A stretch of DNA of 39,501 bases from NCBI GenBank assembly GCA_028714515.1, contig JAQTMF010000005.1, positions 1-39,501 on the forward strand, read 5' to 3'. The translations under genes were made by a program, and so were the position numbers. Below, one piece after another: positions 1 through 39,501 of this stretch; within the stretch, counting starts at the first letter, position 1; each line of letters opens with the position of its first letter. The DNA is from Chthoniobacteraceae bacterium. Its GTDB lineage: Bacteria > Verrucomicrobiota > Verrucomicrobiia > Chthoniobacterales > Chthoniobacteraceae. Under the pieces are notes generated by a model, which did no database searches, was not told the DNA's origin, and worked only from the letters and a program-made list of their open reading frames with translations.

Positions 1-1
1 C

Positions 2-1957
2 ACCAAGGAGGGGCACTTTGCGTTTAGCAACCGCCCCGGCGTGGCCGCCAAGTTCTGGGGCGTCAACCTCACCTTCGGGGCCAATTACCTGGACAGAGAA
101 CAGGCCGATCAGTTGGCCGATCAACTGCTTCGCTCCGGCTACAACACCGTCCGCCTGCACCATTACGACGAGGCTTTGGTGCAGAACGGCGCGCATTCGT
201 ATGACTTGAACCCGGAGCCGCTGGACAAGCTCGATTATCTTTTCTCCGCCTTCAAAAAACGCGGCCTCTACGTCAACATTGATCTCTACACCATCCGGAA
301 ATTCACCAAAGAGGAAGTGCCCGAGCTGGGCGGCGAGGCGACGGGACATATCAAGGAACTCTTCCCCGTATCGGCCGCCGCGTTCGAGTCTTGGAAGCAG
401 TTTGCCAGGAACCTGCTCACGCACCGCAACCCGTACACGGGCATGACGTGGGGCGAGGATCCCGCGTTGATCGGCATCTGCCCCGTGAACGAAGACCCGC
501 TCTTCATGACGCTGGAAGCCGCGCCCGCCGCCATCCAGAAGATCTATCGCGAGAAATTCCAGCAATGGGTCTCCGCGAACGCTCTCTCTTTCTCCAGCGA
601 CGGCGAAAAGAACGCGCTCTACAACCGCTTCCTGGCGGAAACCCAGGCGCGCTCCGATGCCCGTATGGCGCAATTCCTGCGTTCGATCGGCGTGCAAACG
701 CTCCTCACGGGCGTCAACTGCGGCACCCACGAGGCCCTCACCTTTGTGCGCGAGCGGTATGACTATGTAGACAATCATACCTATATGGATCATCCCAAAT
801 TCCTGGAGAAGAGCTGGAGTCTCCCCACCCAGTTCGCGCAGCCCAACACCATCGAGTTCGCCGCCCAGGTGATGCGGGAGATCATGCCCTGCCGCGTTTA
901 CGGCAAGCCTTTCGCCGTGACGGAAATCCACTTCTGCTGGCCCAACGCCTACCGGTCTTCCTCGGGTATCGTGAGCGCGGCGTATGCGGGACTCCAGGAT
1001 TGGGATGCGGTTTACAACTTTGACTACGCGGGCACCACCAAGGGCGTGACCGCGCTCAGGGAGGGCCATATCTTCCACCTCGTCAACGATCCGGTGAGCT
1101 TGTTGGCCGACCGGGCCGCATCGGTTCTCTTCCTGCGCGGCGACATTCAGCCCGCCAAGGGGGCCGTCTGCTTCGCGGTCAATGAAAAGACCGCGTATTC
1201 CGGCGACTGGGGCAAGCCGCATTGGTATCCCGGGCCGTTTTCTCTCCTCGGCCTTGTCACGCGCATCGGCAGTCTCACCGGTTCGGCGGATGCGGTGCTC
1301 TCTTCCGCCGCGGCCGGGCAGGCTGGCGTCGCCACGGCCGTTGGGGAAGGCGCGCAAGCGGCCAAAGGCGTCTACCCCGTTTCCCAGGATCTGCCCCAGC
1401 GCCTGGCTCAAAACGGCGTGATTCCCGCCGCAAGCGTCGAAGCCGGAGGCAACCGCTTTGTCAGCGAAACCGGCCAGATCGAGCTGATCAAAAACTCCGG
1501 CGCGATGAAAGTGACGAGCGATCGCAGCGAACTCTTCGCGCTCGGGCCGCGCCAGAGCCAGCAAGGACGGATCGTCTCCGTGGAAAACGGGGAGACGTTT
1601 GGTTCCACATATGTCCTTTCCGCCGACGGCAAACCGTTGGCCCAAAGCGAGCGCCTCCTGGTTCTCTGCCTGACCGACAGCCTCAATAGCGGCGTCCAGT
1701 TCAAAAACGAGAAAGCCACCATCCTGGAAAACAACGGCAGTCTTCCGTTCCTGGTGAAGCGCGGCTTGTCCAAAATCGCGCTGCGCCTGCCCGAGCTGCC
1801 CGGGACGACCTGGCAGGCCTGGGCGGTGGACGCCAACGGAGCCCGCCTGCACGCGGTCCCGTTGCAACGCGCCGACGGTGCGCTTCTATTGCAAGCCGGG
1901 CCCACGGCGGAAAACGGCGGCGCTCTCGCCTACGAACTGAAACGCTCCTCGAAGTAG
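2..1957 (+). CDS. Clan GH-A-like glycoside hydrolase, 5' end outside window
   Basis: Probable retaining glycosidase with a TIM-barrel fold, acting on a plant or microbial glycan. The frame is open back to base 2 (TKEGHFAFSNRPGV...), so the GTG at 41 in the ORF track is internal and the true start lies upstream of the window. The N-terminal part reads KFWGVNLTFGANYLD followed by NTVRLHHYDE, the usual beginning of GH5-like barrels that first describe an anomalous 'WGVN' strand. Two candidate catalytic acids are visible: the Glu of CPVNEDPLF (codon at 491), the acid/base position after strand 4, and the Glu of AVTEIHFCW (codon at 923), the nucleophile position at strand 7. A C-terminal region of about 250 residues is probably beta-sandwich. 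Signal peptide not visible because of truncation. The family number (GH5-like or another clan A family) is not certain; the clan-level call is firm. Confidence 0.75.
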   Translation, partial: TKEGHFAFSNRPGVAAKFWGVNLTFGANYLDREQADQLADQLLRSGYNTVRLHHYDEALVQNGAHSYDLNPEPLDKLDYLFSAFKKRGLYVNIDLYTIRKFTKEEVPELGGEATGHIKELFPVSAAAFESWKQFARNLLTHRNPYTGMTWGEDPALIGICPVNEDPLFMTLEAAPAAIQKIYREKFQQWVSANALSFSSDGEKNALYNRFLAETQARSDARMAQFLRSIGVQTLLTGVNCGTHEALTFVRERYDYVDNHTYMDHPKFLEKSWSLPTQFAQPNTIEFAAQVMREIMPCRVYGKPFAVTEIHFCWPNAYRSSSGIVSAAYAGLQDWDAVYNFDYAGTTKGVTALREGHIFHLVNDPVSLLADRAASVLFLRGDIQPAKGAVCFAVNEKTAYSGDWGKPHWYPGPFSLLGLVTRIGSLTGSADAVLSSAAAGQAGVATAVGEGAQAAKGVYPVSQDLPQRLAQNGVIPAASVEAGGNRFVSETGQIELIKNSGAMKVTSDRSELFALGPRQSQQGRIVSVENGETFGSTYVLSADGKPLAQSERLLVLCLTDSLNSGVQFKNEKATILENNGSLPFLVKRGLSKIALRLPELPGTTWQAWAVDANGARLHAVPLQRADGALLLQAGPTAENGGALAYELKRSSK

Positions 1958-1977
1958 AGCCGCCGGGCTCTTTTCTT
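1956..1977 (+). terminator. Intrinsic terminator overlapping the stop codon
   Basis: AGAGCC-GCCG-GGCTCT forms a 6-bp stem with a tetraloop, followed directly by TTTCTT. The stem begins inside the TAG stop of the upstream glycosidase gene, which would end that transcript before the PEP-CTERM gene. Confidence 0.7.
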
Positions 1978-2037
1978 GCTCTCTTTTCCCCCATGGCAAG
2001 CCCCCTCCCTTTCAGCCTTCCTCGCGAGCGGAAACGG

Positions 2038-2059
2038 GGCGTGCAACTTATTGCACGCC
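2038..2059. promoter_or_regulatory. Perfect 9-bp inverted repeat, possible operator
   Basis: GGCGTGCAA-CTTA-TTGCACGCC is a perfect palindrome with a 4-base centre, about 110 bases upstream of the PEP-CTERM gene start. No T-run follows, so an operator is more likely than a terminator. It differs from the TTATTTGTATAA element found elsewhere in the window, so a different regulator would be involved. Function is inferred from symmetry and position only. Confidence 0.4.
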
Positions 2060-2167
2060 ACTGCTCTTGCCCACCCTGCCGATTCTCGCGTAAACACCTT
2101 CTATCTTCGCATTGGAACTAACCCAACTAACCACCCCAGAACCGTTCTTTACCCCCCATTTCCCCGT

Positions 2168-4894
2168 ATGATGACTAACCCCCCATTGGAAACCGTGGCT
2201 TGTTCTTCCACCCAATCTTCGATCCGCATATCCAGACCTGGCGGAGCATTTTTCACGGCGGCATTGACGCTGTTGGCGGCCGCCGGTTCGCACGCGGCGA
2301 CCCTCACATGGGACTCCGATGGGAATTCCTCCAATGGAGTCACCAACATAGCCGCGGCCACATGGGATGCCTCCACGGCGAAATGGTATAGCAACAATTC
2401 GGTTGCGGATGCGGTCTGGAATAACAGCAATGGCGATATCGCGGCTTTTCCGTTTGGAAACTATCAGACGATCACGCTCGCCTCGAACTTTACGGTGGGC
2501 GGACTTCTATTCAATGGGTCCAACACCGGCAGACTGACGCTCACCGGGGGGACGCTGACGTTCGTGGGCGCGGCGAGTATTACCGGGACCACTGGCGCTA
2601 CCATCAGCTCGGTCATAACGGGAACCAGTGGTCTCACCGTCAATGTGACCAACGGAAGCGCCATTACACTTAGCGGGGCCAATACCTACGCGGGCGCAAC
2701 CAACGTCCAGGCAGGGATCGTTCAATTGGGGACCAGTGCATCCCCGATTAGCACTACCTTGGTGCTTGGAGCCGCTGGAAGCGGCAACACCGCCACCGTC
2801 CAGACGAGAAACAACCAGGTCGCCGGGATTTCCTCTTTGGGGACCAACGCTGCAAGTAACATCATCCAAGTTTACAGCAACAACAGCGGCGTTCTGGTCA
2901 TCAACCCTGATGGCGCAACCGCCCCCGCGGATTCGTCTTTTAGCGGTATTCTCCAAGACAACGGCGCCTACAAGCTCTCGTTAACCAAAGCGGGGAGCCA
3001 CACCTTGACGCTCTCCGGCGTGAACACATATACCGGCGCGACGACGGTTTCGGGCGGCGCTTTGGTCCTGGCCGCGAATACCGGAAGTCTGGTAAGCGGC
3101 AGCCTCACCTTCTCCGGTGCGGGCGGCACCTTTAACTATGACAATACCGGCTCCTCTGGGACCAAGAGCCAGGGCATGAGCACGCTGGCTTTCATTGGCG
3201 GCGATGGGACCGTTCAGTCCACCCTGGGGAGCGCCAGCAGCGCGACTCTGACCTTCGCTTCGCTTGGGGCGCGCGCCAATGGGGCGACGGGCAACTTTGT
3301 CACCTCCGGTGGTGACAACGGCACCACTAACAAGATCGCCATTACCGGCCAGGCCACCGGATTCATCAATCAAGGCACCTTCTTTAACGGCGGCAACTAC
3401 GCCTACTACGACAGCAACGGTTTTGTGCGGGGAATCAACTATGGGGTGGATGCCAACTCCGTTACCACGGCGGGGACCACGAGCATTTCGGGCTCCAATG
3501 TCCAGATCACGGGGAACGTCACGGCCCAGGTGTCAGGAACCATCGGCACCCTCAACATGGTCGGGACGAGCAGCATCAATCAAGCCGCTTCGGCGAGCCT
3601 CGGTGTTTCCGGCATCTTGAAATCGGGAGGCGGGAGCGCCTCGATCAACGGCAGTTGGACTTATATGACCGGCGTGGGTGACTTGGTGATCCGCACGGAT
3701 ACGGCCGACGACACGCTGACCATCGGCAGCGCCATCGGCGGCGGCACGCTTACCAAGAGCGGATCTGGCACGCTTATTCTGCTCAACACCGGCAACGGCT
3801 ATAATGGGGCGACCACGATTGATGGCGGTATTTTGAGCGTGCGGGCTCTTGGAAACGCCAACAGCGGCGGCGGGCTCGGCTGGATATCCGGGGTGGCTGC
3901 CAACCTGGTGATCAACGGCGGCACGCTGCAATATTCCGGCTCCACCGTCGCCACGACCGACCGCCTCTTCACCATTGGCGGCACGGGCGCGACACTGGAT
4001 GCTTCCGGGAGCGTGGCCGCTACGTTCACCAACACCGGCGCGGTGGCCTTCGGCGGCAGCGACACCTCGCCCACATTGACACTGACGGGAACCAACACCG
4101 GCAACAACACCCTCGCCGAATCGATTGGCAACAATGGGCGCGGCAGCACCCGGCTGACCAAGGCTGGTGTCGGCACCTGGGTGGTGAGCGGGATAAGCAG
4201 CTATTCCGGCGCAACCACCGTGAGCGGCGGCAAGTTGGTCGTGAGCGGGTCGCTGACCGGGACGACCGCCGTTTCCGTTGCCGCGGGTGCGGAGTTGAAG
4301 GTCAACGGCCTTATTAACGCGGCTTCGAGCACCGACCTCAAGGGCACTTTGAGCGGATCGGGCACCACCGGCGCGGTCACGGTGCGCACTGGCGGTATGC
4401 TGGCGGCTGGCGACGGGATCGGCGTTTTGACCGCCGGGGCCGTGCAATTGCTCGGGGGTTCCTATGAACTCCAACTGGGCAGCGACGGCACGGGAACGGC
4501 CGGGACGAACTGGGATAAACTGGCCGCGGGCAGCCTGGATCTCTCCAGCCTGAGTTCCAGCTCCCCCTTCGTGCTGAAACTGGAAACATTGAACGCCGGG
4601 CTGCTGGGTTCCCTGGCCACATTCGACGCCTCGGCGGACCATACCTGGGATTCGGTCATCACCTTTAGCGGCATCGTTGGCACGTTTGACGCCAATCTCT
4701 TTTCCATCGATACAACCGGCTTTGGGAACACCCTCAACGGAGGCACCTTCAGCGTCGGAATGACCGGGAATGCGCTGGATCTCGAATTCACGGCGGCGGC
4801 AGTCCCCGAGCCGGGCACCGTCCTGTCGTTCTTGACCGGACTCGGGTTGCTGCTGGGCGTCCAAACGCTGCGCAGGCGCCGGGGGCAGGCCTGA
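2168..4894 (+). CDS. PEP-CTERM protein with autotransporter-associated beta-strand repeats
   Basis: Large secreted surface protein of 908 residues. The ATG at 2168 is preferred over the track's TTG at 1976, because it places a signal peptide (hydrophobic FFTAALTLLAAAGSHAA) near the N-terminus; an adjacent ATG at 2171 is possible. Several copies of the autotransporter-associated beta-strand repeat are readable, for example GANTYAGATNVQAGIVQLG, GVNTYTGATTVSGGALVL, GYNGATTIDGGILSV and SYSGATTVSGGKLVV, giving a long right-handed beta-helix rich in Gly, Ser and Thr. The C-terminus is a PEP-CTERM sorting signal: VPEP, a hydrophobic stretch LSFLTGLGLLLGV, then RRRR. There is no outer-membrane barrel, so this is not a classical autotransporter. 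PEP-CTERM signals are known to be handled by exosortase; the role here (surface adhesion, matrix or substrate capture) is inference. A paralogue lies at 16107-18716. Confidence 0.85.
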   Translation: MMTNPPLETVACSSTQSSIRISRPGGAFFTAALTLLAAAGSHAATLTWDSDGNSSNGVTNIAAATWDASTAKWYSNNSVADAVWNNSNGDIAAFPFGNYQTITLASNFTVGGLLFNGSNTGRLTLTGGTLTFVGAASITGTTGATISSVITGTSGLTVNVTNGSAITLSGANTYAGATNVQAGIVQLGTSASPISTTLVLGAAGSGNTATVQTRNNQVAGISSLGTNAASNIIQVYSNNSGVLVINPDGATAPADSSFSGILQDNGAYKLSLTKAGSHTLTLSGVNTYTGATTVSGGALVLAANTGSLVSGSLTFSGAGGTFNYDNTGSSGTKSQGMSTLAFIGGDGTVQSTLGSASSATLTFASLGARANGATGNFVTSGGDNGTTNKIAITGQATGFINQGTFFNGGNYAYYDSNGFVRGINYGVDANSVTTAGTTSISGSNVQITGNVTAQVSGTIGTLNMVGTSSINQAASASLGVSGILKSGGGSASINGSWTYMTGVGDLVIRTDTADDTLTIGSAIGGGTLTKSGSGTLILLNTGNGYNGATTIDGGILSVRALGNANSGGGLGWISGVAANLVINGGTLQYSGSTVATTDRLFTIGGTGATLDASGSVAATFTNTGAVAFGGSDTSPTLTLTGTNTGNNTLAESIGNNGRGSTRLTKAGVGTWVVSGISSYSGATTVSGGKLVVSGSLTGTTAVSVAAGAELKVNGLINAASSTDLKGTLSGSGTTGAVTVRTGGMLAAGDGIGVLTAGAVQLLGGSYELQLGSDGTGTAGTNWDKLAAGSLDLSSLSSSSPFVLKLETLNAGLLGSLATFDASADHTWDSVITFSGIVGTFDANLFSIDTTGFGNTLNGGTFSVGMTGNALDLEFTAAAVPEPGTVLSFLTGLGLLLGVQTLRRRRGQA

Positions 4895-4959
4895 TTTCTC
4901 CAAGGCGCGGCGGCCGGAATGCCACGCCTTTCCGTGTTCTCTCCATCCTGGTAAATGGG

Positions 4960-4990
4960 CAGCCCGGTGAGCAATCGCCGGGCTGTTTTC
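4960..4990 (+). terminator. Intrinsic terminator after PEP-CTERM gene
   Basis: CAGCCCGG and CCGGGCTG form a perfect 8-bp stem around a 10-base loop and are followed by TTTTCT. It separates the PEP-CTERM gene from the MFS gene. Confidence 0.8.
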
Positions 4991-5099
4991 TCCGCGCGGG
5001 GCATCCGCCCAGACGAACGGGCGCTTCCCTCGTGGACGGGGGAGATTACCGGCGCTGTTTTCCCCTCGAACCTCGCGCCGTTCCCTTTCCCCACAAGCT

Positions 5100-6038
5100 A
5101 TGATCATCACCTGCAAAAAGGAGGTGCCTTTCCGCTGGATCGCCTTCGCCATTCTCCCGTGGGCATCGTTCAGCTTTAACTACGGCGTCGTGGGCGTTGC
5201 CTTCCTGTTTTCGCTGAAGAAGTTTATCGAAAACCCGGCCGGGTTGACCTTTATCCTCAGCCTCCCCAGCTTTATCTCGCTTGTCCTGGGGCCCGTTACC
5301 AGCTTTCTCTCCGACCGCATCTGGACGCGTTTCGGGCGGCGCAAGCCCTTTATCATCACCTCGCTGACCGGCATCGCCTCCTGCATGATGCTGATGCCGC
5401 TGATGCCCAATTTCTGGACCTTGCTGGCGGTCTTCCTGCTCTTGAACGTCTTCACCGACTTGAACGCTCCCATGGAGCCGCTCAAACAGGAAATCATCCC
5501 GCCGCATGAGCGCGGGCGCGCGACGGGAGCCATGTCGTGGTGCAATAACCTGGCCACGATGACGTTTTACTTTATCGCGCTCGGCCGGTTTGACGACGTC
5601 CGCTACATGGCGGGCATGCCCATTTTCGGGGAAACGGTGATCTACTGGTCCGCCGGGCTGCTGCTGGCGGTGATGGTCGCGCTCATCATGCTCGGCATCA
5701 AAGAGATTGATCAGAAAAGCGCGCTGGTGGGGCAGCGGTTGTCGCTCGGGAACTTTTTCGGCGGGTTGCTGGACCGCGAGCTCTGGCCCGTTTACCTGCT
5801 TGTCGTCGGGTCGGCCTGCCTCAATTTTTACGCGGGGCTCGGGCCGCTGAGCAACCTGCTTTACACCGACCAGTGGGGCTATACCAAGCAGGACATGGGC
5901 ATCAATGTCGCCATCGGCGGCGTCATCAACCTGTTTATCATCGGGTTCCTGACGGTCATCGCCGACCGGCTTAACCGCATGCGCGCCTACCAGACGTTGA
6001 TCTGCCTCTCGCTGGCGGGCAACGCGATGTATTACTAG
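5100..6038 (+). CDS. MFS transporter, N-terminal part, interrupted by in-frame TAG
   Basis: First 312 residues of a major facilitator sugar transporter. It has transmembrane segments from residue 10 onward and the MFS loop-2/3 signature LSDRIWTRFGRRKPF, close to the GPH-like sugar carriers. The frame hits TAG at 6036-6038 (MYY-stop-YINFVLP) in the middle of a transmembrane region. It continues without any frame change into the next ORF, so the two are halves of one gene of about 843 codons. A nonsense mutation, a base-calling error or readthrough could explain this. The ATG at 5100 has no clear Shine-Dalgarno site. A perfect AAAAAGGAGG lies just inside the coding region at about 5115-5124, but no start codon follows at a useful distance. 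An adjacent downstream gene overlaps the C-terminal half, which suggests the whole was one operon. Confidence 0.75.
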   Translation: MIITCKKEVPFRWIAFAILPWASFSFNYGVVGVAFLFSLKKFIENPAGLTFILSLPSFISLVLGPVTSFLSDRIWTRFGRRKPFIITSLTGIASCMMLMPLMPNFWTLLAVFLLLNVFTDLNAPMEPLKQEIIPPHERGRATGAMSWCNNLATMTFYFIALGRFDDVRYMAGMPIFGETVIYWSAGLLLAVMVALIMLGIKEIDQKSALVGQRLSLGNFFGGLLDRELWPVYLLVVGSACLNFYAGLGPLSNLLYTDQWGYTKQDMGINVAIGGVINLFIIGFLTVIADRLNRMRAYQTLICLSLAGNAMYY

Positions 6039-6074
6039 TACATCAACTTCGTCCTTCCCGATAAACGGCCCACT

Positions 6075-7631
6075 TTGATCGAGATGGTGGTGTTTGGAGA
6101 AAGCCTCTCGATCATCAGCTTCCTGACGACCATGGTTTATATCCCGATGGTCTACGACTACGTCCGGCGCAACAAGATGGGCACCTACAACGCGGGCGCG
6201 CAGATGGTCACGAAGCTGACCACCCTCATCACGCTCAACGGCGTGGGGCTTTTCGTCTGGGGCTATGCGGCGCTCTTCCAGCCCCCGGCGGGGGAGATGA
6301 CGCGCGTTGTGCTGCGGAGCGAGCAGATCGCGAAAGCCGAAGTGGTCAGCGCGTTGCGCTCCGCCGCCTGGACCGCTCCCCAGGGCGGCGCGCCGGGCAA
6401 CCCGGCCGACGTGGCTGCCAACGCCTGGCAGGCCACCGGCGTCGTGGCCGACACCGGCCGTTGCTGGGAAGTGCATTTCCGCAACCCGAACAGCAAGGAC
6501 TTGGCCGCCGAAAAGGAAAATCTCCAAAAGGAAAACTCGCCGCTGATCGCCGAGGAAAAATCGCTTCGCGACAAAGCCGCCGCGCTCCAACGCGGCAACC
6601 AGCCCGATGCCGCCCTCCGCGAGGAGGAGGCTGCGGGCAAAAAGAAAGCGCGGATCGATCAAATCACCGGCCGGATCGCCGAGATCGACGCCACCCTCAA
6701 GACCCGCGCGGAGAGCTTCCAGGGGCAGGTCGCCCGGGTTCTGGGAAACCGCCTGCTCACGGACGGCGAACAAGTGCTCGGCGCATCCTTGAAGCAAGCG
6801 CTCCTGGTTTCCTTGCCCGCCGTCCAGCGCCCGGACCCCTCCGTGCTGGAAAAGATGCTCGATGCGCTGCGCCGCGAGCGCCCGGGGATGATCGATCTGC
6901 GGCCGCTCAAACGCGAAACGGGCTACGGCGTCACGGCAAGCGTCCTTCTGGAACCGGGAGCCGACGAAACGGGCGTTGCGCGCGACCTGCAAAACGCCGT
7001 CGAACGGGCGGCGGCCAGCCGTGCGCCCCGCCTCTTCGCTCCGGGAACCGCGCCGCTGGGCTGCACCCGCGAACCGGCCGTCACGCTGAACCTGATGACC
7101 ATCGAGGAACCCATCGAGACCTACGTTTCTCCCGTCACCCGCGTGGTGAACGGCGTGCTCGGCCTCTTCGACCGCGCCCCCAGCCCCGCCCGCCGGCTCG
7201 CCGCCACCGCGCGCAACCTGCGGTCGCTTACCGAGACCAACCACGTCCGGGCCGACCGCGGCGCCGCGTCCAAAACCATTGTCCTCACCGCCGTGCTGCC
7301 GGAGACGGCGAGCAAAGCCTCCATTCTGGACGATCCGGTCGGCCGAAAATTGCGCGCCCTCCTGCGCGGCAGCCCGGCGGCCCATGAAGCGCTGCCGCGC
7401 GTGCGGGCGTTTTACGACCGGGCGGAAAAAGCGGCGGCAACCCAGCGGCTCACCATCGCGCGTCCGCTGCTCACTTCCGCCTACGCGCCGATGAAATACG
7501 ACTATATGAGCGGATATCTCTGGATGTTCTTTATGGGACTCATCGGCATCACCATCACCATCGTCTTCAACCGCTTTGAGGCCAAGGGCCTCATCCACAA
7601 GCGCGGCGTCGAGGAGGCGCAGGCATCATGA
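6075..7631 (+). CDS. MFS transporter, C-terminal part with large extra-membrane insertion
   Basis: Continuation, in the same frame, of the transporter at 5100-6038. The track start is a TTG and an ATG lies at 6084, but both are probably internal to a longer gene. It begins with MFS helices (ISFLTTMVYIPMVYDYV, then LNGVGLFVWGYAALF). These are followed by roughly 390 residues of non-membrane sequence: a charged coiled-coil stretch (DLAAEKENLQKENSPLIAEE onward) and alpha/beta-like segments. The protein ends with a single helix, YLWMFFMGLIGITITIVF, and a short tail. Most MFS proteins have only a short loop here, so this is a marked enlargement, probably extracytoplasmic. The stop overlaps the next start by four bases (ATGA), indicating translational coupling. 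If the upstream TAG is real and not read through, this half is unlikely to work alone. Confidence 0.7.
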   Translation: MIEMVVFGESLSIISFLTTMVYIPMVYDYVRRNKMGTYNAGAQMVTKLTTLITLNGVGLFVWGYAALFQPPAGEMTRVVLRSEQIAKAEVVSALRSAAWTAPQGGAPGNPADVAANAWQATGVVADTGRCWEVHFRNPNSKDLAAEKENLQKENSPLIAEEKSLRDKAAALQRGNQPDAALREEEAAGKKKARIDQITGRIAEIDATLKTRAESFQGQVARVLGNRLLTDGEQVLGASLKQALLVSLPAVQRPDPSVLEKMLDALRRERPGMIDLRPLKRETGYGVTASVLLEPGADETGVARDLQNAVERAAASRAPRLFAPGTAPLGCTREPAVTLNLMTIEEPIETYVSPVTRVVNGVLGLFDRAPSPARRLAATARNLRSLTETNHVRADRGAASKTIVLTAVLPETASKASILDDPVGRKLRALLRGSPAAHEALPRVRAFYDRAEKAAATQRLTIARPLLTSAYAPMKYDYMSGYLWMFFMGLIGITITIVFNRFEAKGLIHKRGVEEAQAS

Positions 7632-8221
7632 ACACTCCCAGCGTCACGCTCCCCTCTTCCGGCATCTACGTTCCCGGCCACGCCAAGCGCAAGCTCGCGA
7701 TGGTGCTCTGCGGCGTCGTTCTTTTCAGCCTCGGCGTCTCCCAACTCTGGACGCCGGTCCGGCTGATGGTCTTTGGCAAAAAAGCGAAAGCGGAGGCCAC
7801 CCAGGTCGTCAAAACGAAGGAAGGCGTGCCCGATCTTGTCCTCACGGACGACCTCCAGATCCAGGCGAACCTGGAATCGCAGGACCGCAGCTCTATCTTC
7901 TGGAATGACTTTCGCTTCCACCTGGACGACGGCCGCGCCGTGGATATCCGCGCCACCGTCGGCAGCCAGCTCAAGCCGCTCTTTCCCTTGATCGACGCCG
8001 ACGGCCTGCCGACGACCGAACCGATCTGTTACGACCCCGCCGACCCGAAGATCGTGGCCTTTCCGCTCCTCATCAGCACATGGTTCGCGCCGGGGGTGAT
8101 GGCGATCATCGGGCTCGCCTGCGCGTTGATCGGCGCCGTCCTGCGTTACTGGGCGAACAAGCCGATTGAACTGCCGCATCTCCCGCCTGTCTCCGCGGCT
8201 CCCACTGGGAACACGCGATAG
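7628..8221 (+). CDS. Two-helix membrane protein, DUF3592-like architecture
   Basis: 197-residue membrane protein with one N-terminal helix (MVLCGVVLFSLGVSQLW), a globular domain of about 110 residues, and a second helix (GVMAIIGLACALIGAVL) near the C-terminus. The helix-domain-helix plan, with the FWNDFRFHLDDGRAVDIRA segment between, resembles DUF3592 proteins, but I do not claim a firm family match. The start overlaps the stop of the MFS gene by four bases, so the two are translated together and may form a complex; the big insertion in the MFS partner could be its contact site. Function unknown. Confidence 0.7.
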   Translation: MNTPSVTLPSSGIYVPGHAKRKLAMVLCGVVLFSLGVSQLWTPVRLMVFGKKAKAEATQVVKTKEGVPDLVLTDDLQIQANLESQDRSSIFWNDFRFHLDDGRAVDIRATVGSQLKPLFPLIDADGLPTTEPICYDPADPKIVAFPLLISTWFAPGVMAIIGLACALIGAVLRYWANKPIELPHLPPVSAAPTGNTR

Positions 8222-8244
8222 AAGCTGTGCACGAATTCACTAAA

Positions 8245-8324
8245 AGGAATGAGGAAACCAGGAAACCAGCAAGAAGAGAAGTTGTCGGGGAATCAAAACT
8301 CTGTTTCCTGGCTTCCTCATTCCT
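8245..8324. terminator. Long imperfect hairpin between convergent genes
   Basis: AGGAATGAGGAAACCAGGAAA (8245-8265) pairs with TTTCCTGGCTTCCTCATTCCT (8304-8324) at 20 of 21 positions around a 38-base loop. It lies between the convergent membrane-protein gene and GH3 gene and probably ends both transcripts. The strongly purine/pyrimidine-biased arms are unusual for a simple terminator and could also be a dispersed repeat unit. Confidence 0.6.
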
Positions 8325-8364
8325 CCCTTTCTTTTCCTCATCGTCTTGAATGCGTGAACGCGGC

Positions 8365-10536
8365 CTAGCAGGACTCGTCCAGGACGCACACGGCCTGGAG
8401 CAAATCGGGGATGCGCGATGATCCGCCCACAAGGAGGTGGAACTGCCCCGGCTCCACCACGCGGTGGCCGTCGGCGTTCACCAGGGAGAAAGCCTCGAAC
8501 GGGAGCGAAAAGCGGAGGGTCCGCGTTTCGTCCCGCTCCAGCGTGATGCGCCGGAAGGCTTTCAGTTGCAAGTCCACCCAGGTGGCGGAGGTCACGTCGT
8601 CGGAGACGTACACCTGCGCGATTTCGTCTCCGGCCCTGCCGCCGGTGTTGGTGACGTCCACTTCCAGTTCGACCGGCTCTCCGCGCCGCATCCCGGGCGT
8701 CAGGACCCGCAGGTTGCCGTAGCGGAACGTGGTGTAGCTCAAGCCGAAGCCAAAGGGGAAAAGCGGTTCCTGGGTGAGATCGGCGTAGCGGTGCCCATGC
8801 TGGCCGCGCACCTGGCTGTAGAACACCGGCTGCTGGCCGACATGGCGCGGGAAGGAGACGCAGAGCTTGCCCGACGGGTTGACCTTGCCCCAGAGGATTT
8901 CCGCGAGCGCGGTGCCGCCTTCCATGCCGGGGTTGAACGTCTCGACGATGGCCGCCGCGTTTTGGATGGAGCGCGGCAGGACGAGCGGCTTGCTGTTGAT
9001 GAGGACGATGATGAGCGGCGTGCCGGTGTCGCGCAGTTTTTCGAGCAGCTCAAGCTGCGCGCCCTGGAGTTCCAGGGTTGCCGTGGAACGGACTTCGCCG
9101 ATGTATTCCAGGCAGTCTCCGACCACCACCACGGCGGCGTCGCTGCGGGCGGCCAGCGCCACCGCGCCCGCGATGCCGTCGGTTTCGTGCGTCACGCCGG
9201 AGCATCCGGGCGCGTAAACCACCTGGCACCCCTCGGGGGCCGTGCGGCGGAGCCCGTCGAGGACGGTCACGGTGTGCTCACGGGGCTGCTTGCCCGCGTT
9301 GGCCGCGAATTGGCTCGCGCCGAGAGACCAGTCGCCGAGTTGTTCCAGATCGTTGTCGGCGTTGGGCCCGATCACCGCCAGGCGGCGGATCCCCTCGGGC
9401 GCAAGCGGCAGCACGCCGTCGTTTTTGAGGAGGACGATGGACTGGCGGGCCGCCTCCAGGTTCAGTTCGCGGTGGGCGCTGCAGAAGAGGACTTCGCGGG
9501 CTTTGGCGGGATTGGAGCGGCGCGGGTTTTCAAACAGCCCCATCTTGAACTTCAGCGAGAGAACGCGGCGGCACGGCTCGTCGATGTCGGCCTCCGTCAT
9601 CAGGCCGCCGCGGACGGCTTCCCGCGCCCCTTCGAAAAACTCGGGCGTGGTCATCATCACGTCGTTGCCGCTCTTGACGGCGAGCGCGGCGGCGTGCTTG
9701 AAGGTGGCGCACACCTTCTGCTCTCTGACGAGGCGGCCGGCGTTGTCCCAGTCGGTCACGAGAATGCCGCCGAAGCCCCATTCCTCCTTGAGGACCTCCC
9801 GCAGGAGCCACCGGTTGGCGGTGGAAGGCACCCCTTCCATGGATTGATAGCCGGTCATGAACGTCATGCAGCCCGCCCGGGCCGCCTGTTCAAAGGGAGG
9901 CAGGAAATAGGAGCGGAGTTTCCGGCGGGAAATATCGGCCTCGGAGGCGTCGCGCCCGCCCTGGGTCTCCGAATAGCCCGCAAAATGCTTGGCCGTGGCG
10001 AGAATCCCCTCGGGATCGTCCAGCCCGCGCCCTTGGTAGCCCGCGATCATGGCGGAGGCCAGTTCGGCGATGAGATGCGGGTCTTCGCCGAACGTTTCGC
10101 CCACGCGCCCCCAGCGCAGATCCCGTGTGAGGCAGAGCACCGGCGAGAAGGTCCAGTGGATGCCCGTCGCGGCGACTTCGGCGGCGGTGGCCCGGGCCAC
10201 GCGCCCGAGCAGTTCCGGGTTCCACGAGCAGGCCATCGCCATCTGGGTGGGATACACCGTGGCCCCCTTCCAGAGCGCATGGCCGTGGATGCAGTCTTCG
10301 GCGATCAGCACGGGAATGCCCAGCCGCGATTGCAGCGAGAGATCGATGGCGCGGTCGGATTCGCGGATGTGCAGAAAAGAGCCGACGCCTCTCTCCTTGA
10401 TGTCGCTTTCATAAGAGCGGGCGTCGAGCATCATGAGTTGCCCGATTTTCTCCTCAAGCGTCATTCGGCCGAGCAGGTCGTTGAGGCGGTCTTCGAGCGG
10501 GAGGGCGGCGTTGCGGTAGAGAGGCTGGGATGACAT
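8365..10536 (-). CDS. GH3 beta-glucosidase-like glycoside hydrolase
   Basis: 723-residue enzyme that releases terminal beta-linked sugars from oligosaccharides. It has the GH3 order: N-terminal barrel (residues about 15-320) with FSPVLCLTRDLRWGRVGETFGEDP and KHF at 183-185, then the nucleophile Asp262 in GILVTDWDNAG. An alpha/beta sandwich follows (VLLKNDGVLPLAPEG), then a C-terminal fibronectin-III-like domain (LFPFGFGLSYTTF ... VTNTGGRAGDEIAQVYV). No signal peptide is visible, so it is probably cytoplasmic. It lies 114 bases downstream of the Gfo/Idh gene on the same strand and is probably co-transcribed. The intervening leader contains a GGGGCGGG/CCCGCCCC inverted repeat. Substrate (glucoside, xyloside or other) cannot be told from the sequence. 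Confidence 0.93.
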   Translation of the reverse strand: MSSQPLYRNAALPLEDRLNDLLGRMTLEEKIGQLMMLDARSYESDIKERGVGSFLHIRESDRAIDLSLQSRLGIPVLIAEDCIHGHALWKGATVYPTQMAMACSWNPELLGRVARATAAEVAATGIHWTFSPVLCLTRDLRWGRVGETFGEDPHLIAELASAMIAGYQGRGLDDPEGILATAKHFAGYSETQGGRDASEADISRRKLRSYFLPPFEQAARAGCMTFMTGYQSMEGVPSTANRWLLREVLKEEWGFGGILVTDWDNAGRLVREQKVCATFKHAAALAVKSGNDVMMTTPEFFEGAREAVRGGLMTEADIDEPCRRVLSLKFKMGLFENPRRSNPAKAREVLFCSAHRELNLEAARQSIVLLKNDGVLPLAPEGIRRLAVIGPNADNDLEQLGDWSLGASQFAANAGKQPREHTVTVLDGLRRTAPEGCQVVYAPGCSGVTHETDGIAGAVALAARSDAAVVVVGDCLEYIGEVRSTATLELQGAQLELLEKLRDTGTPLIIVLINSKPLVLPRSIQNAAAIVETFNPGMEGGTALAEILWGKVNPSGKLCVSFPRHVGQQPVFYSQVRGQHGHRYADLTQEPLFPFGFGLSYTTFRYGNLRVLTPGMRRGEPVELEVDVTNTGGRAGDEIAQVYVSDDVTSATWVDLQLKAFRRITLERDETRTLRFSLPFEAFSLVNADGHRVVEPGQFHLLVGGSSRIPDLLQAVCVLDESC

Positions 10537-10544
10537 AGGAAACC

Positions 10545-10585
10545 GGGGCGGGATAGGGACGAAAAAGGGTATGGTGCCCCGCCCC
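10545..10585 (-). other. GC-rich inverted repeat in the GH3 leader
   Basis: GGGGCGGG (10545-10552) and CCCGCCCC (10578-10585) can pair around a 25-base loop directly upstream of the GH3 start. The right arm sits in a run of eight C. It might slow or attenuate transcription from the Gfo/Idh gene, but no T-run follows on the minus strand at the end of the stem, so the role is uncertain. Confidence 0.3.
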
Positions 10586-10650
10586 CCCCGGCGATGACAA
10601 GCGAGAAGCGCGCCGAAACGTATTCCCGGTCTCTCTGGCCGAGGCCCGCC

Positions 10651-11799
10651 CTAACAGCGGCGCGAAGCCCGGCAAAGCGCGGCCGATTCCTTGACCAGAA
10701 AAGCCTGGAGCCCCTCCACATAGTCCCACGCGCTCCTCCCGCCGCGCGCGAAGGCCGGGGGCAGCGCCTCGAAGCCGCCGCCGATCGGCAGCGTGTTGAC
10801 CGTGCCGATGGTCTCGATCTGGCTGAGCGCGCTGGCCGCCGGGAAGAGCGGTTGCCGCTGGCCGCCAATACAATCCACAACCTGGCGGAGCATGGCTTGC
10901 CGTTTTGTTTCCGAGGGATCGAGATCCCACCGCTTGACTTGCCGCCCGTCCGTTTGGACCGCCACCGCTTCCTTATCCAGCGTCCATGTCAACGTGCCGC
11001 GCTCCATGCGGAGGGTCATGCGCGGTTCTTCGCGGACGGGGTCCACGTGCGTGACGATGTGCTCGATGGGGATTCCTTCCCGGGTGGTCAGCCGCACGGC
11101 GGCGGTGTCGTAGGTTTCGATGGGGAAGAAGCGCAGGAGGCTCCCCTCGGCGCGCGCGACATGCGCGACTTCCTCCAGGCCGGGCGCGGCAAAGAAAAGC
11201 GCCAGGTTGACGAAATGGGCGAAAGCATTGTTGAGGGGGGAATCGAACACCGGCCGCCCGTCGCAGTGCGTTTTGCCCGCCCACCGGTTGCGCGTGTAGT
11301 ATTTGTCCGTGCGCGGCCAGCTTGCCGTGACCTGGATGGACTGGATCGCGCCCAGTTCGCCCGAGAGCAGGAAGCGCTTGATGTCCCACGTTTGCGGGGC
11401 GTACATATCCTGGAAGGCCACCGCCACGAATTTCCCTGCTGCCGCCGCCGCGTCCACGATGCTTTGCCCCTCGGCGAGGCTCCCCGCCAGCGGCTTCTCG
11501 ACGAGGAGATTGGCCCCGGCGCGCAACGCGTCGAGGGCCATCGGCGTATGCCAGTGAATGCTGGTGGGGATCAGGCAGAGATCGAGCCGTCCCGCGAAGG
11601 CCTCCAGCATTTGCCGGTAATCGGAAAAGAGAACGCCGCCCCCGGCGGTGACGCGCTCGCAGGCCTCCGCTTCGTCCCGCGGGTTGATGACGGTGGCCGC
11701 CGCCAAATGGGCGCCGCTGTTTTCCAGGACTTGGCAGAGGGATCTGAAAACAAGCCGGGCGTAGCCGGATACTCCAATAATCGCGATGGTGGGCTTCAT
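10651..11799 (-). CDS. Gfo/Idh/MocA family oxidoreductase
   Basis: 382-residue NAD(P)-dependent sugar or sugar-acid dehydrogenase of the Gfo/Idh/MocA family. The N-terminus IAIIGVSGYARL is the Rossmann nucleotide-binding loop. LLVEKPLA at about residue 100 is the family's EKP motif with the conserved lysine. The C-terminal alpha/beta domain (residues about 130-340) includes FDSPLNNAFAHFVNLALFF, with the His in the usual catalytic region. The gene is divergent from the pectate-lyase genes and shares with them a 220-base promoter region holding two TTATTTGTATAA elements, one facing each gene. This suggests joint control with the pectin enzymes. The exact substrate is unknown. Confidence 0.88.
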   Translation of the reverse strand: MKPTIAIIGVSGYARLVFRSLCQVLENSGAHLAAATVINPRDEAEACERVTAGGGVLFSDYRQMLEAFAGRLDLCLIPTSIHWHTPMALDALRAGANLLVEKPLAGSLAEGQSIVDAAAAAGKFVAVAFQDMYAPQTWDIKRFLLSGELGAIQSIQVTASWPRTDKYYTRNRWAGKTHCDGRPVFDSPLNNAFAHFVNLALFFAAPGLEEVAHVARAEGSLLRFFPIETYDTAAVRLTTREGIPIEHIVTHVDPVREEPRMTLRMERGTLTWTLDKEAVAVQTDGRQVKRWDLDPSETKRQAMLRQVVDCIGGQRQPLFPAASALSQIETIGTVNTLPIGGGFEALPPAFARGGRSAWDYVEGLQAFLVKESAALCRASRRC

Positions 11800-11912
11800 T
11801 TAATGGAAAGAGATTGCGCCGGGGAAGGAAGGCGCGGCGGCGGCAGCCGGTCAAGCGCCGGTTCGTGTAGCATACTGGACCTTCGGGGGGCATCCCGCAA
11901 AATCGGGCCGGT

Positions 11913-11924
11913 TTATACAAATAA
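11913..11924 (-). promoter_or_regulatory. TTATTTGTATAA element, site 1 (facing Gfo/Idh gene)
   Basis: Reads TTATTTGTATAA on the minus strand, toward the gene starting at 11799, 113 bases away. It is the first of six copies in the window, and all lie in front of genes. With site 2 it forms an inverted pair, centres 45 bp apart. I infer an operator, possibly overlapping a -10 hexamer (TATAA). Confidence 0.65.
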
Positions 11925-11957
11925 TTCCCCGGCGAAAAGCGCGCCGGGTATAGGGGA

Positions 11958-11969
11958 TTATTTGTATAA
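11958..11969 (+). promoter_or_regulatory. TTATTTGTATAA element, site 2 (facing pectate lyase gene)
   Basis: Exact copy of the element on the plus strand, 49 bases upstream of the start at 12019. The DNA between sites 1 and 2 is itself an inverted repeat (CCCCGGCG ... CGCCGGG), so the whole 57 bases can fold or bind symmetrically. Confidence 0.65.
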
Positions 11970-12006
11970 GCTCCCTGTTGCTTTTGAAATGGTGCATGGC
12001 CAAGAT

Positions 12007-12011
12007 AGGAG
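12007..12011 (+). promoter_or_regulatory. Shine-Dalgarno site AGGAG that sets the pectate-lyase start
   Basis: AGGAG seven bases before the ATG at 12019. It favours that start over the in-frame ATG at 11989 and over the very long upstream extension shown in the ORF track. Confidence 0.7.
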
Positions 12012-12018
12012 TGCTTGC

Positions 12019-13824
12019 ATGACAAGTCCCTCCCTCACAAAACACGTTTTTTCAAGCCTGGCGACGGCGGTCTGCTTGCTCGCTTCCACGGAACTCCGCG
12101 CGGCGTGGCCCACCAACGGCGGCGAAGGCGGCCGCGAAATCATGGTGACAAGCCTGGCGGAAAGCGGCCCGGGCACCTTGCAGGAAGCCCTGGAGGCCAA
12201 GGGACCGCGCATCATCAAATTTGCGGTCGGGGGGGAGATCTGGCTCAACGGCGTGCTGAAAGTGACCTCGCCCAACGTCACCATCGCGGGCGAGAGCGCT
12301 CCCGCTCCCGGGATCACGCTCATGGGAGACCGGCTCCGCTACCGGACGCACGACGTGATCATGCGCAACATTCGCATCCGCGTGGGAGCCCGGTTGGTCG
12401 GGACGAACCCGGACGGCCGGGATGCGCTGGAAATGGACGGGGGCGACGACGGCAAGACGCCCGCCTGCAATATCCTGATCGAGAATTGCTCCATCAGCTG
12501 GGCGATCGACGAAAACGTCCAGGTATGGGGGCCGAACAACCACGACATCGCGATCCGCAACTGCATCATCGCCGAAGGCTTGCGGAAATCCCTCCACCCC
12601 AAGGGCGCTCACTCCGCCGGGCTGCTCGTCAGCACGGGGAGCAATGTGGTGATCCAGGGGAATCTCCTTGCCTCCAATGATTTTCGCAACCCGGTCATCA
12701 CCTCCAACAGCGAGGCGCTTGTGGTGAACAATTTCATCTACAACCCCGGGTTCGCGGGCGTTCATTTTTACGGGCGGGACGGCAAGCTGGCTGCATCGAC
12801 GTTGCAGGTGGACGTGATCGGCAATGTCGTCAAAGCCGGTCCCGATACCCGGAAGGAATTGGGGCTGTTCCACGAAACGGGCCTGAACGCGGGCTCCAGG
12901 ATCTACTTCCACGACAACCTTTCCCTCGGCACCGAAGCCTTCAACGAGAAACAGCTTCCCAAAGGCTGGGCGCCGGGAACGACTCCGTTTGTGAACACGC
13001 CGCCGGTCCCCGTGCCGGATTACGTGAAAGTCCTTCCGGCGTCGCAGGTGATGGAAACCGTGCTGGCCAACGCGGGCGCCCGGGTGCACGACCGGGATGC
13101 CGTGGATGCGCGGCTCATCGAGGAAGCCAAGACCGGGAAGGGCTCCATCAAAGACGCGCCCACCGACCCGCGCCTGGTCGCCACTCCCGCCGCTCCGGCG
13201 GATCAGGCGGCTCCCGCCGTCAAGGTGGACGAAAACTACCGCGCCCCGCGTGCCGCCGCGCCCGCGGAGAAAGGCAAAAACATCACGCAGGAAATCGCGC
13301 CCGGAACCACCCTCGACCTGGTGTGGGTGGACGCCGTGGGGTGTTGGGTGGGGAAATACGAAGTCACCCAACAGCAATACGAGGGGATCGCCGGCAAGAA
13401 CCCCTCCACCTATCGCGGGGCCACCCTGCCGGTGGACAACGTGAACTGGAACGACGCGACCGCATTCTGCAAGAAGCTTACCGCAAGACTGCGCGAAGCG
13501 GGGCTGACCTCCAGCGGCAACGCCACGCTGCCGACCGAGCAGCAATGGTCCGTCTTCGTGGGAGACGCGAAGCTCTCCGATGCCGTTTATGACCGCTGGG
13601 CGGGCAAGCCGCTGGGAACGATGCCGGTCGGCTCCAAGGGGGCGAACCAGTATGGCCTCTACGATGTGCGCGGGAACGTCAACGAGTGGTGCGCGGAGAA
13701 AGTGCTGCGCGGCGGCGGCTGGGCGAACACCGGCGACATGACCATGGATCTTCCCTACCGGATGCGCGTCGCGCCAAATACCGGCACCTTCAACACCGGT
13801 TTCCGGGTCGTGCTTATTCCGTAG
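12019..13824 (+). CDS. Secreted PL1-type pectate-lyase-like protein fused to a SUMF1/FGE-like domain
   Basis: 601 residues. A signal peptide (VFSSLATAVCLLASTELRA, cleaved before AWP) is followed by a parallel beta-helix of the pectate-lyase PL1 type (about 25-385): TIAGESAPAPGITLMGDR, MRNIRIRVG, DALEMDGG, IENCSISWAIDENVQVWG. An Ala/Pro-rich linker (about 390-420) leads to a domain of the formylglycine-generating-enzyme/SUMF1 family (about 430-601): VGKYEVTQQQYEGIAGKNPS, LPVDNVNWNDATAFC, LPTEQQW, GLYDVRGNVNEWC, RGGGW and GFRVVL. The usual active-site cysteines after RGGSW are absent (WANTGDMTMDLPYRMRV), so formylglycine-forming activity is unlikely. The domain may instead bind a ligand through its C-lectin-type fold. 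The track's 1076-residue ORF is an artefactual upstream extension. The first gene of a tandem pair, under site 2. Lyase activity on pectin is likely but not proven. Confidence 0.85.
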   Translation: MTSPSLTKHVFSSLATAVCLLASTELRAAWPTNGGEGGREIMVTSLAESGPGTLQEALEAKGPRIIKFAVGGEIWLNGVLKVTSPNVTIAGESAPAPGITLMGDRLRYRTHDVIMRNIRIRVGARLVGTNPDGRDALEMDGGDDGKTPACNILIENCSISWAIDENVQVWGPNNHDIAIRNCIIAEGLRKSLHPKGAHSAGLLVSTGSNVVIQGNLLASNDFRNPVITSNSEALVVNNFIYNPGFAGVHFYGRDGKLAASTLQVDVIGNVVKAGPDTRKELGLFHETGLNAGSRIYFHDNLSLGTEAFNEKQLPKGWAPGTTPFVNTPPVPVPDYVKVLPASQVMETVLANAGARVHDRDAVDARLIEEAKTGKGSIKDAPTDPRLVATPAAPADQAAPAVKVDENYRAPRAAAPAEKGKNITQEIAPGTTLDLVWVDAVGCWVGKYEVTQQQYEGIAGKNPSTYRGATLPVDNVNWNDATAFCKKLTARLREAGLTSSGNATLPTEQQWSVFVGDAKLSDAVYDRWAGKPLGTMPVGSKGANQYGLYDVRGNVNEWCAEKVLRGGGWANTGDMTMDLPYRMRVAPNTGTFNTGFRVVLIP

Positions 13825-13849
13825 ATTTCGTATAGAAAGCGCAGGTCGT

Positions 13850-15022
13850 ATGTCGCGTTATTGGCCCCCCATCGCCGCCTGCGTTTTCAGCCTGGGCCTC
13901 CTGTTTTCCCAAACGGAGGTCCGCGCGGCATGGCCCACCGATGGCGGCGCGGGCGGGCGGGAGATCGTGGTGACGAGCCTCGCGGAGTCGGGGGCCGGAA
14001 CGCTGCGCGAAGCGCTGGATGCCGAGGGGCCGCGCACGATCAAATTCGCGGTGGGCGGCGAGATCTGGTTGAGCGACACGTTCTTTATCCGCAACCCGTT
14101 CGTGACGATCGCCGGGGAAACCGCCCCCTCGCCGGGCATCACCCTGCTGGGCGACCGCGTAAAGATCCGATCGCACGATGTCATTCTAAGGCATATCCGC
14201 ATCCGCGTGGGGGCAAGGAAGTCCGGCTCGAACCCGGTTAATCGCGACGCGCTGGAGGTGGACGGCAGCCCGGACGGGAAAGAGCCCAGCCACAACGTCC
14301 TGGTGGAAAACTGCTCGTTCAGTTGGGCCGTTGATGAAACCGTGCAAAGCTGGAACCCGAACAACCACGACATCGTTTTCCGCCGCTGCCTCATCGCCGA
14401 AGGGTTGCGCCATTCCATTCACCCCACCGGCCCGCGTTCCATCGGCATGGTGATCGGCCCCTCCATTCGCAACGTCCTGGTCCAGGAAAACCTTTTTGTC
14501 TCCAACGCCTTTCGGAACATCGGAATCTGGGGCGGCTCGTCGGTGGTCATGCTCAACAACGTGATTTACAATCCGGGCAACGGAGCCATCCAGTTGATGC
14601 CGGGCGATCCCCCGAAGCCGGTGGAGGTTTCGATTATCGGCAACGTCATCCTGGCCGGGCCGGATACGCAGCCGGAGTTGCGGCTGTTTGGCCCCGGCGG
14701 CGTCAGCCCGGAGTCGCGGGTTTACCTGGCGGACAACCGCGCGAGCGGCACAAAGGCTCTCGAAGAAACGGAGATCCCGGCGGGCTTGGCGGGGGGGAGT
14801 GCCGCTCCGCTTGCGGCCAAGCCGCCCGTTCCGCTGCCCCAGGGAACCGTTGTATTGAAGCCGGACGCCGTGCTTCCCGGCGTCTTGCGCCAGGCCGGCG
14901 CGCGTCCGGCAGACCGCGATGCGACGGATCGGCGCCTGATCGAAGAAGTCCAGTCGGGGAAAGGATCCCTCAAGGATTCTCCGCTCGACTCCCGGCTTCA
15001 GACAGAGCCGGATGCCCGGTGA
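13850..15022 (+). CDS. Secreted PL1-type pectate-lyase-like protein
   Basis: 390 residues, a close paralogue of the N-terminal part of the preceding protein. A signal peptide (CVFSLGLLFSQTEVRA, before AWP) is followed by the same beta-helix landmarks: TIAGETAPSPGITLLGDR, LRHIRIRVGARKSG, DALEVDG, VENCSFSWAVDETVQSWNPN. The C-terminal RDATDRRLIEEVQSGKGSLKD matches RDAVDARLIEEAKTGKGSIKD of the first copy, so both end their lyase part at the same point; only the first carries the SUMF1-like extension. It starts 25 bases after the upstream stop and is probably co-transcribed. Likely extracytoplasmic, cleaving galacturonan-type chains; substrate specificity is inferred. Confidence 0.85.
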   Translation: MSRYWPPIAACVFSLGLLFSQTEVRAAWPTDGGAGGREIVVTSLAESGAGTLREALDAEGPRTIKFAVGGEIWLSDTFFIRNPFVTIAGETAPSPGITLLGDRVKIRSHDVILRHIRIRVGARKSGSNPVNRDALEVDGSPDGKEPSHNVLVENCSFSWAVDETVQSWNPNNHDIVFRRCLIAEGLRHSIHPTGPRSIGMVIGPSIRNVLVQENLFVSNAFRNIGIWGGSSVVMLNNVIYNPGNGAIQLMPGDPPKPVEVSIIGNVILAGPDTQPELRLFGPGGVSPESRVYLADNRASGTKALEETEIPAGLAGGSAAPLAAKPPVPLPQGTVVLKPDAVLPGVLRQAGARPADRDATDRRLIEEVQSGKGSLKDSPLDSRLQTEPDAR

Positions 15023-15064
15023 CGGGCGGCCCCTTTTCGGCCAACCGACTTCCCCCCGGCAGGC

Positions 15065-15113
15065 GGCAACCGTTGCAGCAGGAAGCGGTTGCCGTCGCCG
15101 AAAGGGAGTTTTT
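15065..15113. terminator. Hairpin between convergent genes
   Basis: GGCAACCG (15065-15072) pairs with CGGTTGCC (15086-15093) around a 13-base loop; a T5 run follows at 15109-15113. It lies between the convergent pectate-lyase and secreted-protein genes. Confidence 0.55.
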
Positions 15114-15121
15114 ACTGAAAT

Positions 15122-15862
15122 CTACTGAACCTGCGGGGTGAGCGTGAAGTCGTCCACCGCCAGCCCCTGGTTGCCACCTTCGACGATGGGGTGCGCCCAC
15201 CGGATCCAGAACGTGGCCCCCGGAGCGATCGAAAGGCCGGACAGGGACGCCTTGATGTTCGCGGAGTTCGCCGGGACGTTCCCGTCCACTCCCGCGAACA
15301 TGGAATTGGCCGTCAGCGGGGCGTTGAAGTTCAGCTTGGGTTCCGCGGTCCAGGTTCCCGAGTCAAGCGATGTGGCATTCAGCGAATACTCGAAGACGAG
15401 CTTGTCGGCCCCGCCCGGCCCGTGCCCCCATTGTTCCCCATGGTAGGCGATATCCAGGCTGGTGATGGTTTTGCCCGTCTTGTTGACAAACGCCGCTCCG
15501 AAGGTTGTCAAAACCGGCTTGTCCGCCTTGGTGCCGGAGATGGACCCGAGCGCGGCCTCCGTGGGAACCGTGCGCACGATCCAAACTGAGGGCGTCACGC
15601 TGGCGGTGCCCCCTTTGGTGACGCGGAACTGGGGCGCGGGCTTGCCGTTGACCGCCGCATACCACCCGGGAATCGTGCTATTGTCCGTCCAGGGGTAGGC
15701 ATTGGCGGTTTTGGCGGCGTCGATATTGTTAAACGCCTCGGAATAGGTGGCCGTAAGCGGGATCTGCGCCTGGACGGCGGGCACGGCGGCCAAGGCGCAG
15801 AGGATGCCGCCCAGGATCGAAGGAAGCGTCGCGAGGGAGGAATGTGGGATTCGTGATTGCAT
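15122..15862 (-). CDS. Secreted beta-rich protein of unknown function
   Basis: 246 residues from the ATG at 15862; the track's upstream start at 15925 would put 21 extra residues before the signal peptide. A signal peptide (LGGILCALAAVPAVQA, then QIPLTATYSEAFNN) precedes a single domain of beta-strand character. It reads like the discoidin/jelly-roll-type domains of large extracellular proteins of this phylum (FGAAFVNKTGKTITSLDIAY, KLVFEYSLNATSLDSGTW, FWIRWAHPIVEGGNQGLAVDD). No PEP-CTERM tail and no catalytic motif were recognised. Divergent from the PEP-CTERM repeat gene, with one TTATTTGTATAA element facing each, so probably co-regulated with it. Could be a glycan-binding or surface-associated protein; that is inference. 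Confidence 0.7.
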   Translation of the reverse strand: MQSRIPHSSLATLPSILGGILCALAAVPAVQAQIPLTATYSEAFNNIDAAKTANAYPWTDNSTIPGWYAAVNGKPAPQFRVTKGGTASVTPSVWIVRTVPTEAALGSISGTKADKPVLTTFGAAFVNKTGKTITSLDIAYHGEQWGHGPGGADKLVFEYSLNATSLDSGTWTAEPKLNFNAPLTANSMFAGVDGNVPANSANIKASLSGLSIAPGATFWIRWAHPIVEGGNQGLAVDDFTLTPQVQ

Positions 15863-15949
15863 AGGAAGTGGGTTGATTAAGCCATTAAGGGTGAAGAGAA
15901 CGCCGTTCTCTATAATGGAAAGCAAGGGAAGCCCGAAGGTTCCGCAAAC

Positions 15950-15961
15950 TTATACAAATAA
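15950..15961 (-). promoter_or_regulatory. TTATTTGTATAA element, site 3 (facing secreted-protein gene)
   Basis: Exact copy on the minus strand, 87 bases upstream of the start at 15862. Its flanks extend the symmetry to ACTTATACAAATAAGT. Paired with site 4, centres 48 bp apart. Confidence 0.65.
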
Positions 15962-15997
15962 GTCACGTGGAAATGTTCGCGCGCTGGGGGGCTCAAC

Positions 15998-16009
15998 TTA
16001 TTCGTATAA
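15998..16009 (+). promoter_or_regulatory. TTATTCGTATAA element, site 4 (facing PEP-CTERM gene)
   Basis: One-base variant on the plus strand, 97 bases upstream of the start at 16107. It sits in AACTTATTCGTATAAGTT, a near-perfect palindrome with the central CG typical of LacI-family operators. The other five copies have TG there. Confidence 0.65.
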
Positions 16010-16106
16010 GTTACGTTCCTGTTGGTCATGCGCCAACGTCAAGATAGCGTTCGCCCACCTGAGCGCATTCCCCTCAAACAAGTTACCCCTACAAAAACAC
16101 TACCCC

Positions 16107-18716
16107 ATGAAAAGAGCATCTTCTATTCCCCCAAAATCCCCTCTCTTCTTCCCCCGTGTAGCACCCCTTTCGATTGCGGCCTTGATGGCATGTTGTGTCA
16201 GCGCGCAGGCCATCACCTATTCGTGGGTCGACGGCACGACCGGGAACTGGAGCGACACCGCGAGCTGGACGACTTCCGACAGCTCCGGAACGGCTCCCTC
16301 CGGCAATGACAACACCGCGGCCCTTTCGTTCGGCACGCCGGGCATGACGGCGGATTACACCGCCACCAACGACATTTCGGTCGGCGGCGCGGCGAACACC
16401 GATTTCCAGATCAACTCCCTTACCTTGACCGGCTCGAACGGGACCGCCAGCACCACGCGCAATATCGTCATTGCCAATGGCAGCAATGGCGGGACGCTGA
16501 CGTTTGCCGGGACGGGCGCTAACGTCAATCTCCTCGCCAACAATGTCACTGGCGCCAAGAACATCGCCTATGATGTGCGATCGGCCGTGAAACTGGCCGC
16601 CGATACCACGTTTACGGGGGACGGGAGCGGCTCGTTCCTGTTCAGCGGCGGGGTAAACGCGGGTGGCTATACTCTGACCAAGACCGGGAAAAGCGTCCTG
16701 ACCCTGGGTGGTGCAAACAATACCCTGGGGAATGTCCTATTGGGGGCCGGTTCGGGGAACAAGCTCGTGCTTGCCGGTACGGTGAGCAATACGCTGGGAA
16801 GCGTGACGTTGGACTGTAGCACCGCCAGCTCCGGCATTCTGGCCGCGGGCACGGGGGCGGCGGTGTCCATCGGCGCGGGCTCGGGCGATTTCATCCGGGT
16901 TGGCAGTTACAATGGCGGGGCGACCAAGGACAATCTTGCTCACAACGGCGTGCTGGACATGAGCGCCGCCTCGTCGTTCACGGCGAATGTGGGCATCATC
17001 GCGCTGGGCAATATCTATAGCAGCACCAGCGCCGCCGCGGCATCCGCCGGGGTGATTAAGCTGAGCAACGGGACGAATGACATCACCGCTGCAACAAGCA
17101 TCATTTTGGGGCAAGACGCGGGAGGCGCGGCGATCACCAAGATTCCCGTTGGCCAGATCATCGGCGGTTCCGGTGCGACAACGATCCACACACCCATCCT
17201 AACGGTGGGAACCACCTCCGGGGTGGGCCTGTTCACCCTTGATGCCGGCGGCAGCGTTACGCTGGACGGGCTTTCTGGCGGAAGAGCGGCGCTCAATGTG
17301 GGGTATTCGACGGCCAATGCCAACGTCGTTTCCACCGGCACGATGACATTGGACGGCACTTTCAAAGCCACGTTGAATTCCCTGAACATCGGATCAAAGT
17401 CGGGCAGCAGCAATCCGGGCAGGGATTTGATCGGCGTGATGACGATCGGCAATAGTGCCGCAAACCACCTGGATATCCTCGCCAGCAGCACCAACGGCGC
17501 TCTTGTCATTGGCAGCATGACGAGCAATGCCGGGTTGACCAATAACGCCAACATATCGGGCAATCTTACGATCGGCAACCTGGACGCCACCTCCGTCATT
17601 GAAAACACCAACGCCTCGGGGGTGGGTATTCTGATTGGAAATTACCAGGCGGGCGCCAATGCGAGTGGTGCCATCGGTGTCTCCTCTTCGGGGACCATGA
17701 CGATGAACGGGGGGACGCTCCTGGTCAAATCGGCGGGAACATCGGCGGCGATTCAACTGGGCCGCATCAATCGAACCGGGACGAAGGATGTGGTTTCGGC
17801 CACGCTGAATTTGCTTGGCGGGTCGCTGACGGTGAACAATGACATCACTGCGGCCGCGCAAAACGGGGCGGTCATCAGTAGCACGCTGAACATCGACGGC
17901 GGCACCCTGGATATGGGCTCGCACGCCATCGGCAGCGCCGCCGCGAATGTCACCAACCTGGTCCTCGCCAGCGGCACGCTCAAGAACGTATCGGAAATCA
18001 ACGGCGGCGCGGACATCGTCAAGACCACGACCGGGACCTTTGTCCTGGCAGGCAACAACACCTACACCGGCGCGACTTCCATTAACGCCGGTATTTGGCG
18101 TGTCAACGGCACGGCGACTTCGTCCCGCCTCACCGCCGTCAACGACACCGGAACACTCGGCGGCACCGGCACGGTGGGGGCGGTGCAGGTGAACAACGGC
18201 GGCACCATTGACCCCGGCAACGCGCACGGCAATATCGGTACTCTGGCGGTCGGGGCCACGGCGATCAAAGGCGGGGCGTCGTATCTCCTGGAGGTGGACA
18301 ATGGCGGCGGGTTGGACGGAGCGGGCAGCCATTGGGACCAATTGGCCGTCACCGGGAGCCTGGACGTCTCCGATCTGAGCGCGATCAGCCAGTTCACCTT
18401 CAAGCTCTCCAGCCTCGACATCGGGGGGGGATTGGCCGGTTGGGACGCCAGCACCGATCATTTGTGGACTTCCGTCCTCACCACCACCGACGGCTTCGTG
18501 GGTTCGCTGACCGCCGATATGTTCACGGTCGATACCACCGGATTCTTGACGAACAACTTTACCGGCACGTTCAGTATCGTGCGGGATAGCGCCAATACCA
18601 ATAGCCTCGATCTGCTCTATACCGCCGCCGTCCCGGAACCCCAAACGTGGGGATTCCTGATGCTCGGGATGGGGGCTTTCGTGTGGCGCGCCCGGGCGAT
18701 GCGCCGGATTGCATGA
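16107..18716 (+). CDS. PEP-CTERM protein with autotransporter-associated beta-strand repeats
   Basis: 869-residue secreted protein. The ATG at 16107 is chosen because it gives a signal peptide (FPRVAPLSIAALMACCVSAQA, then ITYSWVDG); the track's start at 15747 is far upstream inside the divergent gene. The body is Gly/Ser/Thr/Asn-rich beta-helix with repeats such as GGYTLTKTGKSVLTLGGANN and GTFVLAGNNTYTGATSINAG. Near the C-terminus, LTADMFTVDTTGFLTNNFTG parallels the first PEP-CTERM protein (FDANLFSIDTTGFGNTLNGG). The tail VPEPQTWGFLMLGMGAFVWRARAMRR is a PEP-CTERM sorting signal. Preceded by site 4, so it may be induced along with the pectin genes. Its role on the cell surface (adhesion, glycan holding) is inference. 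Confidence 0.85.
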   Translation: MKRASSIPPKSPLFFPRVAPLSIAALMACCVSAQAITYSWVDGTTGNWSDTASWTTSDSSGTAPSGNDNTAALSFGTPGMTADYTATNDISVGGAANTDFQINSLTLTGSNGTASTTRNIVIANGSNGGTLTFAGTGANVNLLANNVTGAKNIAYDVRSAVKLAADTTFTGDGSGSFLFSGGVNAGGYTLTKTGKSVLTLGGANNTLGNVLLGAGSGNKLVLAGTVSNTLGSVTLDCSTASSGILAAGTGAAVSIGAGSGDFIRVGSYNGGATKDNLAHNGVLDMSAASSFTANVGIIALGNIYSSTSAAAASAGVIKLSNGTNDITAATSIILGQDAGGAAITKIPVGQIIGGSGATTIHTPILTVGTTSGVGLFTLDAGGSVTLDGLSGGRAALNVGYSTANANVVSTGTMTLDGTFKATLNSLNIGSKSGSSNPGRDLIGVMTIGNSAANHLDILASSTNGALVIGSMTSNAGLTNNANISGNLTIGNLDATSVIENTNASGVGILIGNYQAGANASGAIGVSSSGTMTMNGGTLLVKSAGTSAAIQLGRINRTGTKDVVSATLNLLGGSLTVNNDITAAAQNGAVISSTLNIDGGTLDMGSHAIGSAAANVTNLVLASGTLKNVSEINGGADIVKTTTGTFVLAGNNTYTGATSINAGIWRVNGTATSSRLTAVNDTGTLGGTGTVGAVQVNNGGTIDPGNAHGNIGTLAVGATAIKGGASYLLEVDNGGGLDGAGSHWDQLAVTGSLDVSDLSAISQFTFKLSSLDIGGGLAGWDASTDHLWTSVLTTTDGFVGSLTADMFTVDTTGFLTNNFTGTFSIVRDSANTNSLDLLYTAAVPEPQTWGFLMLGMGAFVWRARAMRRIA

Positions 18717-18737
18717 TTCGGGCGTGAATGATCTCCG

Positions 18738-18770
18738 GGCCAACAGGCACTCCAGCGCCTGTTGGCCTTT
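18738..18770 (+). terminator. Strong intrinsic terminator
   Basis: GGCCAACAGGC and GCCTGTTGGCC form a perfect 11-bp stem with an 8-base loop, followed by TTT. It ends the PEP-CTERM transcript before the symporter gene. Confidence 0.75.
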
Positions 18771-18860
18771 GGTGCAAAGTTGGAAAAAGGATCGCCAAAA
18801 TCCATCCTTGCGCAATCTTCATGTCTGCCCCGCGATCCCGGCGCAATTGAAAAGTATTCT

Positions 18861-20852
18861 ATGCAAATTATTGATTGGTCGATCATCGTCGCAAGTTTCC
18901 TCGTGGTCATCGCGATCGCCGTCTACACGCAGCGCTACATGCGCAGCGTGGCGGATTTCCTCTCCGCGGGCCGGGTCGCCGGGCGGTATGTCCTGGCTGT
19001 TTCCAAAGGAGAGATGGGGGCGGGAGCGGTGGTGTTCGTCGCCGGGTTCGAGGTTTTCAACCAGGGGGGCTTTTCGCTCCAGTGGTGGGAACTCCTCACG
19101 GCTCCGATCTGGATGCTGTTGACCGTGACGGGCTTTGTCATCTACCGCTACCGGGAAACGCGGGCGATGACGCTCGCGCAGTTCTTCGAGATCCGCTACA
19201 GCCGGCCTTTCCGCGTGTTTACGGGATTCCTGGGATTCGCGGCCGGCATCATCAACTTTGGCATCATCCCCGCCGTCGGCGCGCGGTTCATGGCTTACTT
19301 TTTCGGGTTGCCCCCCTCCTTCCATTTCTATTCCTGGGAAATCCCCACCTATATTCCCGTGATGGGGGCGTTCCTTGGGCTGACGCTGCTGGTGACATTG
19401 GCGGGCGGGCTCATCACCCTGATGGTGGCCGATTGCGTGGAGGGGATCATCTCCCAAATCCTGTACGTGGTGATCATCGGCGTGTTGCTTTGGATGTTCT
19501 GCTGGACGGATATCGCGCAGACATTGGGGAACCGCCCGGCCGGGCACTCGCTGCTCAACCCGTTCGATTCGCTGGACGTCAAGGACTTCAACATCTGGTT
19601 TGTGGCGATGGGGATCGTGACGGGCATCTATGGAACCATGGCCTGGCAGAACCAGAGCGCGTTCAACTCGGCGGGGCTGACCGCCCATGAATCGCGCATG
19701 GCCAACGTGCTCGGGAAGTGGCGCTTTTTCGGAAAACAAGCCGTGCTCACGCTGCTTGCGGTCTGTGCGATGACCTACCTCACCCACCCGGACTTCACCA
19801 CGCAGTCCCAGCCGACCCGGGAGGAAATCGCGGGCATCTCGCAGCCCAAGATCCAGCGGCAAATGACGATCCCCCTGGCGGTGGAGAATTTGCTCCCGGA
19901 AGGGGTCAAAGGGGCGCTCTGCGCGGTCCTCTTGATGGGCCTCATCGGCGGCGACGGCATCGCGCTTCACTCGTGGGGCAGCCTCTTCGTTCAAGACGTG
20001 GTCATCCCCCTGCGGAAGAAAGCCTTCTCTCCCAAGCAGCATATCCGGGCGCTGCGCTGGTCCATGGTGGGGGTGGCTCTTGCCGCGTTTCTCATGGGCA
20101 GCCTGTTCCGGCAAACGGAGTACATCTCCATGTGGTGGAGTGTCACGACGGCGTTCTACGTGGGCGGCGCCGGGGCGGCCATTATCGGCGGTTTGTATTG
20201 GAAAAAAGGCACCACCGCAGGCGCGTGGAGCGGGTTGCTGACCGGCTCGGGCCTCTCCGGCGGCGGGATCTTGCTGCGGCAGATCTACCAGGACCAGTTC
20301 CCGCTGAATGGAATGCAGATCTCTTTCTTTTCCTCGCTGATCGCCGTCGCCGTCTATGTGATCGTGTCGCTATTGACGTGCCGCCAGGACTTCGACATGG
20401 ACCGCATGTTGCACCGTGGCGCTTACGCGCTCGACCCGGCCAAGCATGCCGGCCCCGCCCCGAAGCGCTCCCTTTGGCGCAGCCTGCTCGGGTTTGATGA
20501 GAACTTCACCAAGTTCGACAAGGTGCTCACTTCGTCGATTACTTTCTACACCCTCGCGTTGTTCTTTGTCGCGTTGATCGGCACCATCTGGAACCTGATC
20601 TCGCCGTGGTCCATGCCGGTCTGGTCCGCCTTCTGGTATATCAAGGCGATCATCATCCCCGTGACCCTCGCGGTGGTGACGGCCATCTGGTTTACGTGGG
20701 GCGGGATTTTGGACCTCCGGCATCTCTTCCAACGCCTGCGCCTGCACACGGTCAACGCGATGGACAACGGCATGGTCATCAACCACCAAAACGTGGGCGA
20801 AGCGCCGGAAGCGCCGCAACCCGCGAAGCCGCCGGTGACGGTGGACAAATAG
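18861..20852 (+). CDS. Sodium:solute symporter (SSS family)
   Basis: 663-residue inner-membrane carrier. The ATG at 18861 begins MQIIDWSIIVASFLVVIAIAVY, which is the first helix; the track start 33 codons earlier lies in the terminator region. About 13-15 hydrophobic segments can be followed. Family features include FLSAGRVAGRYVLAVSKGEMGAGAVVFVAG in the helix 1-2 region, WQNQSAFNSAG, and LLMGLIGGDGIALHSWGSLFVQDVV in the Na+-binding core (helix 8 region). The last helices (ITFYTLALFFVALIGTIWNLI and IIIPVTLAVVTAIWFTW) form an extra C-terminal pair seen in long SSS members. Probably imports a sugar, uronate or oligosaccharide released by the nearby enzymes. It is convergent with the regulator gene, with only 28 bases between stops. 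Confidence 0.9.
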   Translation: MQIIDWSIIVASFLVVIAIAVYTQRYMRSVADFLSAGRVAGRYVLAVSKGEMGAGAVVFVAGFEVFNQGGFSLQWWELLTAPIWMLLTVTGFVIYRYRETRAMTLAQFFEIRYSRPFRVFTGFLGFAAGIINFGIIPAVGARFMAYFFGLPPSFHFYSWEIPTYIPVMGAFLGLTLLVTLAGGLITLMVADCVEGIISQILYVVIIGVLLWMFCWTDIAQTLGNRPAGHSLLNPFDSLDVKDFNIWFVAMGIVTGIYGTMAWQNQSAFNSAGLTAHESRMANVLGKWRFFGKQAVLTLLAVCAMTYLTHPDFTTQSQPTREEIAGISQPKIQRQMTIPLAVENLLPEGVKGALCAVLLMGLIGGDGIALHSWGSLFVQDVVIPLRKKAFSPKQHIRALRWSMVGVALAAFLMGSLFRQTEYISMWWSVTTAFYVGGAGAAIIGGLYWKKGTTAGAWSGLLTGSGLSGGGILLRQIYQDQFPLNGMQISFFSSLIAVAVYVIVSLLTCRQDFDMDRMLHRGAYALDPAKHAGPAPKRSLWRSLLGFDENFTKFDKVLTSSITFYTLALFFVALIGTIWNLISPWSMPVWSAFWYIKAIIIPVTLAVVTAIWFTWGGILDLRHLFQRLRLHTVNAMDNGMVINHQNVGEAPEAPQPAKPPVTVDK

Positions 20853-20880
20853 GCTTGCCGCGCGATTGGCGGAGGACCGG

Positions 20881-21912
20881 TCAGGTCTGCGCCCGGATGG
20901 TCTTCCCATCAACCCAAGTGCCGCTGACCAGCATGCTCAGTGGCACGGTGGGGCAGCCGCATTCGTTGCGGTGGACCAGATCGACGAGAAAGTCCACGGC
21001 CTTGGCTCCGATCACGCGGGGGTTTTCCCAAATCCCGGAGTAGAAAGCTCCCTCATCGGGCACGCTGAGAAGGGAAAAACCGGTTTCCTCCGGCACCGCG
21101 ACACCCTCCGCGCGCAGCCACTCGTAAACATAAGTTCCCATGGAAATGATGACATCCGGGCGATAGCGTTGGTACCACTTCATGAACGTCGTCCGGTGGA
21201 GCGGCTGTTGCAATAGAAGCGGGATGCGGTCGCGCTGCGGCAGTTGGCGCTGGGACATCCAGAACGCGGCCGACCAGTTTCGGTCCGCGCGTTTGTCGCT
21301 CTCCAGCGCCATGGCAAGCCCCGGGCGGCGGTACCCGAGGGAGATCAATTTTCGGAACGCCGTTTCCACCGAACGGAACTGTTGCAACGCCACCAGATGC
21401 AGTTGCGGTTTTTCCAGCGTATAGCCAAAGGAGACGGCGGAAAACCGGTCAAAACAAAAGTCGAGCTGCATACCGGCCTTGGGTTGCGGCATGAGAAGAA
21501 TGCCCGGGATGTTGCGCGCCGCGAAGATTCGTTCCAGCCGGGCGCTGGTCATCCCCGGGGCCGTCAATTCATGTTCTTCCAATTGGTAGCCAAGCTCCCG
21601 CGCTCGCTCTTTTGCTCCCTCGAAGTAATTCAACAGCGTTGACTGCTGTTTCCATGGGGTGGAGGCGGGATAATTGGAAAGCCACGCCAGCGTCGCTTGA
21701 AACCGGGGGGAGCGGACCCGTTTGCGATAGGCGGAGAGGCCGGAGAGATACGGGTCGGGCTGGTATCCCATTTTTTCCGCGATTCCCTGGATGCGGGCGC
21801 GGGTCTCCGGCGAAATGCTGAAGTGATTGCTCAACGCCAGCGAAACGGTGGCTTGTGTGACGCCGGCTTTTTCCGCCAGGTCTTTTTGGGTGATTCGAGT
21901 TGCCTTTGCCAT
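20881..21912 (-). CDS. LacI-family transcriptional regulator
   Basis: 343 residues. The N-terminal LacI helix-turn-helix is clear: RITQKDLAEKAGVTQATVSLALSNHFSISPETRARI (about 5-42), followed by the hinge region GYQPDPYLSGL. The remainder is a periplasmic-binding-protein-like effector domain (from about residue 60: ATLAWLSNYPAS ... GILLMPQPK ... RPDVIISMG). It should bind a sugar-type effector and control transport and hydrolase genes. The intergenic region it shares with the propeller gene contains a TTATTTGTATAA element 89 bases from its own start. The same element occurs at three other promoter regions nearby, so this protein is the best candidate to bind it and to autoregulate. The link is inference from position. 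Confidence 0.93.
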   Translation of the reverse strand: MAKATRITQKDLAEKAGVTQATVSLALSNHFSISPETRARIQGIAEKMGYQPDPYLSGLSAYRKRVRSPRFQATLAWLSNYPASTPWKQQSTLLNYFEGAKERARELGYQLEEHELTAPGMTSARLERIFAARNIPGILLMPQPKAGMQLDFCFDRFSAVSFGYTLEKPQLHLVALQQFRSVETAFRKLISLGYRRPGLAMALESDKRADRNWSAAFWMSQRQLPQRDRIPLLLQQPLHRTTFMKWYQRYRPDVIISMGTYVYEWLRAEGVAVPEETGFSLLSVPDEGAFYSGIWENPRVIGAKAVDFLVDLVHRNECGCPTVPLSMLVSGTWVDGKTIRAQT

Positions 21913-22000
21913 CGCGGGGATAGGGGCCCAAGGAACGTAACAATAGGCGGGGGCTGTGTGGTTGCAAGGGCATTGTGGGCGGCGCTTGGCTCTTGTCGGC

Positions 22001-22012
22001 TTATTTGTATAA
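22001..22012 (+). promoter_or_regulatory. TTATTTGTATAA element, site 5 (between regulator and propeller genes)
   Basis: Exact copy on the plus strand, 67 bases before the start at 22080 and 88 bases behind the divergent LacI-type gene start. TATAAC at 22008-22013 with TTGGCT 16 bases upstream (21986-21991) would make a fair sigma-70 promoter whose -10 box overlaps the element. Confidence 0.65.
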
Positions 22013-22079
22013 CCTGCAGTATTCTAGCGGGCTGGAAACAACGGATTAAGCTGCCTGGCGAACTAGGAACCACCACTCT

Positions 22080-23267
22080 ATGCCAGCCATTCTTAACGCC
22101 GCCCCCATCACTGCGCACGCCGTCACAAAAGGGCCCCAACACCACTTTTTCGGATACTATGACAAATTTCCCTGGGACGCCTCGGGGAGATGGATGCTGG
22201 GGATGGAATCCTCATTCATGGATCGCCCGCCCACGGAAAACGATATCTTGACCATCGGGCTGATCGACACCGCGTGCGATAACCAATGGACCCCGTTGGC
22301 GCAGAGCCATTCGTGGAATTGGCAGCAAGGGGCGATGGCTCAGTGGCTCGGTGATGGCACCTCCGGCGACATCATTTTCAATGACCGCGTAGAGGGCCGA
22401 TTGGTCGCGCGGATTCTCAATGTGCACACCAAGGCGGAACGGATGCTCGACACGCCCATCTACGCCGTCAACCGCGCGGGCACGCATGCCGTCAGCATTA
22501 ACTTCGCCCGCCTGCACAGCCAGCGCCCCGGGTACGGCTACCCGGGCGTGCCCGACCCTTGGAAGGACGTCGCCGAGCCCGAAGAGGACGGCGTTTTCTC
22601 CCTCGACCTGGCCACGGGCGAGAAGAAGCTGATCCTGAGCACCGCCCAGGCGGCCAACTATCTGCGCAAGCCGGAGTTCGATGGCAAGATACACCGGTTC
22701 AATCACGCGCAGTTCAGCCATCACAACGGGCGCTTCGCCTGCCTGCACCGCTACAAAACGCCGGACGAGGAAGTGGGGAGCACCCGGTTGCTGACGCTCA
22801 ATCTTGACGGTTCGGATCTTTGCTGCCTCTCCGATCACACCCTCGTGTCTCACTATGACTGGAAAGACGACCGGTCGGTTCTGGCATGGGCGCGCCGGGA
22901 GGGGAGGGGAGACCATTACTACCTCTTCCACGACCGGAGCGACCGCGTGGATGTGATTGGCGAAAAGGTGTTCCGCTCCGATGGCCACTGTTCATTCTCG
23001 CCCGATGGGAAATGGGTATTGACCGACACCTACCCGGACAGCACGAACCACCGCACGTTGCTCCTTTTCCATTTGGAAAGCGGAGAGCTGATCGAACTGG
23101 GGCGGTTCTTCACGCCGCCGGTGACGTGGCAAATCCGGCAAATCCGGTGCGATCTGCACCCGCGCTGGAGCCGCGACGGGGAGAAAGTCTGCATCGACTC
23201 GATCCACGAAGGCTCCCGTCAAATCTACGTTTTGGACGTCAAGTCGATCGTGAAAAACACGAGATGA
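22080..23267 (+). CDS. Beta-propeller protein, oligogalacturonate-lyase (PL22)-like
   Basis: 395 residues, no signal peptide, so probably cytoplasmic. Repeating propeller blades are readable as TolB/WD40-like strands (DGVFSLDLATGEKKLIL, GSTRLLTLNLDGSDLCCLSD, HYYLFHDRSDRVDVIG, RTLLLFHLESGELIELG, SRQIYVLDVKSI). His-rich segments such as HRFNHAQFSHHNGRF, SDGHCSFSPDGKWVLTD and RCDLHPRWSRDGEKV resemble the metal/His active site of oligogalacturonate lyases, which cut unsaturated pectin fragments. The N-terminus HHFFGYYDKFPWD is distinctive. The position behind a regulator and site 5, next to GH2 and near PL1 and GH28, fits pectin-fragment breakdown. The PL22 assignment is by resemblance and not proven. 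Confidence 0.7.
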   Translation: MPAILNAAPITAHAVTKGPQHHFFGYYDKFPWDASGRWMLGMESSFMDRPPTENDILTIGLIDTACDNQWTPLAQSHSWNWQQGAMAQWLGDGTSGDIIFNDRVEGRLVARILNVHTKAERMLDTPIYAVNRAGTHAVSINFARLHSQRPGYGYPGVPDPWKDVAEPEEDGVFSLDLATGEKKLILSTAQAANYLRKPEFDGKIHRFNHAQFSHHNGRFACLHRYKTPDEEVGSTRLLTLNLDGSDLCCLSDHTLVSHYDWKDDRSVLAWARREGRGDHYYLFHDRSDRVDVIGEKVFRSDGHCSFSPDGKWVLTDTYPDSTNHRTLLLFHLESGELIELGRFFTPPVTWQIRQIRCDLHPRWSRDGEKVCIDSIHEGSRQIYVLDVKSIVKNTR

Positions 23268-23347
23268 TGATTTTCCGCGAGGCGATACGCGTGTAACATC
23301 AAACCCCACAGAGAGCCCATGAGATCCCCCCTCTCAAACCTGGCCGA

Positions 23348-23397
23348 GCCGCCACCTCCCTGCAGCCCTCTGGCAGGGTGGGCGCGGCCGGCTTTTG
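23348..23397 (+). terminator. GC-rich hairpin with T-run between propeller and GH2 genes
   Basis: CCCTGC/GCAGGG form the inner stem and GCCGC/GCGGC an outer stem, separated by an internal loop, followed by TTTTGTTG. It could end or attenuate transcription from the propeller gene into GH2 and the cassette. Confidence 0.5.
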
Positions 23398-23439
23398 TTG
23401 TGCGGGAACCAAGCCGCGCAGCCTTCCTACCTCCCCCTA

Positions 23440-25137
23440 ATGACTACCTCTCTTAACGGACTATGGGATTTTGAATTCCTCGGAGACGTTGCCGTCGAGG
23501 CAATCGATCCCTCGGGAACCGCCGCCACCGGCAAGATGCCGGTGCCGTCCGCCTTCGACGCCCTGCCGGACTACGCCGGGCGGCGGGGCGCGGCGATCTA
23601 CCGCACCCGTTTTACCGCGTCCCCCAACCACCCCGTCCGGCTGGAGTTCGGAGCGGTCTCCTTCTGGTGCCGGGTCTACGTCGATGGCATGTTTCTTGCC
23701 GAGCACGCCTGCGGCTATTCCCCCTTTACGGTGGATGTCCCTGGCGCGGCCGGGGAAACCCGTGAATTGACGGTGCTGCTGGATAATCGTTTTGATTTTG
23801 CCCGCGTGCCGATGCACGAGGAGTATTTCGACTTCTACCAATACGGAGGGATCCTCCGGGAAGTCACCTTGCGCGAGTTGCCGGTCAGCGGGCCGTTCGT
23901 TGATGCCGTGCAGGTCACGCCGACGGCCGACTTCCGCCGTGGCGAAGTCGAGATCTCCCTCTTTCTGGGCGGGACCGTCCCGGCCACCATTGCCTTTACC
24001 ACCCGGTTCGATCAAGGCGCCATCCAGCGGCATCAAGCCGCCGTGGAGCCTGGCAACAGGGTGCGGATCACCCTGTGCGTTCCCGGCGCCAAACCGTGGT
24101 CTCCCGATTCACCCCATCTGCACGAACTGGCGGCCGCTCTTTGCGATCAAGACGGCCGGCCCCGTGGAGATACCGTCAAAGCGCGGTTTGGGTTGCGCCG
24201 CATCGAGTCGCGCCAGGGGGCGTTGTTGCTGAACGGCGAAAAACTCCAACTGCGGGGCTACAACCGGCACGAGTGGCATCCCAGTTGCGGCCCCTGCACT
24301 TCCCCGATGCAGATGGTGGCCGATTTGCAGCTCCTGCGCGACCTCGGGTGCAACTTCGTTCGCGGCTGCCATTATCCGCAGGACCAGCGTTTCCTGGATC
24401 TTTGCGATGAATTCGGCTTCCTCGTTTGGGAAGAAAACCTCGGCTGGGGACAGCGCGAGCAAACGCTAACCGACCCCAAATTCCGCCGCGACCACCTGGC
24501 CGCTTTGCGCGAAATGGTGCGGGCCAGCTTCAATCACCCCTCGGTCATCATCTGGGGATTTCTGAACGAAGCCGGCACCAACCAGGACTACGCCCGCCCG
24601 GTGATCGAGGAGACGGTCGAGACCCTCCGGGCGCTGGATCCGTCGCGGCTGGTGACTTACGCGACCATGTTCCCCACGACGGACAAACACTACGACCTCG
24701 TCGATATCATCAGTCTCAATATCTACCCCGGCTGGTATGAATGCGAAGGGGTGGAGCACCCACTGGACCTGATCGCCCCCCGCATTGAAGAATGCATGGC
24801 CTACCTGGACGCCCATTGCTGGGTGGACAAACCCGTCCTCCTCTCCGAGATCGGCGCCGAGGGGCTTTACGGGTGGCACGATCCTCACAACGATTTCTTC
24901 TCCGAAGAACACCAAGCCGAATACCTGCGGCGCGCGGCCTCGGCCGCAATGCACCACCCGCGGTGTTCCGGCATCGCGCTTTGGCAATTTTGCGACGTGC
25001 GCACCTATGGCGGCGGCCGTTCGATCAAACGTCCCAGAACCTTCAATAACAAAGGGACACTGGACGAATACCGCCGCCCGAAGGCCGCCTACCGCGCCGT
25101 GCGCGAGGTGTTCCGCGCGGCAAAATCCAATCCCTAG
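23440..25137 (+). CDS. GH2 beta-galactosidase/beta-glucuronidase-like enzyme
   Basis: 565 residues from the ATG at 23440, beginning MTTSLNGLWDFEF, the normal start of GH2 enzymes; the track's TTG 15 codons upstream is less likely. Domain order: jelly-roll sugar-binding domain (about 1-165: PLEFGAVSFWCRVYVDG-type strands, HACGYSPFTVDV), immunoglobulin-like domain (about 165-255), and TIM barrel (about 265-560). The barrel starts with LLNGEKLQLRGYNRHEWHPSCG. The acid/base is Glu377 in WGFLNEAG and the nucleophile is Glu470 in LLSEIGAEG. No signal peptide, so likely cytoplasmic. It removes terminal beta-galactose, beta-glucuronate or a related sugar; which one cannot be told. Its stop is 14 bases before the Verru_Chthon B gene, suggesting one transcript. 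Confidence 0.9.
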   Translation: MTTSLNGLWDFEFLGDVAVEAIDPSGTAATGKMPVPSAFDALPDYAGRRGAAIYRTRFTASPNHPVRLEFGAVSFWCRVYVDGMFLAEHACGYSPFTVDVPGAAGETRELTVLLDNRFDFARVPMHEEYFDFYQYGGILREVTLRELPVSGPFVDAVQVTPTADFRRGEVEISLFLGGTVPATIAFTTRFDQGAIQRHQAAVEPGNRVRITLCVPGAKPWSPDSPHLHELAAALCDQDGRPRGDTVKARFGLRRIESRQGALLLNGEKLQLRGYNRHEWHPSCGPCTSPMQMVADLQLLRDLGCNFVRGCHYPQDQRFLDLCDEFGFLVWEENLGWGQREQTLTDPKFRRDHLAALREMVRASFNHPSVIIWGFLNEAGTNQDYARPVIEETVETLRALDPSRLVTYATMFPTTDKHYDLVDIISLNIYPGWYECEGVEHPLDLIAPRIEECMAYLDAHCWVDKPVLLSEIGAEGLYGWHDPHNDFFSEEHQAEYLRRAASAAMHHPRCSGIALWQFCDVRTYGGGRSIKRPRTFNNKGTLDEYRRPKAAYRAVREVFRAAKSNP

Positions 25138-25151
25138 CATTCCAACCCAAC

Positions 25152-25604
25152 GTGAAAACGAACCGTCGTTCTGATTCCGCTTTCAGCCTCGTGGAGGTGA
25201 TCATCGCACTGAGTATTATCTCGGTTTCCCTGGTGTCGGTGGTGGGGCTGATGCCCGCGTGTCTGGGGTCCATGCGCGAGGCGGTGGACCAGACGGCGAA
25301 AGCCCAAATCGTGGAGCGCGTGGCGGACGAAGTGATGCTCACGCCGTTTAGCGGCCTGGCGGCCTACGCCGCCAAGAGCCCCTTCTATTTTGACGACCAG
25401 GGGACATTGCAAAAGGCGAAGGACAGCAACACCCGTTACGAAGTGAAATTGGCCAGCGCGGCGGCGGACTACCCTGGCGCGGAAGACGGAGCGACCCTTA
25501 CAACCAACATCGCCGCCTTCTCGCTGGAGATCGCGCGCTGGACGGGGAGTGCGGAAATCGGCGCGTCCAAGTATGTCATCTATGTCCCCAACTCTGGAAA
25601 CTAG
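25152..25604 (+). CDS. Verru_Chthon cassette protein B, prepilin-like
   Basis: 150 residues from a GTG start. The N-terminus MKTNRRSDSAFSLVEVIIALSIISVSLVSVVGL is a type IV prepilin/pseudopilin leader: a short basic leader, cleavage before Phe, Glu at +5 and a long hydrophobic helix. The remaining 110 residues are a small globular head. Together with the next three genes it matches the four-gene Verru_Chthon cassette known from Verrucomicrobium and Chthoniobacter, whose function is undescribed. Processing by a prepilin peptidase is expected from the motif; no peptidase gene is in the window. It starts 14 bases after GH2. Confidence 0.85.
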   Translation: MKTNRRSDSAFSLVEVIIALSIISVSLVSVVGLMPACLGSMREAVDQTAKAQIVERVADEVMLTPFSGLAAYAAKSPFYFDDQGTLQKAKDSNTRYEVKLASAAADYPGAEDGATLTTNIAAFSLEIARWTGSAEIGASKYVIYVPNSGN

Positions 25605-25620
25605 AGGACACAGAAGGCCC

Positions 25621-26652
25621 ATGTCAGATGTCTTGCCAGCATATCCGGGGACGGCGGCACGGAGGCGGGAAGAGCGCGGGAAAAGCGCTTTCACCGTGCT
25701 GGAGATCCTCGTGGCCACAAGCATCCTGGTCATGATCCTGGTCATCGTCCTGGGTATGGTGGACCAGCTTTCGAAGATCTGGCGGAGTTCTTCCGAAAGA
25801 ATCGAAGCCTTTCAGTCCGCGCGCCTCGGCTTTGATTTGATGACCCGCAATCTGCGGCAGGCCACGCTGAATCCGTACCTGGATTACGAGATCGATCCCA
25901 CCTCTCTCAGTCCGCGCCGCTATCTGCGCAAGTCGGACTTGCGTTTCCTCCTCGGGCCGGCTGGGAAAGACGATCTGCCAGGCGTTCCCGACTCCGGCCA
26001 GGCGGTATTTTTCCAAGCCCCGGCCAGCTACACCCTGGATGCCGCGAACTGCGCCGGGCTGGATTCTTTGATCAATACCAGCGGCTACTACATTGGATTT
26101 ACGCGGAACACGGCGCTCCCGCCGCATGTCGAAACGGCCGTGAACCCCTACCGTTATCGCCTCATCCAACTGCTTGTCCCGGCGGAGAAAAAAAACATCT
26201 ACGATCCTTCGATGAAGGATAACGAAAAGTGGTTCACGGACTACGTGGATACGAACAGCCGGATCGTCGCGGATAACATCATCGCCCTCATCCTTCGTCC
26301 GCAGGCGCCGGGCTCTACTTCGCCGGATATCATTACCGGCAAGGCGTATGCAGACTACACCTATGACTCGGCCCTGAACGTCAACACCGATCCGCAGCCG
26401 GTCTATGCCAATCAACTGCCGCCCATTGTGCAAGTGACCATGGTGGCGATCGACGAATCCTCCGCCAAACACATCGACGCGGGCCCGAACCAGCCGAACG
26501 TCATCACCTCCGCGTTGGCGGGGAAATTTCAGAATGCGGCCAATTACACGGATGACCTGGACAAGCTCGAAAAAGCGCTGATGGCCGCCCGGATTCGCTA
26601 CCGCGTGTTTTCGAGCGCGATCCCGATCCGCGAATCCCTCTGGAGCAAATGA
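25621..26652 (+). CDS. Verru_Chthon cassette protein C, prepilin-like
   Basis: 343 residues from the ATG at 25621, 16 bases after the B stop; the track's earlier start overlaps gene B. A leader of about 22 basic residues precedes KSAFTVLEILVATSILVMILVIVLGMV, a prepilin-type methylation site and helix. A globular part of about 290 residues follows, with MTRNLRQATLNPYLDYEIDP near its start, as in pseudopilin GspJ-like minor components. The stop overlaps the next start (ATGA), indicating coupled translation. Confidence 0.85.
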   Translation: MSDVLPAYPGTAARRREERGKSAFTVLEILVATSILVMILVIVLGMVDQLSKIWRSSSERIEAFQSARLGFDLMTRNLRQATLNPYLDYEIDPTSLSPRRYLRKSDLRFLLGPAGKDDLPGVPDSGQAVFFQAPASYTLDAANCAGLDSLINTSGYYIGFTRNTALPPHVETAVNPYRYRLIQLLVPAEKKNIYDPSMKDNEKWFTDYVDTNSRIVADNIIALILRPQAPGSTSPDIITGKAYADYTYDSALNVNTDPQPVYANQLPPIVQVTMVAIDESSAKHIDAGPNQPNVITSALAGKFQNAANYTDDLDKLEKALMAARIRYRVFSSAIPIRESLWSK

Positions 26653-27257
26653 AAACGCCTCTCCCCAGACTTGCGCGCCGTTCGGCGTTTTCGCTGATCG
26701 AACTGCTGATGGTTATCGCGATAATCGCCACCGTCACCGCGTTTGTCGCGCCCTCGTTCAACTCCATCATCGTGGGGTCCGATCTGACGTGCGCCGGGCA
26801 GATGATCGGCGACCAGATGATGTATGCCCGCCAGGAAGCGGTGACCAAAAACCAGGAAGTCCAGGTGCGCTTTTACAACCTTTCCAATGACGCCACGAAA
26901 GGCTGGCGGGGCGTTCAAGTCTGGCGCATCGAACAGACCAAAACGGGTTCCGTCGCCATGGCCGCGGGACGGATGCTGTTGATTCGCGAAAACGTCATGA
27001 TCAACGCCGATGCCGGGCTCTCTCCGCTGTTGACGGCGGATCCCCATATCTCCGGGACCGCGAATGTCCCGGGGCACGGCGCGATTGCCTACGCGGGTTT
27101 CCGGTTCCGCGCGAACGGGGCCACGGACAACTCCATCACGGAGGCCAACAGCTTTCTCACGCTTCAAAACGCAAAGGCGCAAGGGCCGGTCCCGGCGAAC
27201 TACTACACCATTCAAGTGAATCCCGTCACCGGCAAAACCACCATCTTCAGACCATGA
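26649..27257 (+). CDS. Verru_Chthon cassette protein D, prepilin-like
   Basis: 202 residues. The N-terminus LARRSAFSLIELLMVIAIIATVTAFVAPSFNS is a textbook prepilin leader and helix. The following SDLTCAGQMIGDQMMYARQEAVTKNQEVQVRFYN resembles the helix-plus-strand start of GspH/FimT-like minor pseudopilins. It overlaps C and A by four bases each. Likely a minor pseudopilin that joins B and C in a short periplasmic filament; the partnership is inferred from the operon. Confidence 0.87.
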   Translation: MKTPLPRLARRSAFSLIELLMVIAIIATVTAFVAPSFNSIIVGSDLTCAGQMIGDQMMYARQEAVTKNQEVQVRFYNLSNDATKGWRGVQVWRIEQTKTGSVAMAAGRMLLIRENVMINADAGLSPLLTADPHISGTANVPGHGAIAYAGFRFRANGATDNSITEANSFLTLQNAKAQGPVPANYYTIQVNPVTGKTTIFRP

Positions 27258-30200
27258 AAGCTCGTTTTTCGACCAAGATATCCGGCTTTGCGCTCGTGAT
27301 CGTGCTTTCGATCCTCGCCTTGCTCGTCGTGCTGTTTGTCGGCCTGCTCACCCGCGCCACCACCGAACGCGCGGCCGCGTCCGGCTACAATGCCTCCATC
27401 ATGGCACGGCAGCTTTCCAATACCGTGGTGGGTCTCGTCCAAGGCCAGATCAACACCGCGACGACGCAGAAGGAGGCGGGAAGCGGGACCTCGGTGCCGT
27501 GGGTTTCGCAACCGGGAATGGTCAGGACCTTCGATTCCCGTGGCAAACTTCTCAATGCCTACAAACTTTATTCGGCTCCCGCCATGATCTCGGGATCCGT
27601 AAACATCAATACGGCCACCGGAAAATCGGCGGACGAACCTCCCGCACTGTGGGCGGACAGCCCGGCTTTGTGGGTCGATCTGAATGCGCCGGTCGAAGTG
27701 GGGGGCACCAAGCATTTTCCGATTCTTGACGGAACGTGCATCGCCGAGGGATTCTCCAATCCGTCCGCGCCGGGAACCACGGGAACGAACGATTACCAGC
27801 CCGTTCCCATGCCCGTCCGCTGGCTCTACGTCTTGCGCGACGGTCAGGTGGTGGCTCCCACGATCGTCGACGATTCCACGGCGGGCAAGACCGCTACCAT
27901 CGCCGAGGAAACGCGGGATAACCCCATCGTCGGGCGGGTTGCGTTCTGGACCGATGACGACACCTGCAAAGTCAACATCAACACCGCCAGCGAGGGAACG
28001 TATTGGGATACCCCGCGCTTTTCCACCAACGCCGACCGCGATTTGGCGAACTACCAGCCCGCGCAGCATGAGTTTCAGCGTTATCCGGGGCACCCGGCCA
28101 TGACCTGCCTCTCGTCGGTTTTTCCGAATCTCACCGCGGAGAAAATCTACAAGATCGTCCCGCGGGTGGTGGGCGAGGAAGTCGCGCTTTCGGGGGATCC
28201 CGTCAACGCGGGCAGGACATCCCGAGAAGGCACGGTCATCGCGAGCGGCACCGCCACGCCGGACAGTCATCGTCTGTATACCAGCGTCGATGAGTTACTC
28301 TTCAAGCCCGACCGCACCGATAACGACGGATTGACCAAGGAACAGCTCGACCAGGCGAAATTTTTCCTCACCGCGAGAAGCCGCGCCCCCGAGACGAATC
28401 TTTTCAATCTTCCCCGCATCGCGGCCTGGCCGCTCAAGCAAGACCCGTTCACTTTTGGGAACCGCTTCCGGACCACCCCCTTTGACCGGCTTATCGCGCT
28501 GTGCTCGTCCATCGGTCCGGCGGCCACCCATCTTCCGTACTATTTCCAACGCGCGACCGCCGGGAGCCCGACGAACGACATCAATATCCCGCGCAACCTG
28601 GATCTCTATAAATATCTTCAATACCTAACCCAACAACCCGTGCCCGGGTTTGGCGGCGATTTCCTGACCAAATACGGCGACGACCGCGATCAGATCCTGA
28701 CGGAGATCTTCGACTACATTCGGTCGGCCAACTTGCAGGATGCCGGGGTGGGCCAGTTTAGCTATACAACCTATCGCACCACCAGCGGGAGCGGCTACGC
28801 GCAAATGCCGCTGGGCTACGGCTGGGTGGCGCCCTCGCACTTCATCGCACCGGGCGGGAAAATAACCCAGGGCTTTGGCCGCAGCTTCACGCTTTCCGAA
28901 CTCGCTCTCGGCTTCATCGACAACGCGACGGCGGATATCGACGACCCCGCCAACCCGAACTATGACGAGTCGCATGGCAGCAACGATCCCAGCAAGAACA
29001 TGGTGTTTGCTCCCACCGACTCCAAGCTGGAGCCAGGCGAAAAGATCATCCAGGCCATCATCGTCCCGGAATTCTTCTGCCCAATGCAGGGCGACATCGC
29101 GCTCTGCCCCGACCTGACGGTGGAAATCAAAGGATTGAGTTCCTTCAAGATCACCAGGGCGGGAGTGCAGCAGAACCTTTTCCCCATGGACAGCGGAACG
29201 ACCGGCATTTATCAGAAACCGGAATTTTTCCATTCGCGTGTCTCGGGGGGAAACCCGGGATGGCGTTACTTCGGCGTGGGGAAAGGCTCCGTCGCGCGGG
29301 GGAACCTGCCCGCGGACGCCATTGGCAACTCCTTGGCCGATGGCAGGACTGTCGCCGATCAATATCCGTTTATCGGCACCCCCATCAAGATCAAGGCGCC
29401 TCCCATCAGCTTTCCAAAGAATCCCAACGAGACCATGACGTTCAGCGGCGGAGAACTGACCGTCAACATCTACGCTAATCACGCCGTCGCCGCGGATCCC
29501 GCCAATCTCATTCAGACCATCCATATCAAATGGCCTACCGCGGAGTTCCCGATTCCGCGCCTCGTCTCCTGTTCCTATGCGACGGGAGCCCCGGATATTA
29601 CGAAGGAGAGCTGGTGGACCTTCCGGGCGGGCGGGTGTATCCCCAGCGCGGGCAAGGGCGGGACGCACGGCCGCTTCTGGGGGCTCGCGGAAAGCCCCGG
29701 CCAGGCCAGTCTCCCGGAGGCCGACGGTCACAACGATTCCATGGACGCGATGCTCGGGGCGTTCTTCCGCGACGGCTTCGATGTCGTCCGCACCATGCTT
29801 CCCCGGCATGGAGACTACCGCATAGTCGCGGGGCTGAACGACGTGCCCGACACGGTCTTTGTGCCTCATCCCTTTTACAAAGACACGACGAAGTACATGG
29901 CCTCGAACCTGTGTCATCCTCCCCTGACGACCAAGGACCAGGGTTACGACACGGGGGGCAAATACTTCGGCGCTTTGACGTATCATAAAGACTTCAAGCC
30001 CGACATCCCCTCCAATGCCACCGGGGGCGACACACCGGAGGGCACTGGAGATTACGATAATTGCCTAAGCACGGGAGCGGACGGGCCCTACATCAACAAA
30101 CAGGATGAAGGCGACAGCTACCGGAACGCGGACGGCTCCATCCCCTACTTCCCGGCCACGCCAAACACCTATCCCGGCGGGAAGACATTCTTCTCCCCCA

Positions 30201-31063
30201 ATCGCCAGATGCCCTCGCCCGGCATGTTCGGTTCCCTGCCGTCGGGCATCAAAGCCGGGACCCCCTGGCGGACCCTGCTATTCCGCCCGCAAACGACCCA
30301 CCCCAGCTATGTCGATCCGAACAACTACTCTGCCAGCGGCAACAAGCCGAGCGATCATCTGCTGATGGATCTGTTCTGGATGCCGGTCGTCGAGCCGTAC
30401 GCCATCAGCGACCGCTTTTCCACCGCGGGCAAGATCAATATGAACTACCAGATTTTGCCGTTCACCTACCTGACCCGTTCCACCGGCATCCATGCGTTGC
30501 TGAAATCTGAAAAGCTAACCGTCGTCCCGAACGGCGCGATCAACTACATGAAACCCGGCATGGACGGCCTGTATCCCAACAGCGTGCGCGTGGATATCGA
30601 CCGCAACGAAACATTGCGGCAATTCGACGACCGGTTCCGCGCCGGGAAGATCTTTAAGTCCGCCTCCGAGATCTGTGATCTCCAGATCGTGCCGCAGGGA
30701 CAAACGGCCTGGACAATGGCCGGCACATTCTGGGCTTCCAACCTCCTGACCGGCGACAACATGCGGGAGCGCATCTACACCACGCTCTATCCCCGGCTCA
30801 CCACGCGCTCCAATACATTTACCGTTCACTTTTGCACCCAAGCGCTCAAGAAAAACACGCGCAGCACGCTGGGCGTCTGGACGGAGGGCAAGGATGTGGT
30901 GCTGGGCGAGTTCCGGGGCTCGACGACCATCGAGCGATTTATCGACGTCGCCAACACATCCATCCCGGACTACGCGAAGGATCCGAACAGCATTCCCAAG
31001 CAAAAGACCCTGGATAGCTTCTATAAATGGCGCGTTGTGGAAAACAAGCAATTCGCGCCGTGA
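27254..31063 (+). CDS. Verru_Chthon cassette protein A, large membrane-anchored protein
   Basis: 1269 residues, the largest cassette member. The N-terminus STKISGFALVIVLSILALLVVLFVGLLTRATTERAAASGYN has one hydrophobic helix and a layout recalling GspK/PilX-type proteins, followed by a very long extracytoplasmic region. The C-terminal block is highly similar to that of the second A protein at the right window edge: MDLFWMPVVEPYAISDRFSTAGKINMNYQ, LTGDNMRERIYTTLYPRLTTRSNTFTVH, and a terminal YKWRVVENKQF. It begins within the D stop (ATGA) and ends the B-C-D-A series. A role in assembling or capping a pseudopilin structure is possible but unproven. Confidence 0.87.
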   Translation: MKARFSTKISGFALVIVLSILALLVVLFVGLLTRATTERAAASGYNASIMARQLSNTVVGLVQGQINTATTQKEAGSGTSVPWVSQPGMVRTFDSRGKLLNAYKLYSAPAMISGSVNINTATGKSADEPPALWADSPALWVDLNAPVEVGGTKHFPILDGTCIAEGFSNPSAPGTTGTNDYQPVPMPVRWLYVLRDGQVVAPTIVDDSTAGKTATIAEETRDNPIVGRVAFWTDDDTCKVNINTASEGTYWDTPRFSTNADRDLANYQPAQHEFQRYPGHPAMTCLSSVFPNLTAEKIYKIVPRVVGEEVALSGDPVNAGRTSREGTVIASGTATPDSHRLYTSVDELLFKPDRTDNDGLTKEQLDQAKFFLTARSRAPETNLFNLPRIAAWPLKQDPFTFGNRFRTTPFDRLIALCSSIGPAATHLPYYFQRATAGSPTNDINIPRNLDLYKYLQYLTQQPVPGFGGDFLTKYGDDRDQILTEIFDYIRSANLQDAGVGQFSYTTYRTTSGSGYAQMPLGYGWVAPSHFIAPGGKITQGFGRSFTLSELALGFIDNATADIDDPANPNYDESHGSNDPSKNMVFAPTDSKLEPGEKIIQAIIVPEFFCPMQGDIALCPDLTVEIKGLSSFKITRAGVQQNLFPMDSGTTGIYQKPEFFHSRVSGGNPGWRYFGVGKGSVARGNLPADAIGNSLADGRTVADQYPFIGTPIKIKAPPISFPKNPNETMTFSGGELTVNIYANHAVAADPANLIQTIHIKWPTAEFPIPRLVSCSYATGAPDITKESWWTFRAGGCIPSAGKGGTHGRFWGLAESPGQASLPEADGHNDSMDAMLGAFFRDGFDVVRTMLPRHGDYRIVAGLNDVPDTVFVPHPFYKDTTKYMASNLCHPPLTTKDQGYDTGGKYFGALTYHKDFKPDIPSNATGGDTPEGTGDYDNCLSTGADGPYINKQDEGDSYRNADGSIPYFPATPNTYPGGKTFFSPNRQMPSPGMFGSLPSGIKAGTPWRTLLFRPQTTHPSYVDPNNYSASGNKPSDHLLMDLFWMPVVEPYAISDRFSTAGKINMNYQILPFTYLTRSTGIHALLKSEKLTVVPNGAINYMKPGMDGLYPNSVRVDIDRNETLRQFDDRFRAGKIFKSASEICDLQIVPQGQTAWTMAGTFWASNLLTGDNMRERIYTTLYPRLTTRSNTFTVHFCTQALKKNTRSTLGVWTEGKDVVLGEFRGSTTIERFIDVANTSIPDYAKDPNSIPKQKTLDSFYKWRVVENKQFAP

Positions 31064-31104
31064 CGAACATCGGATCATCCTGGATAGTTACAGCCTGGCC
31101 GGGG

Positions 31105-31116
31105 TTATTTGTATAA
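31105..31116 (+). promoter_or_regulatory. TTATTTGTATAA element, site 6
   Basis: Exact copy on the plus strand, 75 bases before the start at 31192 and 41 bases after the cassette A stop. Preceded by GGGG, as is site 2. It suggests that the barrel-protein gene has its own regulated promoter. Confidence 0.62.
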
Positions 31117-31191
31117 GTTTATGAGCGCATGACGCCCCCGGAGGGGCCATGCCATGGTCCTTCCTAGACGCTGTTTTTTTCGCGAGTTCCT

Positions 31192-32940
31192 ATGATGCAT
31201 CTCAATTTACTCCATCGGCCATCGCCGGGGCCCAACTATCCACTCTATCGCCGGCAACAAGAGCTGGCCCATGGCGTGGGGCTCAAGGTGACGATTTTTC
31301 TTCATTACCAGGATCTGTTCGACCCGGCGGCGGTCCGGGACGCCCTCCGCGACCGGGAGGAATTCGGCGACGAAATCGCGCTGGCGTTTCATAGCCCGCG
31401 CGGGCCGGGGTTGTCGGTTCCCAATGGGATGATCTGGTTGCTTTCCGACGCGAAAAAAAGAGAGGTGATGCAGATCATCCTCTCGAAATTCCGCGAAGTT
31501 TTTGGGCGGGGCCCGGCGTCGGTCGGCAGCTACCATCTGGACGCCTCGTGCCTGCGGATTCTCAAAGAACTGGCCCCCGAAGTGGAAGCCGTTGTGGGCG
31601 GTTGCTTTGAAGAAGGCGTGCGCGTATTCCACGGCTGCAACCACTCCTGGTACCTCTTCAACGAAGGCATGCCGTGGAACCCGTGGTATCCCAGCAAGAC
31701 CCACGCTCTGCGCCCTGCCGCCAGCGAGGAGGATGCGGGCGGCGTGGTGGCCGTGCCGCATCTTCTCCGGGACATGAGCCTGGCCTACGAAGGCCGGAAC
31801 GACTTCTGGGCAAGCCATCCGCCAAACGTCATCCGGGGCATGGGCAATGACGCGAGCTTCTGCCCGTACGACCTCAACCTCATCGACCAGTTTCGCATGC
31901 AGGAAGAGTGGAACGGCGGTTATTCCTATTACAATTCCTTCGTCAGCGTTCCGTGGCTGACGTGGAACCACAACAGCGAATATCCGCCCGAGGTGGCGTG
32001 GGAACTTTACACGAAGTTCCTGGATTACTTGCGATCCTTGAAGGCCCAGGGGCAAGTCGAAGACATGACGCTCTCGGAGTATGCCCGCTGGCACAAGAAG
32101 AACCGCCCCATCGGCACCTCCGAAGTCTACCTAGCCAAGGAGATGCTGTATGGCTCTGGCAAGCACTATTTCTGGTATATCGACGCCGGCCGCCGCGTGC
32201 TCATCGACCCGACGCAGGGCGGCTCCATTGGCGATCTGCGCCCGTACGCGGGCCGGCTCGCTCTTTCCACGGGACCCGACACTCCCAACCGGGAAAACGG
32301 CAGCTACCCCTTCCTGATCCAGTCGCAGCACCGGACGGGCAACTCCCACCATTCCTCGGACGGCGCGCGCACGACGCTCCTTCTCTCCCATGGCGGCGAA
32401 GTGATTGATCTGGCCAAGATCCGCACCAAGGTCGCGGGAATCGAGCGGCAGAGCGGCAAAACCATCATGACGCTCACGCCCGCGGAGTTTGCGTTTTCCG
32501 ACGGCCTCAAGGGCAGCGTTGTCACCCGGTATCACTTCATCCAGGATGGAGCGATCGGGATCGAGCGGACGCTCGCGGGCCTGTCCGATCCCACGGCGGA
32601 ACTCACGTTGACGGAGTATTTCAAAGCCGCTTACGGCAGAACCGAATATCCCGAAGACCTTCACGGTATCCGCCTGGGAATCGACGGCGCCGACGCCCGC
32701 GAAGTGGATTACGACTACTCCGGCGATCGGCATGAATCCAGCGGCGCAACCTGCGTTACCGCCGCGGTCCCGCAGATCAAGACGCGCGTCGAACTTGTGG
32801 CGGAGAACGGCAGGGCAACGTCCGGCGCCTGCCAGGTCGGCCATCTCTTCAGTCCCTATTTCACCCTCTCCCTCAACTATTCCGTAAAGAACGAAGAAAG
32901 GATTGTCACATGGATGACTCTGTCCAATTTAAGCAGCTAA
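31192..32940 (+). CDS. Uncharacterised protein with NodB/glycoside-hydrolase-like barrel
   Basis: 582 residues without a signal peptide; ATG codons at 31192 and 31195 are both possible. The first 290 residues look like a polysaccharide-deacetylase/GH57-type beta/alpha barrel: LKVTIFLHYQDLFDPAAVRDALRDREEFGDEIALAFHS, VGSYHLDASCLRILKELAPEVEAVVGGCFEEG, then aromatic-rich loops (GCNHSWYLFNEGMPWNPWYPS, VPWLTWNHNSEYPPE). The last 290 residues are beta-rich, like the C-terminal sandwich of glycan-active enzymes. Metal or catalytic residues cannot be assigned with confidence. Site 6 lies in front, so it is probably a member of the same sugar regulon. Enzymatic action on a glycan is inference. Confidence 0.6.
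   Translation: MMHLNLLHRPSPGPNYPLYRRQQELAHGVGLKVTIFLHYQDLFDPAAVRDALRDREEFGDEIALAFHSPRGPGLSVPNGMIWLLSDAKKREVMQIILSKFREVFGRGPASVGSYHLDASCLRILKELAPEVEAVVGGCFEEGVRVFHGCNHSWYLFNEGMPWNPWYPSKTHALRPAASEEDAGGVVAVPHLLRDMSLAYEGRNDFWASHPPNVIRGMGNDASFCPYDLNLIDQFRMQEEWNGGYSYYNSFVSVPWLTWNHNSEYPPEVAWELYTKFLDYLRSLKAQGQVEDMTLSEYARWHKKNRPIGTSEVYLAKEMLYGSGKHYFWYIDAGRRVLIDPTQGGSIGDLRPYAGRLALSTGPDTPNRENGSYPFLIQSQHRTGNSHHSSDGARTTLLLSHGGEVIDLAKIRTKVAGIERQSGKTIMTLTPAEFAFSDGLKGSVVTRYHFIQDGAIGIERTLAGLSDPTAELTLTEYFKAAYGRTEYPEDLHGIRLGIDGADAREVDYDYSGDRHESSGATCVTAAVPQIKTRVELVAENGRATSGACQVGHLFSPYFTLSLNYSVKNEERIVTWMTLSNLSS
32897..32902 (+). promoter_or_regulatory. Shine-Dalgarno site for the zinc-ribbon gene
   Basis: AAAGGA seven bases before the ATG at 32910, lying inside the end of the upstream gene. 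It supports this small overlapping ORF as real. Confidence 0.6.
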
Positions 32941-33131
32941 TGCGGTGTCCCGTGTGCTTTTCCCGCGATATCGACGTCCTCATGATCTACGCCGGGAACA
33001 GTGCCCACTACTGCCCAAAATGCAGTTTCCAGGGGCAGGAATCCGAGATCCGGGGAATGTACCGTGACATCCAGAAAAAGTTCCACTGGATGACCAAACG
33101 GCTGACGCTTGAAGAGCAGCGGCGGATGTAA
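32910..33131 (+). CDS. Small zinc-ribbon protein
   Basis: 73 residues overlapping the preceding gene by 31 bases in another frame. CPVCF (about residues 13-17) and YCPKC (about 34-38) give two CxxC knuckles about 18 residues apart, a zinc ribbon, followed by a basic, helical tail (MYRDIQKKFHWMTKRLTLEEQRRM). A good Shine-Dalgarno site precedes it. It may bind nucleic acid or assist the adjacent barrel protein. Family not recognised beyond the zinc ribbon. Confidence 0.65.
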   Translation: MDDSVQFKQLMRCPVCFSRDIDVLMIYAGNSAHYCPKCSFQGQESEIRGMYRDIQKKFHWMTKRLTLEEQRRM

Positions 33132-33161
33132 TGTCCGCCATGTAATGGTGTGGCTGGTGAT

Positions 33162-33197
33162 GGAGCATCTGCGGAAGGAGATATCCGCAGATGCTCC
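33162..33197. terminator. Perfect 14-bp hairpin between convergent operons
   Basis: GGAGCATCTGCGGA pairs perfectly with TCCGCAGATGCTCC around the loop AGGAGATA. It sits between the zinc-ribbon gene and the end of the GH130 operon. No T-run follows on either strand, so it may be a transcript-stabilising or bidirectional end rather than a classical terminator. Confidence 0.6.
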
Positions 33198-33208
33198 CGC
33201 CATGGGGA

Positions 33209-34195
33209 CTAGACCTGTGAATTTTCTTTCGTAAACGCGATCACCTCATCGGCGTCGCAGAAGGCGAGAGTCGTGAAAGTATCCGCCGCGCCGCAGTAGA
33301 GCGCGATCCGTCCGGTTGCCGAATCGACCAGTGCCGTGGCGGGGAAGACGACGTTTGGAACCAGCCCGGTCGTCTCGTAAGGAGCTTCCGGCATGAGGAT
33401 GGCCTGGTTGGTGCGGTAAAGGACCTTCCACGGTTCGTCGAGATCAAGCAACGCCGCCCCGGTGCTGTAGACAAAGCCGTTACAGCTTTCGAGGACGCCG
33501 TGATAGAACAGCAGCCAGCCTTCGCTCGTTTCGATGGGCGACGGGCCCGCGCCGATTTTCTTGTCCTGCCACCAGGAGAGCCCTTTGGACATCACGTGCC
33601 GGTGTTTGCCCCAGAAGGTGAGATCCGGGCTTTCGCTGTAAAAAATGTCGCCGAAAGGAGTGTGCCCCGTGTCGCTGGGGCGGCTCAGCATCGCATAGTT
33701 GCCATTGATCTTTCGCGGGAACAAAACGCCATTGCGGTTGTAGGGAAGGAAGGCGTTTTCCAGTTGTTCAAACGTCTTGAAATCGCGCGTTCTCGCCATC
33801 CCGATGGTGGGGCCGTGGTAGCCGTTGCACCAGGTGATGTAGTAGGTGTCTCCAATGCGAGTGAGGCGCGGATCATAGCCATATTCCTGGCGCTTGATCT
33901 CGGGATCGTCGCACTGAAACTCGATTTCCTTCGAATCGAACTGCCACTGGAGCCCGTCGCCGCTGCGGCCGAAGTGCAGATGGGGCATGCGGTTTTTGTA
34001 TTCCGTGCGAAAGACGCCGACAAACTTGCCTTCGAACGGAACCACCGCGCTATTGTATATGCCCGTCGCTTGCGGAAGCGGACGGCGGTCGATGACCGGG
34101 TTTTTATCATAGCGCCAGACAACATCGGGGCAACCGGCGGGTTTCGGCTGCCAGGGGATGTTTGGAATGGGATCGGAATGAATGGTGATAGGCAT
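33209..34195 (-). CDS. GH130 family glycoside phosphorylase/hydrolase
   Basis: 328 residues forming a five-bladed propeller. GH130 enzymes use phosphate to cleave beta-mannosides (for example mannosyl-glucose or mannobiose); some members are hydrolases. Visible family landmarks are NPVIDRRPL near the N-terminus, FRTEYKNRMPHLHFGRSGDG, the catalytic Asp108 in YDPRLTRIGDTYYITWCN, NRNGVLFPRKINGNYAMLSRP, and KIGAGPSPIETSEGWLLFYHG. No signal peptide, so it is cytoplasmic. It is the last gene of the minus-strand operon after the MFS carrier, which fits intracellular processing of imported oligosaccharides. Confidence 0.9.
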   Translation of the reverse strand: MPITIHSDPIPNIPWQPKPAGCPDVVWRYDKNPVIDRRPLPQATGIYNSAVVPFEGKFVGVFRTEYKNRMPHLHFGRSGDGLQWQFDSKEIEFQCDDPEIKRQEYGYDPRLTRIGDTYYITWCNGYHGPTIGMARTRDFKTFEQLENAFLPYNRNGVLFPRKINGNYAMLSRPSDTGHTPFGDIFYSESPDLTFWGKHRHVMSKGLSWWQDKKIGAGPSPIETSEGWLLFYHGVLESCNGFVYSTGAALLDLDEPWKVLYRTNQAILMPEAPYETTGLVPNVVFPATALVDSATGRIALYCGAADTFTTLAFCDADEVIAFTKENSQV

Positions 34196-34239
34196 AGGGT
34201 GATGGATTGGCTGGGGGGAATTGAAACGTCTGCGCGCCG

Positions 34240-35694
34240 TTAGGACGCCGATTCGCGCGCGGCTGGAACGGGTGAGCCATTCTTCCCTTCCAAGGTCCCG
34301 GGGATCGGGGGCACATAGGCGTCGTCACCGCCATAGCGCTTCCAGCTTCGGTAAAGTTTGACGATGGAGAAAAGCATCAAGCAGTGAGCGCTCAGGTTCC
34401 AGAACGGCAGGCAGCAATAGGCCGTCCTCGCGCCCCAGCGCGCCGTCAGGATATCCAAATAGACGCCCACCAGCACCCCGGCCACGATTCCCCCGAGGGA
34501 GCGCAACATGGAATTTGCCGAGCAGAACTGTCCATAACGCTCGCGTGGATAGATACGCATGCCCAGCGCGGGGTCGATCACGGCAATCAATGCCGCGATC
34601 GGCGAACCGAGGCAGATCCCCAATGCGAGATAAAGATAAAAAACGACCTGCGGCGAGGGCTGCCAGAACAGCCACACCATGTAGATCGGGCAGGCGAGGA
34701 TTTGCAGTATCGCGCCCACCATCACGATTCTCACGGGATGGTAGCGATCCGCAAGCCAGCCCGATATCGGGATCACAACGGCTCCCGAACAGTTGAACGC
34801 GAACGCCAGCCATCCCGCCATCTCCAGAGTCAGCCCCAGGGACTGATACAGGAAAATCGTGAACATCGAAGCGGAATAGGCGATGACGATGCCCACATTC
34901 GCTAGGAACAGATACCAGTAGTGCGAGGAGCTGAGGCATTCCCGGCCGTAAGCCTTGATCGCCGCGAGCGGGCCCGTTTGCCCGTCCTCATAGTCCGGCG
35001 GCGGCGGATACTGCCCCTCCTTGACATTGAAGCACATCACTCCGAAGCCGACGAAATAGAGAATCCCTGCACCGATGAGAATTTCAGCGGAATGCGTATC
35101 CGCGTGTTTGAAAACAAACAAGTTGTAGAGAGCCATGGCTCCCATGCTTACCATGCGAAACCAGGACATGAACCGCGCCAGAAATTGCTCCGGAACCACG
35201 TCATTGAACAGGTACCAGAACACCGAGTTGACGAAGATATTGAAGAAACTGAACAACGTCATGCAGGTGCCCATGATCGCGATGGCGACCGCCGTGGGAG
35301 AGAACCTCCCCAGGAAGCCCGCGAAATGCGCATGGAGCCAGAACCCGATCTTGTCGCTAAAGCCAAGCCCAAGCAAACAGACCAGCAGGAAAGGCATGGT
35401 GGCGATAATGAACGGGATGCGCCTTCCCCACCGGCTGCGGTAGCGGTCACTTTTGACGCTGATGATCGGGTTGCAAATCGTATTGATGATCCCGGGAATC
35501 GTGGTGATGAACAGCCCCATGATGGTGTTCGAGGCGCCCATCGCCTTGAACTTCAACGGCATGATGCTGGGGACGATGGTCTCCATCAGCTGGAAACAAA
35601 AGTCCCCCCACAATAGCCAGATACACAAGACGGCCAGCGCCCCCTTGGTATAAGTCAACGTGCCCGTTTGGTAGACTTTAGGCGCCTCCGTCAC
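34240..35694 (-). CDS. MFS sugar transporter, GPH-like
   Basis: 484 residues with about 12 transmembrane helices, from LAVLCIWLLWGDFCFQLM to LMLFSIVKLYRSW. SDRYRSRWGRRIPFIIATMP is the loop signature of glycoside-pentoside-hexuronide-like carriers. The start is GTG at 35694, which overlaps the GH28 stop by 17 bases and is preceded by a good GGAGGG site. It probably imports galacturonate-containing or other oligosaccharides released by GH28 and GH16, then handed to GH130. Substrate is inference. Confidence 0.88.
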   Translation of the reverse strand: MTEAPKVYQTGTLTYTKGALAVLCIWLLWGDFCFQLMETIVPSIMPLKFKAMGASNTIMGLFITTIPGIINTICNPIISVKSDRYRSRWGRRIPFIIATMPFLLVCLLGLGFSDKIGFWLHAHFAGFLGRFSPTAVAIAIMGTCMTLFSFFNIFVNSVFWYLFNDVVPEQFLARFMSWFRMVSMGAMALYNLFVFKHADTHSAEILIGAGILYFVGFGVMCFNVKEGQYPPPPDYEDGQTGPLAAIKAYGRECLSSSHYWYLFLANVGIVIAYSASMFTIFLYQSLGLTLEMAGWLAFAFNCSGAVVIPISGWLADRYHPVRIVMVGAILQILACPIYMVWLFWQPSPQVVFYLYLALGICLGSPIAALIAVIDPALGMRIYPRERYGQFCSANSMLRSLGGIVAGVLVGVYLDILTARWGARTAYCCLPFWNLSAHCLMLFSIVKLYRSWKRYGGDDAYVPPIPGTLEGKNGSPVPAARESAS

Positions 35695-36994
35695 GGAAAC
35701 CCTCCAAGACTAGTCCCTGAATGTTTTCTATACTCAGCGCACCCTTGAAGTAGTCCGGCCGGTCGGGACCCCAGGAAACACCGCAGTTGCGGAGCGTGAC
35801 GCCCTTGGCATTCTGCAAGAGAAAAGCGTAGGTGGGATGTTCCCGCACCCCGGCTTCATAGCCGTCCATCGCCCCGGGGCACGGCCGGAGATCGAGCATA
35901 CCGCCCGGCCATTTCGACCACTTGGCCATCTCGATGTGCACGTTTTCGAATTCAATTCCCTGGAGATTCTCGGGCCGGAACCCATGCACGAGCACGCCAT
36001 TCTCGCTGCGGGCGCGGATATTCTGGAACCGTACATTTTTCGTCTGGCCGACATCGTCTTTCTCCGTCCACGGCAACACCTTCACGTAGATCGGCTCGCC
36101 GCGCCCCCACCAGCGGTCATGGAACAGGCGGGTCTCGATGAACATATTCGAGAAGAGAACATTCTCGATATTCGCCTCAAAACTATGGTTGATCGAAAGC
36201 CCGCGGTGACTGGAAGAGATGATGCAGGAATCGAAAATGACATTGCGGACCGGAGCGGCGATTTCGCATCCGATGCAGATCGCCGAGGAGGTGCTCTTCA
36301 AGGTGCATCCGCTCACGATGATGTTCTCGCTATGGCCATACCGTTCAAACCGGCGCATGGTCTTCAATACAATCGCATCGTCACCGGCTTCGATGTGGCA
36401 GTTGGTGATATGCACGTTCCGGCAACGGTCAATGTCAATGCCGTCACTGTTCGGTAGTTTCAGGTCATTATACATCCGGATCCCCTGGATCAGGACATCC
36501 TCGCAGCCCACCAGCCAGAGCGTCCAGTTGGCGCCATCGCGAATCGTGATATCCGTGATGGTGACGCGCTTGCAGCCTCCGATGTAAAATGTGATCGGCC
36601 GCTTCTCGGGCATGACATAAATGTGCGGGAGCCGTTCGGCGACATAGGCCCGGCCGTTGCCGTCGATCACCCCTTTCCCTGTAATGGCGATGTCCTCCCC
36701 GTCTTCCGCGCAAATGAACGCGCTCTCGATGCCGTGGCGATAACCTTCCGGCGGATGAATGTCGTCTATATCGCCGCTGCACAACAACGTCGCTCCCTGT
36801 TCAAGATGAAGCTCCACCCGTGAGAGCAGGCGGATCTTGCCGGAGAGAAACGTGCCAGGCGGGACGACAACCGTTCCGCCGCCATCGGCAGCGCATGCGT
36901 CGATCGCCTCTTGAATATACACGGCGTTGTTTGTCTCCCCATCGGGGACAGCGCCGAACTCTGTGATCGGATAGGTTTCCCTCGCGGTAATCAT
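35678..36994 (-). CDS. GH28 polygalacturonase-like glycoside hydrolase
   Basis: 438 residues from the ATG at 36994 (MITARETYPITEFGAVPDG); the track's start at 37063 runs into the GH16 gene end. Right-handed beta-helix of the GH28 family: ADGGGTVVVPPGTFLSG, LHLEQGATLLCS, NSDGIDIDRCRNVHITNC with Asp184, and AGDDAIVLK with Asp205 and Asp206, the canonical catalytic acids. The His region (YGHSENIIVSGCTL) and SSHRGLSINHS follow in the expected order. No signal peptide is seen, so it may act in the cytoplasm on imported oligogalacturonides or rhamnogalacturonan pieces. It is 26 bases downstream of GH16 and overlaps the MFS gene. Confidence 0.92.
   Translation of the reverse strand: MITARETYPITEFGAVPDGETNNAVYIQEAIDACAADGGGTVVVPPGTFLSGKIRLLSRVELHLEQGATLLCSGDIDDIHPPEGYRHGIESAFICAEDGEDIAITGKGVIDGNGRAYVAERLPHIYVMPEKRPITFYIGGCKRVTITDITIRDGANWTLWLVGCEDVLIQGIRMYNDLKLPNSDGIDIDRCRNVHITNCHIEAGDDAIVLKTMRRFERYGHSENIIVSGCTLKSTSSAICIGCEIAAPVRNVIFDSCIISSSHRGLSINHSFEANIENVLFSNMFIETRLFHDRWWGRGEPIYVKVLPWTEKDDVGQTKNVRFQNIRARSENGVLVHGFRPENLQGIEFENVHIEMAKWSKWPGGMLDLRPCPGAMDGYEAGVREHPTYAFLLQNAKGVTLRNCGVSWGPDRPDYFKGALSIENIQGLVLEGFRDGGA
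35699..35704 (-). promoter_or_regulatory. Shine-Dalgarno GGAGGG for the GTG start of the MFS gene
   Basis: On the minus strand GGAGGG lies four bases before the GTG at 35694, inside the end of the GH28 gene. It decides the unusual overlapping GTG start. Confidence 0.65.
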
Positions 36995-37020
36995 GGTAGT
37001 CGTTTGTGGTTGTTGCCCAG

Positions 37021-37977
37021 TTACTGTTGATAGACGCGGACGTAGTCGCACTCCATCTTCCACGGCATGGAGGCTTCATCGACTTCCCACGGCTTGGTCG
37101 GCTTGCCCTGGCCCGTTTGCTCTTCGGCATACCATTTCCCGCCAACGGCCAGGTTGATGATCAGATACATCGGCACCTTCATCGAATCCGGCGTATTGCT
37201 TCGCGTGAAGATCTTGCCGTCGAAGTAGAAGACAATCTCGTTTTCATTCCACTCCACGCCCCAGGTATGGAAATCCTTCGAGATATCCTGCTTCACATCG
37301 TTGAACCCAAAGTGAAAGCTAACCTTTTCGCCTTTGCGCTGAAGCACCGCGCTGTCGTATTTCGTCACCCACGAGCCGAAATATTCAAAGATGTCGATTT
37401 CGGGCGGCCACGGGTGCGCCTTCGCGCCTTCCCCTTGCGACGGATCGTCGGGAAGCATCCAGAACGCGGGCCACGCGCCACGGCTTGAGGGGAGCTTAAA
37501 GCGGCCTTCAATATAGCCATATTTGAAGGTGAATTTGCCGTCCGACACCAGCAAGCCGGAGGCAAAGCAACGCTGGTTGCTCATCGAGAAATTGTGCCAG
37601 AGAGCTTCCGGCACTTTGGTTGCGGAGATGGTCAGGATGCCCGGTTTTTCAAACGAGAACGGGTTGATCCGCTGCTCCGGTTTGATTTCGCCGCGTCCCG
37701 AGAAATCCTTGTCGAGGTAGTACTGCGCTTCAAGGTTGCCCGCCAGCGTTCGTTCGCTCGACCCCTGCCAGAACGTGGTGATCCATTTGGACCGGTCGAT
37801 GTAAGGTTTGCCATCCTTGTCGGTGACAGCGCTGAATTCGTCATGGAACTTCAGCGTCATCTTCTTCCCGAGCGGCGACGTGATCGTCTGCGGCACAAAC
37901 GGGTCGAAAGCGAGAAGCCGTTCGCCGGACAAAACGAGAACGGCGGCAGTAAGGATATGGAACGTGGTCTTTAGCAT
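37021..37977 (-). CDS. Secreted GH16 family glycoside hydrolase
   Basis: 318 residues with a signal peptide (FHILTAAVLVLSGERLLA). A jelly-roll domain holds the GH16 motif EIDIFE: Glu193 nucleophile, Asp195, Glu198 acid/base. Flanking family strands are YGYIEGRFKLPSSRGAWPAFWMLPDD, DFHTWGVEWNENEIVFYFDGK and YLIINLAVGGKW. GH16 enzymes are endo-acting on beta-1,3/1,4-glucans or galactans. The exact polymer cannot be read from the sequence. The gene follows the SGNH hydrolase by 34 bases and precedes GH28. Confidence 0.92.
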   Translation of the reverse strand: MLKTTFHILTAAVLVLSGERLLAFDPFVPQTITSPLGKKMTLKFHDEFSAVTDKDGKPYIDRSKWITTFWQGSSERTLAGNLEAQYYLDKDFSGRGEIKPEQRINPFSFEKPGILTISATKVPEALWHNFSMSNQRCFASGLLVSDGKFTFKYGYIEGRFKLPSSRGAWPAFWMLPDDPSQGEGAKAHPWPPEIDIFEYFGSWVTKYDSAVLQRKGEKVSFHFGFNDVKQDISKDFHTWGVEWNENEIVFYFDGKIFTRSNTPDSMKVPMYLIINLAVGGKWYAEEQTGQGKPTKPWEVDEASMPWKMECDYVRVYQQ

Positions 37978-38011
37978 AGGGGAGTGTTTGGGAGTGAAGA
38001 TGAATGGAAAA

Positions 38012-38743
38012 TCAACGGATCGGTTGCGGCGCGATCTTGTCCAGGAGCGGATTCAGTTCGGCGGCCCACATTTCGTAACCTTCGAGCGTGGGATGCAGGC
38101 GATCGATTCCCAGGCCTTTCCAGTTCTCGCCCACGGGGGTGAACTTCGCCGCGAGATTAAGGTAGAATACCGACTGGTTATCCGCGTAGGTCTGGATAAT
38201 GGCATTCGCCGCATCCATCGTCTCCTTCGCGCGGCCGTTTGGTAGAATGCTGACCAGGATCACCTTTACGCCGGGGAACATCGACCGCGCGGTATCTGCG
38301 ATCGCCTTGACGCCCGCGGCGATATCTTCCGCCTTGTCCTTCACATTGTTGGTGCCGATCAGGACGACCGCGGCCTTTGGCTTAAAATCTTTGATATCGA
38401 GATTCTTCAGGCGCCAGAGCGTATTTTGCGTCGTATCCCAGCTTTGGCCAAAATCCAACGCGCGATCCGCGTAATACTTCGCCCACACCGGCTTGCCGAT
38501 ATTCCATCGGAAGTTCATCGTGATGGAATCGCCGATAAAGAGGAGATCGCACGGCTTGCCCTTCTTGGTGGCGAGATAGTCCTCCCAGCACGTCTGATAA
38601 TCGACGCGGGATTTGAAATTGTGATCGTCGGGAATTGCTGTCCGCGGCGTGCCTGCCGCCGGAGTGTCAGCCGCAGTTGCCGCCACGATGGGCAGGACAA
38701 TAAGCAACGCCGCGTATTTCAGGATAGTGTTCAATGTGTTCAT
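38012..38743 (-). CDS. Secreted SGNH/GDSL hydrolase, probable carbohydrate esterase
   Basis: 243 residues with a signal peptide (ALLIVLPIVAATAADT). The SGNH blocks are all visible: LLFIGDSIT with nucleophile Ser73, the Gly in RALDFGQSWDTTQ, GTNN with Asn132, and DRLHP with Asp214 and His217. This set is typical of acetyl-ester hydrolases of the platelet-activating-factor acetylhydrolase-like type that de-acetylate glycans. It lies 48 bases after the second cassette A stop and upstream of GH16 and GH28, suggesting removal of acetyl groups before the chain is cut. Specificity is inferred from context. Confidence 0.9.
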   Translation of the reverse strand: MNTLNTILKYAALLIVLPIVAATAADTPAAGTPRTAIPDDHNFKSRVDYQTCWEDYLATKKGKPCDLLFIGDSITMNFRWNIGKPVWAKYYADRALDFGQSWDTTQNTLWRLKNLDIKDFKPKAAVVLIGTNNVKDKAEDIAAGVKAIADTARSMFPGVKVILVSILPNGRAKETMDAANAIIQTYADNQSVFYLNLAAKFTPVGENWKGLGIDRLHPTLEGYEMWAAELNPLLDKIAPQPIR

Positions 38744-38791
38744 TACAAAGGTGGGAGCCGGGGATAGAGGGCGATGAGACTCGGGCGGGCG

Positions 38792-39501
38792 CTAGTTGGA
38801 GAACTGCTTGGTATAGAGCACGCGGAACTTGTAGTAGTCATCGAGGGACTTCGAACTGTCGGTTGCGAAGTCGGGCAGCGTGGAATCGTTGGGATCGACA
38901 TACCGCTCGATCGTTTGCGATCCGCGGTATTCTCCCACCACCACATCCCTGCCTTCGTCCCATGTGGCCGGCGCGGTATTTTTCAGCTTCTTCAAAGTCT
39001 GCACGCGCATGTGCACGGTGAACGTGTTGGATTTGGTCGTCAGGCGCGGGTAAATGGTGGCATAGGGCCGCTCGCGGGTATTGTCTCCCGTCAGCCGGTG
39101 CGTGGACCAGAAGGTGGCGTAGTCGAACGACGTTACCGTCGATCCATCGGCATCTATGGAAGGCACAAGGGGGATGTCGCAGACCTGCGAGGCGGAACGG
39201 AAAATATCATTGTTGGCCGTGAAGTAATTGGCGAACTGCTTCACCGTTTCATCGAGGTTAAGCGGCACGCGGTAATTGTGCGTTGTATAGTTAACCGTCG
39301 TTCCGCCCGAGATGTTCTTGTATATCGCGGCGTCGCTGTCGGGGATAATGGTCATGCGTTCTCCTTTCAATACCGCGCGCAGGCCGGTGCTCCGCGTGAT
39401 ATAGTTGAAGGGAGCCATCTGGTAGTTCATGTTGATCCGGCCCGCGGTGGAGAGCGGTTCGGTGATCGGATAGGGTTCGACGATGGGCATCGTGAAGAGA
39501 T
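38792..39501 (-). CDS. Verru_Chthon cassette protein A, C-terminal part (runs off window)
   Basis: The last 236 or so residues of a second cassette A protein. The frame stays open past the track's ATG at 39490 to the window edge, and the upstream codons read LFT before MPIVEPYPI, matching DLFWMPVVEPYAI of the complete A protein. Other aligned blocks are RINMNYQMAPFNYITRSTG, LTGDNTRERPYATIYPRLTTKSNTFTVH and YYKFRVLYTKQF. The B, C and D genes of this second cassette are presumably beyond the right edge. It heads a minus-strand series of carbohydrate genes, mirroring the first cassette's place next to GH2. Confidence 0.87.
   Translation of the reverse strand, partial: LFTMPIVEPYPITEPLSTAGRINMNYQMAPFNYITRSTGLRAVLKGERMTIIPDSDAAIYKNISGGTTVNYTTHNYRVPLNLDETVKQFANYFTANNDIFRSASQVCDIPLVPSIDADGSTVTSFDYATFWSTHRLTGDNTRERPYATIYPRLTTKSNTFTVHMRVQTLKKLKNTAPATWDEGRDVVVGEYRGSQTIERYVDPNDSTLPDFATDSSKSLDDYYKFRVLYTKQFSN

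Follow-up and report, generated by a model that had tools for sequence, protein, structure and literature searches.

The two halves of the protein described here each have known relatives. In human FGE, the catalytic triad is formed by Ser333, Cys336 and Cys341 (PMC6328139), whereas the same C-type-lectin-like FGE fold acts as a ligand-binding scaffold in the variable proteins of diversity-generating retroelements (DGRs) (PMC6328139, PMC10907252), and in the FGE subtype of these proteins the C-terminal segment is the solvent-exposed ligand site (PMC6328139). According to a published survey, the FGE-domain proteins of bacteria that are extended at the N-terminus (by kinase, caspase, DinB, NACHT or PEGA domains) do not have the catalytic cysteines (PMC5915273). 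As for pectin-degrading enzymes, both PfPL1 and PelZ belong to subfamily 2 of the PL1 family (PL1_2; PMC11229556). A gene that joins members of these two families was found in a stretch of 39,501 nt (hereafter, the window) from a draft MAG of a Chthoniobacteraceae bacterium (340 contigs, 3.24 Mb, 92.9% complete). Its product is mostly ordinary in kind, in the sense that it is a rare pairing of two common families. The features of the gene and of its neighbour are the following:

12019-13824 (+): coding sequence of the fusion gene, 601 aa, a PL1-type beta-helix plus a compact Cys-less SUMF1/FGE-fold domain; a single ORF with Pfam and NCBIfam matches
12019-12105 (+): predicted Sec signal peptide, residues 1-29, read from the sequence
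12106-13167 (+): PL1 (PL1_2/PelZ-like) parallel beta-helix, residues 30-383, according to AlphaFold, Foldseek and the alignment of 42 relatives
13168-13302 (+): Ala/Pro-rich linker, residues 384-428, by composition
13303-13821 (+): compact SUMF1/FGE-fold (C-type-lectin-like) domain, residues 429-601, according to PF03781, AlphaFold, Foldseek and its clade
13708-13821 (+): C-terminal segment RGGGW...GFRVVLIP, residues 564-601, which in FGE bears the catalytic cysteines and here is without Cys, read from the sequence
13850-15022 (+): paralogue of 390 aa with a separate signal peptide and no domain other than the beta-helix, 55% identity and a match to the PelZ model

The fusion gene is one unbroken ORF of 601 codons, with its ATG at 12019, 7 nt downstream of an AGGAG (12007-12011), and its end at 13824. 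The parts listed in the initial annotation, i.e., a signal peptide, a PL1-like beta-helix, an Ala/Pro linker and a SUMF1/FGE fold, are all retained. The signal peptide, predicted by eye, has a basic n-region, a hydrophobic core and small residues before a cleavage site near LRA-AW, and no lipobox was seen in its sequence, while the linker contains 13 Ala and 6 Pro within residues 386-428. The two domains were modelled apart, without a joint full-length model, because the MAFFT joint alignment placed the SUMF1 rows over the beta-helix.

Within the beta-helix, the only Pfam match is generic (PF13229 Beta_helix, residues 142-255, E 1.4e-6), and the NCBIfam model of the PelZ pectate lyase (NF041900) covers residues 30-383 (E 4.9e-68) with 229.9 bits, far below its equivalog cut-off of 840 bits. 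The AlphaFold model (pLDDT 87.4, pTM 0.90, 44 sequences) is a right-handed parallel beta-helix closest to PL1 structures, the best PDB match in Foldseek being PfPL1 (9buj, E 1e-15), followed by VexL (6fi2, E 1e-10), Jun a 1 and PL1 pectate lyases. Given the PelZ and 9buj matches and the subfamily to which PelZ and PfPL1 belong, the PL1-like label is right. The catalytic capacity of this domain is a different question. Arg223 is invariant across the 44 aligned sequences, in the column of the ERAP Arg of PelA, so that, following the PL1 literature, it is proposed as the putative catalytic base (the Arg220/Arg235 numbering of the PfPL1 paper could not be placed on the construct printed there). 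Five residues beyond, position 228 is Thr in the fusion protein and Lys in 41 of 42 relatives, where that Lys presumably has a catalytic role. Altogether, the fusion protein carries the substitutions D155E, H156N, D206T and K228T with respect to at least 39 of the 42 relatives, and the paralogue is altered at the same four positions (Trp227 being the counterpart of Thr228), as well as at K195 and H198. Since both proteins depart from near-invariant PL1_2 positions, their lyase activity is uncertain, as is the cleavage of pectin by either beta-helix, and both may differ from pectate lyases in their substrate or their activity. Therefore, from the “secreted lyase” previously proposed, the PL1 beta-helix stands and the lyase function is left in doubt.

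The paralogue starts 26 nt downstream of the fusion gene and shares 55% identity with its beta-helix over 386 aligned residues (PelZ model, E 3.2e-62). It had been pointed out as a natural comparison without the SUMF1 domain and, in agreement with this, Pfam gives no PF03781 match in its 390 aa. The pair shows dN and dS values (NG86) of 0.39 and 1.22, respectively, which likely reflects purifying selection, although this dS is high. Further genes in the window encode members of the GH3, GH5, GH2, GH28, GH130 and GH16 families, SSF and MFS transporters, a LacI-type regulator and a PEP-CTERM/PATR protein. By this gene content, the window is a polysaccharide-use locus, and the presence of GH28 points to pectin. 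A recurrent 12-mer was found at the following sites:

11913-11969 (no strand; 11913-11924 (+) and 11958-11969 (-)): inverted pair TTATACAAATAA ... TTATTTGTATAA, a candidate operator in the intergenic region that precedes the fusion gene, between divergent genes
15950-15961 (+) and 15998-16009 (-): inverted pair of the 12-mer upstream of the PEP-CTERM gene (ATG at 16108), one arm with one mismatch
22001-22012 (-) and 31105-31116 (-): single copies of TTATACAAATAA

The five perfect copies of this 12-mer in the 3.24-Mb genome are all located in this contig, and it is probably the operator of a locus-specific regulator. A candidate for that regulator is encoded by the gene of the LacI family at 20881-21912 (-).

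The C-terminal domain matches PF03781 (FGE-sulfatase) at residues 448-598 (E 6.4e-17), with 62.5 bits over a gathering cut-off of 23.3, and contains both the GNVNEWC and the RGGGW motifs. Its AlphaFold model (pLDDT 83.4, pTM 0.85, 49 sequences) finds as best PDB match the Treponema variable protein TvpA (2y3c, E 4.3e-12), followed by CarF, PvdO (5hha), PorK, FGE and SUMF2, with E-values of about 1e-6 for the FGE structures. The profile search is in accordance with the fold matches (TvpA, E 3.5e-33; PorK/GldK also close), and the nearest viral fold match is a SUMF1-like protein of Microcystis phage LMM01. The C-lectin-type fold that had been anticipated is thus borne out, as the FGE subtype of the C-type-lectin-like fold. 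The domain boundaries, previously set at residues 430-601, needed a minor correction of the start (to about residue 429), and what they enclose is a shortened version of the fold: the Pfam match spans profile positions 69-254 only, the N-terminus has no MGSP hairpin, LPTExQW is not followed by the EYACRAG-type segment, and the loop before RGG is unusually short. Regarding the cysteines, the domain has only three (442, 484 and 558), and, whatever the alignment, there is none in the last 38 residues, which begin with RGGGW (residue 564), which means that the FGE cysteine pair is absent, as had been claimed. When aligned in the GG register, the positions of the FGE triad are occupied by Gly, Asn and Met/Thr, the human stretch being taken by us as GGS(333)YMC(336)...C(341) for the letters between the triad residues. 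Judging from these residues, the domain is unable to make formylglycine.

How exceptional is such a domain? The CxxxxC pair is missing in 71 of the 75 SUMF1 ORFs collected (a set that includes the gene of the window and overlapping loci), and in all four SUMF1 domains encoded in the genome of the window. Together with the extended bacterial FGE-domain proteins mentioned above (PMC5915273), this makes Cys-less SUMF1 domains the rule, and the surprise implied by the initial annotation was overstated. In a maximum-likelihood tree of 82 rows, the domains with a shortened segment after LPTExQW form one group, explained by one change (support 100/99; the group is set by sequence features and the tree is midpoint-rooted), and the domain of the fusion protein belongs to this compact Cys-free clade. 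Its closest compact relative, L263, has an identity of 53% (BLASTP) to 56%. The members of the clade are separate proteins with a signal peptide, the C-terminal ends of membrane proteins of the PEGA type and of a kinase-PEGA protein, and three copies in an Ig/FG-GAP protein. This location, separate or at or near the C-terminus of varied proteins, suggests a domain that is portable from one protein to another.

Some of these SUMF1 proteins deserve a mention on their own. A clade of PEGA-type proteins of about 520-565 aa with a compact Cys-free SUMF1 end (L262-L279) recurs within a single family of this class; for the ORFs of this length in L265-L278, the PEGA assignment was made by eye, with Pfam run on a comparable ORF (L256). 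A protein of 2792 aa (L261:3668-12043, +) combines Ig, FG-GAP and ASPIC/UnbV domains with three compact SUMF1 copies and a further C-terminal SUMF1 match. Finally, one sister genus (L019, L020, L022 and L024) encodes SUMF1 proteins with the CxxxxC pair in GGDWRCxPRxCRSAKR, with the FGE spacing and Asp for the FGE Ser, which are possibly true or altered FGEs.

Regarding the pairing itself, both halves are frequent among 384 genomes of the class, and the gene of the window alone covered residues 1 to 601. The same PL1-SUMF1 architecture was found in no other of about 197-213 genomes of the order, nor in any other of about 570 genomes of the class; a search in a collection of 85,000 species gave no SUMF1 domain in the lyase ORF among the best 80 PL relatives listed, and no lyase-SUMF1 fusion was found in the literature. 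The pairing is, in consequence, rare and possibly unique, and its parts are common. The gene neighbours of the copies in three other genomes (G021, G013 and G054) offered nothing informative, and the closest single-domain relative (G613) lies near genes for a mandelate-racemase-type enzyme and a xylose-isomerase-like protein, which is at most suggestive.

With an architecture known from one genome only, and that genome being a draft MAG of hundreds of contigs, could the fusion be an assembly or sequencing artefact that joins two genes? The coding composition argues otherwise: GC3 stays at 0.74-0.92 throughout the ORF, linker included, so that nothing points to two genes joined by a frameshift, as had been considered in the initial annotation. 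Furthermore, the Ala/Pro linker is in frame, the beta-helix ends as the paralogue does, ahead of the start of the linker, and the SUMF1 domain continues as far as a normal stop codon, with the next gene starting 26 nt beyond, all of which makes an artefact very improbable. A working sulfatase activator, or a SUMF2-like regulator of one, would be coherent with a PF03781 score above the cut-off and with the SUMF2 structure among the fold matches, but all three triad positions are replaced, the last 38 residues are free of Cys, and none of the four SUMF1 domains of the genome has the CxxxxC pair. The genome, moreover, encodes no FGly-type (S1) sulfatase with C/S-x-P-x-R, its sole PF00884 match resembling a phosphodiesterase and reading TLPSHTS at the position of the nucleophile. 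Sulfatase activation is accordingly rejected, as the initial annotation had already done, and its probability is close to nil. Practically the same can be said of a hypervariable DGR target: the best fold match is TvpA, and there are compact viral relatives with a variable C-terminal segment, but no reverse transcriptase (PF00078) matches anywhere in the assembly, so that diversification by a retroelement is also rejected as scarcely conceivable. At a completeness of 92.9%, the absence of sulfatases and reverse transcriptases is not absolute.

Among the functions left, ligand binding or docking by a module of C-type-lectin-like type is, in our estimate, slightly better than an even bet. A secreted PL1_2/PelZ-like beta-helix protein would have gained the compact SUMF1/FGE-fold domain at its C-terminus via a flexible Ala/Pro linker, and this domain would serve to keep the lyase part close to its substrate, to the cell surface or to another protein acting as a partner. 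Such a role fits the combination of a flexible linker and a portable domain in a secreted carbohydrate-active protein; it is also favoured by the fold and profile matches to TvpA and the ligand site of the FGE-subtype DGR variable proteins, by the Cys-free C-terminal segment in a genome without FGly sulfatases, and by the glycoside hydrolases and transporters of the locus. Secretion, binding and the ligand are inferred. Against it, the paralogue does without such a domain, the data contain no relative of the same architecture that would show conservation of the fusion, the changes at near-invariant positions in both beta-helices imply that the lyase domain may be altered or inactive, and neither a ligand nor a carbohydrate-binding signature nor a partner was found for the SUMF1 domain. 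A structural or anchoring part (for assembly, oligomerization or attachment to the cell envelope) with no specific ligand of its own would be supported by the close profile and fold matches to PorK/GldK, by the apparent membrane anchoring of the PEGA-linked relatives and by OCTIN, an FGE-domain protein without the cysteines that forms protein crystals (PMC5915273). We regard it as unlikely, given that no oligomerization or anchor signal is visible and the protein ends right after the domain, although it differs from docking mainly in degree. Another chemistry is also conceivable, since other Cys-less FGE-fold proteins (PvdO and EgtB) are enzymes. PvdO, one of the best matches by fold, is aligned without any Cys in its C-terminal segment and is nevertheless named dihydropyoverdine dehydrogenase by NCBIfam, so that missing cysteines are no proof against enzymology, and the domain might be a metal-dependent oxidase or dehydrogenase of that sort, with a small molecule or the product of the lyase as its substrate. 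However, it does not have the DinB-like partner domain found in EgtB, it is shorter than PvdO, with the N-terminal part of the profile missing, and its clade also occurs in PEGA and Ig/FG-GAP proteins, which speaks for a structural or binding role and makes an enzyme quite unlikely.

The possible binding or docking role matters beyond this locus, because Cys-less SUMF1-fold domains are abundant in bacteria, usually under misleading enzyme names. It is a speculative and rather doubtful extension that the compact ones might constitute a class of modules, so far unrecognized, that target a substrate or a surface and lend themselves to being attached to carbohydrate-active enzymes, with the fusion protein and its paralogue as the first clear example. 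In any case, a lyase with a gained SUMF1 domain next to a paralogue free of it provides a simple paired test of ligand binding, and caution is advisable, until there is an assay, before calling the fusion protein a sulfatase activator or before giving either of the two paralogues the name of an ordinary pectate lyase.

When compared to the known systems, the fusion protein shares with PfPL1 (9buj), PelZ and other PL1_2 pectin lyases the PL1 parallel beta-helix and the Arg in the ERxP position, and differs from them in its PelZ score (230 versus 840), in its substitutions at positions 155, 156, 206 and 228 and in the C-terminal SUMF1-fold domain. This domain has in common with FGE (SUMF1, 1y1e; bacterial FGE, 2q17) the fold and the PF03781 family, but not the catalytic Ser/Cys/Cys, the N-terminal hairpin or the internal segment, and there is no sulfatase substrate in its genome. 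Treponema TvpA and other FGE-subtype DGR variable proteins are its best structural and profile match, and the compact phage relatives resemble it in the very short loop before RGG; unlike TvpA and the DGR variable proteins, it is attached to a lyase, in a genome without a reverse transcriptase. The compact Cys-less SUMF1 proteins of related genomes (for example L263, L262 and L265-L278) belong to the same clade and have the same shortened segment after LPTExQW, but whereas these are separate secreted proteins or are combined with PEGA, kinase or Ig/FG-GAP domains, the domain described here is joined to a beta-helix lyase.
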